64,000 nt of DNA from Candidatus Binatia bacterium (GTDB lineage: Bacteria; Desulfobacterota; Binatia; HRBIN30). Positions within the stretch are counted from its first letter, which is position 1; each line of letters opens with the position of its first letter. Position numbers and translations under genes: made by a program. The stretch is from positions 62,001 to 126,000 of the forward strand of contig JAOAHD010000016.1 in NCBI GenBank assembly GCA_026415395.1, read 5' to 3'. Under the pieces are notes generated by a model. It saw only the letters and a program-made list of their open reading frames with translations, did not search any database and was not told the DNA's origin. Below are positions 1 to 64,000 of this stretch, piece after piece.

Positions 1-163
1 TCGCCCCTTTCAAGGGCAACTCCGGTTCCGGTGGGGCTTCCAGCACTGGACCTGGGCGCTTCGGGATGGCGTCGCCTCGCTTGAACCGCTGCCTGGAACG
101 CGATTCTCGCGAGTTGCCTGGAGCTTACCCACAGCCTCAGCACCGACACTAGGGGGCACCGAC
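1..163. other. Left edge, no gene seen
   Basis: This stretch lies downstream of the minus-strand dehydrogenase small-subunit gene. The only open frame is short, has no family resemblance, and has no ribosome binding site. I see no tRNA fold and no T-tract terminator. Confidence 0.5.
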
Positions 164-598
164 TCACGCCTTCGGACGGACGGGCATTGCGGGTTCTGCA
201 AGGGCGTAACCTTTTGGGTGGGGCGGGCGTGGTTCTAACCCAAGCGCTGCCAGAACCGCAGGGTGCCGATAGTAAGCGATGTAGGTCTGCATCAGTAAGG
301 GGAACACAAAACCTTGCTCGGCCAGTAGCTGTTCGCGCGTCGTACCATCGAGCGCGGCGAACGGCTGCCCGTACCGGGCCGTGCTGAGTCGCGCCAATTC
401 TCGCAAGCCGTCCCGCACGACTTGCAAAAGGCCGGGGATCCGATTGCAGCCCTCAATCACGGACGGACCACAGCCCAGAGCTCCAGCCGCGGGAAAGCGA
501 CCATCGTCGCTCGCCGGGATCAGCGTATCCAACACCGCAGCGAGCAGGAGCTGCTCCTCGGCAGTGAACGCTAATGCCCCACAGTCGGGTTGTTTCAT
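164..598 (-). CDS. Gluconate 2-dehydrogenase subunit 3-like protein
   Basis: This 144-residue protein resembles the small (gamma) subunit family that accompanies GMC-type FAD dehydrogenases. The N-terminal part carries the typical helix with LDTLIPASDDG, and the C-terminal part the YIAYYRHPAVLAALGL stretch. The small subunit is thought to assist the large FAD subunit. Known members often carry a Tat signal, but none is visible here, so the pair is probably cytoplasmic. I chose the ATG at 598 because GAGGGAG lies just upstream, overlapping the stop of the GMC gene. A TTG at 619 would give seven more residues. It is the last gene of a glpK-GMC-subunit 3 group. The substrate is unknown. Confidence 0.8.
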   Translation of the reverse strand: MKQPDCGALAFTAEEQLLLAAVLDTLIPASDDGRFPAAGALGCGPSVIEGCNRIPGLLQVVRDGLRELARLSTARYGQPFAALDGTTREQLLAEQGFVFPLLMQTYIAYYRHPAVLAALGLEPRPPHPKGYALAEPAMPVRPKA

Positions 599-611
599 CG
601 TGCGGGCTCCC

Positions 612-2219
612 TCAGTCAAAGAGATTTGCGAGCCGCCGCTTCATCTGGTCGGCAATGTACAGGGCCAAGCCTTGGATGGTGTTTGTGGGATTCACCGCAG
701 CGGAGGTAACGAAAATGCTGCCATCGATAATGAACAAGTTTTTCACGTCGTGACACCGACCCCACTCGTTCACCACGGATGTTTGCGGATCCCGTCCCAT
801 CCGCGCGGTACCCATTAAGTGCCAACCGGCAAACGGCAGCGGCGACTGCACGAACGTCTGGCGTGCTCCTGCAGCTTCGAGCACCTCGCGTGCACGCTCT
901 ACCGCGTGAGCCAGCATACGTTGGCTGTTCTCGCTCAGTCGATACTGTATGCGCGGCGCCGGAACCCCGTGCTCGTCGCAAAGGTCGGGGTCAAGCGTGA
1001 CGCAGTTGTGCTCCTCCGGCAGGTCTTCGCAAATGGCCACCATGCCGGCGACGTGATCGAACAATTCCGACATCGCGCGGTGATGGTTTCGCCCCCAAGG
1101 AAGAACGCCTTGCTGCATGCCCCAGAGCACCGTGGAGATGGGCCCAAATCCGCGCAGGATTTCGAACGAATACCCGCGGACAAAACCGCGGCGGGGATCG
1201 GTGCGGTAAAACTCCTGGCTCATGATGCAGCAGCCAGTGGGTCCCTTGTAGGCCTCCAGCGGTTCATCGAAGACACCCATGACCATGGCATAGGGGTGGA
1301 ACATCAGGTTCTTCCCCACCATGCCGGAGCGGTTCGCGAGACCCTCCGGAAAGTGCTTGCTACGCGAAGCCAGTAACAAGCGCGGCGTGCCGACACCGTT
1401 ACAAGCGAGTACGACCACATGGGCCGGTTGGTGGTGTTCCTTACCTTCGGCGTCGTAATACACCACGCCGCTCGCCATTCCGTATTCATCGACGGTGATT
1501 TCACCCACGCGGCAGCGCGTGCGCAGTTGCACCCCGCGCCGCAACGCCTCGGGCCAGTACGTGACGTCGACGCTGCCCTTTGCCCCCTGCGGGCAACCCA
1601 CCAAGCAAGTGCCTGCGTTCACGCAGGCTGCTCGTCCGCGATAATCGCGGGTGATGATGGCGCTATCCGAGGGCCACCAGTGCCAACCCAAGCGCTCGAA
1701 GCCGGCTGCGAGCGTCACGCCAAGCTTCCCCAAAGGTACCGGCGGCAACGGCACCTGTTTCGCGGGATATGCCGGGTCGCCCGGGAGCCCTGACACCCCC
1801 ATCATTTCCGCGTTCAAATCGTAGAACGGAGCGAGTGTGTCGTAATCGATCGGCCAGTCGTCCCCTACTCCATCGAGGGAGCGGGTGCGAAAATCTTCCG
1901 GGCGGAATCGCGGAAAATGTGCGGCATACAAAATCGTGCTCCCGCCGACTGCGTTGAACATCGACACCTGGATCGGCGAAGCCGAATCATTCACGGGATA
2001 ATCCTCGGGCCGGCGACGCACGTTCGGACTGAAGTGAAAGTCGCTCAGATGTCGCACCTCCCAATCGAGGTGGTTGCCGGGCAAGTCCTGTGGGCGAATC
2101 CAGTCGCCCTGCTCGAGGCAGAGGATGTGCATCTTCGTTTCTGCAAGACTCCAGGCAAAAGCCGCTGCCGAGGCACCCGCTCCGACAATCAGTACGTCAA
2201 CCGGTTCGTTACGTGTCAT
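612..2219 (-). CDS. GMC family FAD-dependent oxidoreductase
   Basis: This 535-residue flavoprotein is of the glucose-methanol-choline type and oxidises an alcohol group on an unidentified substrate. The Rossmann FAD motif VGAGASAAAFAWSLAE lies within the first 30 residues. CLVGCPQGAKG in the middle is typical of bacterial members. Near the C-terminus, GWHLMGTARMG supplies the catalytic His and NPTNTIQG the partner Asn. No signal peptide is seen. ATG 2219 is preferred over TTG 2228, although neither has a strong ribosome binding site. The gene follows glpK by 45 nt on the same strand, and its stop overlaps the ribosome binding site of the small-subunit gene, so the two probably form one enzyme. 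The electron acceptor cannot be told from sequence. Confidence 0.9.
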   Translation of the reverse strand: MTRNEPVDVLIVGAGASAAAFAWSLAETKMHILCLEQGDWIRPQDLPGNHLDWEVRHLSDFHFSPNVRRRPEDYPVNDSASPIQVSMFNAVGGSTILYAAHFPRFRPEDFRTRSLDGVGDDWPIDYDTLAPFYDLNAEMMGVSGLPGDPAYPAKQVPLPPVPLGKLGVTLAAGFERLGWHWWPSDSAIITRDYRGRAACVNAGTCLVGCPQGAKGSVDVTYWPEALRRGVQLRTRCRVGEITVDEYGMASGVVYYDAEGKEHHQPAHVVVLACNGVGTPRLLLASRSKHFPEGLANRSGMVGKNLMFHPYAMVMGVFDEPLEAYKGPTGCCIMSQEFYRTDPRRGFVRGYSFEILRGFGPISTVLWGMQQGVLPWGRNHHRAMSELFDHVAGMVAICEDLPEEHNCVTLDPDLCDEHGVPAPRIQYRLSENSQRMLAHAVERAREVLEAAGARQTFVQSPLPFAGWHLMGTARMGRDPQTSVVNEWGRCHDVKNLFIIDGSIFVTSAAVNPTNTIQGLALYIADQMKRRLANLFD

Positions 2220-2264
2220 CGAAGTCAAATTAGAAAGAGTGCAGAGCTCCAGTCGAGAGTGGGT

Positions 2265-3740
2265 TCAAGACCCGAGGGAGCGCACAGCCGCCACTGCTCG
2301 TCGCCATCCTTGGTAGAGCAATTCGCGCTGCTCACCCGCCATTCGCGGCCGGAACAAGCGGTCCCGCCGACGTAGCCGTTCGAGTTGCGATGGCTTCCAC
2401 AAGCCCACACCCAAACCAGCCAAGAACGCCGCACCCTGCGCAGTCGTTTCTACGAGCGCGGGGCGGTCCACCGGTACGGCCAACATATCCGCTTGAAACT
2501 GCAACAGGAAGTCGTTCGCGGCCGCACCACCGTCTACCCGCAATAGCTTCAGCGGTTGGCCGGAGTCCGCCACCATCGTTTCCACCACATCGCGGGTCTG
2601 GTACGCCAGGGCCTCGAGGGCAGCGCGGACAAGGTGAGCTTTGGTCACGCCGCGCGTGAGCCCCACGATTGCGCCTCTCGCCGCCGGGTCCCAATAGGGC
2701 GCGCCAAGGCCAACGAAGGCCGGCACGAAGTACACGCCGAGGGTCGATTCCACTTGTCGGGCTAAGCGCTCGCTTTCCTTGGCGTCGCGAATCAAGCCCA
2801 GGCCGTCGCGCAACCACTGAATGGCGGCTCCGGCGATAAACACGGAGCCCTCCATAGCGTAGGCGGGCTCACCAGCGGGACCGCACGCAACCGTGGTCAG
2901 CAGTCCGCGACGGGAATACACCGGTGCCGCCCCCGTGTGCATAAGCAGGAAGCAACCGGTTCCGTACGTGTTCTTCACCATCCCGGCTTGCACACACGCC
3001 TGGCCAAACAAGGCCGCTTGTTGATCCCCAGCAATGCCAGCGATGGGCACCTCTGCGCCGAACACCGCGCGTGCGGTGGTGGCGGCAACACCCGCCGAAG
3101 GGACGAGCGCCGGTAACGCCTCCGAGGGAACACCAAAGAGCTCGAGCAAAAACGGATCCCACTCGCGCTTTTCGAGGTGAAACAGCATGGTTCGCGAGGC
3201 GTTGGTGAAATCTGTCAGGTGGGCTGCCCCATTCGTCAGTTTCCATACGAGCCAAGAGTCGATTGTTCCCACCGCGACGTTTCTCCGCCGCCTCTCAGGC
3301 AAATGAGCAAGCAACCATTCAATCTTCGTCGCGGAAAAGTAGGGGTCCAAAACCAGTCCCGTGCGTTTACGGATTTCCCCTGCCACGCCACGAGAGCGCA
3401 GCTCGTCACAGCGCGGAGCGGTACGCCGGTCTTGCCAGACGATGGCGCGGTGCAGGGGGCGGCCCGTCCGGCGGTCCCACACCACGGCCGTTTCCCGCTG
3501 GTTTGTGATCCCGACCGCTGCCACTTGCTTGGCAGCCACCTTAGCCGCGCGTAGCGCCCGGCGGACGGTACCGATGGTCGTTGTCCAAATTTCCTCCGGG
3601 TCATGCTCCACCCATCCGGGTCGCGGATAAAATTGCGAGAACTCCCGATAGGCACGGCCCCGGACCCGGCCCGCTTCATCCAACACGAGCACCGTGGTTC
3701 CGGTTGTTCCCTGATCGATAGCCACCACATACCGGCTCAT
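2265..3740 (-). CDS. glpK: Glycerol kinase
   Basis: At 491 residues this is full length for GlpK, an FGGY-family kinase that phosphorylates glycerol with ATP to sn-glycerol 3-phosphate in the cytoplasm. The N-terminus has the family ATP-site segment AIDQGTTGTT, followed by TNQRETAVVWDRRTGRP, and the C-terminal half has LRVDGGAAANDFLLQ. A very strong ribosome binding site (GGGAGGAG) lies 4 to 10 nt before the ATG. No glpF or glpD gene is adjacent. The next genes on the same strand are a GMC oxidoreductase and its small subunit, so a dedicated route for glycerol or another polyol is possible but is inference. It is divergent from the ArsA-like ATPase pair. Confidence 0.96.
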   Translation of the reverse strand: MSRYVVAIDQGTTGTTVLVLDEAGRVRGRAYREFSQFYPRPGWVEHDPEEIWTTTIGTVRRALRAAKVAAKQVAAVGITNQRETAVVWDRRTGRPLHRAIVWQDRRTAPRCDELRSRGVAGEIRKRTGLVLDPYFSATKIEWLLAHLPERRRRNVAVGTIDSWLVWKLTNGAAHLTDFTNASRTMLFHLEKREWDPFLLELFGVPSEALPALVPSAGVAATTARAVFGAEVPIAGIAGDQQAALFGQACVQAGMVKNTYGTGCFLLMHTGAAPVYSRRGLLTTVACGPAGEPAYAMEGSVFIAGAAIQWLRDGLGLIRDAKESERLARQVESTLGVYFVPAFVGLGAPYWDPAARGAIVGLTRGVTKAHLVRAALEALAYQTRDVVETMVADSGQPLKLLRVDGGAAANDFLLQFQADMLAVPVDRPALVETTAQGAAFLAGLGVGLWKPSQLERLRRRDRLFRPRMAGEQRELLYQGWRRAVAAVRSLGS

Positions 3741-3883
3741 CCCTTCTCCTCCCTTGCGTGCTCCGCACTCGTCCCCGCTCTAGCTACAACAGCGTACCAT
3801 GCGCGTCATCCGCTCCGCAGCGTTTTGCAAGAAAGCCCGGTGGCAGCTAGCTCCGCGTTCGGAACCTCGCTAGGATTGCGCAC

Positions 3884-4843
3884 GTGGCTGCGGGGCGCAT
3901 CGTGTTCGTGACTGGGAAAGGTGGCGTCGGCAAGACCACCATCACCGCTGCGCTCGGTTTGGCCGCTGCCAGTGCCGGCCTTAGCACACTAGTGGTCGAA
4001 ACTGCGGCGGACGGTTCCCTAGCCCGACTTTTCAACCTGCAACAGCTCGGCTTCCGGCCCCGGCCCTTGGTTGCAGATCTTGCTGGCGTAGCGGTGGATC
4101 CCCAGCACCTCGTGCGCGACTACTTCTCTCGTCTCCTGAAAATCCCATTTCTTGTTGAACGGCTCCTGCAAAGTACGAGCTTCCGCGCGTTGACCGACGC
4201 GGCTCCTGGGGTGGTGGAGTTTCTTTTGCTCGAGCACTTGAGCATGTGGGTCGATGCCCCGTTTTGGCACCGGCGGCAACGATTTGACCTCGTGCTAGTT
4301 GACGGCCCAGCCAGTGGCCACATGCGCAAGCTCCTGCAGGTTCCGCGGCAGCTCTTGAACCTGGTTTTGGCCGGGCCATTACGGCGCACGGCGCTGCATC
4401 TCGAGGCATTGCTCGCCGACCCGAGCCGCTGCCTGGTGGTGCCCGTTACCCTCGCGGAAGAGCTCGCCGTTCAGGAGACCTTGGAAAATTGGGCCGTGTT
4501 GCGCCAAGAGCTTTTTTTGAACGTCAGCCGCCCGGTAGTGAACCGTGTGCACCCCCGCAGGTTCTCCACCGCGGAGATTCGCAAGATTACCAGCGAGCGC
4601 AACGGCGGGCCGCTGTACGACGCTGCCCGCTATGCAATCGCGATGCGACAAGAGGCCGAACGGCTCACCAAGGTTTTACACAAGACCACAGGAAAACGCC
4701 CAACATTTGTTGGCGAGAACTTCGCGGGGACCATGACGCGAGACGACCTCCAGCGCATGGGCTCTCGGCTGCTGGATGCTCTCCTGAAGGACGCCGGTTG
4801 GCTCCCGTGCCAGCGGGCGGAGGAGCGGGACGTTCGGCCGTAG
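3884..4843 (+). CDS. ArsA/Get3-like ATPase, first of a pair
   Basis: This 319-residue protein belongs to the anion-transporting ATPase / Get3 group of deviant-Walker P-loop NTPases. The P-loop GKGGVGKTT is at about residues 11 to 19, and VLVDGPASGHM matches the switch II region. The CxxC zinc motif of eukaryotic Get3 and the arsenite cysteines of ArsA are not visible, so arsenite export is unlikely. The start is GTG with AGGA upstream. It is followed 10 nt later by a second protein of the same superfamily, so the two probably form a heterodimer. The mycobacterial Rv3679-Rv3680 pair is the closest described arrangement I know. The cargo is unknown. Confidence 0.85.
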   Translation: MAAGRIVFVTGKGGVGKTTITAALGLAAASAGLSTLVVETAADGSLARLFNLQQLGFRPRPLVADLAGVAVDPQHLVRDYFSRLLKIPFLVERLLQSTSFRALTDAAPGVVEFLLLEHLSMWVDAPFWHRRQRFDLVLVDGPASGHMRKLLQVPRQLLNLVLAGPLRRTALHLEALLADPSRCLVVPVTLAEELAVQETLENWAVLRQELFLNVSRPVVNRVHPRRFSTAEIRKITSERNGGPLYDAARYAIAMRQEAERLTKVLHKTTGKRPTFVGENFAGTMTRDDLQRMGSRLLDALLKDAGWLPCQRAEERDVRP

Positions 4844-4853
4844 CCCTAGCGTC

Positions 4854-5942
4854 ATGCACCGATCTTCCTTAGCTGCCTTATTGCGAAGCAAGCGCCTGAT
4901 TATCTGCGTCGGCTGCGGCGGGGTGGGCAAAACAACCACCGCTGCAGCCCTAGCCCTGAGCAGTGCTGAGCTCGGAAGAAGGGCGGCGGTGATTACCGTC
5001 GATCCCGCGAAACGACTCAAAAGTGCCCTGGGTCTGGATACCCTTTCCCACGAGCCGCACCGCGTCAAGGTGAATGGCGGCCGCGTCGCGTTCGATGCTC
5101 TGGCCCTCGACACCAAGCGCATGTTCGATCAGCTCGTCGAGCGCCTTGCCCCAGATCAGGCGACCGCCGAGAGGATTTTTGCCAACCGCCTGTACCGCGA
5201 ACTTTCCAACGAGCTTGCCGGCTCGGCAGAGTACATGGCGATGGAGAAGCTGCACGACTTAGTGTGCAGCGGTGCCTACGAAACCCTCATCGTCGACACG
5301 CCGCCCAGTGCCCATATCCACGACCTACTGGCTGCCCCAAACCGCCTGCTGACTCTGCTCGCCTCGCGAGCCGTGCGTTTGTTACAGGCTCCGTCCCGTT
5401 TAGTCGAGGGCGCAACGTCGCGCACCGCGCGCTTTGCTTTGCGCACGCTTTTGGAAGCACTGCAGCGTTGGAGCGGTTTGCCTTTGCTTAAAGATCTTGC
5501 CGACTTTGTGAATGCATTCGAGTCGATGCTGGCGAGCTTCGCCAACCGGGCGGAGGTCACCGCAGGGCTGTTGCGCGACGCGGGAACGGTCTTCCTGCTC
5601 GTCACCACCCCCGAGCCGCACACAATGAGCCTCGGACAAGCGTTCCTCGATGAGCTGCGGGCCGGCGGTTATCCGGTTGCCGGAATCGTGGCCAACCGCG
5701 TCCACATGTTCGCTTCCCAAACACTCCCCGAATCTGTCGGGCCGGATCCGTTCACCAGGCGCCTTTGGCAAAATTACCGTGCCCTTGCGGCTCGCAGCCA
5801 GCGGGATGCCGAGGAGTTGGCGCGCCTCGTGAAGAAAGCCGGGCTGCCGATCCTGGCGCGCGTGCCGGTGCAAGCAACACCACCTTGCTCGCTGTCCGGC
5901 CTCGCACAGGTCGCAGAACACCTGCTCGCCGACCAGCCGTAG
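4854..5942 (+). CDS. ArsA/Get3-like ATPase, second of a pair
   Basis: This 362-residue protein has the P-loop CGGVGKTTTAAALAL at about residues 20 to 34. It is followed by VITVDPAKRLKSALGL, a classic ArsA/TRC40 signature, and TLIVDTPPSAHIHDLL as switch II. It resembles ArsA half-molecules more closely than its upstream neighbour does, and the two share only the fold. No arsR, arsB or other arsenic gene is nearby. The C-terminal part, which ends in LAQVAEHL, has no membrane segment. It is probably co-transcribed with the upstream ATPase (10-nt gap), and its 3' end converges on a small coiled-coil gene. A role in membrane-protein targeting, or as a lipid or metabolite ATPase, is inferred only from the family. 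Confidence 0.87.
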   Translation: MHRSSLAALLRSKRLIICVGCGGVGKTTTAAALALSSAELGRRAAVITVDPAKRLKSALGLDTLSHEPHRVKVNGGRVAFDALALDTKRMFDQLVERLAPDQATAERIFANRLYRELSNELAGSAEYMAMEKLHDLVCSGAYETLIVDTPPSAHIHDLLAAPNRLLTLLASRAVRLLQAPSRLVEGATSRTARFALRTLLEALQRWSGLPLLKDLADFVNAFESMLASFANRAEVTAGLLRDAGTVFLLVTTPEPHTMSLGQAFLDELRAGGYPVAGIVANRVHMFASQTLPESVGPDPFTRRLWQNYRALAARSQRDAEELARLVKKAGLPILARVPVQATPPCSLSGLAQVAEHLLADQP

Positions 5943-5984
5943 CGGCGGGCGTCAGCCACGGCCGGCGAGGGTGGCACGGCCACG

Positions 5985-6332
5985 TCAGGCTTTCTTCGCC
6001 GGGCTCTTTTTCGCGTGCTGTTGCTCCTGCGCTGCCAATAACCGATCGAGTTTTATGTTCAGATTCACCAAGCTTCCTTGCAGCGCGTCGAGCTTGAGGC
6101 GGAGCTTCTCCAAGTCAGCCCTGCTGGGAAGATTCAACAAGTGAAGCAAGGCCTCCACATTCTTGTCTACGCGGCCTTTAGTTTTCGCAGCGCGCTGCAG
6201 CACCTTCCCAATCTGTTCACTTACGGCAGGGCGGCGGAGCAGCTCCTCGATGACTTGATTTAGCGTTGCTTCGCCTTGGCTGAGGAGCCAGTCCAAAACG
6301 CTCTTTGTATCCTTTTGTGGCTTTGTCGACAT
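5985..6332 (-). CDS. Small coiled-coil protein with Lys-rich tail
   Basis: This 115-residue hydrophilic protein has no family I can name with certainty. It is almost entirely helical in appearance. An N-terminal part (VLDWLLSQGEATLNQVIEEL) is followed by a heptad-like stretch (LEKLRLKLDALQGSLVNLNIKLDRLLAA) and a basic tail, KKSPAKKA. This layout recalls phasins and PhaF-type polyhydroxyalkanoate granule proteins, but no PHA synthase is in the window. The longer frame from 6392 starts at a GTG and its extra part looks non-coding, so I chose ATG 6332. It converges on the second ArsA-like gene. Confidence 0.6.
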   Translation of the reverse strand: MSTKPQKDTKSVLDWLLSQGEATLNQVIEELLRRPAVSEQIGKVLQRAAKTKGRVDKNVEALLHLLNLPSRADLEKLRLKLDALQGSLVNLNIKLDRLLAAQEQQHAKKSPAKKA

Positions 6333-6423
6333 GGCCGCTGCATACCGCGAGAACGCGGCAGCGGTCAACCGACTGTTGCATTGGCGATTCACCCCCCATA
6401 CTGTCGGATCGAGCGGAGGGCAC

Positions 6424-6711
6424 GTGAGCTCAATTGAGACCTGGATCGGCTACGCAACCGGGGTCCGGCTATTGGCTCCGCGGTTGAGCGACGAATATTT
6501 TTGGCCGACGCTGATCGTGATCCATCTGCTCGACGCGATCCTCTGCCGTGTCTTCGCTCGGAACAACCGCTACTCGGAGAACCTCTGGACGCTACTTGGT
6601 TTCATCGCTGGGTTATGGGCAGTCGTGTGCTTATTGCTGCTCACGCGGCGACAAGAGCGGCAACGCAGCCAAGCGCCACCAGCGTCAGGCCTCCGCGACA
6701 ACCCAGGCTAA
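6424..6711 (+). CDS. Small two-helix membrane protein, unknown
   Basis: I do not recognise this 95-residue protein. It shows two hydrophobic segments, TLIVIHLLDAILCRVF and LLGFIAGLWAVVCLLLL. The second is followed by a basic stretch (RRQERQRS) that would sit in the cytoplasm. GTG 6424 was chosen because GGAGGG lies 4 to 9 nt upstream. The frame is open from 6331, but that extension overlaps the start of the divergent coiled-coil gene. The 3' end overlaps the 3' end of acpS by 27 nt on the opposite strand. Confidence 0.55.
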   Translation: MSSIETWIGYATGVRLLAPRLSDEYFWPTLIVIHLLDAILCRVFARNNRYSENLWTLLGFIAGLWAVVCLLLLTRRQERQRSQAPPASGLRDNPG

Positions 6712-7056
6712 GGCGAGGTTGTTCGTGTGGGTCAGGGAAAGGGACCAACGCCGGATTTTGAGCTCCTCTGCGCGTTTTGCGGCCCTGCCCGACAACTGTA
6801 CCCGCGGGGGGCCCTGGTCGGAGCGGACAACTTCCACTTCACGCCACGGAACAAACGCACCGAGCGCCTTCATCACCGCCTCCTTCGCGGCAAATCTCGC
6901 GGCGTAACTTTGGGCCGCGTGGCGTCGTCGCTCGCAGTAAGCGATTTCCGCAGGTGTAAAGACTTTCGCGCGGAAGCGTTGCCCTCGTGTCGGGTGAGCA
7001 AGGGCTGCGGCGATGCGTTCCACCTCAGCGATGTCTACACCAATGCCGACAATCAT
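6685..7056 (-). CDS. acpS: Holo-[acyl-carrier-protein] synthase
   Basis: This 123-residue protein has the usual AcpS length. It transfers 4'-phosphopantetheine from CoA to the conserved Ser of acyl carrier protein, making it competent for fatty-acid synthesis. The signature VGIGVDIAEVERI is at the N-terminus, with the metal-binding Asp. RFAAKEAVMKALG in the middle supplies the second conserved acidic and Lys residues. The ATG at 7056 overlaps the stop of the radical-SAM gene (ATGA), so I rejected the longer open frame to 7302. Translation is probably coupled to the upstream gene. Confidence 0.95.
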   Translation of the reverse strand: MIVGIGVDIAEVERIAAALAHPTRGQRFRAKVFTPAEIAYCERRRHAAQSYAARFAAKEAVMKALGAFVPWREVEVVRSDQGPPRVQLSGRAAKRAEELKIRRWSLSLTHTNNLALAWVVAEA

Positions 7057-8840
7057 GCCGGGCAGGCGCCACAGATGCGGCAGGTGGTCGTGTCGCACGG
7101 AGGTGTTTGTAAGCCCGCGCGCGCTTTGCGGCGCTCGGCAAGCAGGTACTGCTTGCTCAAGTGATGGTCGATGAAGTCCCACGGAAGGATCTCGTCCTCT
7201 TCGTAGGTGCGGTGGACATAGTCGTGGGGTGGTGGCAACGCTGTCGCCCACGGGGCGGCATGCGCGTCGCCCCGCGCCCACGAGCGGATTGTCCCCCACC
7301 AATCGTTCCCTGCCTGGTAGGTCGCCACTAAGAACAGCGCGGTGCGGCGGTCTCCACGAGAAAGCAACGTCTGGTAAAACGCCTCGCGCGGGGACTCACA
7401 GTCGAAGCGGACCCCAGAAATCGCCGCCAATAGCCGTTCAAGCCTACGGGCACGCAGCCTTAGCTCAGGGAGTTCCATCATGGCATCCCATTGAAAGGGC
7501 GTCCAAGGTTTGGGAACGAAAGGATTCGCGGAAACCGTAATTTTGGCCACGCGGCTGCGCCGGCCGTCGCGACTGATCAACGTTTGGCGAATCTTCGCTA
7601 CCAGTTCTGCAATTGCCTCTACATCCTCCCAGCGCTCTTCCGGCAAGCCGAACATGAAGTACAGTTTGAGGTCGGGCACGCCTTCGCCGACCAGCAAGTC
7701 GGCGGCACGGAGGATGTCGGCCTCGCTCAGGTTTTTGTTGATCACCCGGCGCATCCGTTCCGAGCCGGCCTCCGGGGCCACGGTCACACTCTGTGTACCC
7801 CCGGCTGCCAGCGCCCGTGCGAGCTGAGGAGTGATGCAATCTGCTTTCATCGAGGAGGGTGACAGCCGACCACCGTTTTCCGCGGCCAAGGTAGCCAGGT
7901 CAGCAACCCCAGGCACGCTCGCCATCTCGGCGCCGACCAAGCCAATCGTGTGGCGATGCTGCAGCCCGGCGCGCACTGCCGCTGCAAGCTGTTGTACCGA
8001 ACGGTGGCGGAGCGGCCGGTACATGTAGCCCGCAGCACAAAAACGGCATCCCCACTGGCACCCGCGACTCGCTTCCACCAAGACCATATCGCCGAACACG
8101 GCGTCGGGGGCGAGCACCCGCGTGGTGGTCGGGAAGGCATCCAGGTTCCAAACGATACGCCGCTCCACTCGCGGTTTCGCGGGCGCCTCAAAGTCCACCG
8201 CAACCGTATGCGGGCCCTCGTAACGAGGGTGGTACAGCTTAGGCACGTAGCATCCCGACACGTGTTGTGTTGCTTCGAGCAAAACCCGCTCGCGGTCGGC
8301 CGCGCCGCCACAGTCGCGCAGCACCTCCAAAAACTCGGGCAGCATTTGCTCCGCCTCCCCGATCAAAAACAGATCGATGAAGGGTGCAATGGGCTCCGGG
8401 TTGAGGAAGACGGCGGCTCCGCCGGCGATCACTAGCGGGCCCTGCTGCCGCTCATGGCTCCACACAGGTAACCCAGCAGCGTCGAGCAACCCAACGATGT
8501 GCAGATAGTCGGTTTCGAAGGATACGGAGAAGGCGAGAATGTCGAACTCGCTGACGCGCGTGCCGGTTTCGAAGCTCCGCAACTCGCCACGGCGCACCCT
8601 CCGCTCTCGCTCAGGCAAAAATGCCCGTTCGCAAACGATCTTTGGGAAGAGGTTGAAAATTTCGTACACCGCCTGGTAGCCAAGGTTTCCCATGGCGACC
8701 CGGTATTCGTTGGGGTAAAGCAGGCAAACGCGAAGAGCGCCTACACTCCTTCTCGGGAACAAAGCCACCTCTTCGCTGACGGGCTTCGCCCCGATGGATC
8801 GACGGTTCCGAGCACTCACCAATTTTCCCTGGCTCACCAA
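7053..8840 (-). CDS. B12-binding-domain radical SAM protein
   Basis: This 595-residue protein resembles the TIGR03960 group of radical SAM enzymes. The cluster motif CQWGCRFC at about residues 261 to 268 gives C-x3-C-x2-C for the 4Fe-4S cluster. The upstream part (residues about 35 to 180) resembles a cobalamin-binding-like fold, with GNLGYQAVYEIFN and LVIAGGAAVFLNPEP. The C-terminus ends in CRICGAC, a further Cys cluster. The reaction is unknown; relatives often sit beside a DUF2344 partner, which is not found here. The start is uncertain: TTG 8840 is the longest, while GTG 8819 has AGGGA upstream. It lies between ftsZ and acpS on the same strand. Confidence 0.85.
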   Translation of the reverse strand: MVSQGKLVSARNRRSIGAKPVSEEVALFPRRSVGALRVCLLYPNEYRVAMGNLGYQAVYEIFNLFPKIVCERAFLPERERRVRRGELRSFETGTRVSEFDILAFSVSFETDYLHIVGLLDAAGLPVWSHERQQGPLVIAGGAAVFLNPEPIAPFIDLFLIGEAEQMLPEFLEVLRDCGGAADRERVLLEATQHVSGCYVPKLYHPRYEGPHTVAVDFEAPAKPRVERRIVWNLDAFPTTTRVLAPDAVFGDMVLVEASRGCQWGCRFCAAGYMYRPLRHRSVQQLAAAVRAGLQHRHTIGLVGAEMASVPGVADLATLAAENGGRLSPSSMKADCITPQLARALAAGGTQSVTVAPEAGSERMRRVINKNLSEADILRAADLLVGEGVPDLKLYFMFGLPEERWEDVEAIAELVAKIRQTLISRDGRRSRVAKITVSANPFVPKPWTPFQWDAMMELPELRLRARRLERLLAAISGVRFDCESPREAFYQTLLSRGDRRTALFLVATYQAGNDWWGTIRSWARGDAHAAPWATALPPPHDYVHRTYEEDEILPWDFIDHHLSKQYLLAERRKARAGLQTPPCDTTTCRICGACPA

Positions 8841-8895
8841 TAGCCAAGGCTATAGCCGCACCCCAGGGAGCCGCAACTAGGAGTCTCGAGAAAGC

Positions 8896-10176
8896 TCAGC
8901 CACGACTGCGCCGCAGGAAGGCAGGGATACTCAGATCGTTTTCGTCGAACTCCTTGCCATTTTCGTCGAGCACGTACCGAGTCTCAGATGGCTCTGGAGC
9001 TGGACCAGTCCCTTGCGTTGTCGGGACCCCGGGAACCTGTGCTGGACGCAGTCGTGGGCCATCCTCCGTCTCCTCAATCGTACCTACGAAAACCCGTTGC
9101 TTGCGACGGTCCGCGGAGCCTGCCGGTGCCGCCTGAGTTGCGGGCCGGTCTCCATCGCCAACGGCAAGGGCCTGAGCCGTGAGTTTTCCTGCACCCGGCT
9201 TTGGAAGCGCATCGACGTCCTCGGCACGGAAACCGGTGGCGAGCACGGTAACGCGCAATTCATCGACCAAGGTTTCGTCGAACACGGCGCCGAAGTATAC
9301 GTTGGCGTCTTCGTTCGCTTGCCGCTGAATGGCGGTTGCCGCCTCGATGACTTCATCAATCGCCAGTGTCGGGCCGCCCATGATGTTGATCAGTAGGCCC
9401 CGAGCTTTGTCCAACGAGACGCCCTCCAACAACTTGCTGCTAATAGCCGCTTGCGCTGCCTGGATTGCGCGGTCAGGTCCCGAGGCAGAAGCCCATCCCA
9501 TCAGTGCCCGGCCCCCCTCGGCCATGACCGCGCGCACGTCGGCAAAGTCGAGATTGATGAAACCATACACAGTCACCAGGTCAGCCACGCCGCGGACTGC
9601 CTGGTACAATACGTCGTCAATCCGACGCAAGGCATCGAGAACAAACGTCCCGCGCTCTACCACACTCATCAGCCGCTCGTTCGGGATGACCATCAACGAG
9701 TCGACCACCTCTTCGAGAGCGCGGATGCCTTCCTCGGCCCGCTTGAGGCGAACCCTCCCCTCCAAGGAAAACGGCTTCATGACCAAACCGACAACCAGTG
9801 CGCCCAGCTCGCGCGCAACCTTTGCAATCACGGGGGCAGCTCCGGTACCCGTGCCGCCGCCCATGCCGGCAGCAACGAAAACCATGTCAGCCCCCTGCAA
9901 GGCGCGGCGAACTGCATCGACGGTTTCCAGCGCAGCCTCACGCCCAATTTCCGGGTTGCCTCCCGCTCCGAGGCCGCGGGTAAGTTTCTCGCCGAGCTGG
10001 ATCTTGGCCGGAGCGAGGTTGGCCGCTAACTCCTGCATATCCGTGGTAGCGGCGATGAACTCCACTCCTTGCAATTCTCGCTCAATCATCGTGTTCAGTG
10101 CATTCCCGCCAGCTCCGCCAACGCCGATGACGACGATCCTTGCACCTACACGCGCCTCACCTTCCATCCCGTGCAT
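8896..10176 (-). CDS. ftsZ: Cell division protein FtsZ
   Basis: FtsZ is the tubulin-like GTPase that polymerises into the cytokinetic ring. With the ATG at 10176 it has 426 residues. GGGAGGTG lies 9 nt upstream of that ATG, which decides it over the longer frame to 10224. The G-box GGGTGTG is at about residues 106 to 112, and the T7-loop region reads FINLDFADVRAVM. A variable linker follows, and the protein ends with DLSIPAFLRR, the conserved C-terminal peptide that binds FtsA and other partners. It is the last gene of the dcw cluster, 69 nt after ftsA. Confidence 0.98.
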   Translation of the reverse strand: MHGMEGEARVGARIVVIGVGGAGGNALNTMIERELQGVEFIAATTDMQELAANLAPAKIQLGEKLTRGLGAGGNPEIGREAALETVDAVRRALQGADMVFVAAGMGGGTGTGAAPVIAKVARELGALVVGLVMKPFSLEGRVRLKRAEEGIRALEEVVDSLMVIPNERLMSVVERGTFVLDALRRIDDVLYQAVRGVADLVTVYGFINLDFADVRAVMAEGGRALMGWASASGPDRAIQAAQAAISSKLLEGVSLDKARGLLINIMGGPTLAIDEVIEAATAIQRQANEDANVYFGAVFDETLVDELRVTVLATGFRAEDVDALPKPGAGKLTAQALAVGDGDRPATQAAPAGSADRRKQRVFVGTIEETEDGPRLRPAQVPGVPTTQGTGPAPEPSETRYVLDENGKEFDENDLSIPAFLRRSRG

Positions 10177-10245
10177 GTCACCACACCTCCCACAGCTAGG
10201 GTCCACCCACACAAACAGTGACAACTTCTTGTTCGGCTCGGTCGT

Positions 10246-11526
10246 TCACTCCCACAGCGCCCGAAGAAAAGAGGACACTCTTGACCAAGCTCGATTCCAC
10301 CTTCCGCCACCATCCGCGGCAACGTCGTTCCGTGGTCGCAACCTTGCTCGCTCGTGCATTGCAACGAGGCCAACCGCTGCGGCATAGGTCGGATCGGCCA
10401 GAACCCTCTCTGCAACTTCGGTCTCCTCGGATTGTGGAAGAATGCACCGTCGTGCCACCCGCACCTGCACTCCACTTACTTGTTGCAACAACCGATCAAT
10501 TGCAGACAGCATCGCGCCACCCCCAGCAATTACGGCACCGCAGCGAGTGTACTGGTTCGCTTCCACCTTACGGGCCTCCTGCCACACTAGATTGAGGATC
10601 TCCTCCGCTCGTGCCTCGATCATCCACGCCAGCTCCCGCAGCGGAACCGCGTGGGGCGGTCGCCCACCAAGGCCGGTCACGTCGACCACCTCCTGCTCGC
10701 TCACTTCGCTGCGCAATGCGCAGCCGTAACGAACTTTGATGAGCTCGGCTTCGTGCAGGGTGGTGTGGCACCCTTGGGCAACGTCGCTCGTAATACAGGC
10801 TCCACCCATACCCAGGGAGTAACTGAAGCGAAGCCCCCCACGGTGGAAGATCAGGACGTCGGTGGTGCCGGCGCCCAGGTCCCAAAATGCGACGCCCAGC
10901 TCCTTTTCATCGGGAGTGAGCAGCGCCTCGGCGGCAGCAAGAGGCGCCCATACGAGTTCCACGGGTTCCACCCCAGCGCGCTGGCAGCAACGTATCACGT
11001 TGTGCACCGCGGATACCGAAGCGGTTACAACATGCACCCGCGCCTCTAAGCGCACGCCGACCATTCCCAAAGGGTCCACGATGCCCTCCTGGTCGTCGAG
11101 CACATAGTTCTGCGGCAGTACATGAAGCACCTGGCGTTCAGCCGGGAAGGCAATGGTACGCGCCGCGTCCAACACGCGCTCGATGTCCTCCGCCCGCACT
11201 TCTCCGCGTCGGACGGGAATCACACCGTGACTATTGACGCCCCGGAAGTGCGCGCCGCCGATCCCAACGATGGCACTGTGAACGGAGCAGCCAGCGCTGA
11301 CCTCGGCCTCGCGAACAGCGTCCTGCACGGCCTGGATGGTTGCGTCCGCATCGATCACGGTCCCCCGCCGGACACGGTCGTGGAGCGCCACTTGGCCGTC
11401 GCTCACCAGCGGGGCAAAGCCGCAGCCAACCAGCGTAAGGCCTGCAGGGCTCCGCTTTGCAACCACCGCGGCCACCTTTGATGCGCCAACATCGAGACCG
11501 ACGATCAACTCCTCCTGCCGAGCCAT
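10246..11526 (-). CDS. ftsA: Cell division protein FtsA
   Basis: This 426-residue actin-like ATPase tethers FtsZ to the inner membrane. The N-terminal phosphate-binding loop is IVGLDVGASKVAAVV. DLGAGTTDVLIF forms the second phosphate motif, and IAGGGAMLSAIDRLL the adenosine motif. The C-terminus, WSRVSSFLRALWE, is an amphipathic membrane-targeting helix, as expected. It starts 87 nt after ftsQ and precedes ftsZ. Confidence 0.97.
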   Translation of the reverse strand: MARQEELIVGLDVGASKVAAVVAKRSPAGLTLVGCGFAPLVSDGQVALHDRVRRGTVIDADATIQAVQDAVREAEVSAGCSVHSAIVGIGGAHFRGVNSHGVIPVRRGEVRAEDIERVLDAARTIAFPAERQVLHVLPQNYVLDDQEGIVDPLGMVGVRLEARVHVVTASVSAVHNVIRCCQRAGVEPVELVWAPLAAAEALLTPDEKELGVAFWDLGAGTTDVLIFHRGGLRFSYSLGMGGACITSDVAQGCHTTLHEAELIKVRYGCALRSEVSEQEVVDVTGLGGRPPHAVPLRELAWMIEARAEEILNLVWQEARKVEANQYTRCGAVIAGGGAMLSAIDRLLQQVSGVQVRVARRCILPQSEETEVAERVLADPTYAAAVGLVAMHERARLRPRNDVAADGGGRWNRAWSRVSSFLRALWE

Positions 11527-11613
11527 GTGCGAACCGCACCCTCAACCACCGCAAACATCGCCGTTGTGCCTACCACATTTCTGCAGCTAGAGCATCACTT
11601 CGCGCTCGTTCCT

Positions 11614-12444
11614 TTACGCTTCGGTGTGTCCCGGTCGTCGCTTCGTCTTTCGGGAAGAAGGCGTTACGCGTTCCTCTGGCGCGACTTTCAGGACCGCAAC
11701 CTTAGGAAAAGAAAGATCGAGCACCCGTAACCGGTCCACCTGCCCCTCCCACATGGCGAACACGCGTGCGGAGCGCCGCAGCTTTTCCGCAAACCCGCCC
11801 CAGCCCAAGACCACCGCAACGCGATTGCGCACCGGAATCACGACCAAACCCTTACGGCCTATTTGCACCTGCGAGATGCTGTCGAAACACTGTAGGCGCT
11901 CGCAAATCCGTAATAACTGCAGCGCGCGATGCACGTGCAGGGACGAAAGTTCTCTTTCTTTAAACTGATCCACGCCAGAAATGATCGGGAGATCCGGGGC
12001 CTCACCGGAGTGCACGGGGCCCAGTACTTTGCCCGTTCGGTCCACGTATTGGAACCCTTTCGCCACTTGTACGAGTGCCACTGGCCGGCGCTCACGCACT
12101 TGAATGCGCACGCGGCGCGGGAAGATGCGCTGGACGGTGGCGCCACGTACCCAAGGATGCTGTGCCAGACGAGCCGTTAGGGTGTCTGGGTCGATATCCC
12201 AAATGCTCACGTCATCCTGCCAGTGGATCCACTCGACCAGTTGCTCGCGCGGCACGCGCCGATTCCCTTCAATTTCCACCGTAGAGACGCGGAAGTACGG
12301 GTGATGACGAACCGAGTTCAGCAACGGTGGCGCGTGCTGGGATGAGAGGGCGAGGGCCAACACGAGGAGAATCACTGCCGATGCCCTTACCAGGGTCCGG
12401 AGCCACGAATCATTCCGCGAGGGCCGCAGGGACATCGGCTTCAT
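11614..12444 (-). CDS. ftsQ: Cell division protein FtsQ
   Basis: This 276-residue bitopic division protein belongs to the FtsQ-FtsB-FtsL subcomplex. There is a short basic cytoplasmic tail, one membrane segment (ASAVILLVLALAL), and a periplasmic POTRA domain beginning near FRVSTVEIEGNRRVPREQL. The FtsQ domain follows, with RIFPRRVRIQVRERRPVA. ATG 12444 overlaps the murB stop in an ATGA, with GGGGGAG upstream, so I prefer it to GTG 12453. The basic C-terminus (SSRKTKRRPGHTEA) may be disordered. No ddl gene lies between murB and ftsQ. Confidence 0.93.
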   Translation of the reverse strand: MKPMSLRPSRNDSWLRTLVRASAVILLVLALALSSQHAPPLLNSVRHHPYFRVSTVEIEGNRRVPREQLVEWIHWQDDVSIWDIDPDTLTARLAQHPWVRGATVQRIFPRRVRIQVRERRPVALVQVAKGFQYVDRTGKVLGPVHSGEAPDLPIISGVDQFKERELSSLHVHRALQLLRICERLQCFDSISQVQIGRKGLVVIPVRNRVAVVLGWGGFAEKLRRSARVFAMWEGQVDRLRVLDLSFPKVAVLKVAPEERVTPSSRKTKRRPGHTEA

Positions 12445-13379
12445 TCCCGCCACTCCCCCATAAGGCGAATTTCAGGTTCCAACTGAACCCCGAACCGCTC
12501 GGCGACCCGTCTTTGCGCTTCACGCATCAGTTGCCGCACTTCTGCTGCCTTTGCGCCCCCGAGATTGACAATAAAATTGGCATGCTTCGAAGAAATCATG
12601 GCTTGTCCGACCTGGTGTCCTTTCAGGCCAACAGCCTCGATCAACCGCCCTGCAAAATCTTGCGGCGGGTTTTTAAAGACCGAGCCAGCGTTCGGCAGCC
12701 CCTTTGGTTGGTTGCGATCGCGCCGCTCCTTGGCCATCTGGTAACGACGCTGGATGTGTTCGCTCGGAGCGTGGCGCAACTCGAACTCTACTGCGGTCAC
12801 AACTGTACCGCGGGGCAAGTCGAACCAGCGGTAACCGAAGCGCAACTGTTTCTTCGGAACGCGAAGCTCCTGCCCTTCTGGGCTCACCAACTCCACGGCT
12901 CGCACCACGTCGGCCAATTCACCGCCGAAGGCTCCTGCATTCATGAGCAAACCGCCACCGACGGTACCGGGAATTCCCTCTGCGAATTCCAGTCCGGAGA
13001 GATCCCGCTCCACGGTCTCCAGCACAAGTTTCTTCAAAGGCAAACTGGCACCGGCACGAACGGAAACGGCCTCGCCCTTCGGCTGCCAGTGGATGAACGC
13101 GAAGCGGCGGCCCAATCGTATCACGATGCCACGGACGCCGAGGTCGCTCACCAGCACGTTGGTGCCGCCGCCAAGTAACGTCCACGGCACCCCGTAGCGC
13201 AGCGCGCACTCCTGCACAGCGGCGATCTCCCTAGGCTCCTGAATTTCGACCCAGTAGTCAGCCGGCCCACCGATGCGAAACGACGTGTGCTTGGCGAGCG
13301 GTTCGTTCCGGCGCACCCGCCGCCCGAATAAGGCGCGCAATTCGTCTTCGAGCCCAGGGGCAACAACTTCCGGATTCAT
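12441..13379 (-). CDS. murB: UDP-N-acetylenolpyruvoylglucosamine reductase
   Basis: At 312 residues this is a MurB. It reduces UDP-GlcNAc-enolpyruvate with NADPH and FAD to UDP-MurNAc in the cytoplasm. FAD-binding segments are HTSFRIGGPADYWV and LLGGGTNVLVSDLGVRG. EGIPGTVGGGLLMNAGAFG is the substrate loop, and NAGSVFKNPPQDFAGRLIE carries the catalytic Ser region. The start overlaps the murC stop by one base (TGATG). Confidence 0.97.
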   Translation of the reverse strand: MNPEVVAPGLEDELRALFGRRVRRNEPLAKHTSFRIGGPADYWVEIQEPREIAAVQECALRYGVPWTLLGGGTNVLVSDLGVRGIVIRLGRRFAFIHWQPKGEAVSVRAGASLPLKKLVLETVERDLSGLEFAEGIPGTVGGGLLMNAGAFGGELADVVRAVELVSPEGQELRVPKKQLRFGYRWFDLPRGTVVTAVEFELRHAPSEHIQRRYQMAKERRDRNQPKGLPNAGSVFKNPPQDFAGRLIEAVGLKGHQVGQAMISSKHANFIVNLGGAKAAEVRQLMREAQRRVAERFGVQLEPEIRLMGEWRE

Positions 13380-14785
13380 CAGTGTACGGAGAGCGGCGAC
13401 CCAATGTTTCCCAGCCGCTCACGAAGCGGCTCCACCAACTCGTGAATGTTCCCTGCCCCTAAGAGCAAGACCAGGTCACCCGGGCGCACGTGGGCGGCCA
13501 CGGCTCCCGGAAGCTCGCTCAAATCAGGAACAAACTCGACATCCAAATGGCCGCGACGCCGGAGCGCCCGGTACAGAGCCTCGCCCGTAATTCCCTCAAT
13601 GGGCTGCTCCCCGGCTGGGTAAATCTCCGTTAGAAACAGCTCATCGGCGCTATCGAAGGCCCCGAGGAAATCTTGGAACAAGTCCCGCGTGCGCGTGAAG
13701 CGGTGCGGTTGAAAGACGACGACCAATCGACGCCCGAAGCCTTCGCGGGCAGCGGCAAGGGTAGCGCGGATTTCGGTGGGGTGATGGCCGTAGTCGGTGA
13801 CGAGCAGCACCCCGCGCTCTTCGCCGCAAATTTCGAAGCGGCGGTGGATTCCGTTGAACTCGGCCAAAGCCTTGCGGACCGTTTCAAACGGCACCTCGAG
13901 TTCCGTCGCAACGGCCAGCGCCGCCAAGGCGTTCAGCGCTTGGTGCCTACCAGGCATGCGCACGACTAGATCGCCGAGAGCCTGTCCGTGTCGCTCCACG
14001 ACAAAGTGTGTGTGCAAGCCCCGCACCCACACTTCTGTCGCCCGATACTCAGCCTCTGGGCAGGTCCCGTAGGTGATCGTGCGCTTCTTTGCTTGCGGTA
14101 AAAGGGCACGGAGATTGGGGTCGTCGAGGCAAACGACTGCGGCCCCGAAGAACGGCACGCGATTGATGAAATCGAGATAGGCAGCCTTCACCCGGTCGAG
14201 ATCGCCGTAATAGTCGAGATGTTCAGGATCGATGTTGGTGACCACCGCGAGCACCGGAGAAAGTAAAAGGAAGCTGCCATCGCTTTCGTCCGCCTCGGCA
14301 ACCATGAGCTCCCCGTTGCCGAGGCGGGCATTGGCTCCCAAAGCCAGCACCTTTCCTCCGATGACCACGGTCGGGTCGAGCCCAGCGCCAGCCAAAATTG
14401 CCGCAATGAGCGAAGTGGTCGTCGTTTTTCCATGAGTTCCGGCAACGGCGATGCCGGATTTGGTGCGCATCAACTCCGCGAGCATCTCCGCACGCGGAAT
14501 CACCGGAATGTTGAGTGCTCGAGCACGCATGACTTCCGGGTTCGAAAACCGCACGGCGGATGAGATCACAACCACCTCGACATCCGTTTCCACGTTGTTC
14601 TCGTGGTGGCCGTAGACGACGCGCGCGCCAAGCGAAGCCAACCGTCGCGTCGTTTCCGTTTCTCGTAAATCGGAGCCGCTCACTCGGTAGCCGAGCCGAA
14701 GGAGCACCTCGGCGATGCCACTCATGCCGACGCCCCCAATGCCGACAAAATGAACTTTCCGTCGGCGTTTATACAGCGGCGTCAT
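13379..14785 (-). CDS. murC: UDP-N-acetylmuramate--L-alanine ligase
   Basis: MurC (468 residues) adds L-Ala to UDP-MurNAc with ATP. The N-terminal Rossmann motif is VGIGGVGMSGIAEVLL. The Mur-ligase P-loop is GTHGKTTTTSLIA, and FQPHRFTRTRDLFQDF marks the C-terminal domain. The start overlaps the murG stop (ATGA), and its stop overlaps the murB start. Confidence 0.97.
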   Translation of the reverse strand: MTPLYKRRRKVHFVGIGGVGMSGIAEVLLRLGYRVSGSDLRETETTRRLASLGARVVYGHHENNVETDVEVVVISSAVRFSNPEVMRARALNIPVIPRAEMLAELMRTKSGIAVAGTHGKTTTTSLIAAILAGAGLDPTVVIGGKVLALGANARLGNGELMVAEADESDGSFLLLSPVLAVVTNIDPEHLDYYGDLDRVKAAYLDFINRVPFFGAAVVCLDDPNLRALLPQAKKRTITYGTCPEAEYRATEVWVRGLHTHFVVERHGQALGDLVVRMPGRHQALNALAALAVATELEVPFETVRKALAEFNGIHRRFEICGEERGVLLVTDYGHHPTEIRATLAAAREGFGRRLVVVFQPHRFTRTRDLFQDFLGAFDSADELFLTEIYPAGEQPIEGITGEALYRALRRRGHLDVEFVPDLSELPGAVAAHVRPGDLVLLLGAGNIHELVEPLRERLGNIGSPLSVH

Positions 14786-15861
14786 GCTTCTCCCTCCAAT
14801 TGTTCCATGCAGACAGCCACTACACGCTCCGTTGCATCGGGCCGTGCTAGCCGACTCGCATTATGCGCTAAGGACAGCCGCCGCTGCGGATCTTTTGCCA
14901 AAGCAGCGATTCGCTCTGCCAACCGCTCGCCCGACAGTTCACAATCCAAAATCATCTCCGCGGCTCCCTCCCGCACCCAAACCTCCGCATTGGCCCGCTG
15001 GTGATCGTCCGCCGCAAAGGGGTACGGAACCAAGATCGCAGGTTTGCCAACGGTGGAAAGTTCCGCAAGGGTCGTCGCTCCGGCCCGGCAAACCACAAGG
15101 TCAGCCCACGCATAAGCATCGGCCATGTCGTCGATGAAAGCGCACACGCGCGCCCGCGCACCCGAGGCTGCATACTCTTGTTCGACCCAAACACGATCGG
15201 CTTCGCCGGTTTGGTGCGTTACCTGCAAGGCAGGAAGATGCGATTGGAGCCGGCGAACAGCCTCGACCATGGCTCGATTAATCGAGCGAGCCCCCTGGCT
15301 CCCGCCGAAGGCGAGCAAATGAAACTCGTTCGCACCGGCATCGGTCCTTGCTCTTTGCACGTTCAGGCGACGAACCGGATTGCCTGTGTACACGCTCCGG
15401 CCGGCAGGGAAAAACGCCGCCGTTTCTTCGAAGGCTGTACACACTTTGGCGGCCAATCGACCGAGGATCCGGTTCGCCATTCCTGGCCGAGCATTCTGCT
15501 CGAGCAGGATTACGGGAATCTTGCGACTCCAGGCCGCTAAAATCACGGGCACGGATCCGTAACTGCCCAAGCCAACGACAACTCCCGGAGAGAATTCCCC
15601 AAGGGAGCGGCGGGCTTGCCAAAAGGCACGGGGCATCTGCAATGCAAATTCCCCGAATCCGCGCCATCCACGACCGCGTGCGCCCTTAATCGCTAAGCCC
15701 TCGAAGCGGTATCCCTTCAGGGGGACCACTCTCGCCTCCAGGCCGTAAATGCTGCCAATGAACAGCACCTCTCCACCCGTCTTCTCCACCCACGTCTCCG
15801 CCACAGCCAAGCCTGGGAACAAGTGCCCGCCCGTGCCTCCTCCGGCGATCACGATGCGCAT
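14782..15861 (-). CDS. murG: Lipid II synthase MurG
   Basis: MurG (359 residues) transfers GlcNAc from UDP-GlcNAc to lipid I, making lipid II on the inner face of the membrane. The glycine-rich N-terminal loop is IAGGGTGGHLFPGLAVA, and the second is FGGSQGARSINRAMVE. The donor-site stretch CRAGATTLAELSTVGKPAILVPYP is intact in outline. ATG 15861 overlaps the ftsW stop (TGATG), so the open frame to 15891 is not used. Confidence 0.97.
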   Translation of the reverse strand: MRIVIAGGGTGGHLFPGLAVAETWVEKTGGEVLFIGSIYGLEARVVPLKGYRFEGLAIKGARGRGWRGFGEFALQMPRAFWQARRSLGEFSPGVVVGLGSYGSVPVILAAWSRKIPVILLEQNARPGMANRILGRLAAKVCTAFEETAAFFPAGRSVYTGNPVRRLNVQRARTDAGANEFHLLAFGGSQGARSINRAMVEAVRRLQSHLPALQVTHQTGEADRVWVEQEYAASGARARVCAFIDDMADAYAWADLVVCRAGATTLAELSTVGKPAILVPYPFAADDHQRANAEVWVREGAAEMILDCELSGERLAERIAALAKDPQRRLSLAHNASRLARPDATERVVAVCMEQLEGEA

Positions 15862-17027
15862 CAGGAACTCGTTGATCGCGACAAATTCCACAGGATGCCG
15901 ACGCGCAGCAACGCGCCGACGAGTGCCGAACCACCATAGCTCACAAACGGCAAGGCTAAACCCTTTGTCGGTGCCATGCCTAACACCACTGCCATGTTTA
16001 GCCAGGCCTCGAACACTAACGTGATGGCGAGGCCGCAGGCTAAGAAGCGGACAAATAGCTCTTCATGGCCGCGTGCAATGCGCAAGCCGCGCTGGGCAAT
16101 CAATGCGAACAAGCCCAGCACAACGGCCACCCCGAGGAGGCCAAGTTCTTCGCCTATTAGGGCAAAGATAAAGTCGGTGTGCGCTGCAGGAAGGAAAAAT
16201 AGTTTCTGTTGGCTGGCGCCCAAACCCACTCCAGTCAATCCACCAGATCCGACAGCAATCATCGATTGCACCAGTTGATAACCAACGTCTCGTTCCCGCT
16301 CCCACGCCGAGAGGAAGCTTACGATCCGGCTCACGCGGTAGGGCTCTGCCAAAATCCCGGCTGTGGCGCCTGCGATGGCGAGCGTCGCCAGTATGGCAAT
16401 CTGCTTCCGGCTCACGCCGGCCACAAACAGCATGCCGCCGGCGGTCGCCGCAAGGATCATCATCGTGCCGAAGTCCGGCTGGCAGTACAAAAGCGCGAGC
16501 AAGACTCCCGTGAGAAACAAGGGGGGTAAAATACCTTCCCACCAAAGATGGAGTTTGTCATGCCGGCGAGCCAAGTACCGCGCCAGGTAAATCACAAGGA
16601 TGGTTTTCACGAATTCCGAGGGTTGCACAGTGAGCGGCAAAAACCCCAGCGACAGCCAGCGCCGCGCTCCGTTCTCTTCGCGGCCGAACAGCAGCACGGC
16701 AAGCAGGGCCACCGCCGCGAACAAAACAAGCGCTCGCGCCCAGCGCTCCCAAAACGTCCATGGGCGCCGTGCCGCAGCAGTCGCAACAATCACACCTATG
16801 CCAATGTACGTCACGTGCCGCCACACGAAAAACAAAGGATCCCCGTACACATCCCGCGCATAAAAGTAGCTCGCGTTGAAAACCATGACCGTGCCGAGCG
16901 CGAGCAACACCGCCACAGCACCAAGCAACCAGGGATCACCGGAGCCCAGCCGTGGTACGGCAACCGTTCTTTGCCAAAATCGCCCTGGCCGCGGGCGCAG
17001 GTCTGTCACCCGAGTGATCGAGGTCAT
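15861..17027 (-). CDS. ftsW: SEDS glycosyltransferase FtsW
   Basis: This 388-residue polytopic membrane protein polymerises lipid II at the division site together with its PBP partner. About ten hydrophobic segments are visible. Signature stretches are GARRWLSLGFLPLTVQPSEF, CQPDFGTMMILA, and FVSYGGSALVGALLRVGILW near the C-terminus. ATG 17027 overlaps the murD stop (ATGA). In this setting the partner is probably the ftsI product six genes upstream. Confidence 0.96.
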   Translation of the reverse strand: MTSITRVTDLRPRPGRFWQRTVAVPRLGSGDPWLLGAVAVLLALGTVMVFNASYFYARDVYGDPLFFVWRHVTYIGIGVIVATAAARRPWTFWERWARALVLFAAVALLAVLLFGREENGARRWLSLGFLPLTVQPSEFVKTILVIYLARYLARRHDKLHLWWEGILPPLFLTGVLLALLYCQPDFGTMMILAATAGGMLFVAGVSRKQIAILATLAIAGATAGILAEPYRVSRIVSFLSAWERERDVGYQLVQSMIAVGSGGLTGVGLGASQQKLFFLPAAHTDFIFALIGEELGLLGVAVVLGLFALIAQRGLRIARGHEELFVRFLACGLAITLVFEAWLNMAVVLGMAPTKGLALPFVSYGGSALVGALLRVGILWNLSRSTSS

Positions 17028-18361
17028 AGCGCCTCCACCCACTCGCGGAAGCAGCGGCCGCGGTGGGCGTAATCTTCAAACTCGTCGAAACTCGCACAGC
17101 CGGGAGAGAGAAGGACAACGTCTCCGGGCTCAGCAATCGCAGCCGCAACCTCCACCGCCTGCCGCAAACTCGGCACGACGGTGTGGGGCACAAACTCCCC
17201 AGTTTGCTCCGCCCACTTACCCGCCGCTGCACCGAAGAAGATCGCGTAGCGAACATGCTCTCGCAGTTGCGGAATCACGCAGCGAAAATCGCTTTCCTTA
17301 TCGTAACCGCCAGCCAGCAAAATCACCCGCTGGTCAAAACTCGCTAACGACTTTTGCACTGCCCCTACGTTGGTGCCTTTCGAATCGTCGTAAAAGCGCA
17401 CGCCGCGCCATTCCCGAACGAACTCGAGCCGATGGGGCAACGGGCGAACCGCCGCCAACGCATGTTTCACAGCTCGAAAGGGCAGTGCGAGACACCGAGC
17501 GGCGAGCACCGCTGCCATCATGTTCTCACGGTTATGCTGGCCCGCGAGGGACGCTTCGGAAAGCGCGAAACACCACGCATCCCCGCGCCCATCGGCCACA
17601 TGCAAGAACTCACCCTCGATCCAGGCGTGCGATAGCCCGCCTTCGCAGCCGCCGAACCAACGGGTTGTCGCCGGGATCTGCTGTCGTCGAGACCAAATCC
17701 ACGGGTCCATGCGATTCAGGATCGCGAAGTCCTGTGTCGTCTGCCGAGCAAACAGCCGGAGCTTTGCTTCGCCATAGGCGTCGAGATTAGGATAGCGGTC
17801 CAAGTGATCTGGACTGAGGTTTAAGAACACCCCAATGGCGGGGCGAAACTCTTCTACCCATTCGAGTTGAAAGCTCGATACCTCAACGACGGCGACCGAG
17901 TACTCAGGATGGCCGGCGGCTTCGATCAACGGCGTGCCCAGATTCCCGCCGACGAAGACCTTCATGCCGGCCTGGCGGCACATTTCCCCAATCAAGGTCG
18001 TGGTGGTGCTTTTTCCATTCGTCCCTGTGACGGCGACGACAGGAACCTTAAGCTCGCGAAACGCGAGTTCAATTTCGCTCAAGATAGGCACAGCGAGCTG
18101 CTGCGCGCGTCGGAGCACGGGGTTTGTAGGTGGCACTCCAGGGCTTGTCACCACGAGGTCTGCGCTCCGCACTTGCTCGGCACCCCACTCCTCATCGCCC
18201 ACGGAAGCCGATGCGTGCAGAGCCTGATCTTGCAGCTTACGAGGGTCGCGATCGACCATCAGCACGTTCGCTCCGTTTGCGCAGAGAAAGCGGGCCGCGG
18301 CCGTGCCACTTCGACCTGCTCCCACCACCACCACCCGCTTCGCACTCCAGGCGGACCTCAT
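17024..18361 (-). CDS. murD: UDP-N-acetylmuramoylalanine--D-glutamate ligase
   Basis: MurD (445 residues) adds D-Glu to UDP-MurNAc-L-Ala. The N-terminal Rossmann motif is [16 protein letters not shown] and the ATP loop is [37 protein letters not shown] and [17 protein letters not shown] are typical family motifs. A longer frame runs up to 18715, but it overlaps mraY. ATG 18361 sits in an ATGA overlap with the mraY stop and matches the usual MurD start. Confidence 0.97.
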
Positions 18362-19434
18362 CGCAGCTTCAAGGTGCTCAAGGCCAGCAGCGCGGCCACC
18401 ACGGACACAATCCAAAATCGCACAATAATTTGTGGCTCGGGCCAGCCCAGGAGCTCGAAGTGGTGATGGATCGGTGCCATGCGGAAGATCCGCTTCCGTC
18501 GCAGTTTGTAGGACACGACTTGGAAAATCACCGACAGGGCTTCCGCCACAAACACCGCACCCGCAACGATCAGAACAATTTCTTGTTTCGTCACCAGAGC
18601 CACAGTGGCAAGCGCTGCGCCCAGGGGAAGCGAGCCCACGTCTCCCATGAACATCTTCGCTGGATACGCATTGAACCAAAGGAATCCGAGTCCCGCGCAA
18701 ATCAGTGCGGCGCAAAAGACGGCCAGTTCGGCTGCTCCGGCCACATGTGGAATCTGCAAGTATTCTGCGAGGCGGGGGCTTCCCGCAAGGTACGCAAAGA
18801 TCCCGTAGGTGAAGGCAGTGGTCATCACGGGCCCGATTGCCAAGCCGTCCAGCCCGTCGGTCAAGTTCACCGCGTTCGACGCGCCGACAATCACAAACAT
18901 CCCGAAGGGCACATAGAACCAGCCCAGCTCGGGATGGATATGTTTAAAGAAGGGCACATAGAGCTCAGTGGAGAAACCGGGCCGCAGGTACAGCAGCTCC
19001 GCTACGATGAACGCGACGAGGAACTGAGCAAATAGTTTTTCCCGGCCAGTCAGCCCGCGTGCATTGCCCCGGCGGAGTTTTTGGTAATCGTCAACAAAAC
19101 CAATCACTCCAAACGCAGTGGTCACGCCAATCAGGAGCCACACATAGAAGTTCGTAAGGTCAGAGAGCAGCAGGGTGGCACTGAGCAACGAGAACAAGAT
19201 GAGGGTACCGCCCATCGTCGGTGTCCCCGCCTTGGCAAGGTGGCGTTCTGGTCCGTCGGGCCGGATTGTCTGGCCGATTTGGTTTTGCCGCAGCCGGCGA
19301 ATGAGCCATGGACCGAGCAAAAAGGAGATGGCTAGCGCCAGCAGCGCCGCAACCAACGAACGAAAGGTGATGTAGCGAAAGACGTTGAGTGCGGAAAATG
19401 AAGTGTGCAGCGGATAGAGGAGGTGATACAGCAT
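18358..19434 (-). CDS. mraY: Phospho-MurNAc-pentapeptide transferase
   Basis: MraY (358 residues) makes lipid I by moving phospho-MurNAc-pentapeptide onto undecaprenyl phosphate. It is an integral membrane enzyme with about ten transmembrane helices. Catalytic and signature stretches are [39 protein letters not shown] and [13 protein letters not shown]. The ATG overlaps the murF stop (TAATG). Confidence 0.98.
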
Positions 19435-20861
19435 TAGCTCGAGTTCCCACTGATCGCGAGTGAGCGTATCACCTCTTCCATATGCAAACTGTGAGATCCT
19501 TTCACCAGTACCACGTCACCGCTGCGCCAGAGGTTCACGACAGTCTGTGCTGCCTCGTTGCAGTCCCGACACGAATAAATTCGTTCCGCTGGCAAGCCGG
19601 CCGCGCGCGCAGCCTCGGCCGTGGCCTCGGTTTCCTGCCCGAGCAGAACCAGCGCTGCCACATCGAGAGTTGCAACGCGCTCACCGACTTGCCGGTGAGC
19701 GCGTTGGCTCTCGCCGCCCAGCTCCAACATCGCGCCCAACACCACCAGCGGCCGCCCTGGAAAGCGCCGGAGCACTTTCAGGGCGGCCTCCACGCTGGAC
19801 GGATTCGCGTTGTAGGTGTCGTCGAGCACGGTCACCCCATTCCGCAACCGCACCACCTCCATCCGCCCCGCCACCGCATCCACACTCTCCAGCCCGGCAG
19901 CGATCACCTCAACGCGAAAGCCCATCGCTAGCCCGGCGGCTGCCGCCGCCAAGGCATTGCTCACATTGTGCACCCCCAACAAGCGCAAACGAACCTTGGC
20001 TCGCTCCCCTGCTAGGTCGAGTTCGAACACAACGCCGTCGATACCCAGGTCGCGAATCCAGTGCGCCTGAACTTCACCCCCGCTACCAAAGCGAATCTTT
20101 GGGCCATGGAATCGTTCGGCAAGGCGGCAAACCCATTCGTCATCGGCATTCACCACGAACGTGGCGGTGGGCTTGAGAACTTCGATCAACTCCCCTTTTG
20201 CCCGTGCCACCCCTTCTTGCGTTCCGCCGACGCCACCCGCGTGCGCCAAGCCCACGTTGGTGATGAGTCCAACATCCGGATCGGCAATCTCGGCAAGCCG
20301 ACGGATCTCACCGAAGCGGTTCATGCCCATTTCCAAGACCGCGATCTCTTCACCGCCTTGAGCGGAGAAAATCGTGAGCGGGAGCCCGACGAGGTTGTTC
20401 CAATTCCCTAGGGTCTTCAGCACTTTTTCGCTGCCCCGGGCCTGAGCGCAGATGGCGGCAATCATTTCCTTCGTTGTGGTTTTGCCGGCCGAGCCAGTGA
20501 GCCCCACAACCCGCCAGTCCTCGCGCCGCCTCGTCCAGGCTGCGAGCCGCCCTAAGGCCTCCAGGGTATCCGGAACGAAGATGCAGCGCCCGCTGTCCAC
20601 CCCTTGAGGTGGAGTGCTGACCAGAGCCGCAGTGGCACCAGTCGCTAAGGCTTGGGCTACGAACGAGTGGCCGTCGTGACGCTCTCCTTTGAGAGCGATA
20701 AACAGGCTGCCGGGGGAGGCCAAGCGCGAGTCGATGACCACGCGTCGCACAACCTTGTCCTCCGGCAGGGCGCTGCTGCCGCCAGTGGCGCGCAGGATTT
20801 CCCCGATGCTCCATTCCATCTCGCGGCGCACTTTCTCCAGTTCGGCAAATTTTGCGAGCAT
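19434..20861 (-). CDS. murF: UDP-MurNAc-tripeptide--D-Ala-D-Ala ligase
   Basis: MurF (475 residues) adds D-Ala-D-Ala to the UDP-muramyl tripeptide. The N-terminal domain has [21 protein letters not shown]. The P-loop is [15 protein letters not shown], and [17 protein letters not shown] is a strong MurF signature. ATG 20861 follows the ftsI stop by 3 nt, so translation is probably coupled; an internal ATG at 20819 is an alternative. The enzyme that makes D-Ala-D-Ala (Ddl) is not in the cluster. Confidence 0.96.
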
Positions 20862-20864
20862 AGT

Positions 20865-22808
20865 TCAACCCATCGGGGGTGCCAACCGCAGCTTCAGTTT
20901 TCTCTCCGGAGCTGCCAAAGCCCCAGGAGGTGGATCCTGCGCGATGACAAAGCCCCATCCTTCCGCCTCCACGTTCCACCCGGCCCTTTGCGCCTGCAAC
21001 AAGGCCTCCCGCAGGCTCATGCCGAGAAAACTCGGCATACCCACAAAAGCCTCTTCCCCCGCCCAGTTTGCTTTCTGCAGGGAGGGAGCACTGCTGGGAA
21101 GCGCGGGCGGGGGAAGAGGGGGCACCGCAGCCAATCGCAATTCAAACCGATCGGCGACGAACTCGCCGATTTCGTGAAAGACTGGTGCGGCGACCAAGCC
21201 TCCGTACGTCGCTGTACGAGGAGTGTCGATGACGACCAAAATCACGAAGCGCGGTGCCTCAACCGGGAAATACCCGACAAACGATGCAATCCGATCCCGA
21301 GGAGAATAACGGCCGGTTCCCGGTTCCACCTTTTGGGCCGTACCCGTTTTGCCAGCAACGCGGATTCCTTGGATGTGCGCCTTCTTACCAGTTCCCGACT
21401 CCACAACACCCTCGAGCAAGCTGGATACAGTGGCGGCCACCTCGGGCGAGATCACCTCGCGCACAACTTGGGGTCGGTTTTCGAACAGAACGGTACCCTC
21501 CGCGCTGGTGACACGCCGAACCACGTAAGGTCGCAGAAGCTTCCCGCCGTTGGCCAAAGCAGCGTAGGCGGTGACAAGTTGGAGAGGCGTCACGGCGACA
21601 CCCTGACCAAAACTCTTCGTCACCAGGTGAATGCGCGCCCACCGCTGCCACGGCCGTAAGGGGTACGCCTTCTCACCAGGCAAATCGATTCCGGTGGTGC
21701 GGTCGAAACCGAAGCGAGTCAGCGCAGCGTGCAGTCGTTCTGCTCCAAGCCGCTCGCCGATTTTTGCCGTGCAAATGTTGCTCGAGTGGCGAATTACGTC
21801 TGCCAGGCTGAGCCAGCCGTAGCCCTCGTGATCACGCACAACCCGATTGCCAACCCGGTACCGACCTCCCTCGCAATAGAGGCGCTCGTCTTGCCGGACA
21901 ACACCATGTTCGAGCCCTGCCGCGGCCACAAACGCTTTGAACGTAGAGCCTGGCTCGAACGGATCCGTAATCGCCCGAATGCGGGCTCGACCACTCGCTG
22001 CCTCCTCCGGTTGATTCGGATCGAACCACGGGTAATGGGCCAAGGCGAGCACTTCGCCTGTTTGTGGATCGAGAATTACCGCCAAACCTTGCAGCGCACG
22101 GGTTTGCTCCACCGCCTGGCGCAAGCTTTCTTCGGTGGCGCGTTGCAATCTTGCGTCCAATGTGAGTTGCACCTGCACGCCGGTGGCGGCTTCCGGTCCC
22201 TTCAGCGCGTGGCGCCGCAGGCGCCGACCACGAGCGTCACGCTCCACGAAGTCTCGCGGCCCAGAGAACCGCAAAAAGCGATCGTACGCCGCTTCTACGC
22301 CGCCGAGACCTTGAAGATCGACCCCGACCGTTCCCAGCACCTGGCCAGCCAAGGATCCCATGGGGTACTCACGACGCCGAGTCGCCTGCACTCCCACACC
22401 AGGCGTGCGCAAAGACGCCACGCGATCCACTTGCTCACGCGAGGCATTCCGCTTGAGCCACACAAAAGGTGCCGGTGCGCTCGCCCGCTGCAACACTTCG
22501 CGAGCGGTCATGCCCAGCGCATCTGCCAAGGCGGCTGCGTGACCCGGATCGAACTCAGCAGGTCGGAGGTAAATGTCTCCGGCCTCAACGGTAACGGCGA
22601 GCAGCTCCCCGTTACGGTCCACTATCGGCCCACGCTCAATGGGGGCTGCCACGCGCTGGGTGTGCTGCTGCCGCGCACGGACTTGCAGAAAGTCGGCCTG
22701 CCAAACCATAAGGTGCACAGCCCGCACGAAGCACGCAGTGAACAGCAGCAGCGAAAAACCACTCATCAAGCGCAGTCGCGCGCCCGTCCGCACCGCCAAC
22801 CCACTCAT
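20865..22808 (-). CDS. ftsI: Division transpeptidase FtsI/PBP3-type with PASTA domain
   Basis: This 647-residue class B penicillin-binding protein cross-links septal peptidoglycan. One N-terminal membrane anchor (FSLLLFTACFVRAVHLMVW) is followed by a dimerisation domain. The transpeptidase active site has STFK at about 288 to 291, SSN at 342 to 344 and KTG at 487 to 489. A Pro-rich hinge near 565 to 575 leads to a single C-terminal PASTA-like domain (about 590 to 645, starting PSFLGMSLREALLQAQRAGW). E. coli FtsI has no PASTA domain, so this is the SpoVD/PBP2x-like architecture. The start overlaps the ftsL stop (ATGA). Confidence 0.95.
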   Translation of the reverse strand: MSGLAVRTGARLRLMSGFSLLLFTACFVRAVHLMVWQADFLQVRARQQHTQRVAAPIERGPIVDRNGELLAVTVEAGDIYLRPAEFDPGHAAALADALGMTAREVLQRASAPAPFVWLKRNASREQVDRVASLRTPGVGVQATRRREYPMGSLAGQVLGTVGVDLQGLGGVEAAYDRFLRFSGPRDFVERDARGRRLRRHALKGPEAATGVQVQLTLDARLQRATEESLRQAVEQTRALQGLAVILDPQTGEVLALAHYPWFDPNQPEEAASGRARIRAITDPFEPGSTFKAFVAAAGLEHGVVRQDERLYCEGGRYRVGNRVVRDHEGYGWLSLADVIRHSSNICTAKIGERLGAERLHAALTRFGFDRTTGIDLPGEKAYPLRPWQRWARIHLVTKSFGQGVAVTPLQLVTAYAALANGGKLLRPYVVRRVTSAEGTVLFENRPQVVREVISPEVAATVSSLLEGVVESGTGKKAHIQGIRVAGKTGTAQKVEPGTGRYSPRDRIASFVGYFPVEAPRFVILVVIDTPRTATYGGLVAAPVFHEIGEFVADRFELRLAAVPPLPPPALPSSAPSLQKANWAGEEAFVGMPSFLGMSLREALLQAQRAGWNVEAEGWGFVIAQDPPPGALAAPERKLKLRLAPPMG

Positions 22809-23170
22809 GGCACCACCATTCTCTGGCTTGCCGAAGCCGGACCGAGGCCGAGACGAGATTTTGCAAGCTGCTCCAGACGTCGGGCATCTTCGGCCCGCGC
22901 TGCCCGCACTTGAAGTTCGCGCCTTTCCAGCTCGAGTCGTTCGATCGCTCGGTGCGTGGCCTCGATCCGGTACCCCAAGTCGGCGACCCGTAAACGCACA
23001 ACCACGTTAAACACCCCGACTGCAGCCGCCAGAAACGAGAATCCCAACCACACCCGCGCGAGGAAGCGCCGCTCTTTGACGTCACTTAAAGCCATCGTGC
23101 GCGGCCGCGAGGACCGCGAAACGCTATAGGTTGCAATCGGCACGGAACGAGGTTCAATCCGAACGGACAT
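22805..23170 (-). CDS. ftsL: Cell division protein FtsL
   Basis: This 121-residue bitopic protein has a basic cytoplasmic tail, one membrane helix (VWLGFSFLAAAVGVFNVVV) and a periplasmic coiled coil (YRIEATHRAIERLELERREL). FtsL activates the FtsW-FtsI pair. Sequence identity in this family is low, so the call rests on topology and on its place between mraZ and ftsI. The ATG follows the mraZ stop by one base. In most bacteria rsmH sits exactly here and is missing. Confidence 0.85.
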   Translation of the reverse strand: MSVRIEPRSVPIATYSVSRSSRPRTMALSDVKERRFLARVWLGFSFLAAAVGVFNVVVRLRVADLGYRIEATHRAIERLELERRELQVRAARAEDARRLEQLAKSRLGLGPASASQRMVVP

Positions 23171-23171
23171 T

Positions 23172-23621
23172 TCACACCCCCAACTGCTCGAGAACCTCGG
23201 GCTGATTGGCTACCTCGCTTGCCGCCGCATGTACTTTACGCCAGGTCTCGCGATCCCAAATGCGGAACTTGTCGATCGCTGAAGCGAACACCACATCGCG
23301 CTTGAGCCCGGCGTACTCGCGCAACGTGGGCGGCAACAAGATTCGGCCTTGCTTGTCCAACTCGCAGTCGTGCGCACTGGCGACGTAGAAGGTGACGAAC
23401 TTCAGGATCCGCGGGTCGAACTGTGGCTTTCCGCGGAGTTGTTCCTCGAGCTGAACCCAAGCAGCATAGGGGTAAACGTCGAGACAGGGGAAGCCGTCGA
23501 TCTGGAAATTGGTGATGACCACTCGGTTGTCGTTCACCGATTGCAAGTACGCCCGGAACCGAGCTGGGACACTCACTCGCCCCTTTTCATCCACCGTGTG
23601 TTCGAAAGTGCCCCGAAACAT
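23172..23621 (-). CDS. mraZ: Transcriptional regulator MraZ
   Basis: MraZ (149 residues) is a ring-forming DNA-binding protein with two tandem SpoVT/AbrB domains, starting at FEHTVDEKGRVSVPARFRAY and CELDKQGRILLPPTLREYAG. It represses its own promoter by binding short GTGG-type direct repeats. Such repeats are visible just upstream at 23644 to 23668. It is the first gene of the dcw cluster and runs into ftsL without the usual rsmH between them. Confidence 0.96.
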   Translation of the reverse strand: MFRGTFEHTVDEKGRVSVPARFRAYLQSVNDNRVVITNFQIDGFPCLDVYPYAAWVQLEEQLRGKPQFDPRILKFVTFYVASAHDCELDKQGRILLPPTLREYAGLKRDVVFASAIDKFRIWDRETWRKVHAAASEVANQPEVLEQLGV

Positions 23622-23640
23622 GCTCCACCAAATGGCCCTT

Positions 23641-23668
23641 CATCCCACTTAATACCACTTTTCACCAG
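23641..23668 (-). promoter_or_regulatory. MraZ operator: three GTGG-type direct repeats
   Basis: Read on the minus strand, CTGGT, GTGGT and GTGGG occur at 23668-23664, 23658-23654 and 23648-23644, exactly 10 nt apart with A-rich 5-nt spacers. A fourth degenerate copy (GGGCC) follows at 23638-23634. MraZ is known to bind such spaced repeats upstream of its own gene. The block lies 20 to 50 nt before the mraZ ATG. Confidence 0.8.
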
Positions 23669-23676
23669 TGGGCCGC

Positions 23677-23706
23677 CCTCTACAACAACTCGGCCTGGCA
23701 AGTCAA
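23677..23706 (-). promoter_or_regulatory. Possible promoter of the dcw cluster
   Basis: On the minus strand TTGACT (23706-23701) is followed after 18 nt by TAGAGG (23682-23677). The -35 is good and the -10 poor. Its position directly upstream of the MraZ repeats is what autorepression would need, which raises its credibility. Confidence 0.45.
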
Positions 23707-24288
23707 TCGGCAAGTGGGGGGCTTTCGCCGCGGGCACTCCGCTCGTTCCCACCTTCATGGCCCAGCTACGCTGAGGTCCAAACGAGTCGCATTCCCTCGT
23801 TGGTAACGGAGTGGAGGCGGTGCGTTCAGCGGCGGCTAGCCCCGAACCCCCAGCGTTATGCGTAGGGAGGACGAATGGGTAGCTTTCGAAGCCCGCAGCA
23901 GGCGCAGCTAGAAGAGGTTGCCCCTGGTGGGCAAAGGAGTTCTTCTTCCGCAGAGCACCATTGACCTACCTTGTGTCCGGGCTGCGACCAGGGATTCTCC
24001 GCACGGCGGAATCCGGCTAGAGAAAGAATCCTCACGTGCGTCCATGCACACGGACCGGTTGAACCAGCGGGTGCGCTTTGTTGATTTGGGGCCGGGCTAC
24101 TCATCCATTTCACGCCGAGTCGAACAGCAACGCTCGAAGGCCAGCTGTACGGCTTGAAGATCGCGCTGCGCTCTCTCGGGGCAGCAAGGTCGGGCGCCGC
24201 GCACCGCGGCGAGCACCCGCGTCCGGGGTTGCTCGCGTCCCCAATCTACTCACGATGTGGAGAGTTACCGCCGCTCGTGGCAGCAGAA
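23707..24288. other. Intergenic stretch between mraZ and rnpB, no gene recognised
   Basis: About 580 nt hold no open frame with recognisable protein features on either strand. Several imperfect hairpins are present, for example around 23989-24011 (GGATTC ... GAATCC with a bulge). I could not match them to 6S RNA, SRP RNA or tmRNA. The stretch is unusually long for this otherwise compact window. Confidence 0.4.
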
Positions 24289-24645
24289 GTCGGAGAGGGC
24301 CTATAAGCCGGATTCTGTCCCCACCCCACGGGGTGGGTGGCGGCCATTCCTCTGGGGCGGTTGTTGCCAACCGCCTCAAGCGACACACCGGAGGGTCTGC
24401 GCGGGCCACGCACCCTCACTTTGGTCTTGCTCCAGGTGGGGTTTGCCGAGCACCCGTGTTACCACGAATGCTGATGTGCGAGCACATCGTTTTCACCGCA
24501 TCTGGCAAGCAGAGCTTACCAGCCGTCTCTTTTCTGTGGCACTTTCCCTCGATCGCTCGAGGCCGCCGTTAGCGGCCACCTTGCCCTATGGAGTCCGGAC
24601 TTTCCTCTCGGGGTCTCCCCGAGCGGCCGCCCGGCCCTCTCCGTG
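24289..24645 (-). ncRNA. rnpB: RNase P RNA (bacterial type A)
   Basis: The catalytic RNA of RNase P, which trims tRNA 5' leaders, is read on the minus strand. Near its 5' end it has GAGGAAAGTCCGGACTCC (conserved region I), followed by GGTGGCCGCTAACGGCGGCC. Near its 3' end it has ACAGAATCCGGCTTATAGG. GGAGAGGGCC near the 5' end pairs with GGCCCTCTCC at the 3' end to form helix P1, which fixes the limits to within a few bases. The length of about 357 nt fits type A. It starts 20 nt downstream of the zinc-ribbon gene. Confidence 0.96.
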
Positions 24646-24664
24646 CGGTTACAGATAGCGGGAT

Positions 24665-25396
24665 CTACCCGTCCTCACCAGCTCGGTCGACGCGAAAATA
24701 CAAGATCCGGTGGCAGTTCGGGCAGAGGCGAATTTCGTCACCCCGTTGCAGTTCGATAAAGAACTGCGGGGAGAGGTTCATGTGGCAGCCCTTGCAAATC
24801 GGCTCTTGAATTTCGACGACCGCAAGCCCTTCGCGCCGTTGAAAAATTTGCTCGTACCTGCGCAGCAAGCTCGCATCGATTGCCATGGCCAACTGTGCCC
24901 GTTCGGCGCGAATCCGCTCAATCTCCTGAGCCAACTGTTGAATCTCCACCTCGTGCCGCGTGCTGTCTTCACGAAATTCGTTCTCCAGGGCCTGTTGGTC
25001 CTCTTCGGCAGCCTTGAGTTCCTTCTGCAGGGTTTCCAGGGCTTCGAGGAGTTGCAATAAGTCCGACTCTAGTTGTTGGTTTGCTTGCTTGCCGAGCTCA
25101 ATCTCCCGGTGCAGCGCCTGGGCCTCTTTTTCGTTGCGCACGCGCTGCAAACGCATTCGACGGTCGCGCATCTTAGCGTCTTCTTCGGCAAGCCTCCGCT
25201 CGAGATCCCGGCGTCGGCCATCGAGCTCCTGAAATTGCTTCTGCAATGCTGCAGCAGACTCCCGCCTCGCTTCGATGCGAGTGCGCCAATCGCTCAGCCT
25301 CGCGCGCAGCCCTTCGAGCTGCTCCATCTTCTCCCGGAGCTGCTGATCCAAGTTTTGCAGGGCAGCCAACTGCGCTAGCGCTGATTCCACTGGCAT
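24665..25396 (-). CDS. Coiled-coil protein with C4 zinc ribbon
   Basis: This 243-residue protein has a long coiled coil (about residues 15 to 175, rich in Glu, Gln, Arg and Leu). A C-terminal zinc ribbon follows, with CKGC and CPNC as the metal ligands and MNLSPQFFIEL between them. This is the zf-RING_7 / CT398-like architecture, common beside rnpB. The molecular function is not settled; the chlamydial homologue CdsZ is linked to type III secretion, but no such system is here. The start at 25396 is the longest frame and fits the family. Confidence 0.85.
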   Translation of the reverse strand: MPVESALAQLAALQNLDQQLREKMEQLEGLRARLSDWRTRIEARRESAAALQKQFQELDGRRRDLERRLAEEDAKMRDRRMRLQRVRNEKEAQALHREIELGKQANQQLESDLLQLLEALETLQKELKAAEEDQQALENEFREDSTRHEVEIQQLAQEIERIRAERAQLAMAIDASLLRRYEQIFQRREGLAVVEIQEPICKGCHMNLSPQFFIELQRGDEIRLCPNCHRILYFRVDRAGEDG

Positions 25397-25446
25397 AAAT
25401 TGTTTCCTTCCTCGTTCCTCACGAATCGCTTTGCGATGGAGTACGA

Positions 25447-25520
25447 TGGGCCCACCAGGACTCGAACCTGGGACCTACCGGTTATGAGCCGGCGGCTCTG
25501 ACCATCTGAGCTATGGGCCC
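25447..25520 (-). tRNA. tRNA with CAT anticodon (Ile2 or elongator Met)
   Basis: The 74-nt cloverleaf has a 7-bp acceptor stem (GGGCCCA with TGGGCCC) and discriminator A. The D arm starts TAGCTCAG, the anticodon loop is CTCATAA, and the T arm contains GGTTCGAGTCC. CCA is not encoded. The first base pair is G-C, so it is not the initiator tRNA. The acceptor sequence looks more like tRNA-Ile2, whose C34 is lysidinylated by TilS, but elongator Met cannot be excluded by eye. Confidence 0.95.
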
Positions 25521-25593
25521 TATGCCAAGCCATCTCACTCCTCCAACAGTTCGCAACAACCGGTAAGCAACGCAACACTTCTCTCCCGACGAG

Positions 25594-27333
25594 TCATGGG
25601 TCTAACAACTCTCGCAGGCTCTTGAGCTGATCGCGGAGCGCGGCGACTTTCGCTTCGTTGCCCTGGCTTTGCGCTAGGCGAAGTTGTTCTTTCAGCGTCT
25701 CCAAACGCATTCGGCTCTGCCGTTTCTTGAGTTTCACCACGCAGTCGTTTGCCACTCGCACAAGGTCCACTCCCGCCAAGGGCCCAGCCCCAAGAAGATA
25801 GGCGCTCACCATTCCTTGCAAGTCCTCTGGCAACTCACTGAGGAACTCCGACGACTCCGTCGCGCTCTCCCAGGCGCGCGTAATCCGCTGTGCCAACTCA
25901 TTTAAACCTGGCGTCAAGAAGAGTTGCCCGACTCCTTCGCTCGCCATCCGCTGCGCCACTTGCCGGTTGGCTGCCATCGCCGCCAATAAAGTCTGCTCTT
26001 CCGGCCTCGCCCACGGAGCGCCTTCCGTAGTCGGCGTCTGAGGATCCGGCTGTTCCGTTATTAAAGGCCGTCGCTGGAGCTGGAAGAAGCGCTCGTCCAC
26101 CCCAATTCGAACCGCGGCCTTCTGGACGAGCAATTGCGCCATCACGGGGTCGGGCATCGAACCGACCACCTCGGCGATTTCGTGAATCACGCGTGATTTT
26201 GCGGCCACCGAGGCCCCGGGTGGCGGGGCTTTGCGGTCGACGTAAAAATCCGCAAGCGGGATCGAGTTCGCGATTGCCTGGCGCATTGCCTCAACTCCCG
26301 CACTGCGCACAAACGAATCGGGATCTTGGCCGGCGGGCAGAAAAACTCCTTGCGCCCACACGCCCACCTTAGTCGAGACCACAAACGCGCGCTCCGCCGC
26401 TCGCCGACCAGCTTCGTCGCCGTCGAAGCATATGTACACCTCATCCGCTAAGCGGCGGAGGATTTCGAAGTGCTTCTCCGTCACTGCTGTGCCCATCGTG
26501 GCCACGACCTCGCCCATCCCCGCTTCTACGAGCGCCAACACATCCAAGTATCCTTCGACAACCAACACGCGACCACTGTCACGAATGGCCTGGCACGCCT
26601 CGTATAAGCCAAAGAGCAATTCGCCCTTGCGGAACACAACGGATTCCGGCGAGTTCATGTACTTAGGGAGCTGATCCCCGATGGCGCGCCCCGCAAAGGC
26701 GACCACTGCCCCTGCCGCGTTGCGGATCGGGAATATCACCCGGCCCCCAAAACGCGGGTAGGTGCCACCACCGGTGCGCTCCGCCAATAATCCCCAACGG
26801 CACGCCTCCGTTACACTCACGCCAGCATGAGTGAGTGCCTGCTGTAACCCAGGACCCGGCGGGCAAAATCCCAAGCCGAATCGCCCCGCGAGTTCTGGCG
26901 AAATGCCACGATGCGTTAAATATGATCGAGCCAACCTTCCTTCCGGGCGGGCGAGCGCCATCGCGAAATATTCAGCAGCCACGCGGTGAACCAGGTAAGC
27001 CCGGTTCCGCACATCGTGCGGACTGCTACCTCTACGCTGCGTTAAGGGCACCCCGGCCTTTTCTGCCAAGCGCTCGACGGCGGTGCGAAAGTCGACCCGT
27101 TCGACGCGCATGAAGAACGTAAAGATGTTCCCACCCACACCGCAGCCAAAACAGTAAAAAAGCCCTTTTTCAGGGCTGACCGAGAAGGAAGGCGTTTTTT
27201 CCGCGTGAAAGGGGCACAACCCGACAAAGCGGCGCCCCTGCTTCTTCAAGCGTACGTAGGTGGAGACTAGATCGACAATCGATACTCGGCGCTGAATTTC
27301 TTCCAAGCTCGCATCGGCAACGAACTCTGCCAT
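25594..27333 (-). CDS. dnaG: DNA primase
   Basis: DnaG (579 residues) makes RNA primers at the replication fork. The N-terminal CHC2 zinc finger is CPFHAEKTPSFSVSPEKG followed by FYCFGCG. The catalytic TOPRIM domain contains VVEGYLDVLAL and CFDGDEAGRRAAERA. The C-terminal third (from about 420) is the helicase-binding domain. In many bacteria rpoD follows dnaG; here a tRNA and the zinc-ribbon gene follow instead. It starts 10 nt after the cvpA-like stop. Confidence 0.97.
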   Translation of the reverse strand: MAEFVADASLEEIQRRVSIVDLVSTYVRLKKQGRRFVGLCPFHAEKTPSFSVSPEKGLFYCFGCGVGGNIFTFFMRVERVDFRTAVERLAEKAGVPLTQRRGSSPHDVRNRAYLVHRVAAEYFAMALARPEGRLARSYLTHRGISPELAGRFGLGFCPPGPGLQQALTHAGVSVTEACRWGLLAERTGGGTYPRFGGRVIFPIRNAAGAVVAFAGRAIGDQLPKYMNSPESVVFRKGELLFGLYEACQAIRDSGRVLVVEGYLDVLALVEAGMGEVVATMGTAVTEKHFEILRRLADEVYICFDGDEAGRRAAERAFVVSTKVGVWAQGVFLPAGQDPDSFVRSAGVEAMRQAIANSIPLADFYVDRKAPPPGASVAAKSRVIHEIAEVVGSMPDPVMAQLLVQKAAVRIGVDERFFQLQRRPLITEQPDPQTPTTEGAPWARPEEQTLLAAMAANRQVAQRMASEGVGQLFLTPGLNELAQRITRAWESATESSEFLSELPEDLQGMVSAYLLGAGPLAGVDLVRVANDCVVKLKKRQSRMRLETLKEQLRLAQSQGNEAKVAALRDQLKSLRELLDP

Positions 27334-27343
27334 GAGCTGCTTA

Positions 27344-27853
27344 TTACGGCTCCTGTGGGTACCGAACCAACCACATGGTCGCGGTGCTCGTCGCTTGGCT
27401 CAGCCACCGAGCCACAGTGGCGTGCTCGATCTGGGCCGCCGCTTGCGGGACAAACACCTGAGCGAACACAAGACAGGCTCCGGCAATCACCCCACCTTTG
27501 ATCGCACCGACCACCATGCCAGCCGCGCCACTCACCCAAACCGCCACAGGGTTTCTCACAAGCTTCTCAACTGCCCAGCCAACCAACCCTCCAACCATCC
27601 ACAAGCCAACAAAGGTCCCCAAAAACACGAGTGCCGCATCGAGCTGCGATGCGGCACCCGGCGCTCCACTCCTCATGCCTTCTGCCAATGGCACGGCGCC
27701 CCACCACCCGAGAATAATGCCGGAGAGACAGCCCACCAGCGAGCCGATCTCCCGAAACACGCCGCGCCAAAAGCCGCGTAAACTGGCCAACAACAAAAAT
27801 CCGAGTACCGGCAGATCCCAACTCACCACGGACACCTGTGTGGGCTCAGCCAT
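27344..27853 (-). CDS. CvpA family membrane protein
   Basis: This 169-residue protein shows four hydrophobic segments and the CvpA pattern, with WDLPVLGFLLLASLRGFWRG at the start and VWVSGAAGMVVGAIKGGVIAG in the third segment. In enterobacteria CvpA is needed for colicin V production and resistance to bile acids; its general role is unclear. It is probably co-transcribed with bS21 and dnaG. Confidence 0.8.
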   Translation of the reverse strand: MAEPTQVSVVSWDLPVLGFLLLASLRGFWRGVFREIGSLVGCLSGIILGWWGAVPLAEGMRSGAPGAASQLDAALVFLGTFVGLWMVGGLVGWAVEKLVRNPVAVWVSGAAGMVVGAIKGGVIAGACLVFAQVFVPQAAAQIEHATVARWLSQATSTATMWLVRYPQEP

Positions 27854-27871
27854 TTCACAAAGCTGTCCTCC

Positions 27872-28072
27872 TCACAAGCCCGCTGCTCGGGCCATACGGC
27901 GGAGGTACCGCTTCTTTGCAGCTAGTTCTTTTTTCTTTCGGCGAACACTCGGTTTCTCGTAGTGTTCCCGCTTGCGCAACTCCGCCAAGATGCCGGCTTT
28001 CTCACACTGCTTCTTAAACCTTCGGATAGCACTATCGAGCGGTTCGTTTTCTTTTACGCGCACGCCTGCCAA
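27872..28072 (-). CDS. rpsU: 30S ribosomal protein bS21
   Basis: This small basic 30S protein has the family core [20 protein letters not shown] and a Lys/Arg-rich tail. The start is decided by the ribosome binding site: AAGGGGG lies 9 nt before TTG 28072, which gives MAGVRV, as in relatives (66 residues). GTG 28078 is only 3 nt from that site. The order rpsU, cvpA-like, dnaG resembles the classical rpsU-dnaG operon. Confidence 0.95.
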
Positions 28073-28170
28073 AAACACTCACCCCCTTCCCGTGCAAGCC
28101 GAGCTTTGGTTCCACTGGGTCGTGTCTTCTGTCACAGAGCGACTGAGGCTAACTCACCCCTCCGCGGCAA

Positions 28171-28902
28171 TCAACCCTGCAGCACCTGTGTCAATCGATC
28201 CGGGTAATCTGTGATGATCCCGTCGACACCCATGTCGATGAGTTCGACCATCGTCGGGATATCGTTCACCGTCCAAGCATTCACCCAAAGTCCTCGCGCA
28301 TGCGCCTCGGAAACCTGCTCCCGTGTGACTAGCGCCCACAGCGGATGCAAATGAGTGGCTCGGAGCTTCGCAGCACGGTCCCACGGCCACGGGATCAAGG
28401 GATCGCTCCACAGGAGTGCAAGGCGCACCTCTTCACTTTCCTCCCGCACGTCACCCAGCAGCCACCAATCGAACGAGGAAATCAGCGTCGTGTGGAGCGC
28501 TCCGAACCGTTCCAGCGACGCCAGCAGCCTTGGAATCAGGATGCCGCCCTCTTCGCGAGGCGACTTGATCTCAACGTTGAGTAGAGCTCGCCCCCCAATC
28601 AGCTCGAGCACCTCCTCCAACGTTAATACTTTTTGGCCCGCGAACGCGGCGGCGAACCAACTGCCGGCATCGAGGTTCCGCAGTTGGTCGAGCGACAACT
28701 CTCGCACCTTTCCCTTTCCGTTGCTCGTACGGGCGACGTCAGCATCATGCAGCACAACCAAGGCATTGTCGGCGCTCAATTGCACATCGAGCTCGATCAT
28801 TTGCGCCCCCTGCTCGAGTGCCAACTCGAAGGCTGCGCGGGTATGCTCCGGGGCATGGGCAGACGACCCCCGGTGGGCGATACACAAACACTTCCGCATC
28901 AT
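28171..28902 (-). CDS. Glycerophosphodiester phosphodiesterase
   Basis: This 243-residue single-domain GDPD hydrolyses glycerophosphodiesters to glycerol 3-phosphate and an alcohol. Catalytic motifs are IAHRGSSAHAPEHT (His-Arg and Glu), MIELDVQLSADN (metal Glu and Asp) and VVLHDADVART (second His). The C-terminal barrel end has VNAWTVNDIPTMVELIDMGV. No signal peptide is seen. ATG 28902 is chosen, since the open frame to 29379 runs through the divergent prmA gene. Its product could feed on to glycerol metabolism (glpK lies about 25 kb away). Confidence 0.92.
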   Translation of the reverse strand: MMRKCLCIAHRGSSAHAPEHTRAAFELALEQGAQMIELDVQLSADNALVVLHDADVARTSNGKGKVRELSLDQLRNLDAGSWFAAAFAGQKVLTLEEVLELIGGRALLNVEIKSPREEGGILIPRLLASLERFGALHTTLISSFDWWLLGDVREESEEVRLALLWSDPLIPWPWDRAAKLRATHLHPLWALVTREQVSEAHARGLWVNAWTVNDIPTMVELIDMGVDGIITDYPDRLTQVLQG

Positions 28903-28926
28903 GCCAGCAGCGTTTACTCTGTTCGC

Positions 28927-29847
28927 ATGGGAAAACCAACTGCCAAGGAAATGATCGAGCGCGCCTCCGTCAGCAGCGCTATTGTCGATCGCATGCAGAC
29001 GTACCGTCAGTGTGACGTAACGGTCCGCGCTGACTACGCTGACCTTGCCTCCCAAGTCCTGTTCGAACTCGGCTCTACGGGTACGGAGGTTGAAGAGCAG
29101 GGGCAGGCCGTGACTTTTCGCGCCTACTTCCCAGAACCTGCGAGTGAGTTTCTTGCGCAACGGATCGAAGAGGAGCTGCGCGAGCTCGGTTGCCCCCAGC
29201 CCACCATTGTGACTCGTACGCTGGCAGCGGAAAATTGGGCGGAGACCTGGCGCGACTGGTTCACTCCCGTGGCCGCTGGGCAGCGCCTGTGGGTTCAACC
29301 ACCTTGGACCACGCACGCACCACCCGGCCGACTGAAAATCGTGATCGAACCGGGAATGGCTTTCGGGACAGGCCACCATGCGAGCACTCTTGGGTGCCTA
29401 GAACTCCTCGAAGTTGTGCTCGAGCGATGCCCAGTCCGGACCGCCTTGGACTTGGGCACTGGTTCCGGAATCCTTGCCATTGCCCTCGCCAAGCTGGGGG
29501 CGGCCCAAGTGTACGCGGTCGATATCGACCGTACCGCTCTCCACGTCGCACGAGAAAATGTGTTCGGCAACCAAGTCGCCGATGTAGTCAGCGTAGGAGA
29601 AGATTGGGCCTTACCCGGTGTCGTATATGACTGCATCGTCGCCAATCTGTACCGCAACGCGTTGGTCGAATTGGCTGCACCGATCACCACGCACCTAGCA
29701 GCAGGCGGAAGTTTCGTTTGTGCCGGCTTCCTAAGGCCAGACGAGGCTGAGATCGTCAGCACGTACACGTTGCGTGGGGTATCGCTGGAACAGCGCTGGG
29801 AACGCGATGGCTGGGTAGCACTGCTATTCCACAATCCCGTCCGATGA
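28927..29847 (+). CDS. prmA: Ribosomal protein L11 methyltransferase
   Basis: PrmA (306 residues) trimethylates ribosomal protein L11 using S-adenosylmethionine. The N-terminal substrate-recognition domain contains ENWAETWRDWFTPVAAGQRL. The methyltransferase domain has FGTGHHASTLGCLELLE and the SAM motif DLGTGSGILAIALAKLGA. The ATG at 28927 has no clear ribosome binding site, and ATG 28993 would still leave the family core. It overlaps rsmE by ATGA. Confidence 0.93.
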   Translation: MGKPTAKEMIERASVSSAIVDRMQTYRQCDVTVRADYADLASQVLFELGSTGTEVEEQGQAVTFRAYFPEPASEFLAQRIEEELRELGCPQPTIVTRTLAAENWAETWRDWFTPVAAGQRLWVQPPWTTHAPPGRLKIVIEPGMAFGTGHHASTLGCLELLEVVLERCPVRTALDLGTGSGILAIALAKLGAAQVYAVDIDRTALHVARENVFGNQVADVVSVGEDWALPGVVYDCIVANLYRNALVELAAPITTHLAAGGSFVCAGFLRPDEAEIVSTYTLRGVSLEQRWERDGWVALLFHNPVR

Positions 29848-30638
29848 CGCTCCCGACCTTTATTGCGGCACCGTTCTCCGTCGGCATTGGCAGCACCCTG
29901 AATCTTCACGGGCGCGAGTTTCACCATTTGAGGGTACGGCGCCTTCGCCCCGGCAGTGAGGTCCGGGTGATCGATGGCACGGGCGCTTCATTCGTCGCCA
30001 CCGTGGAGACCATTGGGCGCACGGAAGCGACCCTCCGAATTTGCCGCGCGCTTCCCTTTGCCGGCGAGTCGCATTTGGAAATCACGCTCGCCATTGCCAT
30101 GATCCGCCCGGAACGGCTCGAATACGCGCTGGAGAAAGCCACAGAGCTCGGTGCGATTCGCATCATTATTTTCGCCTGTGAACGCTCGCGGCCGGCGGCC
30201 GTGGGCGCTCGTCTCCGTCGCTGGCAACGGATTCTTCAAGAAGCAACGAAACAGTGCCAGCGAAGCTGCGTGCCCGCGATCAGCTCTTGTGCCTCGGTGC
30301 AAACGCTCATTGAGCAGACGCGACCCACTTTTGGTTTACTGCTGGACGAGCAGGAAACGCTGGAGAACCATCTCCCGCAAAACCCGTTGCCACTCGAACC
30401 TCCACCACGGGTGACCGTTGTCGTCGGCCCCGAGGGCGGGTTCAGCGTGGAGGAACGGCTCCGCTTCCGCGAGGCGGGGTTCGTCTCGTTACACCTTGGG
30501 CCGCGGATCCTCCGCACCGAAACCGCTGCCGTTGTCGGCCTCACACTGGCGCAATTCTGGTGGGGCGACCTCCGGGTATGCTCCTCCGTAGGCGACAAGT
30601 TGCGCGCGGAAGCTCGGCCGCGTAGCATCCAGTCATGA
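29844..30638 (+). CDS. rsmE: 16S rRNA m3U1498 methyltransferase
   Basis: RsmE (264 residues) methylates N3 of U1498 in 16S rRNA. A PUA-like N-terminal domain contains HLRVRRLRPGSEVRVIDGTG. The SPOUT domain has the knot motifs VVVGPEGGFSVEE and LGPRILRTETAAVVGL. The last 20 or so residues after WWGDL are extra and poorly conserved in appearance. It overlaps both prmA and gshB by ATGA, so the three form an operon. Confidence 0.95.
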   Translation: MTLPTFIAAPFSVGIGSTLNLHGREFHHLRVRRLRPGSEVRVIDGTGASFVATVETIGRTEATLRICRALPFAGESHLEITLAIAMIRPERLEYALEKATELGAIRIIIFACERSRPAAVGARLRRWQRILQEATKQCQRSCVPAISSCASVQTLIEQTRPTFGLLLDEQETLENHLPQNPLPLEPPPRVTVVVGPEGGFSVEERLRFREAGFVSLHLGPRILRTETAAVVGLTLAQFWWGDLRVCSSVGDKLRAEARPRSIQS

Positions 30639-31582
30639 GCCGGCGCTTTTTGTTCGTCATGGATCCACTGGAGCGAATCCTTCCGGATCGCGACACCACC
30701 TTTGTTTTCATGCTGGAGGCCCAAGCGCGCGGGATCCAAGTATTCACCTGCACGGTCGAGCAACTATTTGCACGTGGCCACCGTGCCTATGCCCAGGCTC
30801 ACCGGACCGACGTCAACCGCGAAGGCAACCCCTTCCACCGGCTAGAGGACAGGGTGGAACCGCTTGAGTTTTACGACGCGGTATTCATGCGGAAAGATCC
30901 CCCGTTCGACCAATCTTATCTTTTCGCCACCTACCTGCTCAGCCTGGTCAACCCACAACAGACCTTCGTCCTCAATTCTCCCCGCGGTCTGCGCGAAGCC
31001 AACGAGAAGCTTTACACCCTGCACTTTCCTAGCGTCATTCCTCCCACCCTGGTGAGCTCGGATATCACCAGAATCAAGGACTTCATTCGCGAGCAAGGCG
31101 GAACCGCAATTCTCAAACCCCTCGATTGCTGTGGCGGCGCGGGGGTATTTCTCGCATCCATCGACGACCGCAATCTCAACTCCCTTCTCGAGCTGACCAC
31201 TCAGGACGGACGCCGATACCTCATGGTTCAGCGTTACCTTCCGGAGGTGCGCGAGGGCGACAAGCGCATTCTCCTCCTCAACGGCGAGCCCTTAGGCGCG
31301 ATCCTGCGCGTGCCCCGTGCCGACGACCATCGCGGCAACATCCACGTCGGTGGCACCGTCCACCCTACCACTATCACCGAGCGGGACCGCGAAATCATCG
31401 CCACGCTTGCGCCGCGACTGCGTGCCGATGGTCTTTACTTTGTCGGCATTGACGTCATCGGCCCGTACTTGACGGAAATCAACGTTACGAGCCCCACCGG
31501 GATCCAAGAATACAACCGACTTCACGGCACCCGTCTCGAAGCCGCTGTCATTGACCTTGTTCTTGCACAGATCCGAAAATGA
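30635..31582 (+). CDS. gshB: Glutathione synthetase
   Basis: GshB (315 residues) joins gamma-glutamylcysteine and glycine with ATP. It is a prokaryotic-type ATP-grasp enzyme: the N-terminus FVMDPLERILPDRDTTFVFM, the ATP-binding KPLDCCGGAGVFL, and the C-terminal metal site EINVTSPTGIQEYNRL are all clear. gshA is not in the window. It is the last gene of the prmA-rsmE-gshB operon, and a hairpin follows 2 nt after the stop. Confidence 0.96.
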   Translation: MSRRFLFVMDPLERILPDRDTTFVFMLEAQARGIQVFTCTVEQLFARGHRAYAQAHRTDVNREGNPFHRLEDRVEPLEFYDAVFMRKDPPFDQSYLFATYLLSLVNPQQTFVLNSPRGLREANEKLYTLHFPSVIPPTLVSSDITRIKDFIREQGGTAILKPLDCCGGAGVFLASIDDRNLNSLLELTTQDGRRYLMVQRYLPEVREGDKRILLLNGEPLGAILRVPRADDHRGNIHVGGTVHPTTITERDREIIATLAPRLRADGLYFVGIDVIGPYLTEINVTSPTGIQEYNRLHGTRLEAAVIDLVLAQIRK

Positions 31583-31583
31583 C

Positions 31584-31616
31584 GAGGGGCTGGACCCATA
31601 TGGGCTCCAGCCCCTC
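31584..31616. terminator. Bidirectional hairpin between gshB and the secreted-protein array
   Basis: An 11-bp perfect stem, GAGGGGCTGGA with TCCAGCCCCTC, is extended inwards by CCC/GGG around ATAT. It sits between convergent genes and can fold from both strands. There is no long T-run, so it may act as an mRNA 3' end as well as a terminator. Confidence 0.7.
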
Positions 31617-31644
31617 ACTCTACATTCCTGCTCCCAAACGCGGC

Positions 31645-32859
31645 TTACGGGATTATCATCACGTCAGCCTGCTCACGATCACCCGCCATATGAATGTTGA
31701 ACGCCGCGCTCTTCGTGACCGATCCGGTGTGGGTCTCCACCGCAATCCCTAACAGCCCACTCGGAATGGAAGGCGGATTCGCAGACGGAACACCAATCGG
31801 ATTCACCCTGGTTTGGCCAGTCAAGGTTCCGGCGACGCTCACGTTCCAAATCGACCGGGCACTGTTGGCCGTATCGATCCGACTGAGCGGGATGTCCTGA
31901 TAGCAACGTACCGCACGGCTCGTCGAGAATCGCTGCTCGAACTCGTTAAACACCAGGTACTGCGCAACGGCAAGCCCCGGAATTTGCCGCAGGTAATCCG
32001 TCGAGCACGGCACCAGAACCAAGTTGGTAGAAATCGTAGCTGCCGTACCTGGAACTGGATTTCGCGCCCCATCGAAAAAGTGATCCACAATCAGATAATT
32101 CGGGCATCCATTGTATTCTCCCCTACGGCCAGGCCCGAGGGTCAACTGATTCGCAACGCCATCGGAATTGCCGGTTGCTTGGATTCCAATAGCGTTGTAC
32201 CCGGCAACGTCTATCGACGAATCACCAACTGTCACAACCTGCCCCTCACCCTTCAGGTCGTTCCTCGGGATCGGGTTGCCTTGTGGGTCAATCGCGATAC
32301 AACGCAGCTCTCCGATAAACGGATCATCAGGCACCGGTGGGATTCGTGTTCCGGCGTTGCTCTGCGTGCAGGTGCCGCCCGGGAACGGATTGCAATCCGC
32401 ATCCGTCCCACACTGCCTGGTCGGGTTCCGCACACACACGCCACGCGGCAACGGTAGGTCACCGTCGGACAGGCCCTCCGACGCCACCCACTCGATCGGC
32501 TGACCGGCGGTCAGTACAATTCGGAAGTCGGTCTCTTGCCAGCTCGGCTGACAGAACCCACCGCCAGTGCAAACCGTGGGCGACAGCGTACAGTTCGCTC
32601 CGGCGTTTGTGCCACCCACGCAGTAAGAACTCGCGTTGATGTAGTAGCAATGCAAATTGATTGGGTTGGTGGTGTTGGTGTTTGCAAGCCGGATGGTCGT
32701 ATTTACGCCTCTTGCGCCGACCACTTGCACCTTCGGATATACCAGCACCGCTGCAGGCTTATCGGAGGCGATGTCAGCGAACCCTCTCGTAACCAGTCCA
32801 CCAGACAGCAGCCCGACGGCGACAGCCATTGTCCAGCCAGCCCATCGCACCTGTCGCAT
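31645..32859 (-). CDS. Secreted protein of tandem array, type A copy 1
   Basis: I do not recognise the family of this 404-residue protein. A signal peptide ends near GFA/DIA. Features shared with the three neighbours are a VLVYPKV strand after the signal peptide, NTTIRLANT, a WQETDFRIVLTAGQPIEW block, GELRCIAID, LKGEGQVV, YNAIGI, NGCPNYLIVDHFFDGA, LVPCSTDYL and FNEFEQRFSTS. Type A copies carry a Cys-rich insertion; here two units read CTLSPTVCTGGGFC and CGTDADCNPFPGGTC. ATG 32859 is chosen because AAAGGAGAA lies 7 nt upstream. It is the second gene of the downstream module, 59 nt after the type B copy. Confidence 0.8.
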   Translation of the reverse strand: MRQVRWAGWTMAVAVGLLSGGLVTRGFADIASDKPAAVLVYPKVQVVGARGVNTTIRLANTNTTNPINLHCYYINASSYCVGGTNAGANCTLSPTVCTGGGFCQPSWQETDFRIVLTAGQPIEWVASEGLSDGDLPLPRGVCVRNPTRQCGTDADCNPFPGGTCTQSNAGTRIPPVPDDPFIGELRCIAIDPQGNPIPRNDLKGEGQVVTVGDSSIDVAGYNAIGIQATGNSDGVANQLTLGPGRRGEYNGCPNYLIVDHFFDGARNPVPGTAATISTNLVLVPCSTDYLRQIPGLAVAQYLVFNEFEQRFSTSRAVRCYQDIPLSRIDTANSARSIWNVSVAGTLTGQTRVNPIGVPSANPPSIPSGLLGIAVETHTGSVTKSAAFNIHMAGDREQADVMIIP

Positions 32860-32918
32860 CGTTATTCTCCTTTCCCCATTCGTTGGACGTCGCCTTTGTT
32901 CACGCATACCACCACGCC

Positions 32919-34076
32919 TTAGGGAGCTTGAATCTGGTCAGCCGGAATCACGATCAGGTCCTGGCCCGGCGCCGGGTCCAGCGTGTTGTGTGGGTTATGA
33001 GCAACCCGCGCCCTCCCAAGCGTTTGATGGCTGACGGTCTCCTCAACGACCGCCATAATCCCGCGGGGTGTCGCGGCGGCGGCACGAATCCGCGTTTGCA
33101 ACGTATTCCCACCCACGGCGTTCACGTTGAACACCGGGTTGATCTGCTCAAGATCCCAGTTTGCCCAGCAGGTGACGGTTGTCGATGCCGAGAAGGTCTG
33201 CTCGAACTCGTTCGTGATCGCGAACTGTAGGGTGACCGAAGTCAACTCTTGGGTCTCAAAGTTTTGCGAGCAGGGAACCACAGTCAACTCAACGCTCACA
33301 CTGCTGTCTTCATCATCAACCACCGGATTTTCCGCCCCAGAAGAAGGCGTGTCCAAAATCCACGTACGTGGGCAAGCCTCATATTCCGGGCCAGATGGAC
33401 ACAAGGCGCTGACCGACCCACCGAGGCAAAGCACGCCATCCATGTTGTTGGTGTCGAACCCTTGTAACCCGATTGCGTTATACTTCGACACGTCAAAGGT
33501 TCCGTCAAGACCACGGTCGACCAAAGTCGCCTCACCCTTCAACGAGTTTCCAGGCACCGGGAAACCGGATGCATCAACCTCGATGCACTTGAGCTCACCC
33601 GTGAAGTTTGGCCCCATTGGCGGAATCCGACCAGGATCGAAGCCGGCATCGCAGCAGTCCGCCGTGCCGTTGTTGCCACCACTGCTTGAAGGGTTACATG
33701 CAACGGCTCGACACGAATCATCGGTAGGATCATCCCAGCGGCCCGTGGAGACCACCCAGTGAGTGGGCTGCTGGCGAGTGAGCCAAATATCGAAGTCCGT
33801 CTCTACCCATCGCGGCGGATTGAGTGGCCCCACCGGCAGGTCCGGATTCACCGGCGAGCCATCCACGTAAAAGCAGTGCGCATGCCGCATATTGTTCGAG
33901 GTGTTCGTGATTTGGATCACCGTATCCCGGCTGGCGGTGGCAATCACTTTCGGAAACACCAGAATGGATGCGCTCTGCTCCGTAGTGACGCGGGCTTCAG
34001 CCAATCGGGCATTAACACCCCAACCGACCAACGCCGCGAGTCCCATGAGCCCAACTAGCCCTCGCTGCCTACGCAT
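32919..34076 (-). CDS. Secreted protein of tandem array, type B copy 1
   Basis: This 385-residue protein has a signal peptide (LVGLMGLAALVGWGV, probable cleavage at AEA/RV). After it come ILVFPKV, DTVIQITNTSNN and AHCFYVDG. The type B block PVGPLNPPRWVETDFDIWLT and QQPTHWVV is shared closely with the gene at 35381. The end has FEQTFSASTTVTCWANW where type A has FEQRFSTS. GNNGTADCCDAGFDPGRIPP includes a small Cys cluster. The start is ATG 34076 with GGAGGAGG upstream. Its own TTGACA-17-TATAAG promoter lies at 34143-34171. No enzyme motif is visible. Confidence 0.8.
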   Translation of the reverse strand: MRRQRGLVGLMGLAALVGWGVNARLAEARVTTEQSASILVFPKVIATASRDTVIQITNTSNNMRHAHCFYVDGSPVNPDLPVGPLNPPRWVETDFDIWLTRQQPTHWVVSTGRWDDPTDDSCRAVACNPSSSGGNNGTADCCDAGFDPGRIPPMGPNFTGELKCIEVDASGFPVPGNSLKGEATLVDRGLDGTFDVSKYNAIGLQGFDTNNMDGVLCLGGSVSALCPSGPEYEACPRTWILDTPSSGAENPVVDDEDSSVSVELTVVPCSQNFETQELTSVTLQFAITNEFEQTFSASTTVTCWANWDLEQINPVFNVNAVGGNTLQTRIRAAAATPRGIMAVVEETVSHQTLGRARVAHNPHNTLDPAPGQDLIVIPADQIQAP

Positions 34077-34142
34077 TACCCTCCTCCTTTCGATCACGCC
34101 GCACCGTATTCGCCAGGGCGAACCCCTCGATTGAGTGACGGC

Positions 34143-34171
34143 CTTATATCTGCATGGTTCCACCTTGTCAA
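34143..34171 (-). promoter_or_regulatory. Sigma70-type promoter of the downstream B-A module
   Basis: On the minus strand TTGACA (34171-34166) and TATAAG (34148-34143) are separated by exactly 17 nt. The site is 67 nt before the type B ATG at 34076 and matches the core of the promoter at 36656-36684. Confidence 0.8.
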
Positions 34172-34199
34172 GCTAAAAGCGCCGAATTTCATGACCGTC

Positions 34200-35384
34200 T
34201 CACTGCAACGGCAAATAGACAAAGTCGCTCTGCGGGCGCGCTCCCTGCATGTGCAGTTGAAACGCCGCACTCCCGCCCCCCGCACGGAATTCCTCCGCTA
34301 CGCCAAGAAGTGTTTGGCCACGCGTACGGTCGTTGTTCGCCACGCCCCGGATGCGCGTTTGCCCTGTAAGCGTGCCTGACACACCCGCGTGGAAAATGGA
34401 AAACGTGGGCACCCGCGTGTCGATTTCTGAAAGCCGGAACTCCCGAAAACAGTTGAAGTCGCGAAAGCTTGTCGAGAAGCGCTGCTCGAACTCATTGAAA
34501 ACCAAAAATTGCACCGGGATGGATGTTGGCCGCTGCGTCAAGAAGTCTTCCGTACACGGCACCAAGGTGAGTGTGGTGTTGATTCCCTGCTGCGTCACCG
34601 GGTCCTGCGCGCCGTCGAAGAAGTGATCCAAAATCAGCACATTTGGGCAGCCGGCGTACTCGGCACCGTTACCCCCCAGTACAAGAACGTTATCCCGATT
34701 GTTGGCACCTGGCAGCGCCGGAATGCCGACAGCGTTGTATGCACGCACGTCGAAGGCATTGATCCCGTTCTGGATGTCCGAACGCACGATCAACGCCTCG
34801 CCCTTGAGGGCGTTATCTTCAATCGGAACGTCATTCTGATCAACCGCAATACACTTCAACTCGCCGACGAAGGGATCTTCCTGCACAGCAGGCACTCGAC
34901 TCTCCAAGTTATTGGTTGGGCTTGGCCGCCCGGCGCCGCCAATTGGGAAACACGGCAAGTTCGGATCCACAGCATCGCTGCACAAGGTTGCACCCATCGA
35001 GGCGAGCCAGGCCACAGGTTGACGAGCGGTGAGCTGCACAATGAAGTCCGTCTCCTGCCATCCCGGAACACAGACCGAATTCGCTGGGCAACGATCATCG
35101 CGCGGGAGCAACGTGGGATCGCAAATCACCCCCGGGGCATTAAAGCAATGACCGTTGGCGTTCACCCAAAAGCACTGCATCCGAATCGGCTTGTTCAGCG
35201 TGTTGCTGATGCGAATGAGCGTGTCGAGCCTACCGCGCCCAGCACTGTTATTTGTGTCGACCACGACCTTCGGGAAGACAAGGATTGCCGCGGCGCGATC
35301 GGAGCCAACGACCTGCGCATTAGCCACTTTGGTAAGCGCTGCAGCAATCAGCAGCACTGCCCATGCGTTGCGCCGCAGCTTCAT
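34200..35384 (-). CDS. Secreted protein of tandem array, type A copy 2
   Basis: This 394-residue protein has a clear signal peptide (AWAVLLIAAALTKVANA, cleavage at ANA/QV). It is the sister of the gene at 31645, sharing ILVFPKV, DTLIRISNT, WQETDFIVQLTARQPVAW, CPNVLILDHFFDGAQDPV, LVPCTEDFL and FLVFNEFEQRFSTSF. The middle has the Cys-containing insertion (CDPTLLPRDDRCPANSVC). The C-terminus is HMQGARPQSDFVYLPLQ. Its ATG overlaps the stop of the upstream type B gene (ATGA), so the two are translationally coupled. The function is unknown; no catalytic motif or anchor is seen. Confidence 0.82.
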   Translation of the reverse strand: MKLRRNAWAVLLIAAALTKVANAQVVGSDRAAAILVFPKVVVDTNNSAGRGRLDTLIRISNTLNKPIRMQCFWVNANGHCFNAPGVICDPTLLPRDDRCPANSVCVPGWQETDFIVQLTARQPVAWLASMGATLCSDAVDPNLPCFPIGGAGRPSPTNNLESRVPAVQEDPFVGELKCIAVDQNDVPIEDNALKGEALIVRSDIQNGINAFDVRAYNAVGIPALPGANNRDNVLVLGGNGAEYAGCPNVLILDHFFDGAQDPVTQQGINTTLTLVPCTEDFLTQRPTSIPVQFLVFNEFEQRFSTSFRDFNCFREFRLSEIDTRVPTFSIFHAGVSGTLTGQTRIRGVANNDRTRGQTLLGVAEEFRAGGGSAAFQLHMQGARPQSDFVYLPLQ

Positions 35385-36562
35385 GGGGCCACCTCCGGGA
35401 TCGTGATGCGGTCTCCACCAGGGCGTTCACCCTCCACGTGCAGGTTAAGAGCCGCGCGCGACAGAAACCCACGCCCATCGTTATAAAATTCCTCAGAAAC
35501 ACCCACGAAACCGGGCTGCTCAGGCCCACCCGGAGTCATTCGCGTTTGCGCAAAGCGCGTCCCCAAAAAACTTTGGTCAAAGATGCGCCCCACTGAGTTC
35601 AAGCGGAAGTTCGACCAGCATGTAACCGTGGTGCTAGCCGAGAACAGGTTCTCAAACTCATTTGTCACGCGAAATTGCACGACCACAGTGCCGGGAATCT
35701 GGTTTTCGAAGTCCTGCGTGCAAGGTACCAAGGTAACCTCAGTTTCCACACGAGAGTTGGGGATGTCCGCTATTGGAAGCGCCGGCATCGTTGCACGCTC
35801 AGCAAAGTGATTCACAATCACCGCACCCGGGCATCCATTGTATTCCGCGCCGCCCGGACAGCCCGGCCTCGGAGGACCACCGATGCACAAGGTTAGATCC
35901 CCATCGTTTGAGTTGGTATCCGTGTTCAAACCCAGGATCCCTACGGCATTGTACTTACTAACCTCGCCCTGCCGCATCGTGACCGCTCCAACGGTCACTG
36001 CTCGGGGAGTGACCAACGTAGCCTCGCCCTTCAGCCGGTTTCCGTTCAACGGGGCACCAGCGGCGTCGACTTCAATACAAACGAGCTGCCCTTCAAAGTT
36101 CGGAGGGACTGCAGGGATCGGGCCCGGGTCAAACCCCGCGTTCGGGCAACTGAACACAGGCGGCACACGGCTGCACTGAGGGTCCGTCGGATCCACTCTC
36201 CGGCCCTGGCCCACCACCCAGTATGTCGGCTGCTGCTTCGTCAGCACGATATCGAAGTCGACCTCCTGCCACTGCGGTGGATTGAAGGGACCGACCGGCT
36301 GCCTTGGATCCAAGGGCGCAGCATTGACGTAAAAGCAGTGCGCAAAAGCGAGCGAGTTCGAAGTGTTCGAAATTTGAATAATTGTCTCAACTGGGAAGCC
36401 TCCGGTGAGCAAGCCATCTCCGTCCGAAATGACCTTGGGAAAGATCAAGATCGAGCTTCCACGCTCCACGCTGACATCAGCACGCAACTGGGAGACACAA
36501 GCCACTGAAGCCATCCAGGTGACGATGGCATATCGAACCACCCAACGGCTCAGTTTACCCAT
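35381..36562 (-). CDS. Secreted protein of tandem array, type B copy 2
   Basis: This 393-residue exported protein has a signal peptide of about 29 residues ending LRA/DV. It is the sister of the gene at 32919: SILIFPKV, ETIIQISNTSNS, FAHCFYVNAAPLDPRQPVGP, FNPPQWQEVDFDIVLTKQQP and NLFSASTTVTCWSNF are nearly the same blocks. The distance between conserved blocks suggests a beta-rich fold, but I cannot name one. ATG 36562 is preferred (GGGGAG upstream) over a frame reaching 36643. It is the first gene of the array behind a strong promoter. Confidence 0.82.
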   Translation of the reverse strand: MGKLSRWVVRYAIVTWMASVACVSQLRADVSVERGSSILIFPKVISDGDGLLTGGFPVETIIQISNTSNSLAFAHCFYVNAAPLDPRQPVGPFNPPQWQEVDFDIVLTKQQPTYWVVGQGRRVDPTDPQCSRVPPVFSCPNAGFDPGPIPAVPPNFEGQLVCIEVDAAGAPLNGNRLKGEATLVTPRAVTVGAVTMRQGEVSKYNAVGILGLNTDTNSNDGDLTLCIGGPPRPGCPGGAEYNGCPGAVIVNHFAERATMPALPIADIPNSRVETEVTLVPCTQDFENQIPGTVVVQFRVTNEFENLFSASTTVTCWSNFRLNSVGRIFDQSFLGTRFAQTRMTPGGPEQPGFVGVSEEFYNDGRGFLSRAALNLHVEGERPGGDRITIPEVAP

Positions 36563-36655
36563 CACTCCCCGATCCTCCGTCGCGTCCCCCAGTCGCCAAG
36601 GCCCGCCACAGGGCGCTATCCAATTCCTCCGCACCACACACATCCAGGCAGCGCG

Positions 36656-36684
36656 CTTATACTCGGATACCCTAGTCGTGTCAA
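36656..36684 (-). promoter_or_regulatory. Sigma70-type promoter of the secreted-protein array
   Basis: On the minus strand TTGACA (36684-36679), a 17-nt spacer and TATAAG (36661-36656) give a near-consensus promoter 94 nt before ATG 36562. The leader of about 85 nt holds no obvious riboswitch. Confidence 0.82.
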
Positions 36685-36711
36685 TTCAAATTCCGCCAAA
36701 ACGAGGCCTCC

Positions 36712-37629
36712 CTAACTCACCTCTGTGAGCCAATGGCGGTATGCGGCAACCTCACCCCGCACCACGGCGCGAAACCGGTCTTGAAGCTGCCGCGTCACCA
36801 CCCCAGGGGCTCCGTCCCCAATGACCCGCCCGTCGATCTCGCGGACCGGGGTGACCTCAGCCGCAGTGCCTGTCATGAACACTTCATCGGCAATGTAAGC
36901 CTCGTCACGCGTGAAGCGCTCCTCCACCCAACGCACCGACATATCGTCCAGCAAAGCCAGCACAGACGCCCGCGTAATACCCTCCAACACCGAAGTCAGC
37001 GGTGGGGTCTTCACCACACCTCGCCGTACGATGAACAAATTCTCCCCGCTGCATTCGGCCACAAAGCCATCGGTATCGAGCATCATCGCCTCGTCATAAC
37101 CCGCGCTACGCGCTTCAACGGCAGCCAGGATCGAATTGACGTAATTCCCCACGGCCTTTGCCTTGGTCATGAACGAGTTTACGTGCATCCGCTGAAACGA
37201 CGAGGTTTTCAGCCGCACACCTCGACGAACACCTTCATCACCCAAGTACGCTCCCCAGGGCCAGGCAGCAATCGCGACGCGGACTGGGTTGTGCACGGCC
37301 GCGAGCCCCATCTCCCCATCCCCTAAAAATACCAGCGGTCGCAGGTAGCCCGCCTTCAACCGGTTCACCCGAATGGTTTCCACACACGCGCTCTCGATCT
37401 CGCTTCGAGAAAACGGCACCTTGATGCCCAGGATGTGCGCCGACGCAAACAACCGCTCAATGTGCTCCGTCAAGCGGAAGATCAGGGGGCGACCGTGCTT
37501 CCCTTCGTAGCACCGAATCCCTTCGAACACGCCCAAGCCGTAGTGAAGCGTGTGGGTGAGCACGTGAACTTGCGCCTGGTCCCATGGTACAAACCGGCCA
37601 TCGAGCCAAATGTGTTCGGTCTTTTCCAC
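36712..37629 (-). CDS. ilvE: Branched-chain amino acid aminotransferase
   Basis: IlvE (305 residues) is a fold-type IV PLP enzyme for the last step of valine, leucine and isoleucine synthesis. The N-terminus has [18 protein letters not shown]. The PLP Lys lies in [16 protein letters not shown], and [20 protein letters not shown] closes the active site. The gene follows glnE by 62 nt on the same strand. Confidence 0.95.
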
Positions 37630-37691
37630 CAGCCGCTCCTTGGAGGCGAGTTGGCTAGCTCACGCGGATAAGCCAGTCAACGAAACTTGCC

Positions 37692-40600
37692 CTACCGCGA
37701 GTGCGCCCGGCAGTCGATTTCTCCGTGCTCCGCACGGTCGAACCACCGCTCGTAAAGCTCGCGAATTCGCTCGCGCCGACTTACGTATTCTTGCCACAGC
37801 GCCTGCGCCGGGTCGCTCCTGCTCGCAAAACCCAGACGGCGGGCGACCACGAACAGATCAACGTCATGACGCTCCAGGTCCTCCACCGGACGGTCGTGCA
37901 GCAACCGCAACGTCTGCTCTAGACGCCGGAGAAAGCGGTAACCACCAGTCAACACTTGAGCATCGTCACCCGGTAAAATGTGCAGGTCTGCTAACACTTG
38001 CAAGGCCTGAAGCGTTGCTCGCTGCCGCAGGCGAGTGTGAAAGATTCCGCAGTGCAACTGCAACATCTGCACGAGAAATTCAATGTCCACCAAGCCGCCC
38101 CGGCCGGTCTTGATGTTGACATGGTCTGTTCCCTCGCGGGCTAATTCCCGTTCCATTCGTCCGCGCAAGCGCCGAATCTCCCTGGTCTCTTCCGTCGACA
38201 GCGGTGTCCGGTAGACGAACTGTTCCACCACTGCGCTGACCTCTTGCGCCAAGCCGGCGTCGCCGCCAACCGGCCGGGCCTTAATCAAGGCTTGGCGCTC
38301 CCATACCTGCGCACTCTGCTCGTGGTACGAGCGGAAGGCGGCAAGCGAAGAAACCAGGGGCCCAGAATGCCCCGAGGGGCGCAGACGCGTATCGATGCGG
38401 TAAACGATCCCCTCCTTCGTCGGCACCTGCAGTACGGTGATCAGGCGCTGCGCCAGCCAAGTGAATATTTCATGCGGTGTCGGACCCACTCCGGGGAGGG
38501 CTTGAGGGTCGTACACGAAGATGAGGTCCAGATCGGAGTTAAAGCTCAGTTCTCGCGCACCGAATTTACCCAAGCCGAGAACGACCAGCCGGCCCGGCAA
38601 CTCAGGCAGTTCAAAGCGTGCCAAGGTTTGGTCCGCCGCGACCTGGAGCGATGCCTGCAAGCACACTTCGGCAAGGTTCGTTAGCTCCTCGCCGACCTCC
38701 TCATCCCCGAGCAAGTCCTCCACGCAGTTAATGCCAATCCGTAGAAACTCCTGGTTCCGAAAGCGGCGAAGCGCATCGAGTTTTCCTTCGAGATCTTCTG
38801 CTGCTGCGAGGAGACTCGCGAGATCAGCCGCGAGCTCTGCGCGCGGGCGCCGTACTCGCACCAAGTCGGCCCGCACAAGAGAATCAAGCAATTCCGGGTG
38901 GCGGATGAATTGGTTCGCCAGGTACTGGCTGGTCGCAAATACCCGCACGAGCATGCGCATCGTACCCGGGTTCTCCCGCAGCAACATCAGAAAACTCGTG
39001 CGGGCGCCCACCGCCGCCAGGAAACTCGCCATGTTTTGTAGGGCCAAGTCTGGGTGCGGCGATTGCCGCATCGCGGAGAGTAAGCTCGGCAATAGCTCGA
39101 ACAACACCTTGCGGCGCCGCGGGCTTGAAGGCGCGGACGGCGGGCCATCCCGTAAAAAGAGCAAGTGCTCGTAACTTTGCTCCGGGCTTTGGAAGCCGAG
39201 ATCAGCCAACAGGCTGGTAGCGGCGTCCCGATTGTCCAGCGCCGCAACGATTCGTTCTTCTGCCTCCGCCACTTGGGCGCGGCGCTCCGACTCCGGCCGG
39301 AAGAACAGCTTTTCGAACGCCGCTCGCACGCTCGCGGTATGCCGGCCCAGTTCGCGGCGAAACTCGTCGCGAGCAACCTCGCCAGAATATCCGAGCCGCC
39401 GAGCCAAAATTTCCTGCTTCAGTGGCGCCTCGGGCAGCGTGTGGGTTTGCCGTTGCGTCTCGATTTGCAGTTTGTGCTCTACATCCCGAAGGAATCGATA
39501 GGCATCCGCGAGCGCTCGGGCATCGTCGCTCGGGAGGTAGCGGCAAGTCGCCAAGCGCTCCAATGCTTCCAGCGTAGGGCGGCAGCGCACCCGCTCATCC
39601 CGCCCACCGTGCACGATTTGCATGGTTTGCACGAGAAACTCGATTTCCCGGATCCCTCCGCGCCCGAGTTTCACGTTGTACTCATCGCCCTTACGCACAA
39701 GCTGGGCCTCGATTTGCCCTTTCATCCGTTGCATGTCGGCGAGGGTGGCGAAATCCAAGTAACGCCGAAAGACAAATGGACGCACCTCGTAGAGGAATCG
39801 TTCTCCCAGCTCGAGCACCCCGGAGATCGGGCGTGCCTTCAGCAATGCGGTTCGCTCCCAAGTTTGACCGTACGACTCGTAGTACAGGAGCGCATTCGAA
39901 ACTGAGTTAACGAGCGGGCCGTTTACCCCATCGGGCCGCAGCCGCAGGTCGACGCGAAAGGCAAACCCACAGCTGGTCACTTCTTGCAAGGCACGGGTCA
40001 GCCCCTCAGCCAAGCGCGTGAAGTAGGCGCGAGCATCGAGGGTGCCCTGGGGCCCACCTTGACTCTGACTCGCGTCGCATTCGTACAAGTAGACGAGGTC
40101 GATGTCGGAACTGAAATTCAACTCGCCGCCACCGAGTTTTCCCATGCCGAGGACAACAAAGGGCGCCAACCTTCCGGAGCCATCCAGTAAAGGACCGTAG
40201 TCGCCCTCGAGGCGGCAGCGCGCCCACCGGTATGCGCACTCCACGACCCCCTGCGCAAGTTCGCTGAGTTCCGTCCAAGTGGTTTCTACAGAATAGTCGT
40301 GAACCAAGTCGTGCAAGCCGATGCGCAGGTACTCTCGGTGGCGATAGCGCCGCAACGCATCGGCAAATTCGCCCCAGGGAAGGGTTACGATACTTGCCAG
40401 GCGATCTACATGCTGCGCAGCGCTCAGTCTCGGGGCCTGTCGCGCGTCGGTAAATGCTCGCACCCATTCTGCACCTTGAGAAGCCAGCCAGTTAGCCAGC
40501 GACGGACTTGCCCCCAGAAGCGTGATCAGATCAACCCACCAAGCTTGCTCGTAATATTCTTCCAGCGCGTGCGGCTCCAACTCGACGAGGCGCTCAAGGT

Positions 40601-40793
40601 TCGTCAAAGCCGTGGCGGGGTCTGCAGCCCTGGCTAAAAGTTCAGGCAGTTTGGCCCGAACTGCTGGCGGAATTCGGGCAGCGACCGGCCCGTTGGCAAA
40701 CTCAACCACTCGTGACCAGGCGACACCAAAGCGTTCGAAGAGAGCGGAGAGGTCGCCAGCGGTTGCCACGGAAGGCTCAGTCGTCCCCCTCAC
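37692..40793 (-). CDS. glnE: Glutamine synthetase adenylyltransferase/deadenylase
   Basis: GlnE (1033 residues) adjusts glutamine synthetase activity by adding or removing AMP on a Tyr, in response to PII and glutamine. Two nucleotidyltransferase domains are evident: LGMGKLGGGELNFSSDIDL at about 215 to 233, and LGLGKFGARELSFNSDLDL at about 735 to 755. The first removes AMP and the second adds it in the E. coli enzyme. The start is a GTG that overlaps the stop of the CBS-ACT gene by 17 nt, so the two may be coupled. glnA and glnB are not in the window. Confidence 0.96.
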   Translation of the reverse strand: MRGTTEPSVATAGDLSALFERFGVAWSRVVEFANGPVAARIPPAVRAKLPELLARAADPATALTNLERLVELEPHALEEYYEQAWWVDLITLLGASPSLANWLASQGAEWVRAFTDARQAPRLSAAQHVDRLASIVTLPWGEFADALRRYRHREYLRIGLHDLVHDYSVETTWTELSELAQGVVECAYRWARCRLEGDYGPLLDGSGRLAPFVVLGMGKLGGGELNFSSDIDLVYLYECDASQSQGGPQGTLDARAYFTRLAEGLTRALQEVTSCGFAFRVDLRLRPDGVNGPLVNSVSNALLYYESYGQTWERTALLKARPISGVLELGERFLYEVRPFVFRRYLDFATLADMQRMKGQIEAQLVRKGDEYNVKLGRGGIREIEFLVQTMQIVHGGRDERVRCRPTLEALERLATCRYLPSDDARALADAYRFLRDVEHKLQIETQRQTHTLPEAPLKQEILARRLGYSGEVARDEFRRELGRHTASVRAAFEKLFFRPESERRAQVAEAEERIVAALDNRDAATSLLADLGFQSPEQSYEHLLFLRDGPPSAPSSPRRRKVLFELLPSLLSAMRQSPHPDLALQNMASFLAAVGARTSFLMLLRENPGTMRMLVRVFATSQYLANQFIRHPELLDSLVRADLVRVRRPRAELAADLASLLAAAEDLEGKLDALRRFRNQEFLRIGINCVEDLLGDEEVGEELTNLAEVCLQASLQVAADQTLARFELPELPGRLVVLGLGKFGARELSFNSDLDLIFVYDPQALPGVGPTPHEIFTWLAQRLITVLQVPTKEGIVYRIDTRLRPSGHSGPLVSSLAAFRSYHEQSAQVWERQALIKARPVGGDAGLAQEVSAVVEQFVYRTPLSTEETREIRRLRGRMERELAREGTDHVNIKTGRGGLVDIEFLVQMLQLHCGIFHTRLRQRATLQALQVLADLHILPGDDAQVLTGGYRFLRRLEQTLRLLHDRPVEDLERHDVDLFVVARRLGFASRSDPAQALWQEYVSRRERIRELYERWFDRAEHGEIDCRAHSR

Positions 40794-41391
40794 CCGTCGA
40801 CACGACTTCGACCCCGCGATCAGCCAACGCCGTCAGCACGGGCTCCAAGTCGTCCGTCGCCAACCGCAGGACCAAACTCCGCCAGCCGTCCTGCTCGCGT
40901 GCAGAAACCACGCTGACGATGTTGACACCAAGCTCCCCGATGCACTGCACCGCTGGCGCGAGCGCGCCCGGCCGATCCGGTAAGCGGATTTCGATCCGGC
41001 GCGCACCCGATCCTACGCCCATGACGTCGAGGAACACGGAGAGAATGTCAGCAGCAGTCAAAATTCCGACAACGTGCTCCTCCTCGTCCACCACTGGCAG
41101 CGCACCGATTTTGTTCGCCAGCATCAGGCTCGCCGCATTTTCGATTGTCGTGTGTGGTGTCACTGTGATCACATTGCCGCTCATGATTTCTGCAACCGGT
41201 ATTTCGTCGGACATTCCTGCCGTCGCTGGCCAGTTCAAGTCGCTCCGAGCCACGATGCCTACCAGCCGGCTGCGCTCCGTCACCGGAAGGTGCCGAATAT
41301 CATGCACGCGTAACAGCCTACGCGCTTCGGCCACCGTGGTATGCGGATCCACGGTTACCACCGGCGATGTCATGTGCTCTCCAACTAACAT
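40777..41391 (-). CDS. Tandem CBS domains fused to an ACT domain
   Basis: This 204-residue AcuB-like protein has two CBS motifs (about 5 to 60, with VAEARRLLRVHDIRHLPV, and 68 to 120, with ENAASLMLANKIGALPVVDE). An ACT-type C-terminus (about 130 to 195, IEIRLPDRPGALAPAVQCIG) follows. CBS pairs bind adenosine nucleotides and ACT domains usually bind amino acids, so it is a probable sensor. It has no catalytic domain. Its overlap with glnE suggests a link to nitrogen status, but that is inference. Confidence 0.88.
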   Translation of the reverse strand: MLVGEHMTSPVVTVDPHTTVAEARRLLRVHDIRHLPVTERSRLVGIVARSDLNWPATAGMSDEIPVAEIMSGNVITVTPHTTIENAASLMLANKIGALPVVDEEEHVVGILTAADILSVFLDVMGVGSGARRIEIRLPDRPGALAPAVQCIGELGVNIVSVVSAREQDGWRSLVLRLATDDLEPVLTALADRGVEVVSTGEGDD

Positions 41392-41418
41392 AAGCTGCCC
41401 GCCAACGCGGCCACGCGG

Positions 41419-42798
41419 TTACGAACCCACAGCGACGGTTTGCTCTTGAATCGGCCTCACGATCGCGATCCGGTGTTGCTCGATCCAAGCGTCTAAATCC
41501 GCAAGGGCGCGTCGAGCTAACCGCTCGCGCTTTTCCCTCCCGCGCTCGCGCCCGCCCAAGGGGGGAAACAACCCGTAGTTCGCATTCATGGGCTGGAAGT
41601 CGCGCCGCTCTGGGTCCGAGATATAGGCTAATAACGAACCGAGGGCTGTTGTCGGCGGCGGAACCACGCACGGCAATCCCGCAAGCAAGCGCGCCATGTT
41701 CACCCCGGCCAGCAACCCCGTGGCGGCGGATTCTACATACCCCTCCACCCCGACCAACTGCCCCGCTAAGAAGGTCACCGGCCGCCGCCGTAGTTGCAGC
41801 GTAGGCGATAACACCCGAGGTGAATTGATGAAGGTATTTCGGTGCAAACTCCCCAGCCGAACGAACTCCGCCTTTTCTAATCCTGGAATCATCCGAAATA
41901 CCCGCCGTTGCTCCGGATATGTCATCTTGGTCTGAAAGCCAACCATGTTGTACAGGGTCGCGGAGGCGTTGTCCTGGCGGAGCTGTGCGACCGCGTGGGG
42001 ACGTGCGCCCGTCCTCGGATCCGTCAAACCCACTGGGCGCATGGGTCCAAAGGCAAGCGTGTCACGACCACGGCGAGCCATTTCTTCGATCGGCATACAT
42101 CCCTCGAAGTAGATGCAGCGTTCGAAGTCTCGCACGGGTACTTTTTCTGCCGCCAACACCGCATCCACAAACGCATAGTACTCTTCGCGCGTTAGCGGAC
42201 AGTTCAGGTAGTCTTCTCCCCCTTTGCCGTAGCGCGAGGCCGCGAAAACCACGTTCCGATCGATCGAATCGGCAGTCACGATCGGCGCGATCGCATCGTA
42301 GAAATATAGGTACTTTTGGCCCAGCAGCTCTTGGAGTGCGTAGGACAAGGCGGGCGACGTCAACGGCCCCGTGGCAATCAAACACAACCCTTCGGGGATG
42401 TCCCGCAACTCTTCCCGAACCACGTTGATGTTCGGGCATGAGGCAATCGCACTGGTGATTGCCTCAGCAAATAGGTCGCGATCCACAGCCAATGCTGATC
42501 CAGCCGGAACGCTGGTTCGTTCCGCCGCAGCTAACACGAGAGAGCCTAGGCGGCGCATCTCCTCCTTGAGCAACCCGACCGCAGTATCCAGGCTTGCGCT
42601 CCGAAAGGAGTTGGAACAAACGAGCTCCGCTAAGCGGTCGGTCCGGTGGGCTTCCGTCTGCCGTTGCGGGCGCATTTCGAACAGAAGCACTTGAATTCCA
42701 CGTTGGGCCAACTGCCACGCAGCTTCCGAACCCGCCAGCCCCCCTCCGACAATGATCACAGGTTCACCTACGGCAGCTAATCTTGCGTCAGACCTCAT
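41419..42798 (-). CDS. trmFO: tRNA m5U54 methyltransferase, folate-dependent
   Basis: TrmFO (459 residues) methylates U54 in the T loop using methylene-tetrahydrofolate and FADH2. The N-terminal FAD motif is [29 protein letters not shown] is the family signature, and [11 protein letters not shown]-type sequence ([18 protein letters not shown]) follows. ATG 42798 with AGAGAGG upstream is chosen; the longer frame to 43041 overlaps topA. It is adjacent to topA and dprA, as in many bacteria. Confidence 0.95.
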
Positions 42799-42880
42799 GG
42801 AGACCTCTCTTACTATAAATCTTGTTTTCCACGGAAAGGCAGCCCAATCCAGGGTACTAGGCGGAGCCGCAGGGCAGCGC

Positions 42881-45202
42881 TTACAACACTTCCTCGACGG
42901 CTTCCGCAACCGTCTCGCGGTAAAAACAGCCCTCCGCCAGACACCGGCGCACTGTACCCTGGCGTTTTGTAGTCTTCTCGACCACAAAGGGCGCCCCACA
43001 CTCTGGGCAGGGTTCGGGCACAGGCCGTTCCCAGGTGGCAAAACGGCACTGCGGAAAACGACTACAACTAAAGAAGGTTTTCCCGGACCGTGTTCGTTTT
43101 TCTAGAATCTTGCCCTCCTTACAATCTGGGCAGTTCACACCCGTTTCCCGCGGCCGCTCGTAAGGCAAGATCGTCTTGCAACCAGGATAACCCGAACACC
43201 CCAAAAACTTGCCGAACCGGCCGTGCCTAACCTGCATCGGCTTGCCGCACTGGGGGCAGGTTGCCTCAGTCGTTTCTCGCTCGAGGATACGGATGGAGCC
43301 GTCGTCCTCACGGGCGAAATTGCGCGTCGTCTTACATTCGGGGTACCCGGAGCACGCAAGGTATTCGCCTGTGCGCCCCCACCGCAACAGCATTGGGCGG
43401 CCACAACTGGGGCAAGCGACATCGGTCGGCTGACCATTTTTTACATCTCGCATGTGGGCTTCGGCTTGCTCCAAGTCCCGCTTAAAGGGCTCATAAAACC
43501 GCCGCAGCGTCTCAGTCCATTTCTCTTTGCCCTCTTCGACCTTGTCCAGCTCCTCCTCCATCCCGGCAGTAAACTCCACATTCAAAATGTCCGGGAAAGC
43601 TTGCACCAACAGATCGGTTACCAAGAAGCCCAGCTCCGTCGGTCGCAAACGCTTCGACAAGTCTTCCACCACGTACTCCCGGTTGAGGATCGTCCCCACA
43701 ATGGTGGCATAGGTAGATGGGCGACCGATGCCTTTTTCCTCCAATTCTTTCACCAGGCTCGCCTGCGTGAAACGTGGCGGAGGTTGCGTGAAGTGCTGCG
43801 CAGGCGTGAGCTCGAGTAGCCGTAACACCTCTCCTTCCTCGAGCGGAGGCAACAGCCCCTCCCGCAGCTCACCCTCGCCGTCAGTTTCCTCGTCCTCGGC
43901 TTTGGCCGGCCCCTCGTCCCGCCCCTCGGTGTACACACGGGTGAACCCATCGAACTTCATCACCTGCCCGGTGGCGCGGAACAGAGTGTCCGCCGCGGAG
44001 ATATCTACGGTGGTGCGGTCGTACACCGCGGGAAGCATTTGGCTGGCAATGAACCGGTCCCAGATCAGTTTATACAGAGCGTACTCTTCCGCCTTCAGGT
44101 ACGGCTGCACGCGCTCCGGGGTGTAATCGAGTGACGTGGGCCGGATCGCCTCATGGGCATCTTGCACCCCTTTCTTGCTGGCGTACACCGGCGGCTCTGG
44201 AGGGAGATAGTTGCTGCCAAACCTCTCCCCGATCACACGGCGCGCCTCTGCCTGTGCCTCGGTGGATACACGGGTCGAGTCAGTCCGCATGTAGGTAATC
44301 AACCCGACCAAACCCTCGGGACCCAGCTCGACCCCTTCATAAAGGCGCTGGGCGATCCGCATCGTTCGCGTTGGCGTAAAGCCAAGTTTGCGTGCCGCCT
44401 CCTGCTGCAGCCGTGAGGTGGTAAACGGAGGGGCGGGAAACTTACGGCGCTCCTTCTTCTCGACCCGGACAACTTTGAACTCTGCACCCTGCAGTCGTTG
44501 CACAAGTTCTTGGGCCGCTTGCTCGGTTTCGATGCGGAACGTTTCCGGGTCAAGTTTTTGTTCCCCAATTTTGAATAACCGTGCCGCAAAAGGCGGTGGC
44601 TGCTTACCCTCTAGGCGAGCGGTGATGGACCAGTACTCTTTGGGTTTGAACTGCTGGATTTCACGTTCGCGGTCGACAATCAATCGGACGGCCACGGACT
44701 GCACGCGACCAGCGGACAGCCCGCGCCGAACCTTTTTCCACAACAGGGGGCTGATTTCGTAGCCTACGAGACGGTCGAGGATACGCCGCGCCTGCTGTGC
44801 CTCGAAGAGATTGCGATCGAGGTCACGGGGATGTTGCAAGGCCTCTTGTACGGCTCGCTTGGTGATCTCATGAAACAGCACTCGCCGAATTCGCTTCGAG
44901 TCGACACCGAGGCTCTCGGCGATGTGCCACGCAATTGCTTCACCCTCGCGGTCCGGATCGGGCGCCAAGAAGATTTGCTCTTTGCCCTTGGCGGCGTTGC
45001 GTAGCTCGGTGATGATCTTCTTCTTACCGTGAATGACTTCGTATTCGGGCTTAAAGTCATGCTGCACATCAACCCCGAGCCGGCTCTTCGGCAGGTCCTT
45101 GATATGGCCGACTGAGGACTTCACCTGGTAGTCGCTGCCTAAGTACTTCTGCAGAGTCTTCGCCTTGGTCGGCGATTCCACGATCACCAGATTTTTTGCC
45201 AT
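42881..45202 (-). CDS. topA: DNA topoisomerase I
   Basis: TopA (773 residues) relaxes negative supercoils. The TOPRIM domain starts [17 protein letters not shown], and the acidic triad region is [15 protein letters not shown]. The catalytic Tyr is in [14 protein letters not shown] near residue 300. The C-terminus holds four zinc-ribbon repeats: three of the form CPxC with a later CSGYPEC, CSGYPGC or CSRFPQC, and a fourth diverged one ([18 protein letters not shown] then CLAEGC). Confidence 0.97.
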
Positions 45203-45235
45203 GGAAGTTATCTGATAGCCCGCACGCCCCAGTCG

Positions 45236-46360
45236 TCAACCAGAAACACCCGCTGCGAGAGCAAAGCACTTGCCGGGTAACTGTTGCACGATCCCTTGCA
45301 GTTCAAGACTCAGCAGGGTTGTGAGAACCTCCGTTGCCGGCTTCCCGCTACGGGCAATCAACTCGTCGATGTGGAGTGGGCGGGAGCGCAAGAGCTCCAC
45401 AATGGGCACGGCTTCTAATGGCAGGGACCGTTGCACTAGCGCCGATCGGGTGCCTCCAGCAAGTAACTCCGGAGCGATCTCCTCGATCACGTCGCGGGCG
45501 CATTCCGTAAGTTTCGCTCCGTGGCGAATCAAGCGGTGGGTTCCCCGCGACCGCTCCCCCACTGGTCCGGGCACCGCGAATACTTCCCGTCCCTGTTCCG
45601 CCGCGGCATGAGCCGTAATCAACGAGCCACTTTTCTCTGCCGCCTCAACCACGATCGTCCCTCTCGTCATACCACTAATAATGCGGTTGCGGGCGGGGAA
45701 ATTTTCCGCATCCGGCTGCGCCCCCATTTGTAGTTCGCTCAACAACGCACCCTGCGTGGCAATTCTTTGGGCGAGAACACGATGCTCGGCAGGATAAATC
45801 ACGTCAACTCCCGACCCGAGCACCGCAATGGTACGACCGCCCTCTTTCAGCGCCGCCCAGTGAGCCGCGGCATCGATACCACGAGCAAGGCCGCTCACAA
45901 TTGTCAGGCCAAATTGGACAATGCCTTGCGTCAACTCCCGCGCCATGCGGAAACCGTAACTGCTCGGGTGTCGGGAACCCACCACCGCCACAGAAAGGTT
46001 GTCTGCAGGATGGAGTTCTCCAACGAGGTATAACAGCGGCGGTGGATCATGGATGTGGCGCAACAAGAGCGGGTAGTCACTATCGTTCCACGTGATCACC
46101 CTGGCAGCAGCACGCTGCACGCGTCGGAGATCCTCTTCGACTTCGTTCCACCGCTGGAATTCGCAAATCGCGCGTGCGACGTCAGGTCGGAGCCCTGCGC
46201 ACTCCAACGCATCCCGATCAGCACCAAACACCAGCCGAGGTTCGTGAAAAATGCGCAGGAGTGACTGGTACACCACCGGGCCCACTCCAGGCACAAGCCG
46301 AAGAGCGATCCACCATCGCCAATCCTCAGGTCCTCTAGGCGCAGCGGCCACAATCCGCAC
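45236..46360 (-). CDS. dprA: DNA processing protein DprA
   Basis: DprA (374 residues) binds single-stranded DNA taken up in transformation and loads RecA. The Rossmann-like core contains VAVVGSRHPSSYGFRMA, IVSGLARGIDAAAHWAAL and FPARNRIISGMTRGTIVVEA. The C-terminal 60 residues form a winged-helix domain. It sits between comM and topA, the common order. Confidence 0.95.
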   Translation of the reverse strand: MRIVAAAPRGPEDWRWWIALRLVPGVGPVVYQSLLRIFHEPRLVFGADRDALECAGLRPDVARAICEFQRWNEVEEDLRRVQRAAARVITWNDSDYPLLLRHIHDPPPLLYLVGELHPADNLSVAVVGSRHPSSYGFRMARELTQGIVQFGLTIVSGLARGIDAAAHWAALKEGGRTIAVLGSGVDVIYPAEHRVLAQRIATQGALLSELQMGAQPDAENFPARNRIISGMTRGTIVVEAAEKSGSLITAHAAAEQGREVFAVPGPVGERSRGTHRLIRHGAKLTECARDVIEEIAPELLAGGTRSALVQRSLPLEAVPIVELLRSRPLHIDELIARSGKPATEVLTTLLSLELQGIVQQLPGKCFALAAGVSG

Positions 46361-46393
46361 AAATCACTCTCTCCGGTTCGATTGCCTATTTCT

Positions 46394-47920
46394 CTACGCG
46401 ACCGGGCGGTCGAGCGAGCGGTATTGCACCGCTTCGGCGATATGGGTCGGTTGGATCGCCTCCGTGCCCTCGAGGTCCGCAATGGTGCGGGCAACCTTTA
46501 GCACCCGGGTGTAGGCGCGGGCACTTAGGCCCAATCGCATCATCGCTGTCTCCAAGAGCTTCTCGCCTTGCGCATCCAAGCGGCAAAAACGAGCGAGGTC
46601 CCGGCTGGTCATTTGGGCGTTGCAGTACAGTTTACGTCCACGAAATCGCTCCAATTGGCGCCGCCGGGCACGTTCCACGCGCTCGCGAATAGCGGTTGAA
46701 GATTCTGCGGGGGTGGAGTTCGCGAGGTCGCGGAATTGCACGGCAGGGACTTCGATGTGGATATCGATCCGGTCGAGCAATGGCCCAGAAATGCGGGATC
46801 GATACCGCTCGATTTGTAGTGGCGAGCAGGTGCATTCCTTCTGCGGGTCACCCAAAAAACCACACGGGCATGGATTCATTGCCGCCACAAGCATGCAGCG
46901 GGCAGGGTACGTGATCGAGGCAAGGGCCCGGGCAATGGTGATGCGCTGCTCCTCTAAAGGCTGGCGGAGCACTTCGAGAACGTTTTTGCGGAACTCCGGC
47001 AGTTCGTCAAGAAACAGCACGCCGTTGTGCGCAAGGCTCACTTCCCCCGGCTTGGGGATGGATCCGCCGCCGATGAGCCCCGCATCGCTAATTGTGTGGT
47101 GCGGCGAGCGGAACGGACGTGTGGTAATCAGCGCGCGGCCGTCCATCAGCCCGACCACACTATGCACCCGCGAGGTTTCCAGCGCCTCGGCCAGAGTGAG
47201 CGGGGGCAGGATCGTGGGAATCCGCTTTGCCAGCATGGTTTTCCCGGAACCGGGTGGGCCAACCATCAAGACGTTGTGCCCGCCCGCAGCCGCAACCTCT
47301 AATGCGCGCTTTACATGGAGCTGCCCACGGACTTCGCTGAAGTCGACCTCGTGGGTTTGCGCCTCCCGGAACAATTCGTCGACGCTCACTCGCACGGGCG
47401 CAATGTCGAGGTGGCCGAGGAGAAACCCAACGGCCTCGGCCAAACTCGTCACGGGAACAGCATCGACTCCGTCCACCACCGCCGCCTCGCGCGCGTTCTC
47501 CGCTGGCAGTAGCAGCCCTCGCAGCCCGTAGCGGCGGGCAGTTGCGGCAATCGGCAATGCCCCCCGCACACGCTTCACTCGCCCGTCCAAAGACAGTTCT
47601 CCTAAAATCATGTATTCGGCTAACCGCGTTCCCGCGAGGAGTCCGAGGTTTGCCAGGATCCCTACGGCAATCGGTAGGTCGTACGCGGAGCCATCCTTTT
47701 TGACATCTGCTGGAGCCAGGTTGATCACAACCCGCGAGCTCGGAAGCCGGAAGCCGCTGTTCTTCACGGCCGCCCGCACCCGCTCTTTACTTTCGCGCAC
47801 CGGGCCTTCCGCCAACCCGACAATGTCCAGCCGCGGCAAGCCGGGAAGAAAGTCCACCTCCACTTCCACCAGCAAGGCGTCGACCCCATGTACCGCACCG
47901 GAGAGCACCCGAGAGGACAT
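46394..47920 (-). CDS. comM: Mg-chelatase-like AAA+ ATPase ComM
   Basis: This 508-residue protein is a ComM/YifB helicase, which promotes branch migration during natural transformation. The N-terminal Lon-like domain starts [20 protein letters not shown]. The AAA+ P-loop is [17 protein letters not shown] near residue 220. Walker B lies in [10 protein letters not shown], and MNPCPCGF is followed by a Cys pair. Together with dprA it hints that DNA uptake could be possible, though uptake genes are not in the window. Confidence 0.95.
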
Positions 47921-47946
47921 CAGCCCTTTCCTGCCACACCAACTCC

Positions 47947-47991
47947 TTGACTGTCAATAGTGTATAATAATTTGAGCAGATTATGTATAAT
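47947..47991 (+). promoter_or_regulatory. AT-rich island with two TGTATAAT copies
   Basis: TGTATAAT occurs at 47961-47968 and 47984-47991, 23 nt apart, after TTGACT at 47947. The hexamers resemble -10 boxes, but the TTGACT to TATAAT distance is only 10 nt, so no standard promoter fits. It lies between divergent comM and a DUF1302 gene and is likely regulatory. Confidence 0.4.
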
Positions 47992-48103
47992 GCATGACGC
48001 GAGGGCGAGCCACGCTGGCGCCACGTCCGCTTGACCTCGCCCACGACTTCGCCGTAAGCGAGGCAACCAATAGTGCGGAACTTGCATTCTCGGGAGGTGC
48101 ACC

Positions 48104-49903
48104 GTGAGGGAGCGTTGGGGTTGGTGGGGTGTCGGGCTCGTACTCATCGCAGGCCTCGCTGTTTCCAGGCAGGCAATTGCGGTCACGCTCGACCGCGAGG
48201 GCTCGCTTAAATTCGGTGTCCGTACTTACGTGAATGCGCGCGTTGGGACGGAAAATACCCACGAGGGCGTACCCAATCGCGTCGGTAGCGAAGTGCTGCC
48301 GTCGACGTCAGGCACCTTCCCGTTTTCCGCTGCGGGTCACTTACGGCAAAATCGCTTCTTTGTCGAAGCAGAACTTGACCACCGCATTGACCGACTCGTT
48401 CAAGAGGGAATCGGGCCGCTGTCCCTATTCCGTGATCTTCCCTTCCGCGTCCGCAATCTAGGCTATCACCTGACGTTCCGCGGGGAGTACGACGGAATTT
48501 ACGACTGGGGACCGAAAGAATATGCAACTGCAGACTCTCTGGACTTCCTGCTGCGCCTCCCGCTGGTTGCGCTGAACCAGACGCCGCCGGACATTCCTGC
48601 AGCCCGTCGTAACTTGCGCCGTGTAGCCTCGCACCGGGAGCGGCTCTTCCAAGCTTACCTCGAGGCCACGGCCGGGCGATTTTATTTTCGCTTCGGGCGG
48701 CAAGTGTTGTCGTGGGGAGAATCGGACGTATTTCAACTCCTCGATCATATCAACCCACTGGACTCAAGCTTCGGGGGATTCCTCATTCCGCTCGATGAAC
48801 GGCGCGTGCCGCTCGACATGTTACGGGCACAATACCGAATTGGCTCCATCGGACCGCTGACCGACACCTTCCTCGAGGGGTATTTCTCGGTCGACAATAA
48901 GGTGGGCTTTGTGCCGGCCATCCCAGCCGGTTCACCGTGGACCCTACCGTCATTCGGCGCTCCACGCACCGAGGTCAGGACATTCAGCTTTACGCCGCGG
49001 CGCACGTTCCGCGATGGCCGGGGCGGGGCACGGATTGTCTTTAACTGGGCTGACGCAACGTTCAGCCTTGCCTACCTATCGACGTACTTCGATCTACCTG
49101 CCGCACAACTGTTCACCGTGCGTGGCATCCCCATTCAAGCGTTCGACGAGGGCCGACCCTGCCCGCTCGACCCTCGCTTTCCCTTCCGTGGCAACGACCC
49201 CACGCGCAACAACTGTGGCAGCCCCGTGCACGTGCACTTAACCGCGCCCCGCGTGCAAGTGTTCGGAGGCACGACGACCTTCGCCATCCCGCAAATCTAC
49301 AGCGTTCTGCGCAGCGAGGTCGCCTACTTCAAAGACGAGCCGGCGTATTCCCAGTTTCAATTCGATCCCTTCCTTTTCGGACAACGCGGCACCACCGGAG
49401 GCCGCCGGCTGCGCGATTCGGTGAACCTGCTCGTCGGCTGGGACGTGAATTTCTGGCTGCGCTTCCTCAACCCCAACAATACCTTGTTCCTCAGCACCCA
49501 ATTCTTCATCAAGCACATCCGCAACGCGGGTAGCTCGCGTGTCTTCAATCCCGACGGTCGACTCAATCCCGATCGCGAAGTCGTGCCTGTCATCGACACG
49601 CTCCTTCCCCAACTCGGCGTACCGCTCGAGCCGGTGATGGTCAGCCAGCCAGCAACGTCATTTCTGCAAACCCTGCTCCTGACAACCTCCTACCGCGGCG
49701 GGAAAGTCAACCCAACCCTGGCGGTGTTCTACGATTGGGTGGGGGCGTTCGTGTACCAGCCAGGGGTCACCTTCATCCGCGATCCGTTCCGGTTTACCGT
49801 CGATTACAGCATCCTCGACGCTGGCCGGCTCAAGGGCGGTAGTGGAATTGGGCTGTTGCGCGATCGGGACAACATCCAGTTTCGCGTCGACTACGTGATC
49901 TAA
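48104..49903 (+). CDS. DUF1302 outer-membrane beta-barrel protein, copy 1
   Basis: This 599-residue protein has a signal peptide (VGLVLIAGLAVSRQAIA, cleavage AIA/VT) followed by a repetitive beta-strand pattern typical of porin-like barrels. Family blocks include KFGVRTYVNARVGTE, GHLRQNRFFVEAELDH, FRFGRQVLSWGESDVFQLLD and HINPLDSSFGGFLIPLDERR. The end, FRVDYVI, is similar to barrel C-termini. DUF1302 proteins usually travel with DUF1329 and RND genes; this copy stands alone, but a close paralogue heads the cassette at 51801. The start is GTG with GGGAGGTG upstream. Confidence 0.87.
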   Translation: MRERWGWWGVGLVLIAGLAVSRQAIAVTLDREGSLKFGVRTYVNARVGTENTHEGVPNRVGSEVLPSTSGTFPFSAAGHLRQNRFFVEAELDHRIDRLVQEGIGPLSLFRDLPFRVRNLGYHLTFRGEYDGIYDWGPKEYATADSLDFLLRLPLVALNQTPPDIPAARRNLRRVASHRERLFQAYLEATAGRFYFRFGRQVLSWGESDVFQLLDHINPLDSSFGGFLIPLDERRVPLDMLRAQYRIGSIGPLTDTFLEGYFSVDNKVGFVPAIPAGSPWTLPSFGAPRTEVRTFSFTPRRTFRDGRGGARIVFNWADATFSLAYLSTYFDLPAAQLFTVRGIPIQAFDEGRPCPLDPRFPFRGNDPTRNNCGSPVHVHLTAPRVQVFGGTTTFAIPQIYSVLRSEVAYFKDEPAYSQFQFDPFLFGQRGTTGGRRLRDSVNLLVGWDVNFWLRFLNPNNTLFLSTQFFIKHIRNAGSSRVFNPDGRLNPDREVVPVIDTLLPQLGVPLEPVMVSQPATSFLQTLLLTTSYRGGKVNPTLAVFYDWVGAFVYQPGVTFIRDPFRFTVDYSILDAGRLKGGSGIGLLRDRDNIQFRVDYVI

Positions 49904-50002
49904 AGCAGATGTTCACGGGCGCCTTGCGCCGGGGACGCTAGCGTAGCCCGGGCTGCAAACGGGATTAGAATTGAGAAGTCCCTCGGCGTCGATTGCCGCC
50001 CG

Positions 50003-50038
50003 CCAGCCATCCCATCGGCCGCGAAACCCTTTTGGGGA
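50003..50038 (+). repeat. 36-nt direct repeat, unit 1
   Basis: This unit begins GCCAGCCATCCCATCGGCCG and ends AAACCCTTTTGGGG, with an internal CCC-TTTT-GGG mini hairpin. It matches unit 2 with two mismatches at a 71-nt period. It is followed by a perfect 10-bp hairpin at 50041-50063. Confidence 0.8.
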
Positions 50039-50040
50039 GC

Positions 50041-50063
50041 TGGCGTTGGCAACCAACGCCAGA
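50041..50063. repeat. Perfect inverted repeat between the direct repeats
   Basis: CTGGCGTTGG and CCAACGCCAG form a 10-bp stem around a CAA loop. A comparable imperfect hairpin (GGCTCCGT ... ACGGAAGCC) follows unit 2 at 50109-50130, so each unit appears to be repeat plus hairpin. Confidence 0.75.
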
Positions 50064-50073
50064 CACGCAATCG

Positions 50074-50109
50074 CCAACCATCTCATCGGCCGCGAAACCC
50101 TTTTGGGGG
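50074..50109 (+). repeat. 36-nt direct repeat, unit 2
   Basis: This is the second copy, beginning GCCAACCATCTCATCGGCCG. The differences from unit 1 are at the two positions G/A and C/T near the start. No third copy is seen 71 nt before or after. Confidence 0.8.
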
Positions 50110-50375
50110 CTCCGTGCGCAACGGAAGCCTACCTTTCGCCATCGGGGGCGGGTGGGCGCCCTCGGTTCACACGGCGCCGGGTCTATTCATCAACGCAGCA
50201 GCGACCATGAACTTGCACCGAGAAAAGAAACACCGGCTTTCGCGAAAGCAGCCCTCCGCGGCTTATTCGCTCCACCCGCGCTCGGAGTCCACCCTCCTTC
50301 GTCCATCTGAGCCTCGTCCACACTCTTGAGCCCCAGCGTTGCAGCTTCCATGCAGTGATCGAATGCAAAGGACGG
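50110..50375. other. Intergenic stretch without recognised gene
   Basis: The remainder of the gap between the DUF1302 gene and the convergent exported-protein gene has only the hairpin of unit 2 near 50109-50130 and a GGGCGCCC palindrome near 50156. I see no T-tract terminator and no credible reading frame. Confidence 0.4.
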
Positions 50376-51710
50376 TCACAAACGAGGACTTTGCACCGCG
50401 GACGGTAAGGGGAGAACTTGGACTGTTGCCGGTCTGCGATAAGCTGCAACGACATCCTCTGGGCGCACCGTGTTGGGAACCACAAAACTCACGAGCTGCA
50501 ATGTGTGGAGCCCTGCACCGACATGCTGCCAATCGCTGAGCTCGTAGCCCACACCCGGAAGTTCCCCGGCCGAAGACTCGGGAGGCGACTGAGCGCCGAG
50601 CGAGTCGTTGAAAAAAAACGTCCGTTTAACCGAACGCAAAGAGTCACTGAGCGTCAGCACCTGAACTAAAGTCACGGTCGCGCCGCGGAGTGCGAACCAC
50701 TCTGGGTTGCGCTCCCGGAGACCTCGCTCCTCTGCGCTCATAGTACCATCGATCGGGTACTCGGCCGGATCCTCTGGCAAAAGGAGCACCCAACCATGTA
50801 AGTCGCGGAAATCTGCGTAGGCTCGAATGCGAATGTCGGAGAAGAAGTATGTAGCGGGAAAGCGTAAGCGGAAAGCGACCGGAACCTCTACGTGGTCGGG
50901 GTAGAAGACAGCGTATGCACGCATGATCGGGGTGCGGAGGCCCCAGCCGAGAAATACCCACTGCTCTTGCGCGCGAATCGCGCGCAGCGGGCCTACGCGC
51001 CAGCCCACGACTCGGCTTTGCAGGTGTGATTCGTCGCGCTCGACCCGAACCAGCCCCAAGAGGAAACGTGCGCGAGCACGCACCTTCAGTCGGTCGAGGA
51101 GATTAGGCCCCGCACCGATCGAGAGCCAATCCGGCCAGGCGCCCCTGAACCCAATGGTCGCGTGCCGCATTCGCACCCTGCCCGAACCCGACTCCACGGA
51201 CAAAAGAGGGGCCCAGGTGCTTTGCTTGGACTTCCCGCCATGGCCACAACCTAAGTACAACGAACGAGCCTCGATGGATCCCGCTGGACTGAGCAACTTC
51301 ACCAAATACTGCGCGGTGGCTGGCCATTCCGATATCTCCTCGCCCAGGTGGGAATTGCCGAACAGAAGAACGTCCGTGGCGTCGAGCAAACCTGGTGCTT
51401 CATCTTGCGAGCCGTCCTCTGCTCGGTCCAGCACCCAGCGCCCCATGGGATCGCGCTCGTCCACTTGAAGCAACATTAGCCGGCAGTCGGTTTCACACCT
51501 CCACGCCAGGATGTTGCTCACCGGGCAACCCCACAGTGCGGGCACATCCATGCCTGAGATCATACTCACCTCAGGAGCCCACCTCTGGAAAGGGTGGATA
51601 TCCTCCACACTGTCCAGCGATGTCGCGCCCGATTTCAGAAAAAGGGCCTGAAGCACAAGCACCGCCGTCACACAGAGGGCCATCGAGAACAGCCTGGATT
51701 TACTTGACAT
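50376..51710 (-). CDS. Exported protein of unknown function
   Basis: I do not recognise this 444-residue protein. The N-terminus MSSKSRLFSMALCVTAVLVL is a signal peptide or membrane anchor. The rest is soluble in appearance and rich in Trp, Arg and beta-type segments, with DVPALWGCPVSNILAWRC early and VGYELSDWQHVGAGLHTLQL near the end. Four Cys lie between about 60 and 85. ATG 51710 was preferred over the frame to 51755, although no ribosome binding site is seen. It lies between two DUF1302 genes, divergent from the second with a 90-nt shared upstream region, so a function with the barrel cassette is plausible but unproven. Confidence 0.6.
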   Translation of the reverse strand: MSSKSRLFSMALCVTAVLVLQALFLKSGATSLDSVEDIHPFQRWAPEVSMISGMDVPALWGCPVSNILAWRCETDCRLMLLQVDERDPMGRWVLDRAEDGSQDEAPGLLDATDVLLFGNSHLGEEISEWPATAQYLVKLLSPAGSIEARSLYLGCGHGGKSKQSTWAPLLSVESGSGRVRMRHATIGFRGAWPDWLSIGAGPNLLDRLKVRARARFLLGLVRVERDESHLQSRVVGWRVGPLRAIRAQEQWVFLGWGLRTPIMRAYAVFYPDHVEVPVAFRLRFPATYFFSDIRIRAYADFRDLHGWVLLLPEDPAEYPIDGTMSAEERGLRERNPEWFALRGATVTLVQVLTLSDSLRSVKRTFFFNDSLGAQSPPESSAGELPGVGYELSDWQHVGAGLHTLQLVSFVVPNTVRPEDVVAAYRRPATVQVLPLPSAVQSPRL

Positions 51711-51800
51711 GAGGCCGACGGGTAGCGTAGGGATTCGCGGCAACAAGCGAACCAAGGGACCGACTGTGGGTCGGTGCTGGGAGACAGAGGAGGGTTGGTT

Positions 51801-53786
51801 ATGCGGCGTTTTTGGCGCACGGTTTGGTGGGGGGGGGCTGCCAGCGGCCTACTGGCGTTGCAATTCTCAGGAGCACCTGCGTGGGCGGTACCGTTGGACA
51901 AGGATGGCGACATCAAACTCGGGGTACGTACCTACGTGAACGCCCGAATTGGTACCGAACGCACCCACGATGGTGCGCGGGACCCTGACGATCCTGGCGT
52001 ATCCACTTCAGCCACCTGGCCGCGCTCCGCAGCGGGGCATCTTCGGCAGAACCGTTTCTTCATCGAAGCGGAGCTGAAACACGACTTGGACCGGATTCGC
52101 AGGGAAGGTATTGGTCCATTAAGTCTGCTCAACGACCTGCCGTTCAAGATCCGCGACCTCGGGTACGGGCTCACGTTTCGAGGCGAGGGTGATGGGATCT
52201 ATGACTGGGGTCCCAAGGAGTACAGCACGGCGCGTGAGTTCAAGCGGCTTGCGCAAGCAGATCCGCCCAACCCTTTCATCGGCCCGCCATTGTTCCCCGA
52301 TGGTTTTCAACAGACTCCTTATGATATTTACCAACTGCGTAAAAACCTCAGGAAGAAGGGTGTCCACCGCGAGCGATTGTTCCAGGCTTACCTCGACATG
52401 AAGGTGGGCGACTTTTTCTTCCGCTTCGGCCGCCAACTTTTATCCTGGGGTGAGACGGACGCTTTTCGCTTGCTCGACAACATCAATCCGCTGGACGCGA
52501 GCTTCGGAGGGTTTTTGATCCCGTTGGATGAGCGGCGTGTACCCTTGGATATGCTTCGGGCACAGTACTACTGGGGCGACTTAGGACCTCTGGCGGAGGT
52601 GTTCTTCGAGGGTTACATCGCGATCGACAACAAGGTGGGCTTTATCCCTGGAGTGCCCAATGGCTCCCCATGGGCCTTACCCAGCCAGGGAGCTCCAAGC
52701 AACGATACCAGGTCTATTAAGATCGCCCCTGCCAGGAACTTCGAAGACGCCCGTGGGGGCGGGCGCATTGTCTTTAACTTGTTCGACGCCACGTTCAGTC
52801 TTGCCCACTACTACACGTACTTCGACACGCCAGCGGTCCAAGTGTTCACCACCCAGCAGTTGGATCAGCAGGGCAGAGTCCTCCCCTTCATCTTCGGAAT
52901 CAACGACGGTCTTCCTTGTCCTACCCCAGGAGACCCAACTCGGCCCGACTACACGAACCTGAACTGCGGAAGCCCCGTTCGCGCCGTGCAGACCGCTCCG
53001 CGCGTACAGGTGTCTGGAATCACGACGACGTTCGCGCTGCCGCAGTACTACAGCGTGATCCGCAGCGAGCTTGCGTACTTTAAAGATGAGCCTGCGTTCC
53101 AACAGGAAGATTTGGATCCCTTCGAGTTCAACCTGGGGCAGTTCACAGCCGCGCGGCGAACCGCAGCCGGGCGGCGCAACCACGGGCGGCGGCTGCTGCG
53201 CGATTCGATCAACTTCGTTCTCGGCATCGATCGGAACCAGTGGATTCGCTGGCTGAACCCTCACCAGACGTTTTTCATTTCCACACAGTTCTTCTACAAG
53301 CACATCAAGAACGCGGCTCCCGATGGGCCATTGTATTGCAATCAGGAACTCGTGGATCGGGGCATTTGTCGGTCCGTTTCTGTGCGCGCGGTGGACAACC
53401 AGACGGGCCAGGTTCGCGAATATCCAGCACCCAACCCGAACCGGCAAGTACTGCCCATCTATCTCGACGCGATTGATTTTAACTACAACGGCTCCGTGTT
53501 CCCTCGCCTCGAGCCGGTCTTCGTTAGTCAGCCGGCCGACTCTTTCCTACAGACCTTGTTCATCAGTACCTCCTTCCGGAGCGGCATGATCAATCCCGCG
53601 TTTACGTTCTTCTACGATTGGGGGGGAGCGATCGTCTATCAACCCGCTCTTACGATCGTCTACGACCCCTTCCGCTTTGCGATCGATTACAGCATCTTGG
53701 ATGCACATATCTATAAGGGCGGAAGCGGCGTGAGCTTCCTCAAGGACCGCGATAACGTTCAGTTCCGCTTCGAGTACGTGATTTGA
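51801..53786 (+). CDS. DUF1302 outer-membrane beta-barrel protein, copy 2
   Basis: This 661-residue paralogue of the gene at 48104 heads a four-gene operon. The signal peptide ends APAWA/VP. The same blocks recur: KLGVRTYVNARIGTERTHDG, GHLRQNRFFIEAELKHDLDR, GIYDWGPKEYSTA and FRFGRQLLSWGETDAFRLLD. It is about 60 residues longer, with insertions such as FGINDGLPCPTPGDPTRPD and RAVDNQTGQVREYPAPNP that would sit in surface loops. The C-terminus FRFEYVI fits a barrel end. ATG 51801 has GAGGAGGG upstream. It is the likely outer-membrane component of the cassette. Confidence 0.88.
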   Translation: MRRFWRTVWWGGAASGLLALQFSGAPAWAVPLDKDGDIKLGVRTYVNARIGTERTHDGARDPDDPGVSTSATWPRSAAGHLRQNRFFIEAELKHDLDRIRREGIGPLSLLNDLPFKIRDLGYGLTFRGEGDGIYDWGPKEYSTAREFKRLAQADPPNPFIGPPLFPDGFQQTPYDIYQLRKNLRKKGVHRERLFQAYLDMKVGDFFFRFGRQLLSWGETDAFRLLDNINPLDASFGGFLIPLDERRVPLDMLRAQYYWGDLGPLAEVFFEGYIAIDNKVGFIPGVPNGSPWALPSQGAPSNDTRSIKIAPARNFEDARGGGRIVFNLFDATFSLAHYYTYFDTPAVQVFTTQQLDQQGRVLPFIFGINDGLPCPTPGDPTRPDYTNLNCGSPVRAVQTAPRVQVSGITTTFALPQYYSVIRSELAYFKDEPAFQQEDLDPFEFNLGQFTAARRTAAGRRNHGRRLLRDSINFVLGIDRNQWIRWLNPHQTFFISTQFFYKHIKNAAPDGPLYCNQELVDRGICRSVSVRAVDNQTGQVREYPAPNPNRQVLPIYLDAIDFNYNGSVFPRLEPVFVSQPADSFLQTLFISTSFRSGMINPAFTFFYDWGGAIVYQPALTIVYDPFRFAIDYSILDAHIYKGGSGVSFLKDRDNVQFRFEYVI

Positions 53787-53892
53787 ACTTCGGCTCTTGC
53801 TAGTCGGGCGAGCGGTGCGTCGGCCAAGGTGCCAACGCACCGCTCTTCGTGTTTAGCGACCGCAAATCCCTTAATCGGAGGTTACACCCAAG

Positions 53893-54909
53893 GTGAAAGC
53901 ACATGTCATTCGCTCTTCAGCGTTCCTAGCTCTTATCGTAGGTTTTCCCGCGCTCAGCCTCGGACAGGCAACCATTCCCGCTCGCGATCTCCGGCAAAAT
54001 CTTTTTTCTGTCTGTTTCCAGGACCCACGTGAGGGTTGGACAGTGGGGGATCTGGGGCGCATCTTCCACACGGTGGATGGCGGGCAGTCCTGGCGGATCC
54101 ATTCCGCCGGCACCAAGCGGCCATTTGTGGCGATCTCCTGCGTGGGAGACAAATTGTGGGTGGCCGGTCAGGGCGGGCAGATCGCACACTCCCCCGACGG
54201 GGGTTTTAACTGGCAGAGTCAACCGAGCGGGACGACCCGCAACTTGTTAGACATTGAGTTCGTCAATCTGGATCGTGGCTTGGCAGTTGGCGACTTCGGA
54301 ACCCTACTGCGGACGGAGGATGGCGGAAAGACGTGGACCAGGGTGTCGCTGCCAGAAAACATTGAACTACCGCCAGACATTGCGGAAGTGGTTCAGCCTG
54401 GCGACGTGATCCTATACAGCATTGCCTTCGCTGACGAAGACCATGTGTGGATCGTCGGAGAGTTCGGTGTGATTCTGTTTTCTCGCGACGGTGGTTTGAC
54501 CTGGGAGCAACAAAAGAGCGGGGTAGAAACAACCCTATTTGGCGTGGCGGCCCTAGACACCCAGCGCGCCTGGGCTGTGGGTATGGAAGCCGTCATGCTG
54601 GCGACGGAAGATGGAGGGGCCACCTGGGCGAAACAAACTGTGCCCATGCCCAAGGGTTTCGTGTTGCCGATTTATGATGTGGCAGTGCGCGGTCTCTTCG
54701 GATGGGCAGTAGGGAACAGCGGGCTGCTGCTTTACAGCCAGGATGCTGGTAAGAGCTGGAAGCTCTACGACATTCCGGTCCGGATGGCGGGATCGTGGTT
54801 CCGAGGGATCAGCTTGTTTCCCGATGGGCGTGGCTATATCGTCGGCTCGCGCGGCTTGGTTCTCGCGGTCGATCGTGAGAAGATGACGCCGCTAAAGGAA
54901 AACTACTGA
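53893..54909 (+). CDS. Exported YCF48/BNR-type beta-propeller protein
   Basis: This 338-residue protein has a signal peptide (AFLALIVGFPALSLG) and about six repeats with the YCF48/photosynthesis system II assembly pattern: GWTVGDLGRIFHTVDGGQSW, GLAVGDFGTLLRTEDGGKTW, VWIVGEFGVILFSRDGGLTW and similar. Such propellers act as periplasmic assembly factors or binding platforms. The start is GTG with CGGAGG upstream. It lies 106 nt after the barrel gene and 38 nt before the RND gene, so it is probably a partner of both. Confidence 0.87.
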   Translation: MKAHVIRSSAFLALIVGFPALSLGQATIPARDLRQNLFSVCFQDPREGWTVGDLGRIFHTVDGGQSWRIHSAGTKRPFVAISCVGDKLWVAGQGGQIAHSPDGGFNWQSQPSGTTRNLLDIEFVNLDRGLAVGDFGTLLRTEDGGKTWTRVSLPENIELPPDIAEVVQPGDVILYSIAFADEDHVWIVGEFGVILFSRDGGLTWEQQKSGVETTLFGVAALDTQRAWAVGMEAVMLATEDGGATWAKQTVPMPKGFVLPIYDVAVRGLFGWAVGNSGLLLYSQDAGKSWKLYDIPVRMAGSWFRGISLFPDGRGYIVGSRGLVLAVDREKMTPLKENY

Positions 54910-54947
54910 GCGGTCAGACTTCGAAAACTTGTGGAGGTTGATCTGCA

Positions 54948-57533
54948 ATGTTCCCCCAGCGTTGGATTGAGGCTTATCTCAGGTTCTTACTGAACTACCG
55001 CCGCTCTGTTACGGCGTTCGTCGCCGTTATGACGCTGTTCTTTGCGTACGGGCTCACGAAGATCCGCCTGCATACGGACTTCTTCGACTTCTATCCTCGG
55101 CAACACAAGTACATCAAGTTCTATCACGAGTTTCGCAAAATGTTCGGAACCGCCAACGTGATGAACGTCATCTTGGAAGTGAAGTCGGGGGACATCTACA
55201 ACCCGACGACGCTGCAAAAGCTCGATTACATCACCAAGTTCATGATCAACACCAAGGGGGTGGTTCCCTACCAAATCCTCTCGATTGCGCACCCAGCAGT
55301 GAGCAGCGCCACCGCCACTCAAGGCGCGGTGCAGGTACGCCCGATCTTCTACCCGGGCGTACCCAAGACTCAGGAAGACGCGAACCGTGTACGGTTTGCC
55401 GTCTACGCGAACCCGAACATCCGCGGCGTTTATGTTGCCAACGACGACACTGCAGCGGTGGTCAACACCGGATTCTGGGAGGAAGCCCTCGACTTTCGGT
55501 ATTTGTACGACCGCATGATGCAGCTTGTGCGCGAAGTGGAGGATGACAATCACCGAGTGCACATTACTGGCTTTCCTTGGTTGTACACGTCGGTGCTCCA
55601 ATACTCCGGACAATTGGCCCTGGTGTTCGTTCTGACAACAGTGGCGCTCTCTTTCCTCCTCTATTCGTACTTCCGTACTTGGACTGGGATTTGGGTTCCG
55701 ATCTTTTCCGGAATCCTTTCCAGTGTGTGGGGCCTAGGCATCGCGGCTTGGTTGGGGTTTAACCTGGATCCTCTGGTGCTGGTGATCCCGCTGTTCTTGA
55801 CTGCGCGGGCGCTCAGCCATTCCGTGCAGTCGATGGATCGCTACCACGAGGAGTTTTATCGGCTGCAAGACAAAAACCAGGCGATTGTTGTCTCTTACTC
55901 GCATCTATTTGCGCCCGCAATTGCGTCGATTGTCACCGATGGCATTGGGCTCCTGATTGTAGCCGTTGCACCCATTCCACTGATTCAAAAAGTCGCGATC
56001 TTCGCGAGCTTCTGGGTAGTATCGATCTTCATCAGCGTGGTCACTCTCCATCCAATCATCCTCTCATACATCGACCCACCGCCGCCGGTGGATCATTCCG
56101 CACGAACGAAGCAAGCAGTCAGTATCGGCACCGGCACAGCGATTTTGGTGGCTGCAGTTGCCGCGGCAGTTGCGCTCGACCGGTCGGGGATCATGCATGC
56201 GTTTATTATGCTCTTTCCGCCAAACATCGCCCGAGCCTTAGAGTTCATTGGTCCGGGCATGCTCTGCTTTATTGCGATATCGCCTATTCTTGGATGGTAC
56301 TGGCTGGCGTATTGCGAGCGCATTTATCCCGCCTTCACCCAACTTGTGATCCAAGCAAGCGAAGGATGGCGCCGGTGGGTCGTGATCCTCCTTACGGTTG
56401 CGCTCTATGGGCTGTTGCCCATTTGGGGATGGCAATTGAAGGTGGGCGATATGACGCCTGGCAAGGCCCTCTTGTTTGCCGATCACCCGTACAACATCGC
56501 GTACGATATCCTGAACAAGCGATTCTTAGGGGCGAGTCAGCTCATTATTATCGCCGATACCAAGCAACCCAATGGCGTGAAGTCAGCCGAAGCGCTGACC
56601 ACCATGGAAGAGTTTGCCTACCACATGCAGGGGGCTAAGGGAGCCAGCGGAACCATCACGATCGTGGACATCATCAAGCAGCTTGCCCGCCTCCAGCACG
56701 ACGGGGACCCGAAATGGTCCATTATTCCTCTGAACCCGAAAGAGATCGGTCAGATCATCTATACCTTCACCCAAAACGCCAATATTGCAGCACTGAACTT
56801 TTTCATGGACCCCAGCGCGCGGTACGGATCGATCATCACCCTGTTTCACGAGTATTCCCACTCAGTCATCATGAACTCCATTGCCTACGCCCGCCAATTC
56901 GTGGACCAGTATAAAGAAGGGTTCGTGGACTTCCGTTTTGCCGGGGGCCTCTTTGGAATTCTGGCAGCCGTAAACGAGGAGGTGGAAAACTCGTACTGGA
57001 AGAACCTCGGGCTGATCTTCCTTATCGTTTATATCTGCCTATACCTCACCTACGGATCATTGTATGCTTCGTTGATCCTGATGATTCCTGTGGTCCTCTC
57101 CCAGTTGGCAGCCGAAGCATTGATGGTGTGGTTCAAGATCGACTTGAACGTCAACTCCTTGCCTATAGCCGCAGCGGGTGCAGGCGTTGGGGTGGACTAC
57201 GGAATTTACCACTTCAGCCGCATGATCGATACGTACGATGAGATTGGCAAGCTCGACGAAGCGGTCGATTACGCCACCGCGACTACCGGAAAGGCCATCA
57301 TTTTCACCGCGTCCACCATGGTTGCGGGAACTGGCTTCTTCTGGTTTTCTGATCTCAAGTTCCAAGCCGAGATGGGCTTGCTTCTCGCCCTGCTGATGAG
57401 TTTCAACACCTTTGGCGGCTTGGTGGTGGTGCCTGCGTTCGTGAAGGTGTTGCGACCAGGCTTCTTGGTGAACCGAAAAACAAAGGCTATGCTCGCCGAG
57501 CAACGACAAGCAGCACTGGGTACTGCGCAGTAG
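54948..57533 (+). CDS. MMPL/RND family permease
   Basis: This 861-residue inner-membrane protein of the resistance-nodulation-division superfamily has the expected two-half topology. There is one N-terminal helix, a large periplasmic loop (about 45 to 215), and a bundle beginning LALVFVLTTVALSFLLYSYF. A second periplasmic loop (about 500 to 680) and a second bundle starting LGLIFLIVYICLYLTYGSLY follow. The second half has GVGVDYGIYHFSRM, the proton-relay-type GxDY motif; the corresponding place in the first half (LFLTARALSHSVQ) lacks the Asp. The family exports or moves lipids and hydrophobic compounds. The ribosome binding site is GGAGG. Confidence 0.92.
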   Translation: MFPQRWIEAYLRFLLNYRRSVTAFVAVMTLFFAYGLTKIRLHTDFFDFYPRQHKYIKFYHEFRKMFGTANVMNVILEVKSGDIYNPTTLQKLDYITKFMINTKGVVPYQILSIAHPAVSSATATQGAVQVRPIFYPGVPKTQEDANRVRFAVYANPNIRGVYVANDDTAAVVNTGFWEEALDFRYLYDRMMQLVREVEDDNHRVHITGFPWLYTSVLQYSGQLALVFVLTTVALSFLLYSYFRTWTGIWVPIFSGILSSVWGLGIAAWLGFNLDPLVLVIPLFLTARALSHSVQSMDRYHEEFYRLQDKNQAIVVSYSHLFAPAIASIVTDGIGLLIVAVAPIPLIQKVAIFASFWVVSIFISVVTLHPIILSYIDPPPPVDHSARTKQAVSIGTGTAILVAAVAAAVALDRSGIMHAFIMLFPPNIARALEFIGPGMLCFIAISPILGWYWLAYCERIYPAFTQLVIQASEGWRRWVVILLTVALYGLLPIWGWQLKVGDMTPGKALLFADHPYNIAYDILNKRFLGASQLIIIADTKQPNGVKSAEALTTMEEFAYHMQGAKGASGTITIVDIIKQLARLQHDGDPKWSIIPLNPKEIGQIIYTFTQNANIAALNFFMDPSARYGSIITLFHEYSHSVIMNSIAYARQFVDQYKEGFVDFRFAGGLFGILAAVNEEVENSYWKNLGLIFLIVYICLYLTYGSLYASLILMIPVVLSQLAAEALMVWFKIDLNVNSLPIAAAGAGVGVDYGIYHFSRMIDTYDEIGKLDEAVDYATATTGKAIIFTASTMVAGTGFFWFSDLKFQAEMGLLLALLMSFNTFGGLVVVPAFVKVLRPGFLVNRKTKAMLAEQRQAALGTAQ

Positions 57534-57594
57534 CAGCCCGTTGCTGACGGGGTCGGTTTTCTAAGACGAGAAAAAAGTTTTAGGAGGTCAGGTT

Positions 57595-58911
57595 ATGAAA
57601 TGGGGTCGAACCACCCGCGTGTTCATTGCGGCCCTTGGAGCTTTGGCTTTCGCCGGAGCCTGCGGGGTTCGCGCCGTCTCAGCCCAAGCCGCTGAGGAGG
57701 ACAACAAGCCGTGGATCCTGGACCAGAACAACTGGCAGCGTGGGAAGGACTTGCTTCCTGAAGTGATTCTGAATCGAGTGAAAAACGGGGAATACTGGTT
57801 CAAGGTCGTTCCTGTGGACCCGGAAAAGTTCAAGCAGAATTACTCGAAGCGCTTTTGGGAAGCGAGCGAGGCAAACGACGGAAAGTACGACCTGGATCCG
57901 GCGACCTGCGGCCTGAAGGACAAGAAGACGGGAAAAATGCCCGACTTCTATTTTGGTTACCCGTTCCCGAAAATCGATCCGAAGGACCCCTTTGCCGCTT
58001 GTAAGATGGCCTGGAATTTCCAAGCCGCGAACGGCATGGGGAACGGCCAGGGCGCAACGTTTACCCTGAACGGAATCGATAGCAGTGGCGAGTTTAAGCG
58101 GATCAAGCTGTGGTTGCATATCAATGCGTTTCTCGGTCGTTCCGCGGGGCCGATTGAAAATCCGGAAAATTTGCGGGCCACAAGCCTGTCGAACGTGCTC
58201 GAACCGCAAGACGTTGACGGTGTCGGTGGTCTTACCAAGGTCATCAACGATTGGACTTCGCAGGACCAAGCCTGGTTCTACGTACCGTCGACCCGCCGCG
58301 TGCGCCGCGTGAACGCTGCAACCCGTTCGGACCCCGTTGCGGGCCTTGATATCTTTGCTGACGACGTGAACTGCTACGCTGGCAAGGTCGAGTACTACAA
58401 GTGGAAACTGATCGGCGAAGGCAAAATCCTCGCTCCGGTTCTGAGCCCCGAGCCCCTGAAGCAAAAGCAGGTATCGCCCACGCGGTGGGAAGTGGAAATT
58501 CCTTACTTCAAGGGTGCATACGAAACCCCGGGCGCGAAGGGCGCTCCCTGGCTGATCGTCGAAAACCTGAACATGATTCCGAGGCCGGTGTGGATCTTGG
58601 AAGGTCAATCCGAGGACCCGTACTACAACTTCGGGAAAGTCATCATGTTCATGGATAAGGACATGTACCGCATTTGGTGGAAGCTCGTCCACAACCGTGC
58701 CGGCGAATACTTCTACAATGCGATGTGCGCCTATCACTGGTCTAAGAGCGACGATGGCTCGTTCACGGCTGTCACGCCAAACATGGTCGTGGGCGTAAAC
58801 GACAAGACCAATCGAGCTGCCATCGGCGGCCGCTACAGCTCGCAATTCATCGAGACCAACTTCCCGCGCGATTACTTTACCCTCAAGCACTTGACCAGCA
58901 TTTCAGACTAG
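57595..58911 (+). CDS. DUF1329 LolA-like periplasmic/outer-membrane protein
   Basis: This 438-residue exported protein has a signal peptide that probably ends VSA/QA. The nearby Cys in FAGACGV does not form a good lipobox. DUF1329 members have a LolA-like half-barrel fold, which carries hydrophobic ligands. Visible family blocks are WFYVPSTRRVRRVNAATRSD, PVAGLDIFADDVNCYAGKVE and YYNFGKVIMFMDKDMYRIWW. The AGGAGGT site is strong. As the last gene of the cassette, it is a candidate shuttle between the RND pump and the DUF1302 barrel. Confidence 0.9.
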   Translation: MKWGRTTRVFIAALGALAFAGACGVRAVSAQAAEEDNKPWILDQNNWQRGKDLLPEVILNRVKNGEYWFKVVPVDPEKFKQNYSKRFWEASEANDGKYDLDPATCGLKDKKTGKMPDFYFGYPFPKIDPKDPFAACKMAWNFQAANGMGNGQGATFTLNGIDSSGEFKRIKLWLHINAFLGRSAGPIENPENLRATSLSNVLEPQDVDGVGGLTKVINDWTSQDQAWFYVPSTRRVRRVNAATRSDPVAGLDIFADDVNCYAGKVEYYKWKLIGEGKILAPVLSPEPLKQKQVSPTRWEVEIPYFKGAYETPGAKGAPWLIVENLNMIPRPVWILEGQSEDPYYNFGKVIMFMDKDMYRIWWKLVHNRAGEYFYNAMCAYHWSKSDDGSFTAVTPNMVVGVNDKTNRAAIGGRYSSQFIETNFPRDYFTLKHLTSISD

Positions 58912-58941
58912 CGCCGTACTCGCCCGAGACGCTGGCAAAAA

Positions 58942-58978
58942 CAAAGGGCCTCCTGGAAGAGGAGGCCCTTTGTTTTTT
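58942..58978. terminator. Rho-independent terminator, usable from both strands
   Basis: A 13-bp perfect stem (CAAAGGGCCTCCT with AGGAGGCCCTTTG, loop GGAAG) is followed by TTTTTT on the plus strand and by TTTTT on the minus strand. It closes the DUF1302-RND-DUF1329 operon and can also stop the convergent zinc-ribbon gene. Confidence 0.95.
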
Positions 58979-59121
58979 CGGCGCTGCCGCACCAACAAGC
59001 GGCATCGCTGCAAGCCCGTTACTCGCCAATTCAACTGAGAGAAATCAACTCGGACTGCAGCACAAGCGCCCCTCCCCCACGAGAATTGGGTGCGTCCTGC
59101 CCTCTTCGGCCGCCAACCTGC

Positions 59122-59469
59122 TCAGCTCACCTGTGGGCGTCTAAACTCGCCCTTGAGCCAGCGGGCAATCCAGCCTTCCTTCTCTTGACCGGCGATCGCT
59201 TCTAGTTCCCCTTTGTCTAGCCACACGCCGTGACATTGCGGGCACTCCTCGACCGCGATTCCGCGTTCGATCACGTGCTGGAGGCGGACACCGCATTTGG
59301 GGCAGCGCATGCGAGCTAACTCGCGAACGTGCTTCTCCATTTCCTCCGCCTTCGCTTGGCGCATCTTTTCGATGAGCTTGCGGTCTTGCTCTGCGAAGTA
59401 CAAATCCTCCCGCGCCCGCTCGACGTCTCGAAGCTTTTGTCCCAAACGGTCCTTCTCGTCAGACACCAT
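59122..59469 (-). CDS. zf-TFIIB-type zinc-ribbon protein
   Basis: This 115-residue protein has a helical N-terminal half (residues about 1 to 50) and a zinc ribbon with CPKCGVRLQHV and CPQCHGVWLDKGELEAI, the bacterial zf-TFIIB pattern. The function is unknown in general. ATG 59469 has AAGGGAAA upstream and overlaps the end of the PGPGW-type gene by 11 nt. The longer frame to 59637 would lie across that gene and is rejected. Confidence 0.85.
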   Translation of the reverse strand: MVSDEKDRLGQKLRDVERAREDLYFAEQDRKLIEKMRQAKAEEMEKHVRELARMRCPKCGVRLQHVIERGIAVEECPQCHGVWLDKGELEAIAGQEKEGWIARWLKGEFRRPQVS

Positions 59470-59722
59470 GAGCTGATTTCCCTTCTTCTCGATTCCGCGC
59501 TCGCAATTGCCCCCACCTAGAGTGGAGCCACTCCTGAAGCCGCCGTACTCGCTCACTTTCGGAACTGAGCAGCGAGAGGCCGACCACGATGAACAAAATT
59601 CCCTGAAGAAACGGCAGAAAAAGACCAACGGTTCCAACCACCACCAGGGCTGAACCGGCCACGATTCGGAGCCACCTCTTCACCCTCGGTCTCCGCTGTG
59701 ATTGCGTGCTGTGTTCGTCCAT
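59459..59722 (-). CDS. PGPGW-type small membrane protein
   Basis: This 87-residue protein has one long hydrophobic hairpin (IVAGSALVVVGTVGLFLPFL then GILFIVVGLSLLSSES), as in the putative transmembrane PGPGW family, although the signature itself is degenerate here. A charged C-terminal tail follows. ATG 59722 has GGAG upstream; GTG 59746 would add eight residues. Confidence 0.65.
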   Translation of the reverse strand: MDEHSTQSQRRPRVKRWLRIVAGSALVVVGTVGLFLPFLQGILFIVVGLSLLSSESERVRRLQEWLHSRWGQLRARNREEGKSAHGV

Positions 59723-59813
59723 TCGTTCCGGTAGCTCCACTGGCACTAGGAGTAGGTCAACCCGCTACTGGCCGCATGCCTTGGCACGGCAGCCCTCGCG
59801 TGGCAGGGGCATT

Positions 59814-61520
59814 TCACCCAACAGCTTTCATGGTTCTGAGCTCATCAGAGATCGGCATGCGCTGGAAGACCCGTTGGATTTCCTCTCGCGGAACGGCGAA
59901 CACCGCACCGTTCGAGGGCACGGGTTCCTTGCGTAGCCACTCGGGCAGATCAGCCTCTTCGAGCTTAAACCCCGCACGTCGGTTGAACTCCCATTCATCC
60001 ACCATGCATTGCCAGCCCAAATCTGCAGCGTCTTCAAAGGTGAGATTGGCGCCATAAAAGCAGTTGTACAGGATACGAATGTCTTCGATCGTCGGCTGCT
60101 GGAACTGGCAAAAGCCGCTCGAATCGCACAATGCATTAATCAGTTGAGCCTCTTGTGATGCGCGTGCCAAGTCGGCGGCTGGAGCAATGACCAGACCGGC
60201 TGTGTGGTCCGCACCCATCGCGCTGGTCGCATAGGTGATGCCAGTCGCGTTCAGAGTCCGCGGTTCCCAAGCGGGGATCCCTTGGCCATTAATCGCGGGA
60301 ATACGGTCGGTGACGCCGAAATATTTGGCAGTCGCCACTACACCTCGAGCAATGGTCTCCGCGAGCTCGTCACCCTTGTCCACTTTGTCCAGCAGCGCGA
60401 GCACCGCTTCCCCGTCTCCCCAGGGCAACGCGCCACAGTCCATCGCTAATGCAAGCGCACCACCAGTCTCGATGGTATCGAGGCCAAGCTCATCGCACAT
60501 GCGGTCGATCCGCGCCACCTGATCAAGGTCGCCGATGCAGCAATTCGAGCCACAAAGTGCCAGGGTTTCAAACTCGAGGGCCGAAGTGACGTATTGCCCG
60601 TTCGCATCGTGCACAATGTTCGAGCAGCGAACGATGCAACCAGTCATACAGTGGTGCATCCCACCCCCTCGGGTGGCAAAGTTCTGCACGATGCGAGCTC
60701 CATCGAGCTTATCCGCATGCTCGAACTGCATTGCCCGACGATTCCGTGTGGGGAACGTGCTCATCATGTTCGCTAGCGGCACGGTAGCCGAGGTGCCGAA
60801 CTGAAACAGTTGCGGGCCCGCCTTATACTCCTTCGTCAGCTTGGCCACGTACTGCTTGAACCCAGCCGCGTCCACCGGGGCTCTAGCTTGTGTCCCTTCA
60901 TCGTCGACGACAATCGCCTTGAGTCCCTTCGCGCCCATCGCCGCTCCCAGGCCACCACGCGCGGCGTGACGGGCCGGATGCCGCTTGCCTTCGTCGGTGA
61001 AAGCAACGCTTGCCCCTGAAAATCCCTTTTCACCCGCTGGGCCACACAGCACAAACGCAGCCCGTGCCGAGAACATCGAACTGAGTTTTTCCGAGGCAGC
61101 ATAAGTCCGAAGCCCCGCGAGCTCAGGGCATTCCCGAATTTGAACTCCGTTCTTGTCGATCGCCACAAGGTACCGCTTGAACGGGTCCTTGGCCTTCCCT
61201 TCCACGATCAGCGCCCGGTAACCCAAGCGGGCGAGCTTCTGTCCAGCCTGCCCCCCAGAGTTCGCTTCCTTGATGCCTCCCGTCAGTGGGCTCTTCCCCC
61301 CGACACTCATCCGCCCGGAGGTCGGTGCCATGGTTCCGGAGAGAACGCCAGGGGCGAAAATGACCTTGTTTTCTGGACCCAAAGGGTCACAGCGCGGATC
61401 GACCTCTTTCAAAAGGATTTTCGCCGATAGACCCCGTCCACCGATGAATTTCCACTCTTCGGGGAATGGTTCCTCGCGCCAGCTCAAATCCGTCATGTTC
61501 ACACGCAAGAGTTTCTCCAT
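59814..61520 (-). CDS. Aldehyde ferredoxin oxidoreductase family protein
   Basis: This 568-residue enzyme of the tungsten-pterin AOR family oxidises aldehydes to acids, or reduces acids, with ferredoxin. The N-terminal pterin-binding domain has GGRGLSAKILLKEVDP and GGKSPLTGGIKEANSGGQ. HHCMTGCIVRCSNI near residue 290 supplies three Cys of the 4Fe-4S cluster, and CDSSGFCQF near 465 the fourth. No partner ferredoxin or pterin-synthesis gene is adjacent. The substrate specificity (AOR, FOR or aryl-CoA-type) cannot be read by eye. GGAGG lies just before the ATG. Confidence 0.92.
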   Translation of the reverse strand: MEKLLRVNMTDLSWREEPFPEEWKFIGGRGLSAKILLKEVDPRCDPLGPENKVIFAPGVLSGTMAPTSGRMSVGGKSPLTGGIKEANSGGQAGQKLARLGYRALIVEGKAKDPFKRYLVAIDKNGVQIRECPELAGLRTYAASEKLSSMFSARAAFVLCGPAGEKGFSGASVAFTDEGKRHPARHAARGGLGAAMGAKGLKAIVVDDEGTQARAPVDAAGFKQYVAKLTKEYKAGPQLFQFGTSATVPLANMMSTFPTRNRRAMQFEHADKLDGARIVQNFATRGGGMHHCMTGCIVRCSNIVHDANGQYVTSALEFETLALCGSNCCIGDLDQVARIDRMCDELGLDTIETGGALALAMDCGALPWGDGEAVLALLDKVDKGDELAETIARGVVATAKYFGVTDRIPAINGQGIPAWEPRTLNATGITYATSAMGADHTAGLVIAPAADLARASQEAQLINALCDSSGFCQFQQPTIEDIRILYNCFYGANLTFEDAADLGWQCMVDEWEFNRRAGFKLEEADLPEWLRKEPVPSNGAVFAVPREEIQRVFQRMPISDELRTMKAVG

Positions 61521-61693
61521 CGTTTCCTCCGTTCACGTTGAGACGGCACCGATCGGCTTGGCAGCGGTACCGGCCATTGTCGCCATCACTCCTTATCCTC
61601 TGCCGAGCAACCTCTGCAAATGCAAGCACCACCAAACCCCAGCAAGGACCGATTTCGACGAACGTTCAGATCCCGGCTGCTGCGTATCACGCA

Positions 61694-62962
61694 TTACGCT
61701 CCGGCGATTTCCCCAGGCGAGCTGTTTGCGACCTGCGGCAGTGCGCCGGGAAAGAGCTCGTCGATCGAAGCGTGTTCAAGCAAATCCTTCCATTGCTGCG
61801 TCGCCTTTTCCTGCATCACCGCCCATAGTCGGGCCACCACGGAATCGACCTCGCCGGGAACCAAAGCGTAATCGAGCGTGGTCAAGCGAGCGAGATCCCA
61901 GGTGCGCGGGGCAGATCCCAAGACGTATCGATCCCTCGCACCCTCGGGGGACACCGCAAGCCAACCCCACTCCGTCATGACCCGAGCGATCTCTTCCGCG
62001 ACCTCTACCGCCACGTTGTGCTTCCTCGCCCAATGGACGGTGTCGACCTTGCCACCACCGTGCTCGAACGCGTGCCATGCGCAGCGCAAAAACTGAATCG
62101 CTAGGACACTTCGCGGATACATTGCGGTCCCGCCCGGCCCACGCCCAAACTCACATACCGCGGCGCACTCTGCACCAAACAGAAATACGATCCAACTCGC
62201 ATGCAACCACACGAGCGTGATTGGGAGCTGCGCCAGTGCCCCGTACACCGCGTTGTAGCGAGCGACACCGATTTGCAGGCTTACATAAAGCCACTGAACC
62301 AACTGCCAAAGCAGCCCTGCCACTAGTGCTCCCACGAGCACCGCACGCCAATTTGGCTTCCGGTTCGGAAGTACGACGTAGAGAACGAGGATTCCCGCAA
62401 CGTTCAAGGCAATTGGAACAAGCAGCAGACCACTCCGAATGAGCTGACCTGCAACCGGTATCCCTTCGGCTACCCGCACCATGTGCCCCAAGTGGTGAGA
62501 AGAAGTGATGGCAATCGCGGCGAGCAACAAAAACGGCGTGAGCAACACCAAGCCTAGATGCTCTCGAATTCTTCGCCACCCACCGCGCCCTCGCTGCGCT
62601 CGCCACACACCGTCAAGAGCCGCCTCGATTGCGCCTAACAGGCCCACCACCGTTGTCAGTAACAACACGGCACCCAAGGCACCCAGTACGCCGACATTGA
62701 GGCGCTCGATGGCAGACATAATCGTCGCCATCGTTTCTGGGGGAATTGCGAGACGCGCGAGCACCGCCGGCTCGACCTTGCGCGGGACTCCCAGGCCTTT
62801 CAGCACCGCGAACACAACCGCCAACAGTGGCACCACCGACAGCAACGACACATAGGCCAGCGCCGACGCACGAGTCAGACAATCGTCGCGGTAGAAGCGC
62901 AATGCTGCAGCAACGATGAGCGCCGCCGTGTTGCGCAGCCACTCAACCCACCGAATCGGCAC
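61694..62962 (-). CDS. YihY/BrkB family inner-membrane protein
   Basis: This 422-residue protein has the family's six membrane segments within the first 290 residues (AYVSLLSVVPLLAVVFAVLK, LGAVLLLTTVVGLLGAIEAA and others). DDCLTRASALAYVSLLSVVP is the typical start motif. A C-terminal cytoplasmic part of about 130 residues looks like a winged helix (VEVAEEIARVMTEWGWL). The old annotation as RNase BN is wrong for the family; its role is unknown. The gene starts 12 nt downstream of the opgG stop. Confidence 0.9.
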   Translation of the reverse strand: MPIRWVEWLRNTAALIVAAALRFYRDDCLTRASALAYVSLLSVVPLLAVVFAVLKGLGVPRKVEPAVLARLAIPPETMATIMSAIERLNVGVLGALGAVLLLTTVVGLLGAIEAALDGVWRAQRGRGGWRRIREHLGLVLLTPFLLLAAIAITSSHHLGHMVRVAEGIPVAGQLIRSGLLLVPIALNVAGILVLYVVLPNRKPNWRAVLVGALVAGLLWQLVQWLYVSLQIGVARYNAVYGALAQLPITLVWLHASWIVFLFGAECAAVCEFGRGPGGTAMYPRSVLAIQFLRCAWHAFEHGGGKVDTVHWARKHNVAVEVAEEIARVMTEWGWLAVSPEGARDRYVLGSAPRTWDLARLTTLDYALVPGEVDSVVARLWAVMQEKATQQWKDLLEHASIDELFPGALPQVANSSPGEIAGA

Positions 62963-62974
62963 TCCTCCCTGAAC

Positions 62975-64000
62975 TCATGGCAGATAGGTGTATGTCCACG
63001 TCTCCGTGAGAACGTCCTTTTGTCGGCGCAAGAAAGCCCGAAGATCCACGGCACGATTGCCTGTAGCGCGCAACTGAAAGCTTAAACGCCACGTTTGGTT
63101 CACAGGATTCTTCACCAAGTGGTGTTCCGTGATTTCCCCTGTCTCCGCGCCCGAAGCTACGGTCAATACCGCCTCGGGCGGAGTTGATTCTGCAAGCTCA
63201 CGAAGCTCCTGCCCAGCGAAGTCGACCACGAACCGCTGCAGGCCCTGCTTTGTGCGTTCTTGTCTCGTCGCCACCACCCGGCCGCCCGGTGGACGACTGG
63301 GATCATCTCCGTACCAAAATATGGTGTACCTTACCTCGATTCGATCCCCCTTTTCCGGTGCACGATGAGGCCGCCAGTACGCCACGATGTTGTCATGAAT
63401 GTCGGAATCGGTCGGCAGCTCTACCAGCTCCACCCAGCCATCGCCCCAATTCCCATGCACTTCCTGCCAAGCGCTCGGACGTAGCTCCGACCGCGCCTCA
63501 AGGTCCTGATAGTGCTCAAAGTCCCGATCACGCTGGATCAAGCCAAAGCCCCGGGGATTGTTCAGTTCAAACGCACTCACATGGATCTTCGTGGGATTAT
63601 CCAACGGGCGCCACAACCATTCCCCAGTGCGGCTGTAAAGCAGGAGGCCGTCAGAATCGTGCACCTCGGGGCGAAAGTCGTTGAAGCATCGCGTGGTATT
63701 CTCTCCGTGAAAGAACATACTCGTCAGAGGCGCCAACCCGAGCTTCTTCACGTCGCGCCGAAAAAACAGATGTGCTTCCACGTCGACTCTAGTCTGCACA
63801 CCCGGGGAAACGACAAAATGGTAAGCCCCAGTCAGGCTTGGACTATCCATCAGCGCGTAAATGGTCAGCGTCGTCGCCTCCGCCGCCGGCTTCACGAGCC
63901 AAAACTCGGTAAAGTATGGGAACTCTTCTCCCTCTGGTTCCACCGTGTTGACTGCAATGCCTCGCGCCGAAAGACCGTAAATCTCATCGCGCCCGAGTGC
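62975..64000 (-). CDS. opgG: Periplasmic glucan biosynthesis protein OpgG, 5' end outside window
   Basis: The C-terminal 341 residues of a MdoG/OpgG protein are present; the frame stays open to the window edge. Just inside the edge it reads GLSARGIAVNTVEPEGEEFP, then FPYFTEFWLVKP, both diagnostic. MFFHGENT, FRPEVHDSDGLLLYSRTGEW and ELNNPRGFGLIQRDRDFEHY follow. OpgG builds or modifies osmoregulated periplasmic beta-glucans. OpgH, its usual partner, is not downstream, where a YihY/BrkB gene lies instead. Confidence 0.94.
   Translation of the reverse strand, partial: ALGRDEIYGLSARGIAVNTVEPEGEEFPYFTEFWLVKPAAEATTLTIYALMDSPSLTGAYHFVVSPGVQTRVDVEAHLFFRRDVKKLGLAPLTSMFFHGENTTRCFNDFRPEVHDSDGLLLYSRTGEWLWRPLDNPTKIHVSAFELNNPRGFGLIQRDRDFEHYQDLEARSELRPSAWQEVHGNWGDGWVELVELPTDSDIHDNIVAYWRPHRAPEKGDRIEVRYTIFWYGDDPSRPPGGRVVATRQERTKQGLQRFVVDFAGQELRELAESTPPEAVLTVASGAETGEITEHHLVKNPVNQTWRLSFQLRATGNRAVDLRAFLRRQKDVLTETWTYTYLP

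Follow-up and report, generated by a model that had tools for sequence, protein, structure and literature searches.

What do four adjacent, mutually similar genes with export leaders encode in a Candidatus Binatia bacterium, and why do they alternate between two types? The question is raised by positions 31645-36562 of the window (the whole 64,000-nucleotide stretch analysed here), where the genes lie on the minus strand in the order B-A-B-A, each as an uninterrupted ORF (Table 1). An earlier note on this DNA had described four exported proteins of 385 to 404 residues that share an ordered set of blocks, fall into two alternating subtypes, A and B, and could be assigned to no known family.

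A locus of four related exported proteins

The ORFs lie where that note had placed them, the named blocks recur in an alignment of the four proteins (456 columns, 73 of them listed as invariant), and each protein, inspected by eye, opens with a basic-hydrophobic leader whose end resembles an A-x-A site. Identity to B1 is 48% for B2, 40% for A1 and 37% for A2. A profile of the four proteins matched 13 A/B genes in the organism's own genome at 143 to 656 bits (best piece of each), so their likeness is no accident; these genes form four clusters, one of them that of the window, and one distant pair. By coordinates, the end of B1 and the start of A1 share 4 bases (ATGA) and the B2-A2 gap is 59 bases, as against 123 between the two pairs. 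A scan of the locus counted four promoter-like sites (shuffles 1.8, sd 1.4), the single one on the genes' strand falling within B2, and two terminator-like sites, both on the opposite strand (shuffles 5.5, sd 2.5). The upstream ilvE-like gene also adjoins A/B loci in other families of the order, which argues that the window locus is old. By eye, no glycan enzyme or transporter was seen beside the cluster, and no C-terminal sorting or anchoring signal in its proteins.

Table 1. Features of the A/B locus and its flanks, in window coordinates
Feature	Position	Strand	Description
B1	35381..36562	(-)	First gene of cluster; B-type, 393 aa, export leader, two beta-sandwich domains (predicted)
A1	34200..35384	(-)	A-type, 394 aa, export leader; start codon overlaps B1 stop
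B2	32919..34076	(-)	B-type, 385 aa, export leader
A2	31645..32859	(-)	A-type, 404 aa, export leader; Cys-rich inserts in N-terminal domain
Between-pair gap	34077..34199	(-)	123 bases separating the two B-A pairs
ilvE-like gene, branched-chain aminotransferase	36712..37629	(-)	Upstream neighbour, assigned by eye; neighbour group c2, 9 loci
gshB-like gene, glutathione synthetase	30635..31582	(+)	Convergent downstream neighbour, assigned by eye; neighbour group c12, 4 loci

Searches of Pfam and NCBIfam returned no known family for the A/B proteins, and B1 had no PDB match by sequence; the sole PDB match of the family profile, tubulin (E 0.57 or worse), was taken as chance. Weak Pfam matches to EB, WAP and EGF-like domains, in one or two of 63 members, reflect local Cys-rich inserts, and NCBIfam adhesin matches in the second ORF of L048 fell far below cut-offs, in a low-complexity region that lies apart from the family domains. 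A phage or plasmid origin was rejected, tblastn with A1 having found no match in either collection. Among the papers listed on ASRAH, on Binatota/HRBIN30 and on dockerin-cohesin systems (10 of 48 for the last, none of them with Binatia or Binatota), titles and abstract openings give no account of the family, and no paper came up on lineage-specific secreted paralogues in Binatia. The A/B proteins are an undescribed family of putatively secreted proteins. No well-characterised family with another role was matched, and the statement that they belong to no known family holds for Pfam and NCBIfam, while it misses the ASRT/ASRAH fold of the N-terminal domain described below.

Within the order, all 15 genomes searched carry the family, with 13-24 matches each. 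In the class outside the order, where about 12 candidates were scored per genome, 3 of 133 genomes matched, weakly; a phylum-wide search scoring at most four candidates per genome found matches in at least 4 of 395 genomes, a lower bound. Four relatives outside the order (G504, G522, G057 and G066) are single genes. Single-gene relatives of the same phylum or class (L115, L116; L117, L118) have, judged by motif context, the same five conserved cysteines, with 6 or 9 cysteines following their FP motif; unlike the A/B pairs, they occur as one gene per genome, with no A/B partner. The pairing of A with B characterises the order as a whole.

Shared history of linked A and B genes

The first phylogeny was restricted to profile hits covering more than 290 positions of the profile, 123 of 131. 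Later trees, together with the position and permutation tests, left out twelve loci that are near-copies or cut (L027, L038, L040, L039, L046, L041, L042, L034, L030, L028, L044 and L093), and the position and spacing tests also omitted L081 and L084, whose ORFs are split. In these trees the split into two subtypes holds family-wide. The earlier note had made separate A and B clades the touchstone of its reading: A forms one clade (SH-aLRT 99 in IQ-TREE), with FastTree support for the branch of just 0.793 before re-rooting, and the AU test does not reject a single B clade (p-AU 0.77). The B-constrained tree is 19.9 log units better than the free tree; in the free IQ-TREE tree, B needs two changes. 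A FastTree value of 0.997 for the A branch was set aside, as it came from a re-rooted tree in which labels may have moved.

Odd or even gene position changes 4 times over 82 rows, with 6 rows out of place, three of which are third genes of B-A-A triples that break strict alternation. B comes first in 36 of 41 A/B clusters and is followed by A in 35 of these 36; L028 begins with B, and its second gene is cut and unlabelled. Among the five clusters without B first, L030, L044 and L093 are cut upstream by a contig end, and L091 and L095 hold A only. Separate A and B profiles typed 17 further loci, three of them repeats of earlier ones: 15 start B-A and 2 are single A genes. A stands without B at L091, L095, L149 and L150.

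The distances of partner A and B genes correlate (r 0.73, 26 pairs), and none of 5000 within-genome permutations of partner distances reached this value (mean 0.13, maximum 0.55). Linked A and B genes share an evolutionary history. The distance between the preceding stop codon and the FPK motif has a median of 176 bases within pairs versus 221 between them (n 49 and 16; p 1.1e-4, with related rows kept), and this shorter spacing within pairs, along with the B1/A1 overlap, suggests matched synthesis. Across families f1, f3 and f4, B1 clusters with first genes, A1 with second, B2 with third and A2 with fourth, a position-wise grouping which indicates that the B-A-B-A doubling predates the divergence of these families. 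Duplication of a two-gene module, as first suggested from the window alone, is strongly supported by the family-wide A/B groups, the B-first order and the mirrored partner trees.

The predicted N-terminal fold and its ASRT/ASRAH likeness

Predicted structures of B1 (model mc3aaa39cd979; pLDDT 89.3, pTM 0.87) and A1 (model m33f7ea0bcafe; pLDDT 89.6, pTM 0.88) contain two beta-sandwich domains each. Residues 33-211 of B1 match TM1070 (PDB 1nc7) with Z 12.7 over 114 of 116 residues (rmsd 3.9; next best entry Z 6.0), and residues 30-224 of A1 do so with Z 12.0 over 115 of 116 (rmsd 3.6; next best entry Z 5.2). The models thus show, as a prediction, an N-terminal TM1070-type eight-stranded beta-sandwich, alike to ASRT/ASRAH at the level of the fold only. 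Foldseek matches to arrestin, Vps26 and viral capsids (E near 1e-3 to 1e-2) had TM below 0.2 and probability below 0.3, and were therefore set aside as generic beta folds. The structure alignments comprised 59 of the 64 hits of L027-L048 and the four window proteins.

PF07100 (ASRT) matched none of 63 family members at E 0.1 and nothing above its cut-off in 148 genomes of the phylum, the organism's own included; hhalign gave no signal of sequence homology to ASRT, its E of 0.54 being worse than that of a reversed control (0.032), with an ASRT profile of just 9 rows. In the ASRAH superfamily, a strand-1 Trp is well conserved and a near-invariant Asn ends strand 2 (PMC2739507). The Trp is not conserved in the A/B family, whose strand 1 is ILVFPKV-like. 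The Asn closing strand 2 is present, at N61 of A1 (strand 52-61) and N66 of B1 (58-66), and at least 90% conserved, its position being assigned by secondary structure rather than superposition. The ASRT-like strand-2 signature SHEshChhN, with its cleft His and Cys, is absent, strand 2 being DTxIQISN-like with an invariant Thr; ASRAH families beyond the ASRT-like one also lack the cleft His and Cys (PMC2739507). Given the absence of both a profile link and the strand-1 Trp, we do not file the A/B family under ASRT/ASRAH. The two have the N-terminal fold and the strand-2 Asn in common, whereas the A/B proteins differ in being Cys-rich, encoded by paired genes and equipped with a second beta-sandwich of unclear kinship. 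A reading of the C-terminal beta-sandwich as a second ASRAH domain is not supported by sequence, hhalign of the N half against the C half giving E 0.23 (reversed control 0.63), and the structural matches of this domain are weak (Z up to 5.6).

ASRAH domains are proposed sugar binders, by inference apart from an ethanediol in the TM1070 pocket, and ASRAH families other than the solo ASRT-like one are secreted and always form dyads or tetrads (PMC2739507); the A/B proteins have export leaders. The actinobacterial ASRAH lipoproteins (De Souza et al. 2009, PMC2739507), for which sugar binding is predicted, resemble them in being secreted and having two beta-sandwich units, but are set apart by description through a lipobox and WhiB and glycosyltransferase neighbours; by eye, the window proteins have no lipobox, and no WhiB or glycosyltransferase gene directly adjoins them.

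Cysteines, stalks and candidate roles of the pairs

Five cysteines are common to A and B, and the Cys-rich loops of the N-terminal domain are variable. From the FPK motif on, cysteine counts range from 5 to 33; 53 of 64 A proteins and 41 of 55 B proteins have an odd number. Of 52 pairs, 34 have odd counts in both partners and 18 an even count in at least one. These figures take in every labelled row, with near-copies kept, and rows that are related are not independent; without ten near-copy or cut loci, 26 of 40 pairs have two odd partners. Many of the pairs with an even count belong to clusters of the L077 and L096 types, and each of the four window proteins has an odd count. The mostly odd counts are a hint at A-B assembly.

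Two A genes run on into a 200-300-residue Thr/Pro stretch, one of the extended proteins ending, by eye, in two EF-hand-like loops, and 10 of the 11 L077-type loci searched have a Thr/Pro-rich protein upstream, the remaining locus being truncated by a contig end. In three such clusters (L086, L141 and L092) this upstream protein matches Dockerin_1 above the cut-off; no such match was obtained for the counterparts in L077 and L081 or for a further protein of this kind in L086. At 6 of 10 L078-type loci, a protein with dockerin-like motifs is encoded 1.3-3.5 kb upstream. Neither a dockerin-type nor a Thr/Pro-rich neighbour was found at the window cluster. Cohesin matches occur in 14 and Dockerin_1 matches in all 15 genomes of the order, some adjoining A/B clusters, but the scanned A/B proteins (the four of the window and 63 members) have neither Pfam domain. 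Thr/Pro-rich proteins were also observed near L134, L096, L151 and L095. Neighbour group c0 was not counted as one family, being joined partly by low-complexity Thr/Pro sequence.

We propose as the likeliest reading, at about even chances, that A and B form a secreted heteromer binding glycans or another small ligand. The pairing of the genes, their order and their common history are shown, and so, in confident models, is the N-terminal fold; a physical A-B complex and its surface display are inferred, and a sugar as ligand is the least certain part, a guess. Cysteine parity and the A genes with a Thr/Pro-rich stalk make a hetero-oligomeric A/B surface structure somewhat more plausible. On this reading, the four window genes make up one operon-like locus of a family that nearly always occurs in B-A pairs of genes, with each protein having an export leader, an N-terminal TM1070/ASRAH-fold beta-sandwich and a second, C-terminal one, as predicted. 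One old duplication would have given B and A, retained together as a unit whose later copies now fill at least four loci in each genome. The partners would be made together and join outside the cytoplasm, perhaps via an inter-subunit disulfide, and different pairs may bind different glycans or other small extracellular ligands.

It is somewhat unlikely that A and B are instead blocks of a surface layer, fibre or matrix, with no small ligand and with paralogues that vary the coat. The many copies in every searched genome of the order, the beta-sandwiches with variable Cys-rich loops, and the Thr/Pro stretches and upstream Thr/Pro-rich proteins would suit such a role; yet the nearest fold is that of a proposed ligand-binding domain, and by eye the window proteins show no anchoring signal.

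We consider it unlikely that A and B, as tandem paralogues, have separate functions and never assemble, their order and co-inheritance being owed only to duplication in blocks and common regulation. Tandem genes that are linked and copied together would have a common history and order even without contact, which accounts for the gene order and mirrored trees, and four loci have A without B. However, the B-before-A order has persisted, with losses being few, through four families and a number of cluster types, and the B1/A1 overlap, the shorter within-pair spacing and the mostly odd cysteine counts of both proteins also speak against it. Finally, that the pairs are cargo or binding modules on stalked dockerin proteins of a cohesin-dockerin surface network is very doubtful: the domain matches across the order and the dockerin-like proteins upstream of some clusters fit, but the window cluster has neither such a neighbour nor a dockerin of its own, several equivalent upstream proteins lack the match, and with 3-27 Dockerin_1 matches per genome, nearness may be chance.

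The secreted A-B heteromer can be extended to several parallel, non-interchangeable, disulfide-linked B-A heteromers per genome, each with its own Cys-framed binding loops and ligand, partly Thr/Pro-stalked and tied to a cohesin-dockerin network on the diderm exterior; taken whole, this is unlikely. The strict B-A pairing makes the heteromer a sharp prediction, and the fold link to ASRT/ASRAH suggests which ligand class to try first. A family with no Pfam or NCBIfam model, yet 13-24 matches per genome, represents a large exported investment by bacteria known from metagenomes.

The paired genes and their arrangement

The earlier note had placed four genes at this locus, and all four are present in the window as described. 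B1 and A1 overlap by 4 bases, and the spacing is 59 bases from B2 to A2 and 123 bases from A1 to B2; over the family, intergenic spacing is shorter inside pairs than between them. By eye, no dedicated exporter or glycan enzyme directly adjoins the window cluster, and clusters of this type are surrounded by housekeeping genes. An imperfect GC-rich hairpin was also seen by eye at window 31584-31616, between A2 and the convergent gshB-like gene; it is not among the sites of a terminator scan of the locus.

The A/B cluster of the window and its flanking genes
Feature	Position	Strand	Remark
B1	36562-35381	minus	
A1	35384-34200	minus	
B2	34076-32919	minus	
A2	32859-31645	minus	
ilvE-like gene	upstream of cluster		named by eye
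gshB-like gene	downstream of cluster		convergent; named by eye

A quick IQ-TREE search on 98 rows gave a tree in which the 48 A rows form one clade (SH-aLRT 99) and the 42 B rows need two changes; a tree with B constrained to one clade lies 19.9 log units above the free tree and is not rejected (p-AU 0.77). The A branch has a support of 0.793 in an earlier FastTree tree of 123 rows. Because the A and B labels derive from that earlier tree, the count was redone on odd or even gene position alone, giving 4 changes over 82 rows. Six rows depart from the odd/even pattern: three come third in a B-A-A triple, one is fifth in L031, and the rest are A genes of L091 and L095.

B comes first in 36 of the 41 A/B clusters and is followed by A in 35 of these (by a cut, unlabelled gene in L028), many of the counted loci being orthologues in related genomes and not independent. 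The other five comprise three cut by a contig end and two with A only. Seventeen more loci, typed with separate A and B profiles, include 15 that start B-A and two single A genes, with three (L143, L144, L147) repeating L031, L043 and L042 by their ORF lengths. Distances among B proteins correlate with those among their linked A proteins (r 0.70 over 40 pairs); for 26 pairs of four genomes r is 0.73, against at most 0.55 in 5000 within-genome permutations of partners. The closest B and the closest A of another locus are members of one pair in 27 of 40 cases. To judge from these sequences, the unit copied and retained is the B-A pair and not the single gene. A rival view takes A and B as independent tandem paralogues.

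Distribution within and beyond the order

A search with a profile built from the four window proteins recovered 13 A/B genes in the window's own genome, arranged as four clusters (the window, C16:176-180 kb, C7:350-356 kb and C7:920-923 kb) plus a remote pair, C2:141-144 kb. Each of the 15 genomes of the order that were searched matches the profile, with 13-24 matches apiece, a few genes accounting for more than one match. Of 148 genomes of the class, 18 match, namely these 15 and three weak ones, and in the phylum sample, where scoring was limited to at most four candidates per genome, at least 4 of 395 do.

A scan of 84,980 species, one genome each, limited to two short peptide patterns, turned up 22 loci, whose records are mostly titled Deltaproteobacteria, Candidatus Binatia or Bacterium HR30. 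L034 is a 4-kb contig that carries a B-A pair and is assigned to a Patescibacteria genome; in the tree it lies closest to the Binatia copy L032, and the assignment is probably a binning error. Since locus L027 (Bacterium HR30, HRbin30) and G007, a member of the window's genus, have identical ORFs and scores, the window's order is the one holding HRbin30; HRBin30 is given as an order of Binatota in the text of PMC8262859.

Outside the order, four genomes (G504, G522, G057 and G066) carry a single family gene each, with no partner, and in G030 two weak, partial matches lie apart from each other. One locus of G030 (L122:457-1707) encodes a 416-aa protein with related N-terminal motifs (LLFPF, DTLIAITNT, FDFNITLT) and, in that search, no adjoining family partner; its motifs may point to a wider superfamily.

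Predicted fold and cysteine content

AlphaFold models built on 63-row alignments (A1: pLDDT 89.6, pTM 0.88; B1: pLDDT 89.3, pTM 0.87) comprise an N-terminal helix, which is the export leader and is of low to middling confidence, a first beta-sandwich ending near residue 225, and another that starts near 245 and takes up the rest of the chain. The first sandwich matches TM1070 of Thermotoga (1nc7) over nearly the whole 1nc7 length (Z 12.0 and 12.7; Foldseek probability 1.00), with Z at most 6.0 among the other entries listed. TM1070 serves as the structure of the ASRAH superfamily, whose sugar binding is a proposal from a cleft, gene neighbours and domain fusions, and whose non-solo families are always dyads or tetrads (PMC2739507). 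Strand 2 of the A/B proteins ends, as in ASRAH, in a nearly invariant Asn, but the Trp conserved in ASRAH strand 1 is missing, as is the cleft signature of His and Cys. PF07100, the ASRT Pfam model, matches none of the A/B proteins scanned, and profile-profile comparison with ASRT gives no signal. We therefore do not file the family as an ASRAH member; in the models, its proteins are nonetheless built like one, and they perhaps work like one. In a rival reading, they are structural surface proteins without a ligand.

Five cysteines are common to A and B and, by motif context, to the single-gene relatives. Between the strands at 67-75 and 110-118 lie four more that A adds, each present in 92% of A rows. 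From the FPK motif onwards, the proteins have 5 to 33 cysteines (9, 11, 11 and 13 in the window's four). An odd number is nonetheless found in 53 of 64 A rows and in 41 of 55 B rows, which include relatives and are not independent; both partners have one in 34 of 52 pairs. We infer that disulfides added by twos to an odd core would leave one thiol per chain, which a B-A bond would satisfy. Many L077-type and L096-type members (sister cluster types) have even numbers, and the single-gene relatives have 6, 6, 9 and 9. All four proteins of the distant pairs L080 (L080:8591-11079, own genome, C2) and L048 (L048:607-3300) have 6.

Cluster surroundings and proposed function

Of the 11 L077-type loci searched, 10 have a Thr/Pro-rich protein (about 650 to 1065 residues) encoded upstream in the same orientation; the remaining locus, L139, is cut, and L147 repeats L042. 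At L077:5727-8402 and equivalents this protein has an export leader by eye. Pfam places Dockerin_1 above cut-off in this protein of L086, L141 and L092, with no match in that of L077 and L081. In the L078 type, 6 of 10 loci have a protein with dockerin-like motifs 1.3-3.5 kb upstream; Dockerin_1 exceeds its cut-off in L135 and in L144, which is the L043 locus, and stays below it in L078. At 8 of 10 loci of the L079 type, the opposite strand encodes a protein with calcium-loop-like motifs within 300 bases; it is FG-GAP by Pfam in L079, L142 and L148, and an FG-GAP protein also occurs at L145. In L096 and L151, an A gene itself continues into a Thr/Pro-rich stretch of 200-300 residues (L096:10028-12220, L151:2086-3852), which in L096 ends in two EF-hand-like loops seen by eye, with no Pfam call. 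The second protein of L080/L048 has such a stretch before the family domains. An A-type member at L035:9050-10714 has about 170 extra C-terminal residues, with no Pfam match at E 1.

These neighbours may bear on a further rival, in which A and B belong as modules to a cohesin-dockerin network. Of the 15 order genomes, 14 have cohesin matches and all have Dockerin_1 matches; the cohesin of L134 falls on either side of its cut-off of 24.1 bits, with 23.5 from one search and 26.1 from a second. PMC8262859, the genome paper on Binatota, mentions neither domain in its main text.

In our preferred reading, B and A would be co-produced, then exported, and would assemble as a heteromer. The N-terminal domains would bear a binding cleft bordered by variable Cys-rich loops, and the presence of several pairs in one genome would provide for several specificities. 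The evidence supports the pairing and the fold, we lean towards complex formation, and sugar binding is a tentative suggestion. No Pfam or NCBIfam model reaches cut-off in the A/B proteins scanned, and the titles and abstract openings of papers listed by literature searches hold no description of the family. The fold itself is already known; its paired, multiplied and order-restricted use looks new.
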